Shown here in pieces: positions 1 through 64,000 of a stretch of DNA of 64,000 nt. This DNA is from Corynebacterium liangguodongii (GTDB taxonomy: Bacteria > Actinomycetota > Actinomycetes > Mycobacteriales > Mycobacteriaceae), in NCBI RefSeq assembly GCF_003070865.1, contig NZ_CP026948.1, forward strand, positions 1,860,001 to 1,924,000, read 5' to 3'. Numbering within the stretch: the first letter of the stretch is position 1; each line of letters starts with the position of its first letter. A program made the position numbers and the translations under genes. Below the pieces are notes generated by a model. That model was not told where the DNA came from. It made no database searches and saw only the letters and a list, made by a program, of their open reading frames with translations.

Positions 1-1
1 C

Positions 2-1201
2 GGCGCCGCGCTGTGGCTGCTCGTGGCCACCCGCATGGGGTGGCCCGTCTCCACCACGCACTCGATCGTCGGCGCCATCGTCGGCGGCGCGATAACGCTG
101 GGCTACCTCACGGACATCACGGGCAGCGCCTCGCCGTGGGTGATGGTCCAGTGGGGCGAGATTGGCAAGATCGTCATCAGCTGGTTCCTCTCTCCCCTCC
201 TCGGCGGCGTGGTTGCCTACGCCCTCTACCGGGTGGTCAAGGAATCGATCCTGGTCTACAACGACCGCGCCGCGGACAAGCTCGAGGATCTCCGCAGCAA
301 GCGCAACGACCACCGCGCGCGATTCCGCGAGGAGTTTAACTCCCTGCCGGAGGCGGAGAAAATCAGCGTCAACGGCGCCATGGCGCGCGACGCGGTGACG
401 ACGACAAGCAAGGATTTTGACCTCGAGGACCTCGAGTCCGAGTACTATCGGGACCTCTACCGGATCAACGCGGAGGCTAACGATGTCGACGCGCACCGCG
501 CATTGATCCGATTCGTGCCCCTCGTCGCCGCGGCCGGTGCGGGCATCATCACCGCGATGATGCTGTTTAAGGGCCTGAGCAACACCGGGATTTCGCTCGA
601 CAGCCTGGGCAACGTGCTCGTGATCTTGATGGTCTCCGCGGCGGTGTGGATGGCGGTCTACATCTTCGCCCGCTCGATGCGGCAGCTCTCCCTGGAGCGC
701 TCGACCTTCATCCTGTTTTCCTGGATGCAGGTCTTCACTGCCTCCGCGTTCGCCTTCTCGCACGGCTCCAATGACATCGCCAATGCCGTCGGCCCGTTCG
801 CCGCGGTGCTCGACGTGCTGAAGGAAAACCAGATCGTCGAGGAGGCCGAGGTGCCGATGGCGCTCATGGTCACCGCCGGCGTCGGCCTCGTCGTTGGCCT
901 GTGGTTCATCGGCCGCCACGTCATCGCCACCGTGGGCACCAAGCTCACCGAGATGCACCCGGCCTCTGGTTTCTCGGCGGAGCTCTCCGCCGCGGCCGTG
1001 GTGATGAGCGCCTCCCTGCTGGGCTTGCCGGTCTCCTCTACCCACATCCTCATCGGTGCCGTCTTGGGCGTCGGCATGGTCAACCGCGACGCGAACTGGG
1101 GTCTCATGCGGCAGATCGGCCTGGCGTGGGTCATCACGGTTCCGGTCTCCGCGGTCATCGGTGCGGTGGGCCTGGTGGCCCTGCGGTCGATCTTCGGCTA
1201 G
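2..1201 (+). CDS. pitA: PiT-family inorganic phosphate transporter, 5' partial
   Basis: Low-affinity, ion-coupled phosphate permease of the cytoplasmic membrane. The reading frame is open from the window edge, so the N-terminus lies outside; about 399 residues are visible. The two inverted PiT signatures can be seen as [16 protein letters not shown] near the start and [16 protein letters not shown] near the end, and a [13 protein letters not shown] motif in between. A hydrophilic central loop (around window residues 80-160) separates the two membrane halves, as is usual for the family. It ends convergently with the DUF2017 gene, the two TAG stops sharing one CTAG. It complements the high-affinity Pst system found further along. 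Family assignment is firm; the exact symbol is by analogy. Confidence 0.93.
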
Positions 1202-1746
1202 CCCAGCGGCCCCATCATGGCGGCGAGGAGCGAGTCCTGGCAGAACCCGAGCCACTCTAAGAGCCTCTCGCGGTCCTGCGCCTCGGCCTCGCCGCCGCGG
1301 TCGTCCTCCGAGACGTAGAGGCGCATGTCGTTGAGCGCGGCGATGAAGCGCTGCGCCTCTTCTTCATCGATGGTAACCACGACCCCTCCGGTGGGCCCGA
1401 GCGCCTCGTTTACCACCTGCAGGTTGACAAGCTTGGCCTTGATGATGTCGTTTTCGTGGAGGCTTCTGAGCAGCCCAGACTCGCCGTCGAACTCCTCGTC
1501 GCCCTCCATCTCGAAGTCCGGCAGGAGGCGCTTGAGTTTCGGGTCCTCCGGCGGCTGCGAATGTCCGGGGCGAAGCCCCATCATCTCGGCGAGCTCATCT
1601 TTCGGTGCTGACTGCGCCCGCTGGATGAGGGCCTCAGAGACCGTCGCGGTGAGATCGCCGATGACCTCTCGCTCCAGCGGGTCGAACTTGGTGGTGAACT
1701 TCGCCCCCGCGCGCATGAGCCCCTTCTTGCGACGCCAATGCTCCAT
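1198..1746 (-). CDS. DUF2017 family protein
   Basis: A 182-residue actinobacterial protein of unknown biochemical function, recognised as DUF2017 by its position directly after clpS and by its acidic, helical sequence ending in a C-terminal segment rich in Leu and Glu. No membrane segment or signal peptide is visible. It starts 16 nt after the clpS stop, so the two are very likely cotranscribed; an AGGAGG lies about 12 nt before the ATG, which is a long spacing, and the start could be a few codons later. The context suggests a link to Clp proteolysis, but this is inference only. Confidence 0.8.
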
Positions 1747-1762
1747 CTTCTCGCCTGTCCTC

Positions 1763-2095
1763 CTAACCTGCCTGTTGCATGGTCGCCCACAGCCCCGCGG
1801 TGTGAAGCTTCTTCACGTCGCCTTCGACCTTGTCTTTCTCCCCGGAGGACACGACTGCCTTGCCTTCGGTGTGGACCTGCATCATCAGTTCGTGTGCGCG
1901 CTTGCGGTCGTAGCCGAGCACGGTTTGGAAGACGTAGCTGACGTAGCTCATGAGGTTGACGGGGTCGTCCCACACGATGCACATCCAGGGGAGGTTTTCG
2001 CTCACGACGACGTCGACGTCGACGTGCTCATCGAGGTCCGGGGTGGCTACGGGCGATCCCATGGCCTGGGGAGTGATCGCAGCTAAACGATTCAT
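1763..2095 (-). CDS. clpS: ATP-dependent Clp protease adaptor ClpS
   Basis: Adaptor of 110 residues that delivers N-degron substrates to the ClpAP/ClpCP protease in the cytoplasm. The ClpS core is clear: [21 protein letters not shown] for the substrate-binding strand/helix, then [19 protein letters not shown] and a C-terminal [13 protein letters not shown] chose the ATG at 2095 because the longer open frame runs into pncB on the other strand and because TAGTGT followed by 7 nt precedes this ATG, the arrangement expected for a leaderless mRNA. It is the first gene of a clpS-DUF2017 pair and is divergent from pncB. Confidence 0.93.
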
Positions 2096-2165
2096 GGGTA
2101 CGACACTACTCGCAACCTCCTGGCCACGCCCCTCCCCGTCCGCCAGCGCGGGTAGTCTATGACGC

Positions 2166-3503
2166 ATGGTTGATCCCGCGGCATCTTCGCACCACTCGAC
2201 GGCGTTTTTGACGGACATGTACGAGCTCACCATGCTCGACGCCGCTTTTAAGGACGGCACTGCCGAGCGCCGGTGCACGTTCGAGGTCTTCGCCCGCAGG
2301 CTTGCCGATGGCCGCCGCTACGGCGTTCTCGCGGGCACCCAGCGGGTGCTCGATGCCATCTGCCACTTCCGCTTCACTGAGGAACAGCTCGACTCCGCCG
2401 ATTTCCTCTCCGAGCGCGCGAAGGACTACCTGCGCAATTATCGCTTTTCCGGGCAGATCGACGGCTACCGCGAGGGCGAGATTTATTTCCCTTATTCCCC
2501 GTTGATGACGGTGCGCGGCACATTCGCCGAGTGCGTCATCTTGGAAACGGTGATTCTCTCCATCCTCAACTCCGATTCCGCGGTGGCCTCCGCCGCCTCG
2601 CGCATGGTCACCGCGGCGGAGGGCCGCCCGATCATGGAAATGGGATCGCGCCGCGCGAATGAGCGCGCCGCCGTCTCGGCCGCGCGCGCCGCCTACATCG
2701 CAGGGTTTTCCTCCACGTCGAATATGGAAGCCTCCCTGCGCTACGGCATTCCTTCTTCTGGCACTGCCGCGCACGCCTGGATGTTGTTGCACGTCGACGA
2801 TGAGGGCAAGCCGGATGAAGTCGCGGCATTTCGCTCGCAGGTTGCCAGCCTCGGCGCCGACACCACGCTGCTTGTCGATACGTTCGATATCACCCAGGGC
2901 GTGAAAAACGCTCTCGCGGTCGCCGGGCCAAAGCTCGGCGCGGTGCGCATCGACTCTGGCGATCTCGGCATCGTCTCCCGGCAGGTGCGCAAGCAGCTTG
3001 ACGACGCCGGGGCGATTGACACTAGGATCATCGTCTCTTCCGATCTCGACGAATTCGTCATCGCGGGCTTGCGCGGCGACCCCGTCGACAGCTTCGGCGT
3101 AGGCACATCCGTCGTCACTGGGTCCGGTAGCCCGACTGCAGGCATGGTCTACAAGCTCGTCGAGGTCGAGGGCCACCCGGTAGCCAAGCGCTCGAGCGGC
3201 AAGGTGACCTTCGGCGGGACGAAGTCCGCATTGCGTGCTTACCGCGCCTCCGGTGTGGCCGTCGCCGAACTCATCCACCCCGCGGGGGTGGAGATTCCGC
3301 GCAAGAAGTCGCTGACCTACCGGGAAATGGTCATCCCCTTGGTCCGCGACGGCAATATCGTCGAAGACCTCAATGACCTCGAGCAGACGCGAGACTACCT
3401 CGACGCCGCCCGTCGGACCCTACCGTGGGAGGGCCTTGCCCTCTCCCGCGACGAACCGGCGATTCCGAGCCGTTTCGTCGGCTTCCCCGAGCCCTCGGAG
3501 TAG
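2166..3503 (+). CDS. pncB: nicotinate phosphoribosyltransferase
   Basis: Converts nicotinate, PRPP and ATP to nicotinate mononucleotide, the first step of the Preiss-Handler NAD salvage route, in the cytosol. At 445 residues it has the family length. Visible landmarks are the N-terminal [13 protein letters not shown], the central GSRRAN and [23 protein letters not shown] segments, and the phosphate-binding RIDSGDLG and GVGTSVVTG loops. A TAGTCT element ends 7 nt before the ATG and no Shine-Dalgarno is seen, so a leaderless transcript is likely. NadE, the last enzyme of the same pathway, is encoded about 12 kb downstream. Confidence 0.95.
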
Positions 3504-3515
3504 GGCCATACGCGT

Positions 3516-5513
3516 GTGAAACACCCCACCGATAACCCGCTCATGCCGTCCACGTCGGAGCTGCTCGCCGCCGCGGTCGAGGCGCTCGGCGGTGCGCGGC
3601 GCCCTGGGCAGGTCGCCATGGCCGAGGCCGTGACCAGCGCCGTCGAGAAGGAGCGCCACCTCGCGGTGCAGGCCGGTACCGGCACTGGAAAGTCCCTGGC
3701 CTACCTCGTGCCCGCCCTGCGCCACGCTCAGGCGACCGGCTCGACGGTCGTCGTCTCCACGGCGACGATCGCGCTGCAGCGCCAGCTCATCGAACGCGAC
3801 CTGCCCCGCCTCGCGGACGCCCTCGAGCCCCTGCTTGAGCGGCGGCCAACGTTTGCGATCCAAAAGGGGCGCAATAACTATGTCTGTCTGCACAAGCTCT
3901 CCGTGCCGGAGCCCGTGGAGGGCGCGACCGCGCTCATGGGCCCGCAGGACCTATCTCGACTGGGCGGCCAGGTCAAGCGGGTCCACGAGTGGGCGCAGGA
4001 ATCCAAGACGGGGGATCGCGACGAGCTGGAGCCGGGGGTGCCGGACGCGGCGTGGCAGCAGGTCTCGGTGAGCTCGTCGGAGTGCCTGGGCGCCACGCGC
4101 TGCCCGCACGGGGAGGACTGCTTCGCCGAGCTTGCCCGAGAGCGCACCCGCGGCGTCGACGTGGTCGTGACCAACCACGCGCTGCTGGCAATCGATGCGC
4201 TCGCGGATACCGCGGTGCTGCCCGAGCACGACGTCGTCATCATCGACGAGGCGCACGAGCTCGACTCCCGCATTACCTCGGTGGCGACGAACGAACTCTC
4301 GGCGCGGGCGCTGACGATGGCGTCGAAACGCGCAGATAAGCTCGGCGCCGCGAAGGGTGAGCTCGCTTTGCGTGTCGACGACTTCGCGGCCGCCGTGGCC
4401 CTCGAAGAGCCCGGCCGTTGGACCACCATTTCCGAGGCCGCCCGCGGCGGCTTCGTCGCCGTGCGCGACGAGCTGTGGCGAGCCCGGGAAGCGGTAGGGA
4501 GAGCCCCGGACGGCGAATCCACCAATGACCCGGAGACCTTCGCCGAGCGCGAAAACCTCAAAAACCACCTCGAGGAACTGCACGATACCGTCGTGCGCAT
4601 CCTCGAGGTCTTCGACGAGGATGACCCCTCCAAGCACACAGACGTGGTCTGGCTGACCCGCTCGGAGCGCTACGGCGACTCCGTCTCCGTCGCCCCGCTC
4701 TCCGTCGCTCCATTGTTGCGAGAGCGCCTCTTCGCCGAGCACACGGCGGTGCTCACCTCGGCGACCTTGAGTGTCGGCGGCAACGTCAAGGCCCTCGCAG
4801 CGGCATGGGGGCTGCCCGACGGGACGTGGGACAGCATGGACGTGGGCACCCCGTTTGACCCGCGGCGCAGCGGCATCCTCTACACGGCCGCACACCTTCC
4901 CCCGCCGGGACGCGACGGGCTCAGCGCGGCCGCGCTGGACGAGATCACCGAGCTCATCACCGCGGCAGGCGGGCGCACGCTCGGCCTGTTTTCCTCGCGC
5001 CGCGCCGCCGAGCAGGCCGCCGAGGTGATGCGGGAGCGGTTGCCCTTCGACATCCTGGTTCAGGGAGAGGACTCCACGGGTGCGCTGGTCGCCGCGTTTT
5101 CCGCTAGCGAGAACTCCTGCCTGTTTGGCACCCTGTCGCTGTGGCAGGGCGTGGACGTACCCGGCAGCTCGCTGTCCTTGGTCATCATCGACCGCATCCC
5201 GTTTCCCCGCCCGGACGACCCGCTGTTGCAGGCCCGCTCCAAGGCCGCCGATGCGGCGGGGCGCTCGGGCTTCATGGAGGTCTCCGCCACCCACGCCGCC
5301 CTGCTGCTGGCTCAAGGCGCGGGGCGTCTGCTGCGCTCGGTGGACGACCGCGGGGTCGTCGCCGTGCTCGATAGTCGCTTGGCGACAAAGCGCTACGGAT
5401 CCTACCTGCGCCGGAGCATGCCCGATTTCTGGACGACGACCGACCCCGCCACGGTGAAGGCGGCGCTGCGCCGCCTTGTCTCGCGCGCCAACGCAGGCCC
5501 CCGGAAGCGCTAG
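3516..5513 (+). CDS. ATP-dependent helicase, DinG/XPD-like
   Basis: A 665-residue superfamily 2 DNA helicase of the DinG type, expected to unwind 5' overhang or structured DNA during repair. The Walker A motif QAGTGTGKSLAYL is near residue 50 and the DEAH box IIDEAHELD near residue 245. Four cysteines in the stretch NYVCLHKL ... SSECLGATRCPHGEDCF fit the 4Fe-4S cluster that these helicases carry between motifs I and II. The C-terminal motifs LWQGVDVPG and AQGAGRLLRS (Q/R motif VI) are intact. Start is GTG at 3516; an ATG nine codons later is possible. It ends convergently with the next gene through a shared CTAG. Confidence 0.92.
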   Translation: MKHPTDNPLMPSTSELLAAAVEALGGARRPGQVAMAEAVTSAVEKERHLAVQAGTGTGKSLAYLVPALRHAQATGSTVVVSTATIALQRQLIERDLPRLADALEPLLERRPTFAIQKGRNNYVCLHKLSVPEPVEGATALMGPQDLSRLGGQVKRVHEWAQESKTGDRDELEPGVPDAAWQQVSVSSSECLGATRCPHGEDCFAELARERTRGVDVVVTNHALLAIDALADTAVLPEHDVVIIDEAHELDSRITSVATNELSARALTMASKRADKLGAAKGELALRVDDFAAAVALEEPGRWTTISEAARGGFVAVRDELWRAREAVGRAPDGESTNDPETFAERENLKNHLEELHDTVVRILEVFDEDDPSKHTDVVWLTRSERYGDSVSVAPLSVAPLLRERLFAEHTAVLTSATLSVGGNVKALAAAWGLPDGTWDSMDVGTPFDPRRSGILYTAAHLPPPGRDGLSAAALDEITELITAAGGRTLGLFSSRRAAEQAAEVMRERLPFDILVQGEDSTGALVAAFSASENSCLFGTLSLWQGVDVPGSSLSLVIIDRIPFPRPDDPLLQARSKAADAAGRSGFMEVSATHAALLLAQGAGRLLRSVDDRGVVAVLDSRLATKRYGSYLRRSMPDFWTTTDPATVKAALRRLVSRANAGPRKR

Positions 5514-6232
5514 CCTGCGCCCTGAAGCGCCACCACGGTCGTCGATCCTGGCGCGACCTCGGTAAACCCGGCGTCGATAACAGGCACCGCCCCGGGGGAC
5601 GTCGCCAGCGCGGCGAAGCGCGCTCCGTCGACCTCTCGCACGCCCAGCGGGAAACCCTGCTCCGCCCACGCGCGCACCCAGGCGAGGGGGCGGTGGGCGG
5701 CGAGCAGCATCGAGGCGTGCCCGACCTGGGCGGCGGCCTTGCCCAGCGTCATCCCAAGCTCGCCGTTGACGGCAACGACGGGCGCCGAGGCGCGCAGCGG
5801 CTCAGGTTCGCGGCCCGCGGGGAGGTCCGTGCCGCTGATCTGCAGCTTCGCTATCTGCCGCGGCGGCCGGGAGACCGCGCACGGCACGAAAGCCCGGGCG
5901 TGTCCGCACGTGACACCGGGAAGTTCCTGCACCGCCTCCCACGCCGAGCCCCTGCAGCGGCGCGCGAGCTTGCGTATCCTCCCGCTATACCACCGGGCGA
6001 GCCCATCGCGCAGCTCGCCCTCCTGGCCTGCGCGCGGGTCGAGGCAGAGCATGACCACGGCCCTGGCCGCGTCCGCCAGCACGTCCTCGCGTGCGAGCCG
6101 CGCCCCGGCCTCACCCTTGGGCAGGTTGAGCACGATCGGCATGGCGAAGACGGCGGCGGCATCCTCCGGCTCGCGCCTGCCCTCCTCCAGGCAAGTGCGC
6201 AGCAGCTCGTGCGCGGCGGCGAGGCTCTCCAC
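5510..6232 (-). CDS. peptidyl-tRNA hydrolase, PTH2-type
   Basis: A 240-residue protein with an N-terminal helical extension and a C-terminal PTH2-like domain, marked by GELGMTLGKAAAQVGHASML, the archaeal/eukaryotic Pth2 signature with the catalytic Lys in GKAAAQ. PTH2 enzymes release peptides from prematurely dropped peptidyl-tRNA. The family is unusual in bacteria but I recall it as common in corynebacteria and relatives. The start is GTG at 6232, 15 nt after the serB stop, so serB and this gene form an operon. The N-terminal half (residues 1-130) has no domain I recognise. Confidence 0.78.
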   Translation of the reverse strand: MESLAAAHELLRTCLEEGRREPEDAAAVFAMPIVLNLPKGEAGARLAREDVLADAARAVVMLCLDPRAGQEGELRDGLARWYSGRIRKLARRCRGSAWEAVQELPGVTCGHARAFVPCAVSRPPRQIAKLQISGTDLPAGREPEPLRASAPVVAVNGELGMTLGKAAAQVGHASMLLAAHRPLAWVRAWAEQGFPLGVREVDGARFAALATSPGAVPVIDAGFTEVAPGSTTVVALQGAG

Positions 6233-6246
6233 GTCGACTCGACGGC

Positions 6247-7500
6247 CTAGCTCAGCGCCACGCGGCCGTCGATGCCCGCGGCCTCGTTGGCAAAGTCGAT
6301 CTCCTCGCGCGGGATGCCGAGGATGTAGAGCACCTCGTCGAGGAAGGGGTGGTTGACGCTCGCGTCGGCAACCTCCTTGAGCGCCGGCTTGGCGTTAAAC
6401 GCGATTCCGAGGCCTGCCACGCCGAGCATGTCGATGTCGTTCGCGCCGTCGCCCACCGCCACGGTCTGGCGCATGGTGAGGCCGGAATCGGCTGCGAACT
6501 CCGTGAGCAGCCGCGCCTTCGCCTGTCTATCGACGACCTCCCCCACCACCTTCCCGGTGAGCTTGCCGTCAACGATCTCCAGCGTGTTCGCCCGCACGTA
6601 GTCGAGCCCGAGGTCCTCGGCAAGGCCGTCGAGGACCTGGATGAACCCGCCGGAGACGACGGCGGTGCGATACCCCATGGACTTCAGCGTGCGGATCGTC
6701 GTGCGCGCTCCCGGGGTAAGCTCGATCTCGGCGGCGACGTCGTCAATCACGGAGGCATCGAGCCCGGCGAGCGTGGCCACACGCTCGCGAAGGGACTGCT
6801 CAAAATCGAGCTCTCCACGCATCGCCCGCTCGGTCACCGCTGCGACTTCCTCCTCCCGCCCTGCGCGCGCGGCGAGCATTTCGATGACCTCGCCGGTAAT
6901 GAGCGTGGAGTCGCAATCGAAGCACACGAGCCGCTTCGCGCGCCGGTGCAGGCCAGCGTGCTCCATGGCGAGGTCGACGCCGAGCTCTGTAGATAGCCCC
7001 GCGAGCGCCTCCCGGATCTTACGCCCGCCACCCGGGGAATAGTCCGGCAGGGTGACGCGCAGTTCCAACCCTGTGACAGGGTAGTCCGAGATGCCGTTGA
7101 TGCGGTCGATGTTCGCCCCGAAGCCCGCCAGCAGGTGGCCGAGCCGGGAGACCTGTTCGGCCTGTACCGGGTTGCCGAGCATGACGATGACGTGAGTCGA
7201 GCGCGGGCGCGAGACCGCACCGGCAGCCTGGCCCGTCTCGATGGTGACGCGTTGGCCGAACTCCCAGAGTCCGGCGCGCAGCTCGCGCTCTAGATCAGTG
7301 AGTCCCAGCGGGTCCATGCCGACAAAGGTCGAGAGCATGAGCTGGCCGCGGAAATCGACCTGGGAGACATCAAGAAGCTGCACGCCGTGATTGGCCAGGG
7401 CGGTAAAGAACGCGGCGGAGACCCCGGGACGGTCCGGCCCCGTGGTGGTGATGACGGCGTGCTTGAGTCCTTCTTGGAGCTCTACTTCGAATGCGGGCAT
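6247..7500 (-). CDS. serB: phosphoserine phosphatase SerB
   Basis: Final step of serine biosynthesis, dephosphorylation of L-phosphoserine. The 417-residue protein has two N-terminal ACT-type regulatory domains (from about residue 14, ITTTGPDRPGVSAAF, and from about residue 104) and a C-terminal HAD phosphatase with the nucleophile motif FDCDST (Asp195 and Asp197), the VVSGGF loop and the GDGANDIDML metal-binding motif. ACT domains usually mediate serine feedback control. AAGGA lies 7 nt before the ATG. The gene is followed by the PTH2 gene in one operon. Confidence 0.95.
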   Translation of the reverse strand: MPAFEVELQEGLKHAVITTTGPDRPGVSAAFFTALANHGVQLLDVSQVDFRGQLMLSTFVGMDPLGLTDLERELRAGLWEFGQRVTIETGQAAGAVSRPRSTHVIVMLGNPVQAEQVSRLGHLLAGFGANIDRINGISDYPVTGLELRVTLPDYSPGGGRKIREALAGLSTELGVDLAMEHAGLHRRAKRLVCFDCDSTLITGEVIEMLAARAGREEEVAAVTERAMRGELDFEQSLRERVATLAGLDASVIDDVAAEIELTPGARTTIRTLKSMGYRTAVVSGGFIQVLDGLAEDLGLDYVRANTLEIVDGKLTGKVVGEVVDRQAKARLLTEFAADSGLTMRQTVAVGDGANDIDMLGVAGLGIAFNAKPALKEVADASVNHPFLDEVLYILGIPREEIDFANEAAGIDGRVALS

Positions 7501-7601
7501 GAAGCGTCCTTGAATCTGTGAGTGCTAAGGCGACCGGGCGTGTGTACGAAGACCCACGCACACCGCTTATGCTACCCAACTGCTTCGGTGCCCTGTTCGA
7601 C

Positions 7602-7638
7602 GCTAGCCCCCGCCTCTCACGTGGAGGCGGGGGCTAGC
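7602..7638 (-). terminator. Rho-independent-like terminator after ctaD
   Basis: A perfect 15-bp inverted repeat (GCTAGCCCCCGCCTC and its complement) with a 7-nt loop, lying just after the ctaD stop and before the serB promoter region. There is no long T-tract, so termination is inferred from the very stable stem. Confidence 0.7.
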
Positions 7639-7664
7639 TCGTTGTCAGTCAGTGCAGCAGGTGC

Positions 7665-9443
7665 TTAGCTGTGCGTTCCCGCAGCCTCCTGCGCTTCGGC
7701 CTTGTTGCCTTGGGAGTCGAACTCGTGGTGCGCACCCTTGTAAGGGTCCTTACCGTGCCCGGTGTGAGCCTCGCGGCGCATCCGGCCAACCATGTGCGGG
7801 TAGTGCAGCTCGAAGGCGGGGCGCTCCGAGCGGATGCGCGGCAGGGAGGTGAAGTTGTGGCGCGGCGGCGGGCACGAGGTCGCCCACTCCAGCGAGTTGC
7901 CGTAGCCCCACGGATCGTCCACGGTAACGACCTCGCCATAGCGCCAGGACTTGAACACGTTCCAGATAAACGGCAGCATGCCGATGCCGAGGATGAACGC
8001 GCCAACGGTCGAGACCTGGTTGAGCAGGGTGAAACCATCGGTGTCGAGGTAGTCGGCGTAGCGGCGCGGCATGCCCATGTTGCCCAGCCAGTGCTGCACC
8101 AGGAAGGTCATGTTGAAGCCGATGACGGTGAACCAGAAGTGGATCTTGCCCAGCCGCTCGTCGAGCATGCGCCCAGTCATCTTCGGGAACCAGTAGTACA
8201 CGCCCGCTGTGGAGGCGAACACAACCGTGCCGAACAGGGTGTAGTGGAAGTGCGCGACGACGAAGTAGGAGTCGTGCAGGTGGAAGTCCAGCGGCGGGGC
8301 GGCGAGCATGATGCCGGTCAGACCACCGAAGAGGAAGGTGAACAAAAAGCCCATTGCCCAGAGCATCGGGGTCTCGAAGGTGAGGTGGCCGTTCCAGATG
8401 GTGCCGAGCCAGTTGAAGAACTTCACGCCCGTCGGCACCGCGATGAGGAAGGTCATGAAGGAGAAGAACGGCAGCAGGATCGCGCCGGTGGCAAACATGT
8501 GGTGCGCCCACACGGCCATCGACAGCCCCGCGATGGCGAGGGTGGCGAAGACGAGGCCGATGTAGCCGAAGATCGGCTTGCGGGAGAACACCGGGACGAT
8601 CTCGGAGATCACGCCGAAGAAAGGCAGCGCGAGGACGTAGACCTCGGGGTGGCCGAAGAACCAGAACAGGTGCTGCCACAGGATCGCACCGCCGTTGGCG
8701 GTGTCGTAGATGTGGCCGCCGAGCAGGCGGTCGAAGACGACGCCCATCGCCGCGGCGAGCAGCAGCGGGAAGATCATCAGAGCGATGATGGAGGTGACGA
8801 ACACAGTCCAGGTGAACACGGGCATGCGGAACATCGTCATGCCCGGTGCGCGCAGGGTGAGCACCGTGGTGAGCATGTTCACGGCGGAGGCGACGGTGCC
8901 CACGCCCGTTGCGCCCACGCCGACGATCCACAGGTTCGCGGAGACGGACGGGGTGTGCGTTGCATCGGCCAGCGGCATATACATGGTCCAGCCGAAGTCG
9001 GCCGCGCCGCCCGGAGTGAGGAACCCCGCAAGCATGGCGATGATGCCGACCTGGGTGATCCAGAACCCAAACGCGTTGAGGCGCGGGAAGGAGACGTCGG
9101 GCGCGCCGATCTGCAGCGGGAGGACGTAGTTGGCGAAGCCCCAGACGATCGGGGTACCAAACGCCAGCAGCATCACCGTGCCGTGGATGGTAAACAGCTG
9201 GTTGAACTGCTCATTGGAGAGGAACTGAAGACCGGGGCTGAACAGCTCAGCGCGGATCAGCAGCGCCATGAGGCCGGCCACGAAGAACCAGATAAAGGAC
9301 ATGATGATGTACAAAATGCCCAGTTCTTTGTGGTCGGTCGTGGTCAGTAACTTGTAGAACTTCGAGCCCTTGCGAGCGTTGCCCGTCGGTTCGGGACGAG
9401 CGGGCGGGACGTACGAGTCCACCCTCGGCGCCACTGCGGTCAT
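7665..9443 (-). CDS. ctaD: cytochrome c oxidase subunit I (aa3 type)
   Basis: Catalytic subunit of the aa3 terminal oxidase in the cytoplasmic membrane, carrying heme a and the heme a3/CuB centre. At 592 residues with about twelve hydrophobic segments it has the family length. Visible landmarks are the early TTTDHKELG, the HGTVML heme-ligand segment, the [15 protein letters not shown]uB motif with the crosslinked His-Tyr, and AHHMFATG. I chose the ATG at 9443 because AGGAGG sits 6 nt upstream. The gene stands alone here between serB and nrdF; the other oxidase subunits are not in the window. Confidence 0.97.
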
Positions 9444-9650
9444 GCGATCCTCCTGACTGACGGCGCCCCGGCCTTCCGCCCCTTCGCTCCCGCGGGGAGC
9501 ATTGGGCGGAAATAGAGGCACCACAACTGATACCGGATCATCATAAGCCACCAGCGACGCGAATTTCCAGCCCCGCAGGGGTACGCTCCCACCCGCCGTC
9601 CATCGCACCCCCATGCAGGGGCCCGGGTGCGCGGGTGCGCGGGGCAAACC

Positions 9651-9692
9651 CCGGCGGGTGGGTCGAGCGGTGCGCTCGATCTCACACCCGGC
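9651..9692 (-). terminator. putative terminator hairpin after nrdF
   Basis: A nested inverted repeat: inner arms TCGAGCG / CGCTCGA with a 3-nt loop, and outer arms containing CGGGTG / CACCCG. It lies about 40 nt past the nrdF stop, within the 290-nt gap before ctaD; no T-tract follows. The rest of that gap holds no gene that I can support. Confidence 0.5.
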
Positions 9693-9733
9693 GGGGGTAG
9701 CACCACCCCACCCTTCGGCCGGTGCGCAGCTGT

Positions 9734-11551
<1,818 letters not shown>

Positions 11552-11557
11552 CCGGCC

Positions 11558-13723
11558 TTAGAGCATGCAGGACACGCAACCCTCGACCTCTGTGCCTTCC
11601 AACGCCATCTGGCGCAGGCGGATGTAGTAGAGGGACTTGATGCCCTTGCGCCACGCGTAGATCTGTGCGCGGTTGATCTCGCGGGTGGTGATCGTGTCTT
11701 TGAAAAACAGGGTAAGCGAGAGCCCCTGGTCGACGTACTTCGTGGCCACCGCGTAGGTGTCGATGATCTTCTCGTACCCGATCTCGTAGGCGTCCTTGAA
11801 GTAGTCGAGGTTGTCGTTATCCATGTGCGGCGCCGGGTAGTAGACGCGGCCGATCTTGCCCTCCTTGCGGATCTCGATCTTCGAGGCGATCGGGTGGATC
11901 GACGAGGTGGAGTTGTTGATATACGAAATCGAGCCCGTCGGCGGCACGGCTTGAAGGTAGCGGTTGTAGATTCCGTCGCGCGCGACGTCGGCCTTGAGCG
12001 CCGCCCATTCCTCCGCGGTGGGCACGCTTATCGACGCCCCTGCGAAAAGGCCCTTTACCTTCTCCGTCTTCGGCTGGAAATCTGCCGGATCGTAGCGGTC
12101 GAAGAACTCCCCGGTGGCGTACTCGGAGGATTCAAAGCCCGCGAAGCGCTCCCCCTTCTCCACTGCGATTTTGTGGGAGGCCTTGATCGCCTCATACATC
12201 ACGGCCGCGAAGTACGCGTTGGTGAAGTCGAGCCCTTCCTCCGAGCCGTACTCGATGTGTTCGCGGCCGAGGTAGCCGTGGAGGTTCATCTGGCCGAGCC
12301 CGATGGCGTGGGAGGCGTCGTTGCCGTCGCGCACCGAGGGCACCGAGTCGATGGAGGTCTGGTCCGCCACTGAGGTCAGCCCGCGGATCGCGGTCTCCAC
12401 CGTGCGGGAGAAGTCTTCGGAGTCCATCGCCTTGGCGATGTTGAGCGAGCCGAGGTTGCAGGAGATGTCGTGTCCAACCTCGGCGTAGGTCAGGTCGTCG
12501 TTAAGCACGGAGGCGGAGTTGACCTGGAGGATCTCGGAGCAGAGGTTGGACATGTTGATGCGGCCGATTTTCACCGGGTTGGCGCGGTTCGCGGTGTCCT
12601 CGAACATGATGTAGGGGTAGCCGGATTCGAACTGAATCTCCGCGATGGTCTGGAAGAACTGGCGCGCGTTGATCTTGGTTTTACGGATCCGCGGGTCCTC
12701 GACCATCTCTTCGTACTTCTCGGTGATCGAGATATCGGCGAACGGCAGCCCGTAGACGCGCTCGACGTCGTAGGGGGAGAACAGGTACATGTCGTCGTTG
12801 CGCTTGGCCAGCTCGAAGGTGATATCCGGGATGACCACGCCGAGCGAGAGCGTCTTGATGCGGATTTTCTCGTCGGCGTTTTCGCGCTTGGTGTCCAAAA
12901 AGCGCAGGATGTCGGGGTGGTGCGCGTTGAGGTAGACCGCGCCGGCGCCCTGGCGTGCGCCGAGCTGGTTGGCGTAGGAGAAGGAGTCTTCCAGCAGCTT
13001 CATGACAGGGATGACGCCGGAGGACTGGTTTTCGATGTGCTTGATTGGCGCGCCGGCCTCGCGGATGTTGGAGAGCAGCAGCGCCACGCCGCCGCCGCGC
13101 TTGGACAGCTGCAGCGCCGAGTTGATGCCGCGGCCGATGGATTCCATGTTGTCCTCGATGCGCAGGAGGAAGCAGGAGACGAGCTCGCCGCGCTGCGCCT
13201 TTCCGGCGTTGAGGAAGGTCGGGGTGGCCGGCTGGAAGCGGCCGTTCATGATCTCGTCGACAAGCGCGGTGGCGGTCGCCTCCTCGCCGCGAGCGAGGAA
13301 CAGCGCGGTCATGGAGACGCGGTCTTCGAAGCGCTCGAGGTAGCGGCGCCCGTCGAAGGTTTTGAGCGTGTAGGAGGTGTAGTACTTGTAGGCGCCGAGG
13401 AAGGACTGGAAGCGGAACTTGTAGGAGTAGGCCTGCTTAAAGGTGTCCTTGACAAACTGCCAGTCGTATGCCTCAATGACGGCCGGGTCGTAGTAGTTGT
13501 TCTTCACCAGGTAGTCGATCTTCTCCTCGAGGTCGTGGAAGAAGACGGTGTTTTGGTTGACGTGCTGGATGAAGTACTGGTTCGCCGCCTCGCGGTCTTT
13601 GTCGAACTGGATCTTCCCGTCCTCGTCGTAGAGGTTGAGCAGCGCGTTGAGGGCGTGGTAGTCGAGCTGCTCGGCCTGGGAGACGGGTTCTGCGACGGTC
13701 TTGCCTAAGGCGGGGGTGTTCAC
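11558..13723 (-). CDS. nrdE: class Ib ribonucleoside-diphosphate reductase, alpha subunit
   Basis: Large catalytic subunit that reduces ribonucleoside diphosphates, 721 residues. It has the family N-terminus without the ATP cone, SNLCSEILQ and [11 protein letters not shown] for the active-site cysteines, the [18 protein letters not shown] segment, and a C-terminal CxxC pair (GCVSCML at the very end) that is re-reduced by NrdH. I chose GTG at 13723 because AGGAG lies 7 nt upstream and only 10 nt separate it from the nrdI stop. It is the last gene of nrdH-nrdI-nrdE, under the paired NrdR-like boxes at 14602-14649. Confidence 0.96.
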
Positions 13724-13733
13724 GGTAAGGCTC

Positions 13734-14270
13734 CTATGCGTTCGTTGTGTGGTGGTATTTCTGGCGCAGTCGCGCGAGCCGCTCGGCTGCCTCGCCACGC
13801 GCCTGCGCGTCCCGGGCTTCGACCTCGGCGAGCGCTGCCTGCGGCATCGGCACGAGCCCGAGTCGCTGGGTGTTCTCAATGAGGTGCGCGCGCACGGAGG
13901 TGACGTCGTGCTCGTCCCCCATGAGTTCGAAGCGGTAGAGGTAAGGCACCGAACACGCCCGCGATATTACGTCACCGGCGCGACAGAAGTCGGGGCCGAA
14001 GTTGGCGTTGCCGGAGGCGATCACCCCGCGGATCAGGCCGCGGTTTCCCACATTGGACAAAAACCGCTCGACCTGCGGGGGCACCGGTCTGGTGTGCTCA
14101 CTCGTCAGTGATGCTCCCCCGCCGTAGGTGGGGCAGATGAGCACGTAGGGCTCGGCGGCGAGCAGCTGCGGCTCCGTACGCCGCAGCGGGATGCGCGCGG
14201 CCGGCAGCCCTAGCTTGTCGACGAACCGCTTCGTGTTTCCAGTCGCCGAGGAGAAGTAGACAATGAGCAT
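13734..14270 (-). CDS. nrdI: flavodoxin-like protein NrdI
   Basis: FMN protein that helps assemble the NrdF metal-radical cofactor by supplying an oxidant. The N-terminal [19 protein letters not shown] is the FMN phosphate loop, followed by the [11 protein letters not shown] and [10 protein letters not shown] flavin-contacting loops. At 178 residues it is about 30 longer than typical NrdI; the extra part is the Ala/Arg/Glu-rich helical C-terminus from about residue 143 ([18 protein letters not shown]). Middle gene of the nrdHIE operon. Confidence 0.95.
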
Positions 14271-14297
14271 GGCCTCTTCGCTGCCCCGGCTACTCGG

Positions 14298-14528
14298 CTA
14301 CGCTGCCTGCGCGAGGGCTTGGATGCGCTCCGGGCGGAAACCGGACCAGTGCTCGCCGCCTGCCTCGACCACGGGCGCCTGGAGGTAGCCGAGCGCCATG
14401 ACGTAATCGCGGGCGTCGCTATCGACGGAGATGTCGACGAGTGCGTAGTCGAGGCCGGCGGCGTCGAGAGCCTTCGTGGTGAACTTGCACTGGACGCAGG
14501 CGGGCTTGGTGTAGACAGTGATGGACAT
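14298..14528 (-). CDS. nrdH: glutaredoxin-like protein NrdH
   Basis: Small thioredoxin-fold electron donor for NrdE, 76 residues. The redox motif is CVQC at residues 11-14, within ITVYTKPACVQCKFTTKAL, and the C-terminal WSGFRPERI is the NrdH-specific signature that distinguishes it from true glutaredoxins. First gene of nrdH-nrdI-nrdE, 27 nt before nrdI. A GAGGAAGAG lies rather far (about 15 nt) from the ATG. The upstream region carries a TATAGT promoter element overlapped by the proximal NrdR-like box. Confidence 0.96.
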   Translation of the reverse strand: MSITVYTKPACVQCKFTTKALDAAGLDYALVDISVDSDARDYVMALGYLQAPVVEAGGEHWSGFRPERIQALAQAA

Positions 14529-14601
14529 AACCAGTTGACTCTTCCTCGTGAAATTGGGCGGTGATCCGGGCGACCGGACGGCTTCGTATGAACTCCCTCA
14601 A

Positions 14602-14617
14602 ACACTATACTTTGTGG
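14602..14617 (-). promoter_or_regulatory. NrdR-like box, promoter-proximal
   Basis: ACACTATACTTTGTGG on the plus strand fits the 16-bp NrdR consensus (ACAC-AT-rich-GTGT). It overlaps the minus-strand -10 element TATAGT (14604-14609) of the nrdHIE promoter, so binding would block transcription. NrdR itself is not in the window. Confidence 0.75.
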
Positions 14618-14633
14618 CCCATTTAGGCAACCG

Positions 14634-14649
14634 ATACTATATATAGTAG
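14634..14649 (-). promoter_or_regulatory. NrdR-like box, promoter-distal
   Basis: ATACTATATATAGTAG contains the perfect palindrome ACTATATATAGT. Its centre lies 32 bp from that of the proximal box, three helical turns, which is the arrangement known for paired NrdR boxes. Confidence 0.72.
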
Positions 14650-14765
14650 TTACATCACTGAAATTACCAGGATAGCGTCCCGACTCCGCCCACATCTAGA
14701 CCCTATGACCACCATGCTACTTACACGTGTGCAATTTCTTGCCCCAGCAACCGTGCCGCACGGCG

Positions 14766-14803
14766 AAGCCCCGCCGCTTCCATGGTGGGAAACGACGGGG
14801 CTT
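14766..14803 (-). terminator. terminator hairpin after rpmJ
   Basis: AAGCCCCG and CGGGGCTT arms, with partial pairing continuing inward, about 27 nt past the rpmJ stop. There is no clear T-tract. It lies between rpmJ and the upstream region of nrdH. Confidence 0.5.
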
Positions 14804-14829
14804 GGCGGGGATAAAGCGGGGCGGGGCGA

Positions 14830-14952
14830 CTACCCCTGACGGGCCTTGAAGCGCGGCTCCTTCTTGTTGATCACGTAGACCTTGCCGTGGCGACGCACAA
14901 CCTGGGCGCCCGGCTTGTTCTTCAGCGACCGAAGCGACTTGCGAACCTTCAT
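14830..14952 (-). CDS. rpmJ: 50S ribosomal protein L36, zinc-free form
   Basis: A 40-residue ribosomal protein, [13 protein letters not shown] at the start and [12 protein letters not shown] at the end. It has none of the CxxC...C...H zinc ligands of classical L36, so it is the so-called C-minus form. In mycobacteria such forms are induced when zinc is scarce; whether that holds here is not shown by the sequence. AAAGGAG precedes the ATG by about 7 nt. It is divergent from nadE, with a palindrome at 14988-15008 in between. Confidence 0.93.
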
Positions 14953-14987
14953 CGGGCGCTCCTTTCTTCTCTCGGGATTTTGCTCAT

Positions 14988-15008
14988 ACGACCCCCAACC
15001 GGAGTCGT
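14988..15008. promoter_or_regulatory. 21-bp palindrome between rpmJ and nadE
   Basis: ACGAC and GTCGT arms separated by 11 nt, with two further matching base pairs on each side inside. It does not resemble the AT-rich Zur box that I recall from C. glutamicum. Operator function is a guess. Confidence 0.3.
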
Positions 15009-15083
15009 GACACGGCCTTAAAGGTTACCCGACGGGGGACCGATAGCCAAACCAGCACCGGCGGCAACGCCTACGATGGCCCC

Positions 15084-15920
15084 ATGACTACTATCCCCTC
15101 ACCCCTACAGGCCCACATCATCGCGCAGCTCGGCGTCTCCCCCACCATTGACGCAGCCGCGGAGATCGAGGCGCGGGTCGGTTTCTTGTACGACTACCTC
15201 CTCGCCTCCCGCGCCAAGGGCTTCGTCCTCGGCATTTCCGGCGGGCAAGACTCGACGCTGGCCGGGCGGCTGGCCCAGTTGAGCGTCGAGAAGCTGCGCT
15301 CGGCTGGCCACGACGCTACCTTTACCGCGGTCCGCCTCCCGCACGGAGTGCAGGCCGACGAGGCCGATGCGCAGCGCGCGCTGAAGTTTATCGCCCCCGA
15401 CGAAACCCTCACCGTCAACATCGAGCCCGCCACATCCGCGATGGCTTCCGCGGTCGCCGACGCACTCGGTACGGCGGGCGTGGGCGACTTCAACAAGGGC
15501 AACATCAAGGCGCGCATGCGCATGATCGCCCAGTACGCCATCGCCGGGGAACGCGGCCTGCTCGTCATCGGCACCGACCACGCCGCCGAAAACGTCACCG
15601 CGTTCTTCACCAAGCACGGCGACGGCGCGGCTGACCTCTTACCGCTCGCGGGCCTGAACAAGCGCCAGGGCGCGGCGCTGTTGCGCGAGCTCGGCGCCGA
15701 AGAGGCCCTTTGGCGCAAGGTCCCCACCGCCGACTTGGAGGAAGACCGCCCCGCGCTGCCCGACGAGGAAGCGCTCGGCGTGACCTACAGCGACATCGAC
15801 GACTACCTCGAGGGCAAGCCGCTTGACGACGCCCCCCGTGAGCGCCTCGAACACCTCTGGCGCATCGGCCAGCACAAGCGCCACCTACCCCCCGGCCCGA
15901 CCGATTCCTGGTGGCGCTAG
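15084..15920 (+). CDS. nadE: ammonia-dependent NAD+ synthetase
   Basis: Makes NAD+ from deamido-NAD+, ATP and ammonia. The 278-residue protein has the PP-loop ATP-binding motif [16 protein letters not shown] near residue 50, [17 protein letters not shown] and [22 protein letters not shown], all typical of the short NadE without a glutaminase domain. A TACGAT element ends exactly 7 nt before the ATG and there is no Shine-Dalgarno, so the mRNA is probably leaderless. It ends convergently with the kinase gene through a shared CTAG. Confidence 0.96.
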
Positions 15921-16675
15921 CCCACCGCCTCCAGCGTCTGCTCCGCCGCGCGGACGAGCGCCCCGCCGTAGCCCGGCCCGTGCGTAAACGCGTGCACCGC
16001 CAGCGGGTGGAGCTGGTGGATCGGGATGCGCGCTTGCCAATTTTCCCCCAGCTCCCCATCCTCGAGGTAACCCTCGACGATCGCGTCGAAGTGGGGCGCG
16101 CCAAAAAGCTCAAGCATCGCGATATCGGTCAAGGGGTGCCCGCCGTGGGCGGCCGGGTCGATAAACCGCGGCCCCTCAGGGGAGAACAGCAGGTTACCCG
16201 ACCACAGGTCGCCGTGGATGCGGGCTAGCGGGGCGTCTTCGTCCTCGTCTTCGAGTGCCTTGCACGCCGCGCGGACCGCTTCCCACCCGGCGCGGCTCAA
16301 GTTTCCGGCGTCGCGGGCACGCTCCGCGAAGGGGAGGACGCGCTGGTGTGCGTAGAATTCCGCCCACCGCCTCGTCGGGCGGCACTCCTGCTCAATGCGG
16401 CCGATGAAGTTCGGCCCGTCCCACCCGTCCGGCGGGGCCCCGAACGCCGCGGCGCCGCACGCGTGGATCTTCGCCAGCTCGCGGCCCGCCTGCCGTGCGG
16501 CTTCGTGGGTGGGGCGAGCGTGGCTAACCTTCTCGATGACCAGTGTGTTCGCGGCACGATCGAGGTCCAGCACATCTACGACCGCCGCGCTGCCCTCGCG
16601 CAGCCAGCGCAGGCCCGCGGACTCCGCAGCTGCGGAGGCGGGGGCGCTGCCGTGTTTGAGAAAGACCTCGGACAT
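15917..16675 (-). CDS. fructosamine kinase family protein
   Basis: A 252-residue kinase of the FN3K/ketosamine-3-kinase fold, which phosphorylates sugar adducts on proteins or amino acids so that they fall apart. The catalytic loop [14 protein letters not shown] and the metal-binding [11 protein letters not shown] are both intact, and the APH-like N-lobe begins [21 protein letters not shown]. Substrate cannot be told from the sequence. TAGCAT followed by 7 nt precedes the ATG, again a leaderless-type promoter. Neighbours: nadE (convergent) and ogt (upstream, same strand, 10 nt gap). Confidence 0.88.
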
Positions 16676-16685
16676 AGGTCACATG

Positions 16686-17189
16686 CTATTGCAAGACCCG
16701 GCGGCGCGTTCCCGTCTCGTTCTCCCCTGCTTCCAGCTCCAGCAGGAATTCCTTCGCCTGGGTGCCTCCCCGGTAGCCCCCGAGTGAGCCGTCGCTACGC
16801 AGCACGCGGTGGCACGGCACGACGATAGGCAGCGGGTTGAGCGCGCACGCCGTTCCTGCGGCCCGAACTGCCTTCGGGCGGCCCACCCGGGCGGCGAGCT
16901 CTGCGTAAGACACGGTCTCGCCGAATCCCACATCGCACAGCGCGCGCTGCACGCTCCCGTAGAATCCTCGGGCGTGGCGCCAATCGAGCGCGAGGTCGAA
17001 CTCGCGCCGCTCGCCCGCGAAGTACTCCCCGATCTGCTCGGCGGCGCTGCCCCCGCCCCACGCGCGGTACTGCTCTCCGCGGACCTCTTCCACGGCCGCG
17101 AAGGCGACGCGCGCGAGCCCCTCCTCCGAGCTCACCACCACGAGCTCACCAATCGGCGTGCTCACCGTGGCAATGCCGAACGTCTCCAC
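16686..17189 (-). CDS. ogt: methylated-DNA--[protein]-cysteine S-methyltransferase
   Basis: Suicide enzyme that removes methyl groups from O6-methylguanine in DNA. The 167-residue form chosen here has the helix-turn-helix region SVQRALCDVGFGETVSYAELA and the active site PCHRVLRSDGSLGGYRGG with the acceptor Cys in PCHRV. I chose GTG at 17189 because it gives the family N-terminus; an ATG 18 codons upstream exists but would overlap the decayed gene next door. That the domain is complete suggests a working protein, unlike its upstream neighbour. Confidence 0.92.
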   Translation of the reverse strand: METFGIATVSTPIGELVVVSSEEGLARVAFAAVEEVRGEQYRAWGGGSAAEQIGEYFAGERREFDLALDWRHARGFYGSVQRALCDVGFGETVSYAELAARVGRPKAVRAAGTACALNPLPIVVPCHRVLRSDGSLGGYRGGTQAKEFLLELEAGENETGTRRRVLQ

Positions 17190-17199
17190 GGCGGGTAGC

Positions 17200-17747
17200 C
17201 TAACATGCCTCACGGTCCGGGCAGTCCGGCCTGACGACGGCATCGAGCAGCGCCGCCCCGATGGGCAGCGCCCGCTCGTCTATCCAGAACGCCGGCTGGT
17301 GCAGGTCGGTCTGCGGACTCTCGCCGTCCCACACGCCCAAGCACAGGTAAATCCCGGTGTCTCCTCGGTGTACCAGCCGAAATCCTCGACGCCGCTGGAT
17401 TGGGCCGCGCTTCCCACGCCTTCCTCGCCGAGCACCTCGCCCACGGCGCGGGCCGCGATCCTACCGGCCCACCTAGCGGCGTGCCAGTGGTAGCCTGCGG
17501 CGGCGAACCTGTGCAGTGCGTTGCCGTAGGCGGGCCTCTCCTGGCCCTCGGTGCCACCGTCGAAGGAGACCACCGTGGGCGCCGCCGATTCGGATGAAAA
17601 CCCGGCCGGGAGCCTATGCCGCTGACCCGCAGGAGCCGGAAGCGGTCGGCGTGATGATCGGTGCGGAGCATCACCCACGGCATCCCAGCTCACAAGCGCG
17701 ACCGTTTCGCGCGCGCCTGCCGCCGGAGTTTTCCCGCTCGTGGTCAT
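17200..17747 (-). pseudogene. M20-family amidohydrolase remnant, frameshifted
   Basis: The C-terminal part of an M20 peptidase/amidohydrolase can be read as GVEDFGWYTEETPG in one frame and then, after loss of one base near 17351, as IYLCLGVWDGESPQTDLHQP and DERALPIGAALLDAVV in another, ending at the TAG at 17200. These match the usual end of the family (metal-site GxEDFG, then the H-x-P-x-F motif). The N-terminal two thirds of a normal 390-residue enzyme are absent; upstream sequence in this frame has no recognisable homology. It is therefore a broken relic, probably not functional. Confidence 0.75.
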
Positions 17748-17873
17748 GGCCTAGAGCTCCCTTCCCCACAGCGCGCAGGATCCAGACGTCTACGCTGCCA
17801 TACCTGCGCGATGTGTTGACGATGGAAGATCCGTCCAACACTCGGCTGGAGTATGGCATAAGTAGGTGGGGAC

Positions 17874-18384
17874 TTAGTCGACGAGGGATCTCTCACCCAG
17901 GCAGAACTCAATCATCGGTGCCACGAAGGCGTAGACGGCCTTGGCGTCCCCGACGCTGTTGCCGAAGGTGCCGCCGGCGCGCCAGAGACGGTCCTCGCGC
18001 ACCGCGAGCGTCGCCGGGGTGGCTACGGGGCGACTATGGGGCGTCGATAAGCGTGGCGATCGCGCGGTGCTCACACTACGCCGAGTCGCGCTCGCCACCA
18101 GCGTCTCGTGGATCATCGCGAAGAAATCCGCAGGATTGAGGAGTGCGGTTCCGCAGAATGTAGGCGAATCTCTCGCTGCTCATCTGCACGGTAGAAACCA
18201 ACAGCGACGGCTCCACGCTCACGGCGGAGGATGAGTCAACGGCGCCAGAGGCCCTCGACTGCCAGAACAGGGGGTGCACCAGAGTGGTAGATCAGGATGA
18301 TTGGGCGTGCGCGGAAGGGGCGCCACCGAGGGTGATGCACGCGGCGACGGGCACGGCGATCAAGGTCTGGGTGAAGGTGCGCAC
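17874..18384 (-). pseudogene. decayed gene for a secreted protein
   Basis: Three fragments in different frames line up on the minus strand. From GTG at 18384 comes a convincing signal peptide (MRTFTQTLIAVPVAACITL then GGAPSAHA) that stops right after the cleavage site. Next comes a stretch with SSAVSVEPSLLVSTVQMSSE and RFAYILRNRT, and after another shift near 18140 the frame NPADFFAMIHETLVASATR continues to GTFGNSVGDAKAVYAFVAPM and ends at 17874. I do not recognise the protein family. At least two frameshifts are needed, so this is a pseudogene of a small exported protein of about 160 residues. Confidence 0.6.
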
Positions 18385-18469
18385 AGAAACAGCTCGGTTT
18401 GAGCAGGCATAAACAGGTACTGTGTATACCGTCCCATCCACAGAGGTGCGAGCGTTGCACACGTCTTGG

Positions 18470-18542
18470 TGGAGCTAACGGGATTCGAACCCGTGACCCC
18501 CACACTGCCAGTGTGGTGCGCTACCAGCTGCGCCATAGCCCC
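18470..18542 (-). tRNA. tRNA-Ala (GGC)
   Basis: 73-nt cloverleaf with acceptor GGGGCTA/TAGCTCC, anticodon loop CTGGCAG (anticodon GGC), T-arm GGTTCGAATCC and no encoded CCA. Identical to the next copy. Confidence 0.97.
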
Positions 18543-18567
18543 AAGAACTGATATGAAATTGTACGAG

Positions 18568-18640
18568 TGGAGCTAACGGGATTCGAACCCGTGACCCCCA
18601 CACTGCCAGTGTGGTGCGCTACCAGCTGCGCCATAGCCCC
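18568..18640 (-). tRNA. tRNA-Ala (GGC), second copy
   Basis: Same 73-nt sequence as the copy at 18470-18542, 25 nt upstream of it on the minus strand. A tandem duplication; both should be cotranscribed. Confidence 0.97.
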
Positions 18641-18702
18641 GTAAGACAACTTTGATTAATATACACCCCTGCTCAACCGGGCAACAAATCCCCTGCAGAT
18701 GG

Positions 18703-18736
18703 CGGCGTCCCCCTCGGCGGGGCGAGGGGGACGCCG
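18703..18736 (-). terminator. terminator after the DsbA-like gene
   Basis: Perfect 14-bp stem (CGGCGTCCCCCTCG and complement) with a 6-nt loop, 15 nt past the stop codon of the DsbA-like gene. Confidence 0.75.
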
Positions 18737-18751
18737 ATAAGAATGGTTGGT

Positions 18752-19498
18752 TTACGCCAACGCAGCCTCGACCCAGGTGTTGATCTCCTGGCCCTCGACC
18801 AAGTCCTTGTCGTCGCGCATCACGCGCGGGGTGTAAGCCTGGCCGGTCTTTTCGTTCTGGTAGTCGAGGTTCTTGCCACCGACGTCCTTTGCGGCCTCCT
18901 CGAACTCGCCTTCGCGGATAGCGGCAACCGCCTCGTCGCTAGCGCCGAACTCCTTCGCGCGGTCCGCGAGGTCATCGTTGTCAACCTTGTTGTACACGCT
19001 CTGCTGCTCGGCAAACAGCATCGCGCGCAGGTTCCACAGCGCCTGGGCTTCACCGTTGGCTGCGAGGGCAAGCTCGGCGGCAAGCGCGCGGGTGGAGTGG
19101 CCCGGGGTGTACTGAGCACCCTGGCCGTCGAGAAAGACCATCGGGTGAACCTTCACCTCAAGCTCGCCGGCCTGGATTTTCTCCAGAGCCTGTCCGTCCG
19201 TAGCCTCGGCCAGCTCCCCGCAGTGCGGGCAGGAGAAGTCCTCGAACAAGTCCACTGACTTCGCCTCGGAGCCACCGTCCTTGGCGGACAGCGTGAAGAA
19301 GGCATCGCCCTCGGTGTAGCTCACGGCGAGGTTTTCCACCTGGATCGTGCGCGCGGCTGCTGCCTCGTTCTGCTTGTTGCGGCCGTTGAACACGATCAGG
19401 CCGATCACCACGGCCGCGATCGCGATGACAGCGATAACGGCCCAGATAAACCCGGCGCCGCTTTTCTCGTTAGGGTTTTGTACTTTGCGGGTGGTCAC
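18752..19498 (-). CDS. membrane-anchored DsbA-family thiol oxidoreductase
   Basis: A 248-residue protein with one N-terminal membrane helix (about residues 17-37) and an extracytoplasmic thioredoxin-fold domain of the DsbA/DsbG type. The redox motif is CPHC at residues 90-93 in DLFEDFSCPHCGELAE, and the cis-Pro loop is AYTPRVM near the C-terminus. It is expected to act on disulfides of exported proteins. I chose GTG at 19498 because AGGAG lies 6 nt upstream. It follows the DoxX-like gene by about 40 nt, and the two probably form one redox unit. Confidence 0.87.
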   Translation of the reverse strand: MTTRKVQNPNEKSGAGFIWAVIAVIAIAAVVIGLIVFNGRNKQNEAAAARTIQVENLAVSYTEGDAFFTLSAKDGGSEAKSVDLFEDFSCPHCGELAEATDGQALEKIQAGELEVKVHPMVFLDGQGAQYTPGHSTRALAAELALAANGEAQALWNLRAMLFAEQQSVYNKVDNDDLADRAKEFGASDEAVAAIREGEFEEAAKDVGGKNLDYQNEKTGQAYTPRVMRDDKDLVEGQEINTWVEAALA

Positions 19499-19540
19499 TT
19501 CCAACTCCTCTTCGGCGACTCAAATAGACGTCACTCTATC

Positions 19541-20029
19541 TTAGGGGTAGATTGCCCACTTCTTGTACGGGCGGTAGATCATCCACAGCGTTATCGCGAT
19601 GTAGAGCACGTCGCGTCCCATGGTGGCCAGGACATTCGTCCCCTGGTCAGTCTGATCCGGGCTGAAGCAACCGCAGTCGATCACGAGGCCGCGCGCCCAC
19701 GCAGAGGCGAGACCGATGATGAACAAGCTCAGCACCCCGATGGAAACCCACCCGGCCGGCTTGAGCTTGATGCCTAACAGCAGGAGCATCCCGCCGGCGA
19801 TCTCAAGCGGGCCGATGATTCGCGCCAGCATGTCCGACCAGGCCGGGGTGAAGATCTCGTAGGCCATGATCGTCTGGGTGATGTCCATGTGCACGCCGAT
19901 TTTGGACACCCCAGCAGAGAGCCAGATGTAGGCCATGAAGAAGCGCGCGGAGGCCGAGAGGACATCAAGCACGACCCTGCGGGTGCCCCGCCCGAGCTCC
20001 GCGTCGGGGGCTTTCGTTGTCACAGTCAC
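19541..20029 (-). CDS. MauE/DoxX-family membrane protein
   Basis: A 162-residue integral membrane protein with four hydrophobic helices, starting with a short cytoplasmic tail. The helices begin at about residue 28 (ARFFMAYIWLSAGVSKIG), 70, 94 and 138. The cysteine pair in VIDCGCFSPDQ near residue 120 is placed like that of MauE-type proteins, which pass electrons to thioredoxin-like partners. With the DsbA-like gene right downstream, a role as its redox partner is plausible. No pgm-DoxX overlap; a 38-nt gap separates it from pgm. Confidence 0.8.
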   Translation of the reverse strand: MTVTTKAPDAELGRGTRRVVLDVLSASARFFMAYIWLSAGVSKIGVHMDITQTIMAYEIFTPAWSDMLARIIGPLEIAGGMLLLLGIKLKPAGWVSIGVLSLFIIGLASAWARGLVIDCGCFSPDQTDQGTNVLATMGRDVLYIAITLWMIYRPYKKWAIYP

Positions 20030-20067
20030 GAGACGTAAGCCTAGCGCAGGGCGCGGCTTTGCCCCCG

Positions 20068-21726
<1,659 letters not shown>

Positions 21727-21833
21727 ATCTGGCTGCTCCTTGTGCGGTATTCGGGCTCTTTTCCCACAATCATTCCCGTGCGCGGCGGTTTTCGCCAGGG
21801 CGGAGAAAACCCGACGTATTACAATCTAGCGCC

Positions 21834-22178
21834 GTGGTACGCGAAGTGATCCAAGTGGGGGCGGGCGCGGCACTGGGCGCGCTGGTGCGGTTTGTGACGC
21901 TACACACGGCGCTGTTTCTCTCCGTCGACCCGCTGCTGACCATCTTCGCGATCAACATCGCTGGGTGCATCGCCATGGGACTCTATGCCCCCGGGAAGCT
22001 GTGGGGCACGGGCTTCCTCGGCGGGTTGACCACCTTTTCCGCGCTCTCCCCTGCCGGCATGCCGCTTACGCCTGGGCTCGCGGTCGGGTTCTTGGCCGCG
22101 TGCACCGCCTGCGGCGTGGCCGGCTGGCTGCTGGGGGATTTCTTGCGCGGCAACGACACGGCGGACGGGACGCCATGA
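21834..22178 (+). CDS. crcB: fluoride efflux channel subunit CrcB (first copy)
   Basis: Small membrane protein of 114 residues with four helices, part of the dimeric Fluc fluoride channel. FAINIAGCIAMG and FLGGLTTFSALS match the family's conserved Asn helix and GGxTTFS motif. The start is GTG at 21834; TACAAT ends 7-9 nt before it and no ribosome-binding site is present, so the mRNA is likely leaderless. Its stop overlaps the start of the second copy by ATGA, so the two are translated together and probably form a heterodimer. Confidence 0.9.
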   Translation: MVREVIQVGAGAALGALVRFVTLHTALFLSVDPLLTIFAINIAGCIAMGLYAPGKLWGTGFLGGLTTFSALSPAGMPLTPGLAVGFLAACTACGVAGWLLGDFLRGNDTADGTP

Positions 22179-22522
22179 ACGCATTCTTTTCTAGCTTGGC
22201 CGCGGTCGCCGCCGGTGGTTTCCTCGGCGGAGTCTCACGCTGGGCGCTCAGTCGTGTGCCCGGGGGGCTGACCGGGACGTGGGTGGCAAACGTGCTGGGG
22301 TGCGCCGCGCTCGGCATGTGCGTAGCGTCACCGAGCATCTGGGTGACTTTTGTCGGCGCGGGGTTCGCTGGGGCACTGAGCACCCTATCCACGCTGTCGA
22401 AGGAGCTCGGCGCCTTGCTCAAGGCGCAACGCAGCCGCGCGGCCTGGTCCTACTTCTTCGTAACAATCACGGGCGGCACCGTCGCCGCGCTCGCAGGGCT
22501 CAGCATCGCCTACTGGTTGTAG
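22175..22522 (+). CDS. crcB: fluoride efflux channel subunit CrcB (second copy)
   Basis: 115-residue partner of the preceding gene with four predicted helices. VANVLGCAALGM keeps the conserved Asn; the usual GGFTTFST is replaced by AGALSTLSTLSKEL, as one expects when the two halves of the dimer have diverged. The gene pair would remove fluoride passively. No fluoride riboswitch is apparent upstream of the pair. Confidence 0.88.
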   Translation: MNAFFSSLAAVAAGGFLGGVSRWALSRVPGGLTGTWVANVLGCAALGMCVASPSIWVTFVGAGFAGALSTLSTLSKELGALLKAQRSRAAWSYFFVTITGGTVAALAGLSIAYWL

Positions 22523-22542
22523 AACCTCAATAGTGTCAATCC

Positions 22543-23997
22543 CTAGCGAGAGATCGTCTTTCGCGGTACGAGTAGCCCCACCACGGCAAGCGCCGAGACC
22601 GCTAAAGCGAGGGAGCCGAAGAGCGCGACAGAGCCCGCTTGCCGTGCGGCGACATCCCCGCCGGACGAAAACTCGACTAAACCGTCCAGGCTTCCAACAA
22701 GCCAGCCGCCATCCCTGCTCACAAGGAACAAGACCGAGGACACCGCAATACCGAAGCCGTTGCCGAGTGCAGAGGCCATCTTGTAAAAGCCTGAACCTAC
22801 GCCAAGCTTTGAAGCGGGCAGCGCGCTGAGCGCCGCGTCAGTCGCAGGGGTAGCAAAAATTGCCAGCCCTCCGCCGAGGATGAAAGTGCCCACCACGGCG
22901 GTGACCATGTACGCACCTAACGGCAAGAACGTCGGGGTAAGGAGCATCACTGCAACGGCAACGAGGCTCGTTGCGATAAGCATCGGCGTCCTTGCACCGA
23001 AGCTGCCTAAAAGCTTTTCGCCCAAGCGCAAGCAGATGAAGATGCCAGCAGCAAAACCCAAAGTGAGTAAGCCCGTTTTTGCAACGCTAAGGCCATAGCC
23101 CAACTGAAGCACCCACAGCGCCGCAATGAGCCCACCACCGACTGCGTTGGCAAGGAAATTCGCGGCAACGACGCTGCTGTACTGGCGGTTCGCAAGAAGA
23201 GCGAAGTCAAGAAACGCCTCAGAGCCCTTGGCCTTCTCGATGACCACAAAGCAAGCCACAACCAAAGCAGAAGCGACAACGATACTCCAAGGAACAACGC
23301 CGCCCCAGTCAAACGCGCTGCCCTGCGTGATTAGAACGAAGACCAGAGCCGTCGCTAACGCGAACGTCCCCGCCCCAGCCCAGTCAAGCCCTTTGACGCC
23401 ACTGCGAGGGGTGTCGGTCTCTGGGGCGCGACGCACGAGTAGGGAGGCGATCACCGACACCACAGCGCCGAAGAAAAATACCCCACGCCATCCGATCGGT
23501 GATTGCGCCAAAATGCCACCGAAGAAACCTGCCAGGCCTGAGGCACCGAAGCTGCCAAAAGACCACATGGAAATCGCACGCCGCCTCTCATTCCCTTCCC
23601 AATAACGCTGCACTATGGTCAGCGTCGCGGGCATGATCAGCGCGGCAGCGATTCCCTGGAGTACACGTCCACATACGAAGAACCACACCGCCAAATCCCC
23701 GGCAGGAGCACATGCGAGGAGAAGTGAGCCGATCAGATTGATAAGGTTACCGACTAGAACCATTCTGACGTGGCCGTTGCGGTCGGCAATGCTGCCGAAT
23801 ACCGCGATGAACATCCCGCAAACTACACCTGCGACCGCAATTCCAGCACCGGTGATAGACTCGCTGATCTCGAGTGATTCAGTGATCAGCGGAGCGTTGA
23901 TGTTAGCGGTCTGAGCGAAAAGCCAGAACGTCGATACACTAAGAACGAGCCCGACGAGTAGCGCGTCGTTACCGCGGTAAGCCGTTTCGGCGTGCAT
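22543..23997 (-). CDS. MFS transporter, DHA2-like (14 helices)
   Basis: A 484-residue major facilitator with about fourteen hydrophobic segments, of the drug/proton antiporter (DHA2) type. After the first helix comes ITESLEISESITGAGIAVAG, then the motif-A loop GSIADRNGHVRMVLVGN, and later RVLQGIAAALIMPATLTIVQR (motif C region). A strong AGGAGGAG lies 5 nt before the ATG. The DNA is visibly less GC-rich than its neighbours and codon use differs (many AAG/GCA/ACA in runs), which points to horizontal acquisition. Substrate is unknown; an inverted repeat sits in its leader. Confidence 0.88.
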   Translation of the reverse strand: MHAETAYRGNDALLVGLVLSVSTFWLFAQTANINAPLITESLEISESITGAGIAVAGVVCGMFIAVFGSIADRNGHVRMVLVGNLINLIGSLLLACAPAGDLAVWFFVCGRVLQGIAAALIMPATLTIVQRYWEGNERRRAISMWSFGSFGASGLAGFFGGILAQSPIGWRGVFFFGAVVSVIASLLVRRAPETDTPRSGVKGLDWAGAGTFALATALVFVLITQGSAFDWGGVVPWSIVVASALVVACFVVIEKAKGSEAFLDFALLANRQYSSVVAANFLANAVGGGLIAALWVLQLGYGLSVAKTGLLTLGFAAGIFICLRLGEKLLGSFGARTPMLIATSLVAVAVMLLTPTFLPLGAYMVTAVVGTFILGGGLAIFATPATDAALSALPASKLGVGSGFYKMASALGNGFGIAVSSVLFLVSRDGGWLVGSLDGLVEFSSGGDVAARQAGSVALFGSLALAVSALAVVGLLVPRKTISR

Positions 23998-24015
23998 GGA
24001 TCTCCTCCTTATATA

Positions 24016-24043
24016 GAGGATTCTCTGCTTTCAGAGACCCCTC
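24016..24043 (-). promoter_or_regulatory. inverted repeat in the MFS gene leader
   Basis: TCTCTG and CAGAGA arms with short flanking GAGG/CCTC complementarity, about 20-45 nt upstream of the MFS start codon. It could be an operator for a TetR/MarR-type repressor or an RNA hairpin near the ribosome-binding site. The 200 nt beyond it, up to 24248, hold nothing I can assign. Confidence 0.4.
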
Positions 24044-24248
24044 TTCATAGATAACTGCTGAAAAGCATGATATTCGCTTGGAGATGCCCCCGCGGGCAAA
24101 TGAAAGAAAAATCTTCGGCGCATGCTGACCCGCCGTTTCACCGCACAAATCCCATCCTGAAAACAGGCTCACGCTTAATTGGCTTCCTCCAGCCCCCGCG
24201 CGTTGGAGACTTTGCAGAAAGCCCAACGGTGTCGCTTCATAGCAGGCA

Positions 24249-24503
24249 GTGCACGGGGTGGTTGAGCCTCTTGCGTGTTATGTTCTCGAGCCTGTGACGG
24301 GTCGTACGCATCAGTTGCGGGTACAGATGTGTGCGGCGGGGGTGCCGATTGTGGGTGATCCGCTCTACCCCACCGCGGTGTCGGGGGGTGTGGAGGATTT
24401 TCGTGTGCCGATGCGTCTGGCCGCGGTCGTGCTCGAGTTCACGGATCCGTTGACCGGCCGTGGGCGGTGTTTTGGGTTGGACGCGTGCGGGTTGTGGGGA
24501 TAG
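24249..24503 (+). pseudogene. RluA-family pseudouridine synthase, C-terminal remnant
   Basis: About 80 residues matching the end of a 23S/tRNA pseudouridine synthase: YVLEPVTGRTHQLRVQMC is the conserved RTHQ(I/L)R motif, followed by GVPIVGDPLYP. The catalytic domain with the HRLDxxTSG motif, some 200 residues, is missing and the homology begins abruptly around 24264. The break coincides with the edge of the less GC-rich MFS segment, which suggests the gene was cut by that insertion or deletion event. Confidence 0.8.
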
Positions 24504-24504
24504 C

Positions 24505-24537
24505 AAAAACGGCCCGCCGTGGTGGTGGGCCGTTTTT
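24505..24537. terminator. bidirectional terminator after the rRNA operon
   Basis: AAAAACGGCCC / GGGCCGTTTTT stem with a T-run on both strands, between the 5S gene (minus) and the pseudouridine synthase remnant (plus). Confidence 0.9.
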
Positions 24538-24552
24538 GTGGTGTGAAGTTGT

Positions 24553-24671
24553 TGGGTCGGCGGTAACTTACTCTCCCACCCCCTCCCGGGGGCAGTACCA
24601 TCAGCGCGGGCGGGCTTAGCTTCCGGGTTCGGAATGGGTCCGGGCGTTTCCCCGCCGCCATCAACCACCGA
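24553..24671 (-). rRNA. rrf: 5S ribosomal RNA
   Basis: The minus strand shows the conserved 5S core GAAACGCCCGGACCCATTCC and GAACCCGGAAGCTAAGCC and complementary ends (TGTCGGTGG ... CCGCCGACC). Ends are estimated to within a few bases. Confidence 0.95.
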
Positions 24672-24716
24672 CACACTTTGTGGGGTCACAATATGGTGTT
24701 GTTGTGGTGTGTCAGA

Positions 24717-24737
24717 TACTGCATAGTGGACGCGTGC
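24717..24737 (-). promoter_or_regulatory. 23S processing stem, 3' arm
   Basis: TACTGCATAGTGGACGCG here is nearly the reverse complement of 27857-27877. The two would pair around the 23S RNA and form an RNase III-type processing stem. Confidence 0.6.
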
Positions 24738-24751
24738 ACCCCTTTTGTTGT

Positions 24752-29693
<4,942 letters not shown>

Positions 29694-30193
29694 CATTTCG
29701 TCAAGAAACATCAGGCCGTGAAAAGCCCAACCCCAACCAAAAACCAACCCCACAACAACAACAACAACATCACAGGGAAGGCCAAACAATCTTTCCATTC
29801 ACGCAGCCAACAATCAACCACGCACCACAACCACACACAAGTGCAGCCACAAGCAGCATCGCCATCAAAAGTTCACGACACCACCACCAGCACACACCAC
29901 AACCCACACACAAAGCATGAGCACGCAGCCACAGCACGCAACCAACAATCAACCACGCACACACAAAACAAAAAAGTACATTGGCACACTATCGAGTTCT
30001 CACACAACACACGCACACCAGCACACAAGCCACAACACGGGCCCACACACCAGCAGCTTCCAGCGATCGTTTTCCTACCCGCCACACACCCACAACCAGT
30101 GAGCGGGGCGCTGTCGGTCTCGCTGACTCAGATAAACCTACACACCCCACCACACCAACACAAATCCCCAGCACACACGGGGTAAACGCGCGG
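29694..30193 (-). promoter_or_regulatory. rRNA operon leader and promoter region
   Basis: 500 nt between murA and the 16S gene without a protein gene. The transcribed strand is G/T-rich with repeated blocks: ACAATCAACCACGCAC occurs at 29811 and again near 29945. The minus-strand element GAGAACTCGATAGTGTGCC (29986-30004) closely resembles the antitermination/processing leader box known from mycobacterial rrn operons. Individual promoters could not be fixed. Confidence 0.6.
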
Positions 30194-31444
30194 TTAAACG
30201 CGCCTTACGTCTGCACCGAGCTCGACGAGGCTCTCGACGAAGTTCGGGTAGCCGCGGTCGATGTGGCTGACGTCGTGGACACAGGTGACGCCGTCTGCGA
30301 CAAGCCCGGCGAGGACGAGCCCCGCCCCGGCGCGGATGTCGGAGGCCCACACGTCCGTAGACGAGAGGGTTTCTACCCCGCGGAGGACGACGTGGTGCCC
30401 ATCCACGTTCGCGTCCGCTCCGAGGCGGAGCATCTCATCGACGAAGCGGAAGCGCGCTTCGAAGACGTTCTCCGTGATCACGGACACGCCGTCGGCAATT
30501 GCGGCGATGCCGATCGCCATCGGCTGGAGGTCCGTGGGAAAACCAGGGAACGGCAGGGTTTGGTAGTCCACCGCCTTCGGCCGCTGGCGCTGGCGGATGC
30601 GGAATCCGCTGTCATAGGTCTCTACCTCTGCCCCTGCTGTCTTGAGCTTGGAGAGCGCCAGATGGAGGTGGCGCGGGGCGATCCCCCCGACGGTGATATC
30701 CCCCTGCGTCATTGCGGCCGCGTAGGCCCACGTTCCCGCAACGATGCGGTCCCCAACGACGACGTGCTGCGTCGGGGAGAGCTTCTCTACCCCATCGATG
30801 GTGATGGTGGACGTGCCAGCCCCGGCAATTCTGGCCCCCATGGAGTTGAGCATGTCGCAGAGATCAACGATCTCGGGTTCACGGGCCGCGTTGTCGAGGA
30901 CCGTGCGTCCACTGGCGAGAACGGCCGCGGTGACGATGTTTTCGGTCGCGCCGACGGAGGGGAAATCGAGTGAGATCTTTGCACCGGTGAGCTGCTGCGC
31001 CCTCGCCACCACGGCCCCGTGCTCGATGTGGGTCGTCGCGCCGAGCTTCTCCAGACCGGATTGGTGCATGTCAAGGGGCCTGGAGCCGATCGCGTCACCG
31101 CCGGGGAGCGCTACGTAGGCCTCCTTGCATCGCGCAACGAGGGGGCCGAGCACGGCGACGGACGCGCGGAACTGGCGCACCGCGTCGAAGTCGGCGTGGG
31201 GGGAGACCTCGGCTGGCGTGGTAATGGTGACAACAGTGCCATCGACCCGCACGTCGCATCCGAGACCGACGAGCACGTCTCGCATGAGCGGGACGTCGAG
31301 AATCTCGGGGCAGTTGTACAGCGTTGTCGTCCCCTCCGCAAGCAGGGCTGCAGCCATGAGTTTGAGCACGCTGTTCTTGGCGCCGTCGACACGCACAACG
31401 CCGGAGAGCTGCGTGCCCCCGTGGACTAAAAAGCGTTCCTTCAC
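30194..31444 (-). CDS. murA: UDP-N-acetylglucosamine 1-carboxyvinyltransferase
   Basis: First committed step of peptidoglycan synthesis, transfer of enolpyruvate from PEP to UDP-GlcNAc. The 416-residue protein has the N-terminal [18 protein letters not shown] and the active-site loop [20 protein letters not shown]. In that loop the usual catalytic Cys (fosfomycin target) is Asp117, codon at 31094-31096. I chose GTG at 31444, giving [10 protein letters not shown] as in relatives; another GTG lies three codons upstream. It is directly upstream of the rRNA operon, the murA-rrs order also seen in mycobacteria. Confidence 0.95.
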
Positions 31445-31479
31445 ACACCTCACAGTACTGAAAACCCGCGAGGGCCCCG

Positions 31480-32319
31480 CTAAGGCAGGGCACCGATGCG
31501 GCGCGCGGCATTGACTGCCTCGTAGCGCGTGTGCGCGCCGAGCTTGCGCATCACGCTGCGCAAATACGACTTCACGGTCTCGGCACCGATGCCCATCTCC
31601 TCTGCGGCCTCGACGTTGGTGTGCCCGAGCGCGACGCAGGAGAGCACGTCGATCTCACGGGCAGAGAGCTTCGTCGTGTGCATCGCCCGCACCGGCGTGA
31701 CCATCTGGTCGCACAACGCCTCAAGCTCGCGGCGCAGTTCGTCGTTTTCGATCCTATTTGTGAGCATGCGCAGCTTCGAATGCGCGGAGCGGACCTGCTC
31801 CCATTCCGCCCCATTCATCACCCTTCCGGCCTTGGAAGAACCCCTGCCCCCTTCCGCCTGGCGCAGCGCCGCCCCCACCGCCAGGTCCTGTTCGAGCGAA
31901 CGGGCCGTCATGGTGACTTCCTCGATAACCTTGTCTCCGAGGCGGACCGGGGAATGCACGCCGACGTAGAGCACGCCTCGGATCTCCCGCTGCACAATGA
32001 CGGGGACGGCGACAATGGAGTGGAGGCCCTCATCCTGGATCTGCCGGTCGTACTCGTGGGAGATCACACTGGCGCGCGTGTAGTCCGAGATACCGACGGC
32101 GCGCCGTGTCGCGACCACCCTACCGCCAATGCCTGCGCCGGGCTCGATGATGAGATTTTGCAACGCAGGCGTGCGCAGGCCGATCCACTGGGTGATCTGG
32201 AGGCGGTTGTCTGTCAGCAGCGTGCCGAACATTGCTACGGGGATGCCGGTGGATGTCTTCAGCGCGGTCAATGCCGCGCGGATAGCGTCATCTTCGTCCC
32301 TCAAACGTTGCGCGTCCAT
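31480..32319 (-). CDS. ramA: LuxR-type regulator of acetate and carbon metabolism, RamA
   Basis: Transcription factor of 279 residues with an N-terminal GAF-like sensor domain (about residues 20-150, including [21 protein letters not shown] and [15 protein letters not shown]) and a C-terminal LuxR helix-turn-helix (about 215-279, [20 protein letters not shown] and [20 protein letters not shown]). It agrees almost residue by residue with what I recall of C. glutamicum RamA, an activator of ack-pta, aceA/aceB and other genes, and sits next to cysK as there. AAGGA lies 6 nt before the ATG. The upstream 320 nt contain several ACCCC/GGGGT runs, the known RamA motif, so autoregulation is likely. 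Confidence 0.93.
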
Positions 32320-32344
32320 GGCCTATCCTTACACACGTCTCCCC

Positions 32345-32460
32345 TCCCCTGAGCCACCCCTATGGGTGTCCCCATTAGGGGGAGGGATCCTGTACCTATC
32401 AGATGCTAAACCCTCTCCAGCATACCCCGAGACCGGGGGTAGCCCAATTTCCCCACTCAC
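32345..32460. promoter_or_regulatory. G/C-run cluster upstream of ramA, possible RamA sites
   Basis: In about 115 nt there are runs such as ACCCCT, TCCCCA, AGGGGGA, ACCCCG and GGGGGT. RamA in C. glutamicum binds tandem A/C/T-G4-6-T/C or AC4-5-A/G/T stretches. Binding here is inferred. Confidence 0.45.
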
Positions 32461-32508
32461 CCCCGCTTCGACGCACAGGACCGGCATACCGGGCAGTTCG
32501 GCAAATAA

Positions 32509-32522
32509 AGACTACTTAGTCT
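32509..32522. promoter_or_regulatory. McbR-like operator upstream of cysK
   Basis: AGAC-TACTTA-GTCT fits the TAGAC-N6-GTCTA operator of the sulfur regulator McbR in all but the outermost base on each side. It lies upstream of a TATGCT element at 32535-32540 and about 120 nt before cysK. Confidence 0.65.
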
Positions 32523-32642
32523 GTTTTGGGTGTGTATGCTGATGGGTGTCGGACGCAGTGGGCCCAGTCAGGCGCGCGGACGTCCCGTATGAACCGAACG
32601 AACACCACCATCAGGGGGTAAGAACCCCCCTAAGGAGAACTC

Positions 32643-33578
32643 ATGGCAAAAATCGCTAGTAACGTCCTCGACCTCATCGGAGGCACCCCGCTCGTCGAGC
32701 TCCAGCGCGTATCCAAGGACACTGGGGCCCGTGTCCTTGCGAAGCTCGAGTTCTACAACCCGGCAAACTCCGTGAAGGACCGCATCGGCAAGGCCATCGT
32801 CGAGGCCGCCGAGGAGTCCGGCGAGCTCAAGCCGGGCGGCACCATCGTCGAGGCCACCTCCGGCAACACCGGCATCGCGCTCGCGCTGGCCGGCGCGGCC
32901 AAGGGCTACAAGGTCATCCTCACCATGCCCGAGACGATGTCGACCGAGCGCCGCGTCGTCCTGCGCGCCCTCGGCGCCCAGATCGAGCTCACCCCCGGCG
33001 CCGCCGGGATGAAGGGCGCCGTGGAGAAGGCGAACGAAATCGTAGCCAACACCCAAAACGCCATCCTGGCCCGCCAGTTCGAAAACGCCGCCAACCCGCG
33101 CATCCACTACAACACCACGGGCCCCGAGCTCTGGGATGACACCGACGGCGAAATCGACATCCTCGTCGCCGGCGTGGGCACCGGCGGCACCATCTCCGGC
33201 GCCGGCAAGTACCTCAAGGAGCACAAGCCCGAGGTCAAGCTCGTCGCCGTCGAGCCCGCCGCCTCCCCGCTGCTGTCTAAGGGCGAGGCCGGCCCGCACA
33301 AGCTGCAGGGCCTCGGCGCGAACTTCGTGCCCGGCACGCTCGATCGCGAGCTTCTCGACGAAATCATCACCGTGACCAACGAAGACGCCTTCGCCGCCTC
33401 CCGCGAGCTCGCCCGCGCTGAAGGCATCCTCGGCGGCATCTCCACCGGCGCGAACATCACCGCGGCCCTCGAGGTCGCATCGCGGCCCGAAAACGCCGGA
33501 AAGACGATCGTCTTCATCGTCCCCGACTTCGGCGAGCGCTACATCTCGACCCCGCTGTTCGAGGACATCCGCGACTAG
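32643..33578 (+). CDS. cysK: O-acetylserine sulfhydrylase (cysteine synthase A)
   Basis: PLP enzyme that makes cysteine from O-acetylserine and sulfide. The 311-residue protein has the Schiff-base lysine in [14 protein letters not shown] (about residue 43), the substrate loop [10 protein letters not shown], the PLP-phosphate loop [15 protein letters not shown] and the GISTGAN segment. TAAGGAG lies 6 nt before the ATG. An McbR-like operator lies upstream, and cysE follows after a terminator, so the two cysteine genes have separate promoters. Confidence 0.97.
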
Positions 33579-33617
33579 CCCACAGGTGAGAAGACCTCAG
33601 AGGTCTCGCTGACGTGA

Positions 33618-33646
33618 GAGCGGCCCCCACATCGCGGGGGCCGCTC
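33618..33646 (+). terminator. terminator after cysK
   Basis: Perfect 11-bp stem GAGCGGCCCCC / GGGGGCCGCTC with a 7-nt loop, followed by GTTGTCGTT. 40 nt past the cysK stop. Confidence 0.85.
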
Positions 33647-33744
33647 GTTGTCGTTGGGGCTTGCTGAGGCGTCGCCAAGCGGCGTGAATCTAAACCACGC
33701 AGCGGCCCGTGGCGTGTGCTGCGTCACTGATATGCTCGGTCACC

Positions 33745-34332
33745 ATGATGAAAGTCCTGCGGACGATCAAAGAAGACCTCGACAACGCGCGCGTACACGA
33801 CCCGGCGGCCCGCGGAGACCTCGAAAACGCCATCGTGTACTCAGGCCTCCACGCGATCTGGATTCATCGCGCCTGCCACGCGATGTGGACGAGGGGGCAC
33901 AGGGCCCCGGCGCGCATCCTCGCCCAGTTCAATCGGTTCCTCACCGGCATCGAGATCCACCCCGGCGCGACGATCGGGCGGCGCTTCTTTATCGACCACG
34001 GCATGGGCATCGTCATCGGGGAGACCGCCGAGATCGGCGACAACGTCATGCTCTACCACGGCGTGACGCTCGGCGGGCAGGTCCTCACCCAAACGAAACG
34101 CCACCCCACCATCGAAGACAACGTCGTCATCGGGGCCGGGGCGAAGATCTTAGGCCCCATCACGATCGGTGAGGGCTCCGCGATCGGCGCGAACGCTGTG
34201 GTCACCAAATCGGTTCCGCCGCATTCCATCGCTACCGGCGTGCCCGCTAAACACCGCAAGCGGATGAGCGACGAGAAGCGGCACCTCGTCGACCCGGATA
34301 ACTACATCGACCCGGGCAGCTACGTCATCTAG
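33745..34332 (+). CDS. cysE: serine O-acetyltransferase
   Basis: Makes O-acetylserine from serine and acetyl-CoA, the substrate for CysK upstream. The 195-residue protein has a short helical N-terminus and a left-handed beta-helix of hexapeptide repeats with [41 protein letters not shown] and [18 protein letters not shown]. Two ATGs follow each other at 33745 and 33748. TATGCT at 33731-33736 ends 8 nt before the first, with no ribosome-binding site, so a leaderless mRNA is likely. This short form lacks the long N-terminal domain of enterobacterial CysE. Confidence 0.95.
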
Positions 34333-34342
34333 CTCCGGGAGA

Positions 34343-34642
34343 CTAGCCCACCACGAGGTCGCTGTATTCGGGGTTCTTCTGCACGAATCCCGCCACGGCA
34401 GAGCACGTCGGGATGATCCGCTTCCCGGCCCTGCGTGTGTCGTCCAACGCGTAGCGGATAAGCGGCGCCGAGAGCCCGCGCCCGCGGAATTCCGGGAGCA
34501 CCACGGTGTGGTTGAAGTCGCGCACCTGCCCTGCGCGCTCGTCGAAGTTGGCGAACCCGGCCAATGCGCCGTCGAGAAGAATCTCGTACCTGCCGGCCTC
34601 TGGGTTGACGCGGACCAGCGTGTCGGGCTGGGGTTGAGTCAC
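34343..34642 (-). CDS. GNAT-family N-acetyltransferase, short YjdJ type
   Basis: A 99-residue minimal acetyltransferase. The acetyl-CoA binding motif is VLPEFRGRGLSAPLIRYALD, preceded by the strand pair GRYEILLDGALAGFANFDE and followed by GKRIIPTCSAVAGFVQKNPEY, typical of the COG2388 group. GTG at 34642 is the most likely start; an upstream in-frame ATG would add 31 residues without homology. Convergent with cysE, 10 nt apart. Substrate unknown. Confidence 0.85.
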   Translation of the reverse strand: MTQPQPDTLVRVNPEAGRYEILLDGALAGFANFDERAGQVRDFNHTVVLPEFRGRGLSAPLIRYALDDTRRAGKRIIPTCSAVAGFVQKNPEYSDLVVG

Positions 34643-34740
34643 GGGGGACTGCCTTTCTGCGCCCGATTGCCGGGCCTTTCGAGGATTTCGCCCCACAATA
34701 GCAAACCCCCCTGCCGAAACAGGGGGGGTGCTCATGAGTG

Positions 34741-34813
34741 TGGCCAGAGCCAGGATCGAACTGGCGACCCCACACTTTTCAGGCGTGTGCTCTACCGACT
34801 GAGCTATCTGGCC
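34741..34813 (-). tRNA. tRNA-Phe (GAA)
   Basis: 73-nt cloverleaf; acceptor GGCCAGA/TCTGGCC, anticodon loop CTGAAAA (GAA), T-arm CCAGTTCGATCCTGG. Confidence 0.96.
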
Positions 34814-34846
34814 AGAACGGGGGCTCTCACAATGGAGACCGTTCCG

Positions 34847-34920
34847 CGACCCTGACGGGACTTGAACCCGCGACCTCCGCCGTGACAGGGCGGCGCGCTA
34901 ACCAACTGCGCCACAGGGCC
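34847..34920 (-). tRNA. tRNA-Asp (GTC)
   Basis: 74-nt cloverleaf; acceptor GGCCCTG/CAGGGTC, anticodon loop CTGTCAC (GTC). Identical in sequence to the second copy at 35144. Confidence 0.96.
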
Positions 34921-35143
34921 AGGTGTGAAGCTATCTCTCACCTTGCAGCTTAGGCGAGGTTGTGCACCGCGCTAAGCACGAGAAGTCACTTTACACAGCG
35001 CCCTCTCACAGTGACAAATCGCCAGTTAAAAGGCCTTATCGCGGCGCACCGGCGTGCCACCCAGCCCCGCATACCCAGCCCCGCATACAGAAAGACGGTC
35101 AAGGCACTCCCCGAGGGAAACCTTGACCGCCGAATGACTTCTG

Positions 35144-35217
35144 CGACCCTGACGGGACTTGAACCCGCGACCTCCGCCGTGACAGGGCGGCGCGCTAACC
35201 AACTGCGCCACAGGGCC
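35144..35217 (-). tRNA. tRNA-Asp (GTC), second copy
   Basis: Same 74-nt sequence as at 34847-34920. The 223 nt between the copies hold no gene; the only visible structure is a short direct repeat CCCCGCATAC near 35070. Confidence 0.96.
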
Positions 35218-35266
35218 AATGCGCAGCAAAAAGGATCTGCGCACGGTTTCGGGACGTTGACCCGAG

Positions 35267-35339
35267 TACCCCCAACGGGATTCGAACCCGTGTTGCCGCC
35301 GTGAAAGGGCGGAGTCCTAGGCCGCTAGACGATGGGGGC
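35267..35339 (-). tRNA. tRNA-Glu (TTC)
   Basis: 73-nt cloverleaf; acceptor GCCCCCA/TGGGGGT, anticodon loop CTTTCAC (TTC). First gene of a minus-strand cluster Glu-Asp-Asp-Phe. Confidence 0.96.
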
Positions 35340-35435
35340 AAGCTAGCTAAAAACATCTCGCTCTTAGGCAGCCTGTCCATCATAAACCGGCCCACAAAGG
35401 TGGAACAAACCTGCAGGCCATGTAGAGTTTTCTCT

Positions 35436-35786
35436 ATGACGAGCGAACACCCGGCGGCGGAGCAATCCGGCGCTGCACGCCCCGCATCCCCCGAATTCCC
35501 CGGCTCCCACGGCTACAGCCACGACAAGGCCCGCTACGCCGCGCGCATGCGGCGCATCGAGGGCCAGGTGCGCGGAATTTCGCGGATGATCGAGGACGAC
35601 AAGTATTGCATCGACATCCTCACCCAGATCTCCGCGGCGACCTCCGCGCTCGAAAACGTCGGGCTCGCGCTTCTCGACGAACACCTGGCGCACTGCGTCG
35701 CCGGAGCAGCAGGGGCCTCCCCGGACGCCGTCGACGCTAGGGTGGAAGAGGCAATGCAGGCAATCAAGAGGATGGTGAAAAGCTGA
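35436..35786 (+). CDS. CsoR-type copper-sensing repressor
   Basis: A 116-residue all-helical metal-sensing repressor. After a disordered 25-residue N-terminus comes ARMRRIEGQVRGISRMIEDD (DNA-binding helix) and the Cys-His-Cys copper site: C58 in DKYCIDIL, H83 and C87 in DEHLAHC. This set matches Cu(I)-binding CsoR rather than RcnR or CstR. TAGAGT ends about 8 nt before the ATG without a ribosome-binding site, so it may be leaderless. It overlaps the next gene by TGATG. No copper transporter or chaperone is nearby, which is unusual for csoR. Confidence 0.88.
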   Translation: MTSEHPAAEQSGAARPASPEFPGSHGYSHDKARYAARMRRIEGQVRGISRMIEDDKYCIDILTQISAATSALENVGLALLDEHLAHCVAGAAGASPDAVDARVEEAMQAIKRMVKS

Positions 35787-36376
35787 TGCCCACAGCGAAA
35801 ATCTACGCGGACGCTGAGCTCTCCCCCACCAAGGACGACATCGCGGCGACGTACTCGACGATAGAGAGCCTCAAGGGCACCTACCGGGTGGTAGATCCCG
35901 AGGGGTCCGTCGGTGTGGAGATCTACGTCGGGGAGGATCGCGACGGCGGGTCGACCCAGCTCGGCCTGTCCTACCGCGAGGCGAGCGACGCTCTTGACGA
36001 CGCCCTCACGCCCATGTCCCACTCCGTCCTCGGCGAGCGCTCGGTGGCCTACCTCACCTCCGACCCCGTCGCGGTGCGAGAGCTCATCTCGGTCATCGTG
36101 CGCGGGGAGCCCGGCGCCGATTTCTCCGAGGGCGAGCCGATTTTCGCCGTGCGGGGCACTGGAGAAAACGCATCCGCCACCGTCGGCGGCGTCGATATCC
36201 TCGAGCACAACTCGGTGACCTCCATCGGTACCGTCGAAATCGACGGCGAGGAGAAAAAGTTCCAGCTCCGCATCCAGAAGAAGATCGTCGGCCAGCAACA
36301 GGCGGCCGAGGGCGAGCTCGCGCTCGTCCGGGAGGAAGGCAACCTCACCCTCGTGCGCTTGGAGCTGTGGAGCTAG
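35786..36376 (+). CDS. maltokinase N-terminal cap-like domain protein
   Basis: A 196-residue soluble protein. TYRVVDPEGSVGVEIYVGED, LSYREASDALDDALTPMSHS and VLGERSVAYLTSDPV resemble the N-terminal cap domain of mycobacterial maltokinase found as a stand-alone protein (Mak_N_cap-like). The kinase domain is absent, so a catalytic role is unlikely. It is translationally coupled to the CsoR-type gene, but a copper link is only guesswork. It ends 3 nt before tRNA-Lys on the other strand. Confidence 0.65.
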   Translation: MPTAKIYADAELSPTKDDIAATYSTIESLKGTYRVVDPEGSVGVEIYVGEDRDGGSTQLGLSYREASDALDDALTPMSHSVLGERSVAYLTSDPVAVRELISVIVRGEPGADFSEGEPIFAVRGTGENASATVGGVDILEHNSVTSIGTVEIDGEEKKFQLRIQKKIVGQQQAAEGELALVREEGNLTLVRLELWS

Positions 36377-36379
36377 CGG

Positions 36380-36452
36380 TGGGCCCTGTGGGGCTCGAAC
36401 CCACGACCTGCGGATTAAAAGTCCGTAGCTCTACCAACTGAGCTAAAGGCCC
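36380..36452 (-). tRNA. tRNA-Lys (TTT)
   Basis: 73-nt cloverleaf; acceptor GGGCCTT/AGGGCCC (one G-T pair), anticodon loop CTTTTAA (TTT), T-arm GTGGGTTCGAGCCCCAC. Confidence 0.96.
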
Positions 36453-36541
36453 GCTGCGTCCATGCTAGCGGGTCACCTCTCGCGACCTGAAATTGGGCCA
36501 ATTGGACTCGTCCTCGCCCGCCGTGGACAATGGGGAGCACT

Positions 36542-37726
36542 ATGACCGTGGTCCTGCCTTCTCCCCCTTCCCCGGCGCCCTCCGTGCTGCGCATCGGGGG
36601 ATTTGAGCTTTCATCGCCCGTCATCCTCGCCCCCATGGCGGGGGTGACCAACATGCCGTTTCGCGTATTGTGCCGTGAGATCGAGCGCGAGCTCACCGGA
36701 ACCACCTCGGGCCTCTACGTCTGCGAGATGATCACCGCGCGCGCCCTCGTCGCGCGCAACCCGAAGACCCTGCACATGACCACGTTCGCCGACGTCGAGT
36801 CGCCCCGCTCGATGCAGCTCTACACCGTGGACCCGAAGTTCACCTACGAGGCCGTGCGGATGATCGTGGAGGAAGACATCGCCGACCACATCGACATGAA
36901 CTTCGGTTGCCCTGTGCCGAAGGTGACCCGCAAGGGCGGCGGTTGCGCAATCCCGTACAAGCGCCGCCTGTATGCCGATATCGTGGGCGCGGCGGTGCGC
37001 GCGGCGGAGGGATCCGGCATCCCCGTGACCGTGAAGTTCCGCATCGGTATCGACGAGGAGCACCACACGCACCTCGACGCTGGCCGCATCGCGGCGGAGC
37101 AGGGCGCCGCGGCGGTGGCGTTGCACGCGCGCACGGGCGACCAGCGCTACTCGGGTCAGGCGCATTGGGATGAGATTGCCAGGCTCGTCGAGCACATGGA
37201 CGGCACCGGCGTGCCCGTGATCGGCAACGGCGACATCTTCGCCGCCGAGGACGCCTCCGCCATGCTGGAGCGCACGGGCTGCCACGGCGTCGAGGTCGGC
37301 CGCGGGTGCCTGGGGCGGCCGTGGTTATTCGCCCAGCTCGGCGCGCAGCTACGCGGCGAGGACGTGCCCCCGGAGCCGACCTTGGGCGAGGTCGCGCGGA
37401 TCATCTACCGCCACGCTGAGCTCCTTTCGCTTCACGACGGCGAGGAGCACGCCTGCCGGGACATCCGCAAGCACACCGGCTGGTACCTCAAGGGCTTTCC
37501 CGTCGGCGGCGAGTTCCGCGCGCAGCTCGCCCAGGTCGGATCGCTCTCCCAGCTCGCCGAGCTGCTCTCCACGATCGCGGATTCGACCTCGCTGGCGGAT
37601 CACGCCGATGACGCGCGGGGCCGCCGAGGCTCGCGCTCCCGCGTCGCGCTTCCCGAAGGCTGGCTCGACGACCCGGAAGACGCCACCGTCCCGGAGGGCG
37701 CCGAGATAGACAACAACGGTGGATAA
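36542..37726 (+). CDS. dusB: tRNA-dihydrouridine synthase, DusB type
   Basis: FMN enzyme that reduces uridines in the tRNA D-loop. The 394-residue protein has the FMN-binding start VILAPMAGVTNMPFRVLCRE, the catalytic Cys in MNFGCPVPKVTRKGGG, the HARTGDQRYSGQAHWDEI segment and GNGDIFAAEDA. I chose ATG at 36542 because GGGGAG precedes it by 6 nt; an earlier ATG at 36530 would overlap that site. It is followed by phoU after 37 nt, as in C. glutamicum. Confidence 0.93.
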   Translation: MTVVLPSPPSPAPSVLRIGGFELSSPVILAPMAGVTNMPFRVLCREIERELTGTTSGLYVCEMITARALVARNPKTLHMTTFADVESPRSMQLYTVDPKFTYEAVRMIVEEDIADHIDMNFGCPVPKVTRKGGGCAIPYKRRLYADIVGAAVRAAEGSGIPVTVKFRIGIDEEHHTHLDAGRIAAEQGAAAVALHARTGDQRYSGQAHWDEIARLVEHMDGTGVPVIGNGDIFAAEDASAMLERTGCHGVEVGRGCLGRPWLFAQLGAQLRGEDVPPEPTLGEVARIIYRHAELLSLHDGEEHACRDIRKHTGWYLKGFPVGGEFRAQLAQVGSLSQLAELLSTIADSTSLADHADDARGRRGSRSRVALPEGWLDDPEDATVPEGAEIDNNGG

Positions 37727-37763
37727 TGTGCCTTGAGCGCTCCACTGCTTGTAGGGTGTGCCT

Positions 37764-38492
37764 ATGAGGACGATGTACCGCGAGCACCTAGACGCGTTCT
37801 CCCGCGATCTCGTCGAGATGTGCGCCGGCGTGCGCGAGCTCATGGAGTGCGCGTGCTCGGCGCTGCTCACGCAGAACCTTGACGACGCCGAGCGGGCCCT
37901 GTCCTACTCGGACGGCCTCGATGAGATCAGGCAGCGCTGCGAGGAGCGCAGCATGCAGCTCCTCGCACTCGAGAGCCCCGTCGCATCCGACCTGAGGCAG
38001 GTCGTCTCCTCCATCTACATCGTCGAAGATTTCGAGCGCATGGGCGCGCTGGCCACCCACATCGCTCGCCTCGCCCGGCTACGCCACCCGTCCGCCGTCG
38101 TGCCGGAGGAGATGGGGGTGCTCGTCGAGGAGCTGGTCCGGCTCTCCCGCGAGTTGGGCGAGAAGACCATGGATCTGGTCACGAACCCGGACCCGGACGT
38201 TGCGGTGGCGCTTCGCGATGATGACGACGAAGTCGACACCATGAGCAACTACATCCTCAACGTGATCACGAATGAGAAGTGGACGCACTCGGCCCGGGAG
38301 GCCGTCGACCTCGCTCTGCTCTGCCGCTACTTCGAGCGCTTTTCCGACCACTGTGTCAACGTCGCCGCCCGCACCGTCTTCCTCATCACGGGCATGAAGC
38401 CCGATGCCTACCTGGAGCACCGCCGCTCGGCGGATGGGATCGACATGGACGAGCGCTTCGCCAGCATTGCCAAGCGCTTCGACCGCACGTAA
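37764..38492 (+). CDS. phoU: phosphate uptake regulator PhoU
   Basis: Negative modulator of the Pst transporter and of the phosphate-sensing kinase. The 242-residue protein consists of two three-helix bundles carrying the ExxxD metal-binding motifs, for example VSSIYIVEDFERMGALATH and RYFERFSDHCVNVAARTVF. TAGGGT (37752-37757) ends 6 nt before the A of the ATG, so transcription may start on the start codon itself. It converges on pstB, sharing a terminator with it. Confidence 0.94.
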   Translation: MRTMYREHLDAFSRDLVEMCAGVRELMECACSALLTQNLDDAERALSYSDGLDEIRQRCEERSMQLLALESPVASDLRQVVSSIYIVEDFERMGALATHIARLARLRHPSAVVPEEMGVLVEELVRLSRELGEKTMDLVTNPDPDVAVALRDDDDEVDTMSNYILNVITNEKWTHSAREAVDLALLCRYFERFSDHCVNVAARTVFLITGMKPDAYLEHRRSADGIDMDERFASIAKRFDRT

Positions 38493-38511
38493 CCCCGCTG
38501 CCTCAAGCACA

Positions 38512-38554
38512 GCCCCGGGCGTCCCCGCCGCTGAAGGGTGGGGACGCCCGGGGC
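38512..38554. terminator. bidirectional terminator between phoU and pstB
   Basis: Perfect 15-bp stem GCCCCGGGCGTCCCC and complement with a 13-nt loop, between the two convergent stop codons. Confidence 0.85.
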
Positions 38555-38573
38555 GTGCTGTGCTGTGCCGTCC

Positions 38574-39347
38574 TTAGCCGAAGCGGCCAGCGATGTAGTC
38601 TTCGGTTTCCTTGCGCTCAGGGTTTTCGAAGATGGTCGTGGTGTCGTTGAACTCGATGAGCTGGCCCGGCTTGCCGGTCGCCTCGAGGGAGAAGAACGCG
38701 GTCTTGTCGGACACGCGCGCCGCCTGCTGCATGTTGTGGGTGACGATGACGATCGTGTACTCATTCTTAAGCTCGTGGATGAGGTCCTCGACGGCGAGCG
38801 TGGAGATCGGGTCGAGGGCGGAGCACGGCTCGTCCATGAGCAGCACCTCGGGGCGCACCGCGATGGCGCGGGCGATGCACAGGCGCTGCTGCTGGCCGCC
38901 CGAGAGGCCGCCACCCGGCTTGTCCAGGCGGTCCTTCACCTCGTCCCACAGGTTGGCTCCGCGCAGGGACTCCTCGGCGACTTCCTTGAGCTTCTTGCGG
39001 TCGCGCTCGCCGGAGAGCTTCAGGCCGGCGACGACGTTATCCTCGATGGACATCGTCGGGAACGGGTTAGCCTTCTGGAACACCATGCCGACGGTGTTGC
39101 GCACGGAGACCGGGTCGACGTTCTTGCCGTAGATGTTGTTGCCATCGAGAAGGATCTCGCCCTTGACGGACGCGCCGGGGATGACCTCGTGCATGCGGTT
39201 GAGGGTGCGCAGCACGGTCGACTTGCCGCAGCCGGACGGGCCGATGAATGCGGTGACCGCCTGTGCGGGGATGTTCATGTTGACGTTCTGGACGGCGTGG
39301 AAGTCGCCGTAGTAGATATTGACGTCGTTGAGTTCGAGCTTAGACAT
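38574..39347 (-). CDS. pstB: phosphate ABC transporter, ATP-binding protein
   Basis: ATPase of the high-affinity phosphate importer, 257 residues, cytoplasmic face of the membrane. Walker [24 protein letters not shown] signature [15 protein letters not shown], Walker [14 protein letters not shown] and the switch His in [16 protein letters not shown] are all intact. Last gene of pstS-pstC-pstA-pstB. Confidence 0.98.
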
Positions 39348-39384
39348 CAGTTTCCTCCTGGAAATGTGTGGTTTTAGGCGACTG

Positions 39385-40344
39385 TTACTTCTTCACCGAG
39401 AACTTCGATGCGATGAAGCGCGCGATGAGGTTCAGGGAGACGACCATGATGACGAGCGTGAACGCTGCGCCCCAGAGGCGGTCGTTGGCGGGGCCGCTGG
39501 CACCGGACTTCCACATGTCCAGCATGAACAGCGGGAGCGAGGACTGCGGCTGGTTGAACATCCCGAGCCAGTTGGTGGCGGGGGTGGAACCCACGAGGAT
39601 CAGGACCGGGGCGGACTCGCCCATGACGCGGGCGACGGCGAGCATGACGCCGGTGACGATGCCGGAGAGAGCGGTGGGCAGGACGATGCGGGCGATCGTC
39701 TTCCACTTGGGCACGCCGAGCGCGTAGGAGGCCTCGCGCAGGTCCATCGGGACGACGCGCAGCATCTCTTCGGTGTTGCGCACCACGATCGGCACCATGA
39801 GCAGGATCAGGGAGAGCGCCACCGCGAAGCCAGAGCGCTGCTGGCCGAGGATGGTCACCCACAGGGCGTAGATGAACAGCGAGGCGACGATGGAGGGCAC
39901 GCCCGAGAGGATGTCCACCATGAACGTGGTGAGCTTGCCCAAGCGGTTGCCGTTGGAGTACTCCACGAGGTAGATGGCGGTGAAGATACCGATCGGGATG
40001 GAGAACAGGGACGCCACGAGGGTCTGCATGATCGTTCCCGCGATCGCGTGGAGGGCTCCGCCTCCCTCGCTGCGGGTGCGCACGCCGAGCATGTCCGTGG
40101 TCCACCAGTCAAGGTTGAAGACCATGCCCGCGCCGCGCGAGATCACGGTGAAGAGCAGCCACGCGAGCGGGATGAGCGCGAGGATCATGCATGCCCACAT
40201 GAGCAGGCCCATGATCGTGTTGGTGGTCTTGCGGCTGCCGGAAATTTCAGCGAACGGGGTGGAGCGCTGGGGCTGCGCGTCCGCCGCTTGGGTGGTCGGC
40301 TGCGCCGCGCGGGTAGAGCCATTGCTTGGTACTGCGGTACTCAT
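39385..40344 (-). CDS. pstA: phosphate ABC transporter, permease PstA
   Basis: One of two membrane subunits of the phosphate importer. The 319-residue protein begins with a hydrophilic 40-residue tail and has six hydrophobic segments; the EAA-like coupling loop is [22 protein letters not shown]. Follows pstC by 19 nt and precedes pstB by 37 nt. Confidence 0.97.
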
Positions 40345-40363
40345 TGTGGTCTCTGCCTCCTAC

Positions 40364-41440
40364 TTACTTGTTGACGATCGCGCGAGCGATCGAGTTGACG
40401 ACGAAGGTCAGGACGAACAACACCAGGCCCGCGGCGATGTAGGCGCCGGCGCTCGTGGGGTTGTTGAACTCGGCAGACGCGTTGGCGATGTGGGTGGCGA
40501 AGGTCGACCCGCCGTCGAAAAGCGATGCCCTGAAGATGGGCGACGGGGAGACGACCATGTAGAGCGCCATGGTCTCACCGAGCGCGCGGCCGAGGCCGAG
40601 CATGGAGCCGGCGATGTAGCCGGACATGCCGAAGGGGATGACCGTCATGCGGATGACTTCCCAGCGCGTCGCGCCGAGCGCCAGAGCGGACTCGATCTGG
40701 CCGGGGGGCGTTTGCACGAAGACCTCGCGGGCGGTCGCCGCGATAACGGGAAGGATCATGATCGCCAACACGATGCCACCGGTGAGCATGTTGCGGCCGG
40801 TCGCGAACGACGGAGAGTTCGGGTACTGGGCGAAGAGGAAGAAGCCGCCCGCCCAGGAGTGGAGCCACTCGTAGAACTTGCCGAGGAAGGGGCCGAGCAC
40901 CTGCGCGCCCCAGAGGCCGTAGACGATCGACGGCACCGCGGCGAGCATGTCCACCAGGGTTCCGAGCGGGCGAACGAGCTTCTTCGGCGCGTAGTTGGAC
41001 AAGAAAAGCGCGATGCCCAGCGCGATCGGCATGGCGATGATGAGCGCGATGATCGAGATGGTTACCGTGGAGAAGAAGAGGTTGGGGATACCGAACTTCA
41101 TCGCGTCCAGGTTGGCGGTTTGCCACTGGCCGGTGTAGGTGAAAAAACCCCACACGCCGCCCTCGTTACGCATGAGCGGCGGGAGGGCCTGCAGGAGCAG
41201 GAAGAGGCCAATCGCGGCGATGATCACGGTGATCAGCGTGGCGGAGGCGGTGGAGAGCAGTTGGAAGACGCGGTCGCCCGGGCGGATCACGCCGGCGCCG
41301 CTTACGGCCTGCCCTCCCACCGGGGCCCCGTTGCCCTTGACAACGGGGGTTCCGGTGGACGAGGGCATGACCGGAACCGAGGATTCGGTGGCGCTGTGGC
41401 GGCCACCGCGATCGGTCTCAGGCAGTTCATTGTCAGCCAT
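40364..41440 (-). CDS. pstC: phosphate ABC transporter, permease PstC
   Basis: Second membrane subunit of the phosphate importer, 358 residues with a 60-residue hydrophilic N-terminus and six to seven hydrophobic segments; its coupling loop reads IESALALGATRWEVIRMTVIP. I chose ATG at 41440 because AAAGGA lies 9 nt upstream; a GTG two codons earlier is possible. It is separated from pstS by 172 nt that contain a G/C hairpin. Confidence 0.97.
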   Translation of the reverse strand: MADNELPETDRGGRHSATESSVPVMPSSTGTPVVKGNGAPVGGQAVSGAGVIRPGDRVFQLLSTASATLITVIIAAIGLFLLLQALPPLMRNEGGVWGFFTYTGQWQTANLDAMKFGIPNLFFSTVTISIIALIIAMPIALGIALFLSNYAPKKLVRPLGTLVDMLAAVPSIVYGLWGAQVLGPFLGKFYEWLHSWAGGFFLFAQYPNSPSFATGRNMLTGGIVLAIMILPVIAATAREVFVQTPPGQIESALALGATRWEVIRMTVIPFGMSGYIAGSMLGLGRALGETMALYMVVSPSPIFRASLFDGGSTFATHIANASAEFNNPTSAGAYIAAGLVLFVLTFVVNSIARAIVNK

Positions 41441-41549
41441 GTTCACGAATCCTTTAACTAAAGTACCGATGGGAAAGAGAGACTTTCCCTATAACACCTC
41501 ATGGCCATCGAAAACACATGTCGCGTTAACCATGCCCATACATGGATGT

Positions 41550-41581
41550 GCCCCCCACTCGGCACACACCGTTCGGGGGGC
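41550..41581 (-). terminator. hairpin between pstS and pstC, likely attenuator
   Basis: GCCCCCC / GGGGGGC arms with an 18-nt loop, 32 nt past the pstS stop. Such hairpins after a binding-protein gene usually lower expression of the following permease genes. Confidence 0.6.
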
Positions 41582-41612
41582 GGGCAATCCCCGGCAGGGA
41601 TTGGCGGAGCTG

Positions 41613-42743
41613 TTAGCTGATCGCGTTGACAGCGGCGCGCAGGCGCTCAGCGTGAGCACCGGAGACCGGGATGAAGCCCTCGGCGGAGAGCTCCTCATCC
41701 TGGGAGTCGAGGGCGACGTTGAGGAAGTCCTTGACCATGTCGCGGGTCTTCTCGTCGTAGCCGGCGGAGCAGACGATCTCGTAGGTGGTGAGGATCAGCG
41801 GGTAGGCGTCAGCATCCTTGGTGGCGAACAGCTTCTTGGAGTCGACGACCATGTTGTGGCCCTCGGTCTTGAACTCCATGGTGTCGAGCGCCTTGCCGAC
41901 GGTCTCCTCGTTGAGCTCAACCGCACCGGCACCGAAGTCGATGTTGGCCTTCTTCTCAGCGAAGCCGGCCTCGACGTAGGTGATGGCGCCCGGGGTGGAC
42001 TTGACCTGCTCGGCGACACCGGTGGAGCCGTTGGCACCGGCGCCCACGGCCTGCGGGAACGCCTTGCCGGAGCCCTCCCACTTGCCGTCGGAGGCGGCAG
42101 CGAGGAACTTCTGGAAGTTGTCGGAGGTACCGGACTCGTCGGAGCGGTAGATCACGGAGATGTTCTCGTCCGGCAGGGTGGCGCCCGGGTTGGACTCGGC
42201 GATGGCCGGGTCGTTCCACTTGGTGATGGTGCCGTTGAAGATGTTCACGATGTTGTCAACGGTGAGGTTGAGCTTGTCAACACCGTCGAGGTTGTACGCG
42301 ACGGCGACCGGGCCGACAACCATCGGCAGGTGCCACGCCTCGTTGCCGCCACAGCGGTCGGCGGCCGGCTGGATCTCCTCGTCCTTCAGGGCGGAGTCGG
42401 AACCGGCGAAAGCGGCCTGGTTGCCGATGAAGTTCTTCACACCCGCGCCGGAACCGGTGGGGTTGTACGCAAGGTTTGCGCCCGGAACTTCCTCGGCGTA
42501 GCGGGAGGCGAAGTAGTCCATGGCGTTCTGCTGCGAGGTAGCACCCTCAGCAACGAGCTGGCCGGTGGTGCCGGTGAGCTCAGCACCGGAAGCCGACTTT
42601 GCCTCGGTCTTGGTCTCAGCGGCGGTGGAGTCCTTGCCCCCGGCGGGAGCGTCCTCGGCGGAGTTTCCGCAGGCCACGAGGGATGCGGAGGTTGCGGCGA
42701 CGACGCCGATGATGGTTGCGGTGCGCTTGAAGTTGCGAATCAC
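41613..42743 (-). CDS. pstS: phosphate-binding lipoprotein PstS
   Basis: Extracytoplasmic receptor of the phosphate importer, anchored as a lipoprotein. The 376-residue precursor has the lipobox SLVACGNS near residue 24, a Ala/Glu/Lys-rich linker to about residue 60, and phosphate-site segments EGATSQQNAMDYF, GSGAGVKNFIG, FAGSDSAL and YRSDESGTSDNFQ. I chose GTG at 42743 because GAAAGG lies 6 nt upstream. The upstream region carries four GGTnnnCn repeats at 42878-42919 that look like Pho boxes. Confidence 0.97.
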   Translation of the reverse strand: MIRNFKRTATIIGVVAATSASLVACGNSAEDAPAGGKDSTAAETKTEAKSASGAELTGTTGQLVAEGATSQQNAMDYFASRYAEEVPGANLAYNPTGSGAGVKNFIGNQAAFAGSDSALKDEEIQPAADRCGGNEAWHLPMVVGPVAVAYNLDGVDKLNLTVDNIVNIFNGTITKWNDPAIAESNPGATLPDENISVIYRSDESGTSDNFQKFLAAASDGKWEGSGKAFPQAVGAGANGSTGVAEQVKSTPGAITYVEAGFAEKKANIDFGAGAVELNEETVGKALDTMEFKTEGHNMVVDSKKLFATKDADAYPLILTTYEIVCSAGYDEKTRDMVKDFLNVALDSQDEELSAEGFIPVSGAHAERLRAAVNAIS

Positions 42744-42877
42744 GGGATACCTTTCCGGTGTGAATTCCATTGAAGAGTTCGAGCATCGGATCCGGGATGG
42801 AGACTGAAACCAGTCGAACCTCACGATTCGGACAGACCTCATCCGATTACTCACATCACGCTAAGCTACGGGCATTT

Positions 42878-42919
42878 GGTTAACCCTCGGTACCCCAAAC
42901 GGTGAACATTGGGTTAACA
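42878..42919 (-). promoter_or_regulatory. tandem Pho-box-like repeats upstream of pstS
   Basis: On the plus strand GGTTAACC (42878), GGTACCCC (42889), GGTGAACA (42901) and GGTTAACA (42912) follow each other at 11, 12 and 11 nt. The last two are 8-bp direct repeats with a 3-bp gap, the known layout of PhoR/PhoP response-regulator sites; read on the minus strand the core is GTTCACC / GTTAACC. Confidence 0.7.
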
Positions 42920-42953
42920 TTTAACTTTTTTCACATAATGCCAGCTAGTCGAC

Positions 42954-43838
42954 CTATTGCGAGTAAACAACATGGCGCTGGGCTGTGAGGAAGCCGAGAT
43001 CCTCGTACCTCTGCACCGCCGGGCCGTTATCCGACTCGACGTAGAGCTCAACCCGCTCGCTGCCCTGCTCGACGAGGTAATTTAGCCCAATGCGCATGAG
43101 CGGATCGCCCAGGCCGCGGCCCCGGTAGTCGCTGCCCAACCCGACGACGTAGACCTCGCCGGTGCCGTCCGGGTGGCGCTTGGTCCAGTGAAACCCGGCG
43201 AGCTTTTCTCCCTCGTAGAGCAGCCGCACCCCGGCTGGATCGAACCACGAGGCCTCCATGGCGCGGTGGAGGCGCTCGAGATCCCACCCGCCTTGCTCGG
43301 GGTGCCAGGAAAAGGCCTCGTTATTGGCCTGGAGCCAGGCATCCTCTACGGCCTCGCGCCCGGACGCGTCGACCGCGTCCCGATAGCTCGTCTCGCGAAA
43401 GCCCTCGGGGATGTCCACCTCGGACGCGCGTTCCAGGTCGGCCCCGGTGATCTCCATCACGAGCAGCTCGCGCACGACACGCAGCCCAAGGCGCTCCCCC
43501 AGCGCCTTCGCGCCGTCGAGGTTGCCGTGCGCCCACAGCCCTGCCTTCGGGTTCTCCGCGCGCACCCGCTCGGCGAGCGCCCGGCCGATGCCGCGGCGGC
43601 GCCAGGCGGGGTCGACCACGAGCTCGGCACTGCCGTCCGGGGCGAGCGCGGCCAGCCCCACGGGCTGGCCGTCCGACTCGGCGAGGAGGTGGGTGTGCTT
43701 AAGTCGGGCGTCGCCAAGCGCTGCGAGAAACTGCTCGGAGAAGGCGTCCACGCCGTCCGTCTCGCTCGCGGCCCGCAGCAGCTCGCGGACGCTGTCGCCG
43801 GGGAGGGACACGGGGTGAATATCGATCGTGCTATCCAT
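42954..43838 (-). CDS. mshD: mycothiol synthase
   Basis: Acetylates Cys-GlcN-Ins, the last step of mycothiol synthesis, the actinobacterial glutathione substitute. The 294-residue protein has two tandem GNAT domains: the N-terminal one with AELVVDPAWRRRGIGRALAE, the C-terminal catalytic one with GLGSDYRGRGLGDPLMRIGL, plus the domain-linking NNEAFSWHPEQGGW. A TAGCCT box ends 6 nt before the ATG. It is divergent from the LmeA-like gene. Confidence 0.95.
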   Translation of the reverse strand: MDSTIDIHPVSLPGDSVRELLRAASETDGVDAFSEQFLAALGDARLKHTHLLAESDGQPVGLAALAPDGSAELVVDPAWRRRGIGRALAERVRAENPKAGLWAHGNLDGAKALGERLGLRVVRELLVMEITGADLERASEVDIPEGFRETSYRDAVDASGREAVEDAWLQANNEAFSWHPEQGGWDLERLHRAMEASWFDPAGVRLLYEGEKLAGFHWTKRHPDGTGEVYVVGLGSDYRGRGLGDPLMRIGLNYLVEQGSERVELYVESDNGPAVQRYEDLGFLTAQRHVVYSQ

Positions 43839-43866
43839 GCAACCAGGCTACGGTATTAATAGAGGA

Positions 43867-44622
43867 ATGAGATTGGGTGTTCGCTCCCGGCTGACGCCGC
43901 GTGCCGCATGCGCACTGGTCGTGGCGCTTCTCGCGGCGCTGTGCGCCGACACCATCGCCGCAGCGCGGGTGGAGCGCTCGCTCTCCCTCGCCGCGGCCGC
44001 CCACAGCGGACTGGAGACCCCGCCCGACGCCTACGTCGCCGGGTTCCCCTTCTCCCAGGTGGCGCTGACCTCTAAGGTGCCCCGCATCACCGTCTCCGCC
44101 CTCGACGTCGACGTCGCAGGCCTCGGCACCGTCAACATCACCGCCGAGGCCTTCGACGTCCGCGTTCCCGCCGAGCGCGCGTTCGCCGCCGATTTCGCCG
44201 GCGCGAAGGCCACCATGGTGCGCCGCCGCGTGCGGCTCGACGGCGTCGCCTTTGGCGAGCTATTGGGGATGACCGACCTCGACATCTCCCACCCTTACGA
44301 CATCTCGCCGACGGGCGGGACCGCCAGCGAGGCGCAGCTCACCGGCACGGTGCCAGGCACCTCTGAGCCCAGCGCCGTCGTGGTCACCCTGCGCCTCGAA
44401 AACGGGCGCTTCCTCATGCGGCCCAGCGTAATCATAAGCGCCCCGCCCGGAGCGACGGACGCCATCCTCGCCGCCTACACCCTCGAGCGCGACACCAGCG
44501 AGCTACCGCTCGGGGGCCCAGCGGACTTGGTGCAGCTCTCCGGCGGCTCGATTGAGTTCTCCCATCAAGAGCTCAATGTCGCACTGAGTGATACCGCGCT
44601 CGCGCCCCTGGGCGGCACGTGA
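43867..44622 (+). CDS. LmeA-like (DUF2993) lipid-binding protein
   Basis: A 251-residue exported protein with an N-terminal signal/anchor (residues 13-33, hydrophobic, ending CADTIAAA). The mature part has the DUF2993 pattern: SGLETPPDAYVAGFPFSQVA, alternating strands ITVSALDVDVAGLGTVNI, and repeats of the same type later. In mycobacteria LmeA binds phosphatidylinositol mannosides and affects lipomannan elongation; here function is by family. AGAGGA lies 1-3 nt before the ATG, so the ribosome-binding spacing is short. Confidence 0.82.
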   Translation: MRLGVRSRLTPRAACALVVALLAALCADTIAAARVERSLSLAAAAHSGLETPPDAYVAGFPFSQVALTSKVPRITVSALDVDVAGLGTVNITAEAFDVRVPAERAFAADFAGAKATMVRRRVRLDGVAFGELLGMTDLDISHPYDISPTGGTASEAQLTGTVPGTSEPSAVVVTLRLENGRFLMRPSVIISAPPGATDAILAAYTLERDTSELPLGGPADLVQLSGGSIEFSHQELNVALSDTALAPLGGT

Positions 44623-44648
44623 GTCGGCGGCGGGTACCCTTGGAGGCC

Positions 44649-45284
44649 ATGAGCGATAGCACCGACGCCCCACTGAGCGGCAGCGAGGCCGTGGACCGCG
44701 CCGCCGAGCGCGCCAAGTCGACCGCGCACCGCAACATCCCGCCGCTGAGCTTCGAGGGCTTCCCCCTTCCCGAGGACACCGCAAACCTGCGCGAGGGGCC
44801 CTCGCTTCACGACGGCCTCTTGGCGCTCCTCCCCCTCGTTGGCGTGTGGGCTGGCACGGGCCAGGCCGACGACCACGGCGAGCAGTACGCCTTCGGCCAG
44901 CAGCTGGTGGTCTCCCACGACGGCGAGAACTACCTGCGCTTCGAGTCGCGCCTGTGGCGGCTCGGGCCCGACGGCGAGGCGGCAGGACCCGACCAGCGCG
45001 AGGTCGGCTTCTGGCGGATTTCCCCCAGAGACGAGATCGAGGTCACGCTGACGAACTCCCGCGGCCTCGTTGAGATCCTCTACGGCGAGCCCGTCAACGA
45101 GCGCGCCTGGCAGGTCACCTCCGCGTCCACCATCGTCACCGCGACAGGCCCCGCAGAACACGGCCCCGGCAAGCGGCTCTACGGGCTCATGCCGAACAAC
45201 AACCTGGGCTGGGTCGATGAGCGCGCCGTCGACGGCGAGCTCGTGCCCTACATGTCCGCGGAGCTCACCCGCATCGCCGGCTAG
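44649..45284 (+). CDS. nitrobindin-like heme-binding beta-barrel protein
   Basis: A 211-residue cytosolic protein of the FABP-like/nitrobindin family (THAP4-related). After an acidic 50-residue N-terminus the barrel begins with LLPLVGVWAGTGQAD, the GxWxGxG signature, and continues to RLYGLMPNNNLGWVDERAVDG; no His in the last strand can be assigned with certainty as heme ligand. GGAGG lies 2-6 nt before the ATG. It ends convergently with pabC through a shared CTAG. Confidence 0.85.
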   Translation: MSDSTDAPLSGSEAVDRAAERAKSTAHRNIPPLSFEGFPLPEDTANLREGPSLHDGLLALLPLVGVWAGTGQADDHGEQYAFGQQLVVSHDGENYLRFESRLWRLGPDGEAAGPDQREVGFWRISPRDEIEVTLTNSRGLVEILYGEPVNERAWQVTSASTIVTATGPAEHGPGKRLYGLMPNNNLGWVDERAVDGELVPYMSAELTRIAG

Positions 45285-46213
45285 CCCAGCCCCAGCGCTG
45301 CGCCGATGAGGGCGCGGATCTCCTCCTCGTTGCCCGGCGCCCCAAGCTCGGCCCCGTCGAGCTGCGTCACCCTCACCCCGAGGCGCACCGAGCTGACCAG
45401 CCACACCGACTCAGCCGCGAGCAGGTCGGCAACGGTGAGCTCCCTCGCCTTGCAGCGCCAGCCACGCTCGGATGCGGCAGCGAACAGCGCCTGCTGGGTC
45501 GTGCCCGTGAGCACCCCCGGGCCCGCGGGCGGGGTGCGCAGCTTCCTGCCCGCCTTCACCGCGACAACGCTCGCGGTCGTCGCCTCGAGCACGTGCCCTG
45601 TGGCCGGGTCGTAATAGATTACGTCGTCAAGGCCGCGGCCACGCGCCCACCTCTGAGCCGCCATCGAGGCGGCGTAATTGAGCGACTTCGCCCCGACCGC
45701 GAGCCACGGCACCTCCTGTCCCTGCCCGCCGATGGTGTAGCCGCGCGGGGCGGTGGCCACCTTGACTCCCTCGGCGCGTTGGCGCAGCACCTGCGGGTCG
45801 ATCTCGCGCACGGTGAGCCACGCCGTGGGAACCCCTGTGCTCTCTCGCCCGCGCGTCATCGTCCACACGCACTTCGCCTGCTCAGGGGCGCCGCCATCGC
45901 TGCTGTCGCGCTCCCGGCAGAAATCCGCCACCGCTTCGCATGTCGCGTGCGCCCAGTGCTCAGCGCCGGGCTCGGGCAGGTCGAGGGCGGCCGCCGAGCG
46001 GCGGAAGCGCTCGATGTGCTTTTCCAGGTTCACCGCCTCGCCGCGGTGGATGAGGATGGATTCGAAAATCCCGTCTCCGCGGGTGACGGCGGCGTCGTCC
46101 CAAAACACGTGCGGGGTGTTCGGGCTCTGGCGCCGGATCGATCCGCCGAAGGGCTCGACGAGGTAGATGACCGGCTGCGGGGCGAGGTGGGAGGATTCCA
46201 TAGTAGAGCCCAT
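45281..46213 (-). CDS. pabC: class IV aminotransferase / aminodeoxychorismate lyase
   Basis: PLP enzyme that converts 4-amino-4-deoxychorismate to 4-aminobenzoate and pyruvate for folate synthesis. The 310-residue protein has the fold-type IV landmarks VTRGDGIFESILIHRGEAVN, the PLP lysine in WLAVGAKSLNYAASMAAQRW and TGTTQQALFAAASERGW. A D-amino-acid or branched-chain aminotransferase is less likely because of the gene length and context but is not excluded. The start at 46213 or four codons later (ATG) cannot be decided. Divergent from ygfZ. Confidence 0.83.
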   Translation of the reverse strand: MGSTMESSHLAPQPVIYLVEPFGGSIRRQSPNTPHVFWDDAAVTRGDGIFESILIHRGEAVNLEKHIERFRRSAAALDLPEPGAEHWAHATCEAVADFCRERDSSDGGAPEQAKCVWTMTRGRESTGVPTAWLTVREIDPQVLRQRAEGVKVATAPRGYTIGGQGQEVPWLAVGAKSLNYAASMAAQRWARGRGLDDVIYYDPATGHVLEATTASVVAVKAGRKLRTPPAGPGVLTGTTQQALFAAASERGWRCKARELTVADLLAAESVWLVSSVRLGVRVTQLDGAELGAPGNEEEIRALIGAALGLG

Positions 46214-46235
46214 TATGCCCCTATGATGGGACGGC

Positions 46236-47351
46236 GTGGAGAGTATCGCGCGCTACCAATCCCCCCTTCTCAGCGACGCATCGGCGGCCGAACTCGCCGA
46301 CGCGGACGCATCGCTTATCGACGCCTCAGGGGTCGCCTGGCACTACGGCAACCCCCTCGGCGAGCAGCGCGCGTTCGAGCGCGGCCCCGCGGTCGTCGAC
46401 CGCTCCCACCGCGCCGTGCTCGCCGTATCGGGGCGGGACGCGGCGACGTTTCTTCACAATCTCCTGTCCCAGAAGCTCATCGATGCCCCCGAGGGTTTTG
46501 CCGCCGCGGCGCTCGACCTCGACGCCCAGGGGCGCATCCTGCACCACTGCGACCTCACCGTCCACGGCGACACCTTCTACCTCGATGTCCCCTCCTATCA
46601 GCGCGAGTCCTTCGAGGATTACTTGCGCAAGATGGTGTTTTGGTCGCAGGTGAGCATCGAGGCGAGCGACCTCGCCATCCTCACCATCCTTGGCGGCGAC
46701 GCCACGGTGCCCCAGGCGCTTGCCCGCGCGCTCGGCGACCGGGCCGTCTTTACCCGCAGCGTCAAATGGTCACGGGCGGTGCCGAGGGTCGACGTCGCGG
46801 TGGCGCGCGGGGCGCTGCGGGAGGTCGTCGATACGCTTGCGCGCGAGGGGATCCCGCGGGCGGGCCTTATGGCGTATACCGCAGAGCGGGTCAAGGCCGG
46901 CGAGCCGGAACTGCGGGCTGACCTGGACGGCACGTCCATTCCCCACGAGGCGCCCTGGCTAATCGGCCGCGGCGCGCACGCCGGGGCGGTGCACTTGGAC
47001 AAGGGCTGCTACCGCGGGCAGGAGACCGTGGCGCGCGTGGAAAACCTCGGCCGCTCCCCCCGCCTGCTCGTCACCGTCCACCTCGACGGCTCCGCCCCCG
47101 TCGATCCGGTGCCTGGGAGCGAGATCACACGGGCCGGGCGGCGCGTGGGCAGGCTGGGCACCGTCGTCCACGACGCCGACTTCGGCCCCATCGGCCTGGC
47201 GCTGCTCAAGCGCTCCGCCCTCGGCGCAGGCGAGCTCACCGTCGAGGCCGAGGTCCCCGTCGCCGCCGCCGTCGATCCCGACTCGCTGCCCGTTGACGAA
47301 GGCGAGAAGGCGGGTCGCAGGGCCGTCGAAAGGTTGAGAAAGGGCGAATAG
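46236..47351 (+). CDS. ygfZ: folate-binding YgfZ-type protein
   Basis: Tetrahydrofolate-dependent protein of the GcvT fold that helps to maintain certain iron-sulfur enzymes. The 371-residue protein has the family signature KGCYRGQETVARVENLG near residue 255 and the folate-pocket start RAVLAVSGRDAATFLHNLLSQ. The start is GTG at 46236; TATGAT (46222-46227) ends 8 nt upstream and no ribosome-binding site is present, so it is probably leaderless. Confidence 0.92.
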   Translation: MESIARYQSPLLSDASAAELADADASLIDASGVAWHYGNPLGEQRAFERGPAVVDRSHRAVLAVSGRDAATFLHNLLSQKLIDAPEGFAAAALDLDAQGRILHHCDLTVHGDTFYLDVPSYQRESFEDYLRKMVFWSQVSIEASDLAILTILGGDATVPQALARALGDRAVFTRSVKWSRAVPRVDVAVARGALREVVDTLAREGIPRAGLMAYTAERVKAGEPELRADLDGTSIPHEAPWLIGRGAHAGAVHLDKGCYRGQETVARVENLGRSPRLLVTVHLDGSAPVDPVPGSEITRAGRRVGRLGTVVHDADFGPIGLALLKRSALGAGELTVEAEVPVAAAVDPDSLPVDEGEKAGRRAVERLRKGE

Positions 47352-47399
47352 ATACCCCTTATAAACCCTGGTTAGGGGGTGGTTGAGATTTTTCCCGCG

Positions 47400-47499
47400 C
47401 AACAGGCTATAGTGTCTGGCAGGAATATACAGAAATGACGTTGAATGGCCACCCGATCACTCGGGTCGCCCTGCACACCACCTCAAGGGGGTCATGCCC
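47400..47499 (+). promoter_or_regulatory. promoter and leader of the DUF3073 gene
   Basis: TATAGT near 47409 looks like a -10 element. The leader of about 85 nt contains a perfect small hairpin, ACCCGA-TCAC-TCGGGT, around 47453-47468, then AAGGGGG 8 nt before the ATG. A short open frame starting at 47434 overlaps the gene start. Confidence 0.5.
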
Positions 47500-47691
47500 A
47501 TGGGTCGCGGACGCGCCAAAGCAAAGCAGACCAAGGTTGCTCGCCAGCTGAAGTACAACACTCCTGACATGGATCTGGATTCCCTCCAGCGTGAGCTCGC
47601 GGGCCAGCCCCCGGCGCGGAAGTTCGACGACGACGAGTTCGACGACCCCTACGGCGACTACGCCGACTGGGACCGCGAAGCCGGCCGCTAG
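47500..47691 (+). CDS. DUF3073 family protein
   Basis: A 63-residue, highly charged protein conserved in actinobacteria; function unknown. It begins MGRGRAKAKQTKVARQLKYN, basic, and ends in an acidic tail FDDDEFDDPYGDYADW. I chose the ATG at 47500 because the Shine-Dalgarno spacing is 8 nt and the MGRGRAKAK start is conserved; another ATG lies two codons upstream. A strong terminator follows. Confidence 0.88.
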   Translation: MGRGRAKAKQTKVARQLKYNTPDMDLDSLQRELAGQPPARKFDDDEFDDPYGDYADWDREAGR

Positions 47692-47703
47692 CCCCGATTC
47701 ACC

Positions 47704-47743
47704 ACACACCCCCGCTCACTTCCCGCGGCGGGGGTGTGTTTTT
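47704..47743 (+). terminator. rho-independent terminator after the DUF3073 gene
   Basis: ACACACCCCCGC / GCGGGGGTGTGT stem followed by TTTTTG. Lies in the 70-nt gap before the convergent purM. Confidence 0.92.
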
Positions 47744-47761
47744 GCCTCGCCTATCCTCGCC

Positions 47762-48850
47762 CTACCACTGCGGATAGGACCCGCCCAGCGCCGCGCGCGC
47801 GTGCTCGCCCTCGCCCGCCGCGCGGACCTCCCCGAGCACCCAGCTCTCGATGTGGCGCGCGGCGAGGATCGCCAGCGCGCGGTCGCGGTCCTCCGGGGCG
47901 ACGACGGCGACCATACCGATGCCCATGTTGAAGGTCTTCTCCATCTCCTCCTGGGGGACCTCGCCGATGGCCTTGATGTAGCTGAAGATCGGCCCCGGCG
48001 TCCACGTCGAGCGGTGCATCTGTGCCACCTTGCCCTCCGGGATGATGCGCTCCATGTTGCCCACGAGCCCGCCGCCCGTGACGTGGCAGAAGGTCCGCAC
48101 CGAGCACTCCGCGGCCAGCGCCAAGCAGTCGAGCGCGTAGATGCGGGTGGGAACGAGCAGCTCCTCGCCCAGGGTGCGCCCGAGCTCGTCGACGTGGGCG
48201 TCGAGCGCGAGCCCGGCGCGCTCGAGGAGCACGTGGCGCGCCAGCGAGTAGCCGTTGGAGTGGAGCCCGGACGACGCCATCGCGATGATGACGTCCCCCT
48301 CTCCCACCCTGTGCGGCCCGAGCAGCTCGTCGGCCTCGACCACGCCGACGGCGGTGGCGGAGACGTCGTAGTCGTCTGCCCCCATTACGCCGGGGTGCTC
48401 CGCGGTCTCCCCGCCGAGCAGCGCGCACCCGGCCTGCACGCAGCCCTCGGCGATACCGGAGACGATCCCTGCCACCTTTTCGGGGTAGACCTTTCCAATC
48501 GCGATGTAGTCCTGCAAAAACAGCGGCTCCGCGCCGCAGACCACGAGGTCATCGACGCACATGGCAACTAAGTCGATGCCGATCGTGTCGTGGATATCCA
48601 TCGCCTGGGCGACGGCGAGCTTGGTGCCCACTCCGTCGGAGCCCGCGGCGAGCAGGGGCTCGCGGTACTTCCCGAGCGCGAAGAGCCCGGCGAATCCCCC
48701 GAGGCCCCCGCGCACCTCGGGGCGAGATGCCCGCTGGGCCAGGGGGGCGAAGAGTTCGACCGCGCGGTCGCCGGCCTCGATGGAGACACCCGCAGCCTCG
48801 TAGGACACCGGAGCGTGCGGGGCGTTCGGGGGCGTAGTGGGTCTGCTCAT
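47762..48850 (-). CDS. purM: phosphoribosylformylglycinamidine cyclo-ligase (AIR synthetase)
   Basis: Fifth step of purine synthesis, ATP-dependent ring closure to AIR. The 362-residue protein has SYEAAGVSIEAGDRAVELF, GSDGVGTKLAVAQAMD and DLVAMCVDDLVVCGAEPLF as the PurM ATP/substrate motifs and TGGGLVGNMERI later. It follows purF by only 2 nt, so the two are cotranscribed. Confidence 0.97.
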   Translation of the reverse strand: MSRPTTPPNAPHAPVSYEAAGVSIEAGDRAVELFAPLAQRASRPEVRGGLGGFAGLFALGKYREPLLAAGSDGVGTKLAVAQAMDIHDTIGIDLVAMCVDDLVVCGAEPLFLQDYIAIGKVYPEKVAGIVSGIAEGCVQAGCALLGGETAEHPGVMGADDYDVSATAVGVVEADELLGPHRVGEGDVIIAMASSGLHSNGYSLARHVLLERAGLALDAHVDELGRTLGEELLVPTRIYALDCLALAAECSVRTFCHVTGGGLVGNMERIIPEGKVAQMHRSTWTPGPIFSYIKAIGEVPQEEMEKTFNMGIGMVAVVAPEDRDRALAILAARHIESWVLGEVRAAGEGEHARAALGGSYPQW

Positions 48851-48852
48851 GG

Positions 48853-50355
48853 CTAGTTGTCACCTTTCTGCATGCGGCGGACGAGGTCGGCGTTCGGGTT
48901 GCCCTCCGGCAGGCCGAGCGGGTAGTTACCGGTAAAACACGCCGCGCACAGGGTCTCGGCGGGCTGTTTCGTGGCGGCGATCATGTCGTCGGTAGGAACG
49001 AACGCGAGGGAATCGGCGCCGATCATCGTGCGTATCGATTCCACGGTCGCCGCCTCGTCGACGCCTCCGCCGTTGTTGGCGATGAGCTCGCCGGGGCTGG
49101 CGAAGTCGATACCATAGAAGCACGGCCACTTCACCGGGGGCGAGGCGATACGCACGTGGACCTCGGCCGCACCGGCCTCCCGGAGCATCTTGATGAGCTT
49201 GCGCTGCGTGTTGCCGCGCACGATCGAGTCGTCGACAACGACGAGCTTCTTGCCCTCGATGATCTCGCGCACGGGGTTGAGCTTCAGGCGCAGGCCCAGC
49301 TGGCGTAGCGTGTCGGAGGGCTGGATGAACGTGCGGCCAACGTAGGCGTTTTTCATCAGGCCCTGCTTAAACGGGATTCCCGACTCCTCGGCGTACCCAA
49401 TCGCCGAGGGGGTACCCGATTCCGGCACCGGCATGACAAGGTCGGCCTCGACGGGCTCGATGCGCGCTAGCCTGCGCCCGATTTCGATGCGCGAGGCGTG
49501 CACCGAACGCCCCTCGATCACAGAGTCCGGGCGGGCAACGTAGACGTACTCGAAGACGCAGTGGGCGCGCGGGGTTGAGGCGAAGCGCTCGGTGTGGACC
49601 CCGGATTCATCGATCGTGATGAGCTCCCCCGGCTCGATGTCTCGCACGTGGGTCGCGCCCACGATGTCGAGCGCGCAGGTCTCCGAGGCCACCACCCAGC
49701 CCCGCTCGAGCCTGCCCAGGCAAAGCGGGCGCACGCCGTGGGCGTCGCGCGCAGCGTAGAGCGTGTGGCCATCGGTAAACATGAAGCAGAAGGCGCCCTG
49801 GACGGTCGGGAGGACCGTCCTCGCGGCGTCGAGAAGCGATGCCTCGCCCCTGATCTCATCGGTCAAAAGAGCCGAGACCACCGCGGTATCGGACGAGGAG
49901 CCCTGCCCCTCGACGCCCCGGGCCGGAATGAGGCCCCGCTCGATGGCATTGTCCTGCAGCTCCTGGTAGTTGGTCAGGTTGCCGTTGTGGGCCAGCGCGA
50001 CGTCCGTGCCGTTGGGGGAGGTGCGAAACATCGGCTGGACGTTTTCCCAGTTCTCTCCCCCGGCTGTGGAATAGCGGGTGTGGCCGATGGCGACGTCGCC
50101 CTGGAGGGCATCGAGCACCGACTGGTCGAAGACCTGCGAGACCAACCCGGTGTCTTTGAACACCACGATGTTCTCGCGGTCCCCCACCGCAATGCCCGCG
50201 CCCTCCTGGCCGCGGTGCTGGAGGGCGAACAGGCCAAAATAGGTCAGCTTGGACACATCCTCGCCCGGGGCCCAGACGCCGAAGACTCCGCACTCCTCGT
50301 GCGGGGCATCATCGCGTTCTACAGATGCAATCTGATCGCTGTGCACGTGCCCCAC
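48853..50355 (-). CDS. purF: amidophosphoribosyltransferase
   Basis: First committed step of purine synthesis, transfer of glutamine nitrogen to PRPP. The 500-residue precursor has a short propeptide before the catalytic Cys in HEECGVFGVWAPG (about residue 22), the Ntn-hydrolase RYSTAG loop, the PRPP site VVVDDSIVRGNTQRKLI and C-terminal cysteines (KWPCFYG, ETLCAACFTGNYP) for the 4Fe-4S cluster seen in the Bacillus-type enzyme. The start is GTG; a second GTG three codons later is possible. First gene of purF-purM. Confidence 0.96.
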   Translation of the reverse strand: MGHVHSDQIASVERDDAPHEECGVFGVWAPGEDVSKLTYFGLFALQHRGQEGAGIAVGDRENIVVFKDTGLVSQVFDQSVLDALQGDVAIGHTRYSTAGGENWENVQPMFRTSPNGTDVALAHNGNLTNYQELQDNAIERGLIPARGVEGQGSSSDTAVVSALLTDEIRGEASLLDAARTVLPTVQGAFCFMFTDGHTLYAARDAHGVRPLCLGRLERGWVVASETCALDIVGATHVRDIEPGELITIDESGVHTERFASTPRAHCVFEYVYVARPDSVIEGRSVHASRIEIGRRLARIEPVEADLVMPVPESGTPSAIGYAEESGIPFKQGLMKNAYVGRTFIQPSDTLRQLGLRLKLNPVREIIEGKKLVVVDDSIVRGNTQRKLIKMLREAGAAEVHVRIASPPVKWPCFYGIDFASPGELIANNGGGVDEAATVESIRTMIGADSLAFVPTDDMIAATKQPAETLCAACFTGNYPLGLPEGNPNADLVRRMQKGDN

Positions 50356-50364
50356 CTTATCGGA

Positions 50365-50754
50365 TTACCCCTTATCAATCGCAATCACGGGAAGTCCGCG
50401 GGCCACCTCCGCGGCCCGGGAACCGGAGGCCTCGATGCGGCCCTGGGCCAACGCCTCGGCGAAGGTCTCCATACCCGTGGCCACGCGCAACCACGTGCGC
50501 GGGTCCATCTCCACGACGTTCGGCGGCGTTCCGCGGGTGTGTCGAGGGCCATCGATGAGCTGCACCGCGACAAACGGCGGAACCCGCAGCTCCACGGCGT
50601 GGCCCGGCAGCTCGGCGGCGAGCGTGCGGGCGGTGGTCCGACAGGCCGCGGCCAGCTCCTTGCGAGGGGGCTCCTCGCCGCCGTCACGGAGCCAGTCAGC
50701 GACTGCCAAGACAGCCTGCCGTGTCACGCTAGGATCACTCTTCAGCGCAGCCAT
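50365..50754 (-). CDS. sterol carrier (SCP2)-like family protein
   Basis: A 129-residue protein recognised as the actinobacterial sterol-carrier family by DPSVTRQAVLAVADWLRDGG, LPGHAVELRVPPFVAVQLI and EMDPRTWLRVATGMETFAEA. SCP2-type folds bind hydrophobic ligands; in this subgroup (related to the maleylpyruvate isomerase C-terminal domain) the ligand is unknown. I chose the ATG at 50754 because TAGTAT ends 7 nt before it, giving a leaderless mRNA. The -10 overlaps that of the divergent thioesterase gene. Confidence 0.78.
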   Translation of the reverse strand: MAALKSDPSVTRQAVLAVADWLRDGGEEPPRKELAAACRTTARTLAAELPGHAVELRVPPFVAVQLIDGPRHTRGTPPNVVEMDPRTWLRVATGMETFAEALAQGRIEASGSRAAEVARGLPVIAIDKG

Positions 50755-50779
50755 GAACCACATACTAATGTGTTGGATC

Positions 50780-51784
50780 ATGGAAACCCCCGTTGCAGCA
50801 ACGAAGTCCTCGCGTTCGATCCTGCGTTTCATGGCAGCGCCCAGCGATATCCTCCACGCGGGCGCGCAAGGCGTCTCCGGTGGTCGCGTGCTCCAATGGA
50901 TAGACAAGGCTGCCTACGCCTGCGCCGTCCAATGGTCCGGCTCCTACTGTGTGACCGCCTATGTTGGCCACATTCACTTCACCCGGCCGATCCCGTCAGG
51001 GCACATCGTGGAGGTGCGCTCCCGCATCGCCATGACCGGCCGAACCTCCATGCACATCGTCAACGAGGTCCTCTCCGCTGATCCGCGCGAAGGGGTCTTT
51101 ACCCGCGCCTGTGACTGCCTCGTCATCTTCATTGCCAAAAACCCGGAGACCGGCGAGAAGGTGGAGGTGCCCACCTTCGTCCCCGCCGATGCGGAGGACG
51201 AGCGCACCTTAGCGGCCGCGCAGTCGCGCATCGAGCTGCGCAGGGCCATTGACGAGGAGATGCGCACGCAGACCTACACCGACGATTCCACCGCCCCGCG
51301 CACGATCCACCGGTTCTTGGCCAAGCCGACCGACGTGAACTGGGGCGGCAAAGTCCACGGCGGCAGCGCGATGGAGTGGATCGACGAGGCGGCCACGGCT
51401 TGCACCATGGAATGGTCCGGTGAGCGTACCGTCGCCGTCTACGCCGGCAGCATCCGCTTTCAAAAGCCGATCTCCATCGGCGACCTCGTCGAGGTTGACG
51501 CGCGCATCACGCGTACCGACGCCCGCTCGATGCACATTGCAGTCCAGGTCCGCAGCGGCAACCCGCGCGGCGGCCGCCATGCGCTCACGCACGCCATCCA
51601 CGCGACGTTTACCTACCTCGCCGTCGACCTCGACGGACAGCCGCTGCCCGCCCGGCAGTTCACCCCCGTCACGGAGGAGGACAAGCGGCTGTGGGATCAC
51701 ACCCGGGTGCTCAAGGAGCTGCGCCAGCGCTACACCCCTGAGCCGCTCGTGCGGCCCGCCGACGCGCAGCAGCACATCGACTAG
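50780..51784 (+). CDS. acyl-CoA thioesterase with tandem hotdog domains
   Basis: A 334-residue hydrolase with two hotdog folds, of the BACH/YciA-like type. The repeated motif is HAGAQGVSGGRVLQWIDKAA near residue 27 and KVHGGSAMEWIDEAATACTM near residue 190, each followed by VEVRSRIAMTGRTSMHI and VEVDARITRTDARSMHI. It should cleave medium- or long-chain acyl-CoA in the cytosol. The ATG at 50780 is preceded by TACTAA with only a 5-nt leader; an in-frame ATG at 50768 exists. Confidence 0.9.
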   Translation: METPVAATKSSRSILRFMAAPSDILHAGAQGVSGGRVLQWIDKAAYACAVQWSGSYCVTAYVGHIHFTRPIPSGHIVEVRSRIAMTGRTSMHIVNEVLSADPREGVFTRACDCLVIFIAKNPETGEKVEVPTFVPADAEDERTLAAAQSRIELRRAIDEEMRTQTYTDDSTAPRTIHRFLAKPTDVNWGGKVHGGSAMEWIDEAATACTMEWSGERTVAVYAGSIRFQKPISIGDLVEVDARITRTDARSMHIAVQVRSGNPRGGRHALTHAIHATFTYLAVDLDGQPLPARQFTPVTEEDKRLWDHTRVLKELRQRYTPEPLVRPADAQQHID

Positions 51785-51793
51785 GCCGGCGCT

Positions 51794-51808
51794 CTAGGCC
51801 GCGCCTAG
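51794..51808. terminator. short hairpin between the thioesterase gene and purL
   Basis: CTAGGC-CGC-GCCTAG palindrome in the 33-nt gap between the convergent stops; GCGCTCTAGGCCG occurs twice around it. Weak as a terminator. Confidence 0.35.
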
Positions 51809-51817
51809 TCCTGCGCT

Positions 51818-54094
51818 CTAGGCCGGGGAGTTCGGCGCGAAGGCGTGGTCGAACAGCCCCGGCAGCGTGGTCGACCACGCCGCTGCGAGCTCGACGAGCG
51901 AGATCGATTCGCCGGCGACCGAGATCTCGCCGCTGGAATTGGTGCTGCCCAGCACCGCGACCGGGATGCCAGCTTCGCTCGCGCGCTGCACCGCGGTATC
52001 GGCGCGATCCGCGGTCACCGCGACGAGGACGCGGGAGGCGGATTCGGAAAACAGTGCGGTAAACGCGTCGTCGCACACCCCGGATAGCTCGATCTCGGCG
52101 CCCTTTCCGGAGCCCAGCAGCATTTCGAAGAGCGCCTGGGCCAGCCCGCCCTCGGAAAGGTCGTGGGCCGCCAACACCTCTCCGTTTCCGGCGAAGAACT
52201 CCGCGAGGCGCGCCTCGTTGGCAAGATCCACCCGCGGGGGCAGACCAGTAAGCCCGGCACCGGAGACCTCTTGCCAGACCGATCCGCCGAACTCGTCGAA
52301 GGTCTCGCCAAGCAGCAGCAGCGTGACGTCTTCGCCACCCGCCGGCAGCGCGTGCCTGATCGCGTCCGCGACGTCCTCAATAACGCCCAGGACGCCGACG
52401 ACCGGGGTCGGCAGGATCGGGGTCTCTCCGGTCTGGTTGTAGAAGGAGACGTTGCCGCCGGAGACGGGAATGCCGAGCTCAACGGCGCCATCGGCGAGGC
52501 CGTGCACGGCCTCGCGGAACTGCCACATCACGTCCGGGTTTTCCGGCGAGCCGAAGTTGAGGCAGTTGGTCACGGCCACCGGGCGCGCCCCGGTCACGGC
52601 GACGTTGCGGTAGGCCTCCGCGAGCGCAAGGCGAGCGCCCATGTTCGGATCGAGGTAGGTGTAGCGACCCGAGGCGTCCGCCGAGACGGCCACGCCGCGG
52701 CGGGTCTCCTCGTTGATGCGCAGCACACCGGAGTCCGCGTAGTGGGCGGCCACGGTGTTGCCGCCCACGTAGCGGTCGTACTGCTCAGTGATGAAATCCC
52801 GGGAGCACAGAGCGGGCGATGCCACCATGCGCAGCCACGCCTCAGCGAGGGTGGCGGGCTTTACCACCCCGCCGAACTCCTGGACGCCGTCCTGCCACTC
52901 CGGGCGCGCGAAGGGCCGCTCGTAGACGGGGGCCTCGTCCGCGATTGTCGACGGCGGCGCATCCACCACGACCTCACCGTTGTGTTCAATGACGAGGCGG
53001 TCGCTCTCGCCGGTGACCTCGCCGATGACGGCGGCGCCGACCTCCCACTTCGCGCAGATCTCCATGAAGCGATCGACGTTGGCGGGCTCGACGACCGCGC
53101 ACATGCGTTCCTGCGACTCGGAGGCGAGGATCTCTGCTGCGGTCATGTTCTCCGCGCGCAGCGGCACGGCGTCGAGATTGACGCGCATCCCGCCGTCGCC
53201 GGAGGCCGCCAGCTCCGAGGTGGCGCACGCCAACCCGGCCCCGCCGAGGTCCTGGATGCCCACGACCACGCCGGAGTGGTAGAGCTCGAGGCAGCATTCG
53301 ATCAAGACCTTCTCCGCGAAGGGGTCGCCCACCTGCACGGCGGGAAGCTTGCGCTCGGCACCCTCTTCGAAGGTCTCGGAGGCGAGGACGGACACGCCGC
53401 CGATGCCATCGAGGCCGGTGCGGGAGCCGAACAGGATGACCTTGTTGCCGGTGCCGGAGGCAAAGGCAAGCTTGAGGTCTTCCACCTTCAACGTCCCCAC
53501 ACACAGCGCGTTGACCAGGGGGTTGCCCGCGTAGGTCTCATCGAACACCGTCTCGCCGCCGATGTTGGGCAGCCCCAAGCAGTTGCCGTAGCCGCCGATG
53601 CCGGCAACGACGCCGGGCAGCACCCGCTTGGTATCGGGCGCATCGGCCGGGCCGAAGCGCAGCTGGTCCATCACGGCGATCGGGCGCGCGCCCATGGCCA
53701 TGATGTCGCGCACGATGCCGCCCACGCCCGTGGCCGCGCCCTGGTAAGGCTCGACGTAGGAGGGGTGGTTGTGGGACTCCACGCGGAATGTCACCGCGTC
53801 ACCGCCCCCGATGTCGACCACGCCGGCGTTCTCGCCGATGCCGGCGAGCAGCTTGGCGCCCATCTCTTCGGTCATGGTCTCGCCGAAGTAGCGCAGGTGC
53901 ACCTTGGAGGACTTATACGAGCAGTGCTCCGACCACATCACGGAGTAGACGGTGAGCTCGGCGTCCGTCGGGCGGCGGCCGAGGATGTCCACAATGCGCT
54001 GGTACTCGTCGTCCTTCAGGCCCAGCTCGCGGTACGGCTGCTCCTGCTCCGGGGTGGCCTTGGCGTTATCGACGGTGTCGTTGTGCACGGTCAT
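51818..54094 (-). CDS. purL: phosphoribosylformylglycinamidine synthase, large subunit
   Basis: ATP-dependent amidation of FGAR to FGAM in purine synthesis, working with PurQ and PurS. The 758-residue length is that of the small PurL type. Visible motifs are [57 protein letters not shown] and [13 protein letters not shown]. The ATG at 54094 lies 8 nt after the purQ stop; GTG two codons later has a better ribosome-binding spacing, so the start is uncertain by a few residues. Last gene of purS-purQ-purL. Confidence 0.96.
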
Positions 54095-54101
54095 CCTTGA
54101 C

Positions 54102-54773
54102 TTACGCTCCAATCGTTGAGATGGCGGATAGGAACAGCCCTAACCCATCCGTAGACGGGCCGGTGAGCAGCTCCACGGCGTGCTCTGGGTGCGGCATGAG
54201 GCCGACGACGCGGCCGGTCTCGTTGGTCACGCCCGCAATAGCGTTCGCGGAACCGTTGAAGTTCTCGGTGTAGCGGAAGACCACGCGCCCTTCTTTCTCC
54301 AGGCGCTCGACGGTCTCCGGCGCGGCCTGGAAGCGGCCCTCTCCGTGCTTTGCGGGCACGAAGATCTTCTCCCCCGGCTCGAAGTTCGAGGTCCACGCGG
54401 TGGAGTTGTTCTCCACGACGAGGTGGGTATCTACGCAGTGGAACAGGAGGTTTTCGTTGCGGGTTAACGCGCCCGGCAGCAGCCCGGCCTCGGTGAGGAT
54501 CTGGAAACCGTTGCAGATTCCGAGTACCGGCATGCCCTTCTTCGCTGCCTCCACGACCGCGCCCATCATCGGGGCCTGCGCGGCAATCGCGCCGGAGCGC
54601 AGGTAGTCGCCGTAGGAAAATCCACCGGGGACAATTACGGCGTCGACCCCGGTGAGGTCGTCGTCGGCATGCCAGAGCGCCTTCGGCTCGGCGCCCGCGA
54701 CGCGGACGGCGCGCTGCGCGTCGACGTCGTCAAGCGTGCCTGGGAAGGTGATCACGCCGATGGTTGCGCTCAT
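54102..54773 (-). CDS. purQ: phosphoribosylformylglycinamidine synthase, glutaminase subunit
   Basis: Supplies ammonia from glutamine to PurL. The 223-residue class I glutaminase has the nucleophile elbow [11 protein letters not shown] (Cys near residue 86), [15 protein letters not shown] and the His-Glu pair in [10 protein letters not shown]. It overlaps purS by 4 nt. Confidence 0.97.
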
Positions 54774-55000
54774 CGCACAACCTCGAAGTCCTCGATGACG
54801 GTGTTGGCCAGCAGTGTCTCGGCGACGCGCTTGATCTCGGCGTCCGAGACCGAGTCATCGACCTCGATCTCGAAGCGCTTGCCCTGGCGCACATCGGCGA
54901 CGCCTCCGACGCCGATCCGGCCGAGCGCGCGCAGGACCGCCTGGCCCTGCGGATCAAGAATTTCTGCCTTCGGCATGACATTTACAACGACACGAGCCAT
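54770..55000 (-). CDS. purS: phosphoribosylformylglycinamidine synthase, PurS subunit
   Basis: A 76-residue bridging subunit of the FGAM synthase complex. [20 protein letters not shown] and [13 protein letters not shown] are diagnostic. First gene of the purSQL operon; a ACGAAGGAACCCC lies before the ATG. Confidence 0.96.
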
Positions 55001-55214
55001 GGGGTTCCTTCGTTTCTTGTGCAGCTTTTTCTGCGGTTTCTGCGGGTCTTACGACGCGCCCAAGTATATCGGACGGGCCCGGCGGTCCGTGAGTGCGGCC
55101 GAGGCGGGTGAAGGGAGCGTAAACAATCGGCAAATTCTCATGATTCACTCAGCAAACCTATAAGCGCGGCGCTATCTTGTCTGCGAGCACCCCGCAGAGA
55201 AAGGATCCCCCGCC

Positions 55215-58200
55215 GTGTCCCCCACCCGCCGCGCGATCGGCACCGCCGTGTCCATCGCCATCGCCGCAGGCTCCTTGTCCGTAGCCTCCCCAGCCCGCGC
55301 CGCAGTCGATGGCAGCAACGTCGTCATCAACGAGGTCTACGGCGGCGGGGGTAACAGCGGCTCGGTCTACACGTACGACTTCGTCGAGCTCTACAACCCC
55401 ACCGACGCCCCGATCGACGTCACCGGGTGGACGATGGAGCAGCGCTCCAAGGGAGACACGCTGAACAAGGCCGTCACTTTGAGCGGCACGGTACCCGCGA
55501 AGGGCTACTTCCTCATCCAGGGCGACGCCGGCGCCACACCCTCGCAGGACCTGCCGGCCGCAGACCAGGTGAGCCAGTTCGGCTTCGGTGGCTCGGAGGC
55601 CATCGCCGCGCTTCTCGACGCCACAGGCGCCACCGCGGACCTCGTCGGCTGGGGCGCAGCCACGAGATTCGAGGGCACGCCCGCCGCGAAGGTGTCAAAC
55701 TCGACCTCCATCCAGCGCTCATCCGCGGGCGTAGACACCGACAACAACGCCGCCGACTTCTTCCAGGGCGCCCCCACCCCGCAGGCCTCCGGCGGGGCCG
55801 CTCCTGTCGATCCCGTTGATCCTGCTCCCGCGGAGGTCTCCATCGCGGAGATCCAGGGCACGGGTGCTGCCTCCCCGCTGGCGGGGCGCAACGTGGTCAC
55901 CCGCGGGGTCGTGACCGCTTCCTACCCGGAGGGCGGCAAGAAGGGCTTCTACCTCCAGACCGCCGGGACCGGGGCGGCCGCGAAGAACCCGGGCGAGGCC
56001 TCCGACGGCATCTTCGTCTACATGGGCCCGCGCACCGATTACCCCGCGGTCGGCGCATCCGTGCAGGTGGCAGGTACGGTTTCCGAGTTCAAGGAGGTCA
56101 CCCAGCTCACGGCCACGGCGATCACCCCGATCGAGGCTCTCGCCGCGCCGAGCGCGATCGCCATTGAGCACCTGCCCGCGGGCAATGAGGCGCGCGAGCC
56201 CTACGAGGGCATGCTCGTGCGGCCGGGTGGTGCGTACACGGTGACCAACAACTACTCGCTCAACAAGTTCGGCGAGGTCGGCCTCGCCCCCGGTACGTTG
56301 GCGCACCGCAGCCCGACCGACGTTGTTTTGCCTGGCACCGCCGCCAACGATCTGCAGGCCAAGCAAAACGCGGAGATCGTCTACCTTGACGACGGCCGCA
56401 CCGCGAACTACTTCAACACCGACAAGTCCACGCCGCTGCCCTACATCGTCACCTCGGACGGCGGGATCAAGTCCCTGCGCACCGGCGACGGCGTGTCCTT
56501 CCAGACCGACGTGGTTGTCGACTACGCCTTCGACCAGTGGCGCTTCCAGCCGCTCGAGCCCATCACCGGCAAGAACACCGCCGGCGAGCTGCCGATTACC
56601 TGGCAGGACTCCCGCGCGGCGACCCTCGAGGTGCCAGCCTCCGTGCGCGGCGAGTTCTCCATCGCTTCGTTCAACGTGCTCAACTACTTCACCTCGCTCG
56701 GCCAAGACACAGCCGGCTGCGGGGCCTACACCGACATGTACGGCAACCCGGTGGCCACCAACGGCTGCACGGTGCGCGGCGCATACACCCCGGAGGCGCT
56801 CGCCGACCAACAGGCGAAGATCGTCGCAGCGATTAACCGCCTCGACGTCAGCGTGCTGGGCCTGGAGGAGATTGAGAACACCGCAACCGTCACCGGCGAC
56901 GTCGCGCGCCGCGACGAGGCGCTGGGCACGCTTGTCGACGCCTTAAACTCCGCCGGCGGAAACTGGGCCTACGTTGCCTCCCCCACCCAGCTTGGTACCG
57001 ATGAGGACTACATTCGCACCGCCTTCATCTACAACAAGGACGAGGTCGAACCGGTCGGCGAGTCCCGCATCTTCGACGACCCTGCGTTTACCGGCATGGC
57101 CCGTCAGCCCCTCGCCCAAGAGTTCAAGCCTGTGGGCGATGACGGCGCACGCAGCTTCGTCGCCATCGTCAACCACTTCAAGTCCAAGGGCTCGGTGGCC
57201 AACGGCGACGCAGATTCCGGCGACGGGCAGGGCAACAATGCTCAGGTGCGGCTCGCCCAAGCCACCGCGCTCATCGACCACCTGGACAAGCAGGACGACT
57301 GGGCCGACAAACCCGTGTTCATCCTCGGCGACCTGAACTCCTACTCCATGGAAGACGCGGTGCGCCACATCGAGCAGGAAGGCTTCACCAACATCGCCTC
57401 GCGCCGCGACTTCGACGGCGCCTCCTACCAGTTCTCCGCACAGCTCGGCTCCCTCGACCACGTGCTGGCCAACGAAAAGGCCGCTGCGCTCGTGCAAGAC
57501 GCCGCGGTGTGGAACATCAACGCCGACGAGCCGGTCGCCTTCGAGTACTCGCTGCGTAACTACAACGTGCAGGACTTCTACGCAGCCGACCCGTTCCGCT
57601 CCTCCGACCACGACCCGATCAAGGTCGGGTTCAATCTCGCTGAAACGGTAGACCAGCCCACGAAGACGCTGGTCCGCATCGAGCTCGCCGACAACGGAGA
57701 CCTGATCGCGGTATACACCGATGGCACGACGGAGACGCGCGAGGTCGTCGGCAACGTGCTTGGCCAGGATGGCGCTGCTGGTCGTGGCGTCGAGAAGTTC
57801 GAGATCAACGCCTCCGGTGAGCTCGTGGTCACCTACACCGACGGAACCAGCGAGAACCTCGGCAAGGTGACCGGCGATAAGGGCGAGAAGGGTGAGCCGG
57901 GCCAGCCTGGCGCCGACGGCAAAGACGGTGCAGACGGTAAAGACGGCCGTGGCGTCGAGAAGTTCGAGATCAACGCCTCCGGTGAGCTCGTGGTCACCTA
58001 CACCGACGGAACCAGCGAGAACCTCGGCAAGGTGACCGGAGATAAGGGCGAGAAGGGTGAGCCGGGCCAGCCTGGCACCGACGGCAAAGACGGTGCCGAC
58101 GGTAAAGACGGCCGTGGCGTCGAGAAGTTCGAGATCAACGCCTACGGTGAGCTCGTGGTCACCTACACCGATGGAACCAGCGAGAACCTCGGCAAAGTCA

Positions 58201-58439
58201 CCGGAGACAAAGGCGACAAAGGCGAGCCCGGCCAGCCTGGCACCAACGGCAAAGACGGTGCCGACGGTAAAGACGGCCAGAAGCCCGGAGACTCCTCGAC
58301 AGGTAGCTCCAGCGGACTGCTTGGGGGCATTATTGGTGCGCTCGTGGGTGCAACCGGCATCGCTGCCTTGATTGCCGCTGCGGTGAACTTCCTCTACCCG
58401 GGTGGTGTCTCCGCTATCCTCGCCCGTATGGGCTTCTAG
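55215..58439 (+). CDS. ExeM/NucH-type secreted endonuclease with collagen-like tail
   Basis: A 1074-residue exported nuclease. After a signal peptide (residues 1-30, ending PARAA) come a lamin-tail domain (about 35-160, VINEVYGGGGNSGSVYTYDF), an OB-like domain (about 205-340), and an endonuclease/exonuclease/phosphatase domain (about 480-810) with FSIASFNVLNYF, GLEEIEN, NHFKSKGS, LGDLNSYS and SSDHDPIKVGF. From about residue 856 three 55-residue repeats alternate a beta module (VEKFEINASGELVVTYTDG) with collagen-like G-x-y triplets (GDKGEKGEPGQPG, DGKDGADGKDG). A C-terminal hydrophobic helix (GLLGGIIGALVGATG...) is likely to anchor it in the envelope. AAAGGA lies 8 nt before the GTG. It may scavenge DNA phosphate. 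Confidence 0.9.
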   Translation: MSPTRRAIGTAVSIAIAAGSLSVASPARAAVDGSNVVINEVYGGGGNSGSVYTYDFVELYNPTDAPIDVTGWTMEQRSKGDTLNKAVTLSGTVPAKGYFLIQGDAGATPSQDLPAADQVSQFGFGGSEAIAALLDATGATADLVGWGAATRFEGTPAAKVSNSTSIQRSSAGVDTDNNAADFFQGAPTPQASGGAAPVDPVDPAPAEVSIAEIQGTGAASPLAGRNVVTRGVVTASYPEGGKKGFYLQTAGTGAAAKNPGEASDGIFVYMGPRTDYPAVGASVQVAGTVSEFKEVTQLTATAITPIEALAAPSAIAIEHLPAGNEAREPYEGMLVRPGGAYTVTNNYSLNKFGEVGLAPGTLAHRSPTDVVLPGTAANDLQAKQNAEIVYLDDGRTANYFNTDKSTPLPYIVTSDGGIKSLRTGDGVSFQTDVVVDYAFDQWRFQPLEPITGKNTAGELPITWQDSRAATLEVPASVRGEFSIASFNVLNYFTSLGQDTAGCGAYTDMYGNPVATNGCTVRGAYTPEALADQQAKIVAAINRLDVSVLGLEEIENTATVTGDVARRDEALGTLVDALNSAGGNWAYVASPTQLGTDEDYIRTAFIYNKDEVEPVGESRIFDDPAFTGMARQPLAQEFKPVGDDGARSFVAIVNHFKSKGSVANGDADSGDGQGNNAQVRLAQATALIDHLDKQDDWADKPVFILGDLNSYSMEDAVRHIEQEGFTNIASRRDFDGASYQFSAQLGSLDHVLANEKAAALVQDAAVWNINADEPVAFEYSLRNYNVQDFYAADPFRSSDHDPIKVGFNLAETVDQPTKTLVRIELADNGDLIAVYTDGTTETREVVGNVLGQDGAAGRGVEKFEINASGELVVTYTDGTSENLGKVTGDKGEKGEPGQPGADGKDGADGKDGRGVEKFEINASGELVVTYTDGTSENLGKVTGDKGEKGEPGQPGTDGKDGADGKDGRGVEKFEINAYGELVVTYTDGTSENLGKVTGDKGDKGEPGQPGTNGKDGADGKDGQKPGDSSTGSSSGLLGGIIGALVGATGIAALIAAAVNFLYPGGVSAILARMGF
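57780..58274 (+). repeat. three 165-bp coding repeats (collagen-like modules)
   Basis: Units start at 57780, 57945 and 58110, exactly 165 bp (55 codons) apart, within the secreted nuclease gene. The first two are nearly identical; the third has a Ser-to-Tyr change and different synonymous codons in its triplet part, so it is older or has been reshaped. Confidence 0.9.
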
Positions 58440-58440
58440 G

Positions 58441-58772
58441 GCACCAGGGACTCTGCCGCTGCGGAGTCCCACCGAGTTGCACCAGGGACTCTGCCGCTGC
58501 GGAGTCCCACCGAGTTGCACCAGGGACTCTGCCGCTGCGGAGTCCCACCGAGTTGCACCAGGGACTCTGCCGCTGCGGAGTCCCACCGAGTTGCACCAGG
58601 GACTCTGCCGCTGCGGAGTCCCACCGAGTTGCACCAGGGACTCTGCCGCTGCGGAGTCCCACCGAGTTGCACCAGGGACTCTGCCGCTGCGGAGTCCCAC
58701 CGAGTTGCACCAGGGACTCTGCCGCTGCGGAGTCCCACCGAGTTGCACCAGGGACTCTGCCGCTGCGGAGTC
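58441..58772. repeat. nine-copy 38-bp tandem hairpin array
   Basis: Eight full identical units and a ninth of 28 bp start every 38 bp from 58441 to 58745, beginning 2 nt after the nuclease stop codon. Each unit contains GGGACTCTGC-CGCT-GCGGAGTCCC, a 10-bp stem (one G-T wobble) with a 4-nt loop, then ACCGAGTTGCACCA as linker. It ends shortly before the convergent DUF2334 gene. There are no variable spacers, so this is no CRISPR. Confidence 0.93.
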
Positions 58773-58788
58773 AAACTTCTACCAGGAG

Positions 58789-59469
58789 CTATGCCAGGAA
58801 ACTACGGTAATCGGCCGGTTCGGCTCCTTCATCGACCGCCGCTGCTGCGGCATCGATAAAGTCGCGGCGCACCTTCTTTTTCCCAAGCTCACGGCCCGAG
58901 ACCGATAGGCGAATGATGTTTCCCCGCGATGCACCCCGCTCAGCCGCCCGGATGATGTTGCGCCGCCACCAGCGCGCCGCGCCGTAGCCTTCGCCAACGG
59001 AGAGGTTGCGGCACTGGTAGAACATGCCGGTGTCGGTCTGGTGCAGGCCCTTCGTCGACGCCACCAAAAGGAAGCCGAAGTCCGGCAGCACCTTGAGGGT
59101 GCCCTCCGAGAGGTTCCAGCGCGGCGGCGCAAAGATGTTGAAGGTAAAACCCAACGACTCCATCTGGCGGGTCGCCCCGGCCAGGCGCAGGCGTGCCTCG
59201 TGGGCGGCAAGGGTGGCAAACTCCGCACGGCGGCCCTGAGCGGGCTGGTCGAAGCCGTTGAGGATGAGCGCGCGATCAACCTCGCGCTGGGCCTCGAGCC
59301 ACTTTCGGGTCTTCTTGTCCTTCGCCAGGTGCCACTTCTTATCGATGTGCGGGGCCACCAAGAGCGAGACGGGGATCTCGGCGCGGTCGAGCTCGGTGAC
59401 GAGGCGGTCGACGTCGTCAAGCGTGTCGTCGAAAATCGACGACACCGAAACAAGTACGTGGCCGGGCAT
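58789..59469 (-). CDS. DUF2334 domain protein, deacetylase-like
   Basis: A 226-residue protein of the polysaccharide-deacetylase-like DUF2334 family, common in mycolic-acid bacteria. Landmarks are HVLVSVSSIFDDTLDDVDRL, PVSLLVAPHI, NGFDQPAQGRRAEFATL, and FNIFAPPRWNLSEGTLKVLP. The paired Asp/His metal site of true deacetylases is not clearly complete, so activity is uncertain. I chose ATG at 59469 because GATAAT ends 7 nt upstream, implying a leaderless mRNA; the longer frame adds 38 low-complexity residues. Confidence 0.82.
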   Translation of the reverse strand: MPGHVLVSVSSIFDDTLDDVDRLVTELDRAEIPVSLLVAPHIDKKWHLAKDKKTRKWLEAQREVDRALILNGFDQPAQGRRAEFATLAAHEARLRLAGATRQMESLGFTFNIFAPPRWNLSEGTLKVLPDFGFLLVASTKGLHQTDTGMFYQCRNLSVGEGYGAARWWRRNIIRAAERGASRGNIIRLSVSGRELGKKKVRRDFIDAAAAAVDEGAEPADYRSFLA

Positions 59470-59610
59470 GGTTACGATTATCGCACACACGGGGGCACCG
59501 CGCTGAGGCGATTGCGTTCCGGGGGTTTTGCTTGGCGCGCGGCGCGAGGACGCCCCGGACGGGCCCTTCTGAACGCCGCTCATGGTGCCCGCTCACGCAA
59601 CATAAAGAAT

Positions 59611-59635
59611 GACCAATATCGTTGCAGTATTGATC
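59611..59635 (+). promoter_or_regulatory. inverted repeat over the -35 of the small secreted protein gene
   Basis: GACCAATA and TATTGATC (7 of 8 pairs) with a 9-nt gap. It covers the -35 hexamer TTGCAG, as expected for a repressor operator. Confidence 0.5.
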
Positions 59636-59650
59636 ACTGCTCAGTAGGCT
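59622..59650 (+). promoter_or_regulatory. promoter of the small secreted protein gene
   Basis: -35 TTGCAG (59622-59627), 17-nt spacer, -10 TAGGCT (59645-59650). Predicted transcription start near 59657. Confidence 0.65.
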
Positions 59651-59688
59651 GGTTGTTGTCGGCAGCCGTCGACATTGAAAGGAAAGTC

Positions 59689-60189
59689 ATGCGCACTGCT
59701 GTCATAGCATCGCCAACCTCACTTGCCCTTGGCGCAGGGGCTGCCGAACCTGCCCAGGCTGCACCGCTACGCTTCCCAACATCCACCTACAACGACGCTA
59801 TCGCTCCCACGTCGAGCGATTCTGCGCCGAGCGTTTCTTCCGCGGTGTACTACGAACTTGAGAACGATTCTTTCGAAATTTCTAGGCCAGTAGCGCAGAG
59901 CCTTGGGTATCGCGAGAGCGAAATCCACAGATTCGAAGGTAATCTCTCCGCGCTTACTCCCGCGGAATCGCGGCAACTTGCCGAAGTTCTGGGACTGAAC
60001 ATTCAGGCATCGAAGGAACAGCGCGCGGTACCCGCTGTGATTTGGGTGATAGCCGCCGCGATTGGCGGAGCAGCGGCCGATGAAATCATCGGCCAGGTAA
60101 CCAACTGGGGAATTGGCTCCGCGTGCCGTAACCTCAATGGGCGGTGGGGAACCTTCGACGATTTCTGCCGGTCTAACGGCCACGTTTAG
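59689..60189 (+). CDS. small secreted protein with bacteriocin-like C-terminus
   Basis: A 166-residue protein of no family I recognise. It has a signal peptide (about residues 1-24, ending PAQAA), a polar acidic middle with SALTPAESRQLAEVLGLNI, and a last 55 residues in which a hydrophobic Ala/Gly helix (AVIWVIAAAIGGAAADEIIG) is followed by a two-cysteine loop (ACRNLNGRWGTFDDFCRSNG). This order, propeptide then membrane-active helix and disulfide loop, is what one sees in some actinobacterial bacteriocins, but the function is only inferred. GAAAGG lies 7 nt before the ATG. The DNA is less GC-rich than its surroundings. Confidence 0.7.
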   Translation: MRTAVIASPTSLALGAGAAEPAQAAPLRFPTSTYNDAIAPTSSDSAPSVSSAVYYELENDSFEISRPVAQSLGYRESEIHRFEGNLSALTPAESRQLAEVLGLNIQASKEQRAVPAVIWVIAAAIGGAAADEIIGQVTNWGIGSACRNLNGRWGTFDDFCRSNGHV

Positions 60190-60201
60190 AAGAGGTGCCT
60201 C

Positions 60202-60429
60202 ATGAGAAGTAAAAACCTTTGCATTACCCTCGCCGCGCTGATGTTTTCATTCCTGTTCTTCAGCATCAGAGACTGGGCGGCTACGGGTCGAACGTTCATC
60301 GACACATTCTCAGAATGGCAATACGCCGCTCAATTCCTCATTTTCTGGCTGGCAGGTTTCGCTGCCGCCCTGGTCGTCTTTTTCGGTATCGACTACCTCG
60401 CTACGCGCAACCGGGACACCCGCACGTAG
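60202..60429 (+). CDS. two-helix membrane protein, possible immunity partner
   Basis: A 75-residue membrane protein with two hydrophobic segments, LCITLAALMFSFLFFSI (about 6-22) and FLIFWLAGFAAALVVFFGI (about 45-63), and a charged C-terminus RNRDTRT. It starts 12 nt after the secreted protein gene with AGAGG at the right distance, and a terminator follows, so the two genes form a closed two-gene operon. Size and topology resemble immunity proteins of bacteriocins; no homologue is recognised. Confidence 0.7.
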   Translation: MRSKNLCITLAALMFSFLFFSIRDWAATGRTFIDTFSEWQYAAQFLIFWLAGFAAALVVFFGIDYLATRNRDTRT

Positions 60430-60450
60430 TTCAGACTCGTTATAACCCCC

Positions 60451-60484
60451 GGCGCTACCTACCCATTGAAAGGGAGGTAGCGCC
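60451..60484 (+). terminator. terminator after the two-gene operon
   Basis: Perfect 10-bp stem GGCGCTACCT / AGGTAGCGCC, with a further short inner pairing, followed by ATTTCTT. Confidence 0.75.
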
Positions 60485-60517
60485 ATTTCTTAGTGCACTA
60501 CCACGCACTACTGCGCA

Positions 60518-62635
60518 TCACTTCGTGGCCACCGCCCCCGACGTCGCAAGTACCCAGGCGTACTCGAACGCCGTCTGCTTCCACTGCGCGTAGCGGCCCG
60601 AAACGCCCCCGTGGCCCGCGGACATCTCGGTCTTAAGCAAGAACGTGCCCCCGGTGGCCACTTCGCGTAGCTTGGCAATCCACTTCGCGGGCTCGACGTA
60701 GAGCACGCGCGTGTCGTTCAGGCTGGTCACCGCCAAGATAGCCGGGTACTCCTGGGCCGAAACATTCTCGTAGGGCGCGTAGCTGGCGATGTAGTCGTAG
60801 GCCTCTGGGTCGTGATAGGGATCTCCCCACTCCTCCCACTCAGTCACCGTCAGCGGTAGCTCGGGCATGAGGATGGAGGTGAGCTGGTCCACGAAGGGCA
60901 CCACCGCGAGGATGCCGGAGAACTTCTCCGGGGCGAGGTTGGCCACCGCGCCCATGAGCAGCCCGCCTGCCGATCCACCCTCGGCGACGATCTGGTCGTA
61001 GGTGGTCACTCCCTGTTTGACAAGAGCGTCGGCGCAGGCAATGAAGTCGGTGAACGTGTTGCGCTTGCGCATCATCTTGCCCTCGTCGTACCACAGGCGA
61101 CCCATCTCGCCGCCGCCGCGCACGTGCGCGCACGCCCACACCATTCCGCGGTCGAGCAGGCTCAGCCGCGCCACGGAGAAGTAGGGATCGGTGGAGTGCT
61201 CATAGGAGCCATAACCGTAGAGCAAGGTAGGAGCAGGCTTATCGACGTCCGCATCAGCCCGCCGCACCACCGACACCGGAACCTTCGTCCCATCCTCCGC
61301 CGTCGCCCACGCCCGCGTGGCCACGTAATCAGCCGGATCGTATCCGCCCTCGACCTCCTGCTCCTTGAGCAGAGTAAGGGAGCCGTCGGCGACGCGGTAG
61401 TCAAAGAGCTGCGCCGGCTGGGTAAACGAGGTGTAGGACACGCGCACCACCGGAGCGTCCCACTCCGGGTTTCCCCCGAGGCCCACGGTGTAGAGCTCCT
61501 CGTCGAATGCGAGCTCGCTGAACTCGCCGATCGTCCCGTCCGTCAGACCAGCCACCGCGAGCCTGCCAATGCCCCCGCGGCGGTACGCCGCGAAGAGGAA
61601 GTCGCGGTAGGCGTCGGTACCCTCGACGCGAACCGCATCGTCGTGGGCCACCAGTTCATCAAGCTCGCGTAGCGGCCGCTCCTGACCCACCGGGCAGGTG
61701 CCCACCGAGAAGTTCGGACCGTGCGCGTTATGCGTGACCACCCAGCGCTCCTCGCCGCCGACGACGGCTAAGTCAACGTCGTAGTCCACCCCGGCCTCGC
61801 GCTCCCAGAGCACGCGGAACTCGCCCTCAGGCTCATCGAGCCCCAGGACCCGCACCTCGCTCGTGGTCTTCGAGCTCGAGGCGATATACAGGTAGCGCTC
61901 GGCGCGGTCAGTGCCGACGCCGACGTTGAAGCGCTCATCGCGCTCCTCGAAGACAAGCACGTCCTCCGACTCGGCCGTGCCCAGCTTGTGGCGCCACACC
62001 TGGTGGGGGCGCCACGCGTCATCAACACGCAGGTAGAAGATGTAGTCATCCCCCGCCCACGTGGCACCGTAGAAGACGTCGGTGAGGTGGTCGTCGAAAC
62101 GCATGCCCGACTCGATGTCCTTCACACACAGCTCGAAGCGCTCATCGCCTGAGGTGTCGAACGAGTAGGCTAAACGCTTGCCCGAGGGGGAGACGCTGGA
62201 GGCACCGAGCGAGAAGAACTCATGGCCGGCGGCGAGCTCGTTGATGTCGAGCAGGACGCTCTCGCCGGGCAGCGGGGAGCCGTCCTCTGGCAGCTGCGGC
62301 GGGGTCCAGGGGTGCTCCGTGGCCGCCTTGACGCGGCACGACACGCCGTAGTCCTTGCCTTCGATCGTGCGGCCGTAGTACCACCAGCCGCCCTTGCGCG
62401 TGGGCACGGACATGTCTGTCTCTTTCACGCGGCCCTTGATCTCGGAGTACACGGTGTCCGCAAGCTCGGAAAGATGCGCCGTGTTCGCCTCCGTATAGGC
62501 GTTTTCCGCCTCAAGGTAGGCGATGGTGGCCGGGTTCGTCTTCTCCCGCAGCCACTCGTAGTTATCCACCACCTCGCGCCCGTGGAACGAGCGGGTGATC
62601 GGGTGTTTTTCTGCCTTCGGTGCTTCGGTGCTCAT
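60518..62635 (-). CDS. ptrB: oligopeptidase B, S9 family
   Basis: Cytosolic serine peptidase of 705 residues that cuts small peptides after basic residues. The N-terminal seven-bladed propeller (about residues 70-410) is followed by an alpha/beta-hydrolase domain with the catalytic Ser in AEGGSAGGLLMGA (about residue 553), Asp in SLNDTRV and His in SAGHGGVSGR. The N-terminal HPITRSFHGREVVDNYEWLR is typical of the family. A G-rich direct repeat (TAGCGCCGG twice) lies between it and purC. Confidence 0.94.
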   Translation of the reverse strand: MSTEAPKAEKHPITRSFHGREVVDNYEWLREKTNPATIAYLEAENAYTEANTAHLSELADTVYSEIKGRVKETDMSVPTRKGGWWYYGRTIEGKDYGVSCRVKAATEHPWTPPQLPEDGSPLPGESVLLDINELAAGHEFFSLGASSVSPSGKRLAYSFDTSGDERFELCVKDIESGMRFDDHLTDVFYGATWAGDDYIFYLRVDDAWRPHQVWRHKLGTAESEDVLVFEERDERFNVGVGTDRAERYLYIASSSKTTSEVRVLGLDEPEGEFRVLWEREAGVDYDVDLAVVGGEERWVVTHNAHGPNFSVGTCPVGQERPLRELDELVAHDDAVRVEGTDAYRDFLFAAYRRGGIGRLAVAGLTDGTIGEFSELAFDEELYTVGLGGNPEWDAPVVRVSYTSFTQPAQLFDYRVADGSLTLLKEQEVEGGYDPADYVATRAWATAEDGTKVPVSVVRRADADVDKPAPTLLYGYGSYEHSTDPYFSVARLSLLDRGMVWACAHVRGGGEMGRLWYDEGKMMRKRNTFTDFIACADALVKQGVTTYDQIVAEGGSAGGLLMGAVANLAPEKFSGILAVVPFVDQLTSILMPELPLTVTEWEEWGDPYHDPEAYDYIASYAPYENVSAQEYPAILAVTSLNDTRVLYVEPAKWIAKLREVATGGTFLLKTEMSAGHGGVSGRYAQWKQTAFEYAWVLATSGAVATK

Positions 62636-62684
62636 AGGTGCCCTAGTCTAGCGCCGGGATCGAGCCTAGCGCCGGCACGTGGCA

Positions 62685-63590
62685 CTAGGCGTTGGCTCCA
62701 GGCCAGGTGCAGAACTTCTCGCCGCTGAGCCGCTCGTAGGCCTCGATGTAGCGGTCCCGGGTCGCCTCCACGACCGCCCCCGGCAGCTCAGGCGGCTCGG
62801 TGCCCCCCGCCGGGCTCCAATTCGCCTTCGGCCCGGTGAGCCAGTTGCGCACGTACTGCTTATCAAAGCTGGGCTGAACCTTGCCCGGCTCGTAGGAATC
62901 GGCGGGCCAGTAGCGGGAGGAATCGGGGGTCAGCACTTCGTCCGCAAGCACGAGATTTCCCTCGGCATCGAGCCCGAACTCCAGCTTCGTATCCGCGAGG
63001 ATAATCCCGCGGCTGAGCGCGTAGGCGGCCGCGGCGGAGTAGACCGCGAGCGTCGTCTCCTTCAGCTTCATCGCCAGCTCCTCCCCCAGCTTCGAGGCGA
63101 CGTAAGAAAACGAAACGTTTTCGTCGTGCTCCCCCTGCTCAGCCTTCGTTGCCGGGGTGAAAATCGGCTCGGAGAGCCGCGAGGCCTCCACCAGCCCGGC
63201 GGGCAGCATCACGCCGCAGATCCGACCCGTGGCGTCGTACTCTTTCTTCCCCGAACCGGTGAGGTAGCCGCGCGCGACGCACTCAAACGGGATCATCTCT
63301 AAGCGCTTGACCACGTGGGCGCGACCGAGCACTTCCTCCGGGATGCGCTCATCAGTCACCGGGCCAGCGAGGTGGTTGGGCAGGCCGAGTTCCCTTTCGA
63401 GGAGGTCGAAGAACAAGGTGCTGGTAGCCGTGAGGATCCTGCCCTTGTCCGGGATTTCCGGGGTCAGCGAGTAGTCGAACGCGGAGATGCGATCCGTTGC
63501 CAGCATGAGCAAAGTGTCGCGGTCCACCTCATAGATCTCGCGGACCTTGCCCGCGGAGAGGTGGGTGTAATCGGATAACTCTGGGCGCAT
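62685..63590 (-). CDS. purC: phosphoribosylaminoimidazole-succinocarboxamide synthase
   Basis: Eighth step of purine synthesis, joining aspartate to CAIR. The 301-residue protein has the ATP-binding [14 protein letters not shown] at the start, [31 protein letters not shown] and [13 protein letters not shown] chose ATG at 63590, which gives the family N-terminus; TATGCT (63599-63604) lies 8 nt upstream with no ribosome-binding site, so the leader is at most two nucleotides. The longer frame would reach into the opposite-strand lipoprotein gene. Confidence 0.95.
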
Positions 63591-63676
63591 GATGTCAAAG
63601 CATAGTCCCGCAGCGCGCAAGGTCGAATCGGAGCGCGCGGGCGGGATCGGAGCAGAGGGTGCCCTAATGTAGAGCC

Positions 63677-64000
63677 ATGCTCTCCACACCCCGCCTCCTC
63701 GCCATGTGCGCCGCCGCGTGCCTTGCGGCCGGTACCCTCGGCGCCTGCGCAGGGCCGCGGTCTCCGCAGCTCACCACCACCGCCGCCGAGCCGCTGACCG
63801 AGCTAGCCGGCAAGCCGGATGGCTTCACCCCGACCGACGACGGCGCCACGCTCAGCTTCGGCGAGACTGCCTACGTCGTCACCACGGGCTTTGATACGGG
63901 CCTTCCTGTCTATTGGGAGGTGAGGGTGGATTCACCCCGCACCCTCACCGTCGACCAGGTCACCGAGAACATCGGGCAGGACCCGGCCATGATCGGACGG
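63677..64000 (+). CDS. putative lipoprotein, 3' partial
   Basis: The first 108 residues of an exported lipoprotein; the rest lies beyond the window. The signal peptide [20 protein letters not shown] ends in the lipobox LGAC (Cys24), followed by a Thr/Pro-rich linker and a beta-rich segment ([20 protein letters not shown]). I do not recognise the family. TAATGT ends 6-7 nt before the ATG, another leaderless-type start. Confidence 0.75.

Follow-up and report, generated by a model that had tools for sequence, protein, structure and literature searches.

The 64,000-nucleotide stretch of Corynebacterium liangguodongii DNA analysed here (the window, in which a position equals the genome position minus 1860000) contains, at 58441-58772, 332 bases made up of nine head-to-tail copies of GCACCAGGGACTCTGCCGCTGCGGAGTCCCACCGAGTT, eight of them full 38-bp units and the last of 28 bp. 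An earlier note on this DNA had described a nine-copy array of perfect hairpins here, and both exact comparison and TRF confirmed it, with the units 100% identical, spacer included. Each unit carries a palindrome, GGGACTCTGC-CGCT-GCGGAGTCCC, which we refer to as type A and to which no strand is assigned; the first lies at 58447-58470 and recurs every 38 bases up to the ninth at 58751-58774, whose final two bases are AA instead of CC. Upstream of the array is a plus-strand gene (55215-58439) for a 1074-aa extracellular endonuclease of the ExeM/NucH family (NF033681, 585 bits; PF00932, PF03372, PF01391), with a lamin-tail domain and collagen-like repeats according to Pfam; a single base separates its stop codon (58437-58439) from the start of the array. 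Convergent on the array is a minus-strand gene (58789-59469) for a 226-aa DUF2334 protein (PF10096), whose stop codon (58789-58791) follows the end of the array after 16 bases. TRF also detected three 165-bp in-frame repeats on the plus strand within the endonuclease gene and outside the array (57783-58278); they are nearly identical, contain collagen-like stretches, and are missing from the part that was read of the orthologue in another species (G118, locus L014).

The fold of the plus strand of 58410-58830 is much more stable than the folds of shuffled versions (z -7.6, none of 100 as good). The 10-bp stem of the unit holds one T.G pair, which is U.G in plus-strand RNA and turns into a C.A mismatch on the minus strand, so the strands differ, a correction to the earlier note, in which RNA from either strand would form a string of hairpins. 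The bases directly after the stem read ACCGAG on the plus strand and TGGTGC on the minus strand, and a terminator scan of the array found none. A coding array was rejected because the long frames that run through it arise simply from a repeat length that is not a multiple of three, and a CRISPR array because the whole 38-bp unit is identical and leaves no unique spacers. A search of Rfam over 58300-58900 returned eight matches at E<=1, all below their gathering scores; the rRNA and tRNA matches found with the places of the palindrome in this genome are neighbouring genes and not the palindromes themselves. The 24-base hairpin has no further site at up to three mismatches in the 2,357,924-base genome, its exact 24-mer is absent from the collections of genome contigs and of viral contigs that were searched, and the array is absent from a plasmid collection. 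A loose form of the core occurs in the window outside the array at 15942, 16623 and 48528, a number close to that expected from background windows.

Distribution and genomic places of the palindromes

The array belongs to a repeat family with a restricted distribution over the 242 Corynebacterium genomes searched. Relatives of the DUF2334 protein are found in 172 of these genomes, and for the 30 best of the 172, C. liangguodongii included, we inspected 330 bases downstream of the gene. The extracellular endonuclease gene is directly next to it and convergent in five of the 30, namely C. liangguodongii (G000), G118, C. lipophiloflavum DSM 44291 (G094), C. qintianiae (G140) and G146; with 11 of the 30 tested for the endonuclease, G147, G109 and G017 have it in the same locus with another gene between. 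The orthologous place is occupied in G118 by 12 tandem copies of a 39-bp unit, CCCCAGGGACTCTGCAGCGGCGGAGTCCCACCGTAAAAA, which is related to the window unit; there C. lipophiloflavum has one terminator-like hairpin (CCCC-stem-GGGGTTTT), C. qintianiae has one imperfect hairpin, and G146 has no hairpin within the 330 bases. Among these five genomes only the grouping of G146 with C. lipophiloflavum was resolved. Judged from these sequences, arrays at this place arose or were kept in two lineages (G000 and G118), and the array probably grew from one hairpin lying where the convergent genes meet, since a lone hairpin is still present in two relatives (G094 and G140).

The type A core, ACTCYGC-N4-GCRGAGT, has 62 exact copies at 10 intergenic places in C. 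liangguodongii, nine of which hold at least two, while a control with the reversed pattern gave none. These places lie at 192 kb (8 copies), 269 kb (16), 299 kb (2), 336 kb (5), 899 kb (5), 1066 kb (1), 1278 kb (5), 1316 kb (6), 1717 kb (5) and 1918 kb (9, the window array). The earlier note had proposed searching other Corynebacterium genomes for the unit and had named its absence from all relatives among the outcomes that would speak against it. Such an absence is not what is seen, since the core palindrome occurs in 21 of the 242 genomes, with at most one match to the reversed control in any genome. It is frequent (14 to 62 exact copies) in only five of the 242, with 62 copies in C. liangguodongii, 26 in G146, 18 in C. 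lipophiloflavum, 16 in G118 and 14 in C. qintianiae; G067 has eight and fifteen further genomes have one each. A sister palindrome, type B (TCCGCAWTGCGGA), is mixed into the type A arrays and reaches further than type A. Exact type B copies in the 10 genomes searched number 41 in G118, 33 in G146, 26 in C. qintianiae, 24 in C. lipophiloflavum, 20 in C. liangguodongii, 10 in G147, 8 in G017, 4 in G109, 2 in G067 and 0 in G062, against reversed-pattern matches of one in G146 and none elsewhere.

The loops of two palindromes are alike in 54% of pairs within one place against 18% between places, and none of 1000 shuffles was as high; with the window array removed the figures are 46% and 20%, again with none of 1000 shuffles reaching the observed value. 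This agreement fits the recent expansion or homogenisation that had been proposed for the window array, which is the only long perfect array among the nine multi-copy places, the one at 299 kb consisting of two copies. A single loop type runs through all 16 exact cores read in G118, array included, and C. qintianiae, C. lipophiloflavum and G146 have mixed loop types (9 of 18 cores read in C. lipophiloflavum and 22 of 26 in G146).

Copies of the palindromes have spread across the genomes of the C. lipophiloflavum group: in C. liangguodongii most stand between convergent genes, and three relatives have them downstream of rRNA operons as well. Judged by flanking ORFs, Pfam matches and tRNAs, six of the places in C. 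liangguodongii, with 49 of the 62 cores, are convergent (transposase/tRNA, proC/HAD, rplL/SDR, rnd/dxs, transposase/pyridoxal-kinase-like and endonuclease/DUF2334), two with 6 cores lie between genes of the same direction (before an MFS gene, and rpsA/coaE) and two with 7 cores are divergent (ROK/HNH and aspS/zinc peptidase). Set against assumed shares, six convergent places of 10 are above a quarter (binomial p 0.02) and not clearly above a third (p 0.07). Palindromes start within 0.5 kb behind all four 5S rRNA genes in both C. qintianiae and G146, two of the C. qintianiae operons having only one exact core each together with decayed ones; G118 has type B palindromes behind all four of its 5S genes, at distances of up to 0.4 kb for three of them and 2.4 kb for the fourth, and G067 has one exact core behind the one 5S gene found. 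Unlike the three relatives with palindromes at all four, C. liangguodongii has none behind its four rRNA operons (window 24555-24672 and loci L124-L126).

The rplL array of C. liangguodongii is missing near the same gene in six of six relatives, which argues that palindrome sites are gained, although on sequence comparison this could instead be a loss in the six. The proC/HAD array is likewise missing near the HAD gene in all five readable relatives, the sixth (C. lipophiloflavum) reading N there, and from these two cases together it follows that arrays come and go.

Transposase genes and insertion sequences lie close to several arrays. An IS256/Mutator-type transposase region is present twice, with 98% identity (L081 1002-2461 and L089 1076-2535), next to two of the arrays in C. 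liangguodongii; the transposase matches of the L081 copy are split over two overlapping frames. IS21-like elements or their ends are found in or at the edge of arrays behind rRNA operons in C. qintianiae and G118 (L031, L033 and L123). The C. liangguodongii genome has no strong IS21 match, its two weak PF01695 matches including a stronger one at 867-1178, which we take to be dnaA; an origin of the palindromes as mobile-element ends was rejected on this ground, and insertion sequences would be at most guests in the arrays. Insertion sequences that target REPs have been reported (PMC1525189).

A palindrome at the start of every examined gene of one nuclease subclade

Two palindrome pairs in C. 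liangguodongii lie directly upstream of HNH/DUF222 genes, and this prompted a search of 14 genomes with the DUF222 profile (PF02720), which gave 41 matches. Among the first fifteen examined, mostly weak-scoring, type A or B was present at the gene start in 14. Nine of the fifteen had been known beforehand to lie near palindromes; of the six that had not (G140b, G140c, G147, G116, G026 and G173), five had type B and G173 had a different pair, TTTCCGC-CGC-GCGGAAA. From the remaining 26 matches 24 loci served as controls; the other two, in G002, came without a locus. One of the 24, L159 of G067, proved to be a gene of the same subclade, with the palindrome pair TTCCGC-ACAG-GCGGAA / TTTTCCGC-ACGG-GCGGAAAA, and none of the other 23 DUF222 genes had type A or B within 600 bases upstream. 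Two more subclade genes (G094b and G146b) were found through type A arrays at the syntenic place. The 18 subclade genes thus comprise nine previously known near palindromes, two found through them and seven taken up without a known palindrome, and all seven of the last group had one.

None of the 18 subclade genes lacks such a palindrome at the start. With the gene start defined as -500 to +150 of the start of the longest frame, the core TCYGC-N3/4-GCRGA was present in 18/18 subclade genes, 0/23 other DUF222 genes and 25/580 random windows (Fisher 5e-12 against the other DUF222 genes and 5e-23 against the background windows), and 15 of the 18 have at least two exact cores there. The same core is found within 400 bases downstream in 1/18 subclade genes against 1/23 others, and inside the gene body in 2/18 against 0/23. 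The two subclade members that lack A or B (G173, locus L178, and G067, locus L159) carry pairs of their own sequence that share the core.

A long, fully supported branch separates the 18 subclade genes from the 23 others in a quick tree (SH-aLRT 100), and in a more careful tree of the subclade alone the five type A genes group together as a single clade with bootstrap 100 and SH-aLRT 99. All five sit between a HAD gene and rplL. Because type A arose once on the tree, the co-divergence of palindrome and nuclease rests on few changes. The HNH motif is kept in all 18 subclade genes; among 33 aligned homologues PF01844 matches 33 and PF02720 22 (E<=0.001), and the DUF222 match of the type A protein of C. 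liangguodongii (23.1 bits) falls just below the Pfam cut-off of 24.4. Homologues of this protein come from Corynebacterium wherever the organism is named, with the exception of one from Ornithinimicrobium (among the best 120 of 138, E 1e-3). The partner profile shows weak HNH similarity to five PDB sequences, which include IscB, a group II intron maturase and McrA; the plasmid search gave one weak partial match to the partner protein, in Rhodococcus, and PADLOC gave weak HNH matches only, for one of two proteins.

On the 2358-kb contig a long distance separates the window array (1918 kb) from the type A nuclease gene of C. liangguodongii (300 kb). The loop of the array, CGCT (the complement of AGCG), is also that of the type A leader of this gene. 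The same loop occurs in 17 of the 62 type A cores of the genome, AGCT being commoner (21), and in G118 the leader too has the one loop type of that genome. Two of the three subclade genes in C. qintianiae (L169 and L170) appear interrupted near the 5' end. One of the eight type A cores of G067 precedes a disrupted HNH reading frame that shares 46% identity with a subclade protein across 65 residues.

Explanations for the arrays

We favour, at about an even chance, the explanation that the window array is a locally amplified cluster of REP-like type A palindromes that belong with an HNH/DUF222 nuclease, whose recognition and cutting spread them. We infer that the nuclease binds, cuts or spreads the palindromes. 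It would recognise the palindrome much as a RAYT is thought to recognise a REP; nicking or cutting at the palindrome, followed by repair, would then lead both to spread and to tandem expansion, with a single hairpin between the convergent genes seeding the array at the window place and any effects on the two neighbouring genes being secondary.

The strongest rival is an operator role, in which the HNH/DUF222 protein or another regulator binds palindromes 5' of its own gene and the dispersed arrays act as additional binding sites or as decoys, taking part in nucleoid function or regulation, with the nuclease uninvolved in their spread. The position at the gene start in all 18 subclade genes, usually with two or more exact cores, is what would be expected of operators, as are the dyad symmetry with a free loop and the many sites that arrays supply; however, operators alone do not explain the 62 dispersed copies, the gain at new sites or the homogenisation within places, and we consider this explanation unlikely. 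Of the functions guessed at in the earlier note, a putative tandem protein-binding site comes nearest, since the same palindrome type precedes a nuclease gene.

We regard it as quite unlikely that the arrays are hairpins derived from terminators at 3' ends, multiplying by replication slippage alone, so that the window array would be a set of U-less (I-shaped) terminators between convergent genes. The predominance of convergent places, the lone terminator-like hairpin that C. lipophiloflavum has at the orthologous site and the palindromes behind rRNA operons in three relatives are all consistent with such an origin. Four or more T in the next six bases follow 41/170 type B stem ends against 1.8% in background, so type B stems, which are richer in following T, may act as terminators. 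The same measure is 0/172 for type A stem ends at 25 loci other than the window array, the six bases scored being partly stem where the stem exceeds the core, and the mean number of T in the next six bases is 0.69 for type A, 1.12 for background and 2.22 for type B (25 loci). Plain intrinsic terminators are thus disfavoured for type A because its stems lack a U-tract, and together with the negative scan of the array this leaves the multi-hairpin terminator proposed earlier unsupported for type A; titles cited in PMC12288462 fall on both sides of the question whether mycobacterial RNA polymerase needs a U-tract. Further against a terminator origin, an ordinary terminator is already visible by eye ahead of the rplL array of C. 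liangguodongii, two places in this genome are divergent, and the nuclease association is left unexplained.

Very unlikely, in our judgement, is a BIME-like role, with the palindromes as candidate DNA sites to which gyrase or a nucleoid protein would be drawn in regions where positive supercoiling builds up, namely downstream of heavily transcribed genes and between convergent ones. In E. coli, gyrase sites are concentrated downstream of rRNA operons and in BIME-2 (PMC6379681), and the palindromes behind four of four rRNA operons in each of C. qintianiae, G146 and G118 (type B in the last), as well as those at the rplL, rpsA and tRNA 3' ends of C. liangguodongii, would agree with such sites. 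The bare rRNA operons of C. liangguodongii itself speak against it, and it too leaves the nuclease association unexplained. An assembly artefact, which the perfect identity of all units might bring to mind, is scarcely credible given the single-contig genome, the orthologous 12-copy array of G118 and the nine further places with diverged copies in C. liangguodongii.

Beyond the preferred explanation for the window array, it is conceivable rather than probable that a class of actinobacterial HNH/DUF222 nucleases constitutes a second, independently evolved system of the REP-RAYT kind, in which each nuclease recognises and cuts its own palindrome and so scatters and tandemly expands it. If true, nuclease activity would yield perfect tandem arrays like that of the window. 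A nuclease clade with a palindrome at every examined gene start, and with few to 62 copies per species, offers a series for the study of recognition, cutting and amplification, and provides test cases for how short palindromes spread in genomes without RAYT transposases; it also hints at what some members of the large and little-characterised DUF222/HNH family may do.

Comparison with known repeat systems

Among the titles and abstract openings listed in a literature search, whose coverage leaves most subscription journals outside, none dealt with these palindromes or with palindromes 5' of HNH/DUF222 genes, and the accessible parts of PMC3116915, PMC3733652, PMC12306157, PMC2267715, PMC6379681, PMC1525189, PMC12288462, PMC3350403, PMC10589994 and PMC9569102 do not describe them. 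The repeat survey in PMC2267715 included C. diphtheriae, and its families may overlap the palindromes reported here.

With the REP13E12 or DUF222-HNH repeated genes of actinobacteria, the partner shares the HNH motif and, in part of the family, the DUF222 match, but the partner genes described here form a clade of their own and the 23 other DUF222 genes examined have no palindrome of this kind at their start. STAR elements of Staphylococcus and other VNTR-like repeats form GC-rich intergenic clusters of variable copy number, and clusters of GC-rich intergenic repeats are also what is found here; we know of no partner nuclease for such repeats. BIMEs are mosaics of REP types, and gyrase or IHF binding counts among their features. 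The enterobacterial BIMEs resemble the arrays here as clustered mosaics of two palindrome types at 3' ends, and behind rRNA operons in three of the relatives, although the sequences are unrelated.

The closest likeness is to REP/REPIN sequences, which are, like the palindromes here, short, extragenic and present in many copies, with clusters, tandem arrays and a bias to 3' ends. REP/REPIN partner genes are flanked by their own palindrome type, with more than one type per genome (PMC3116915 and PMC3733652), and the same arrangement is found here with an HNH/DUF222 gene in the place of the RAYT gene. In the REP-RAYT system, however, the partner is a Y1 transposase and the palindromes carry a GTAG or CGTC tag. 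A search for the RAYT domain (Y1_Tnp, PF01797) was negative in all eight genomes and positive in five of 14 control genomes, including E. coli. Within eight bases of the core, on either side and strand, GTAG was found at 0/62 and CGTC at 9/62 type A cores, the window unit having neither, and at 4/16 and 0/16 type B cores, respectively (16 of the 20 in C. liangguodongii, those in the scanned loci). Because no Y1 transposase was found in the eight genomes and there is no general GTAG or CGTC tag, the palindromes and their nuclease are not a REP-RAYT system, but they are REP- and BIME-like in anatomy and position, and the analogy suggests a partnership of repeat and nuclease that resembles REP-RAYT with a different enzyme.
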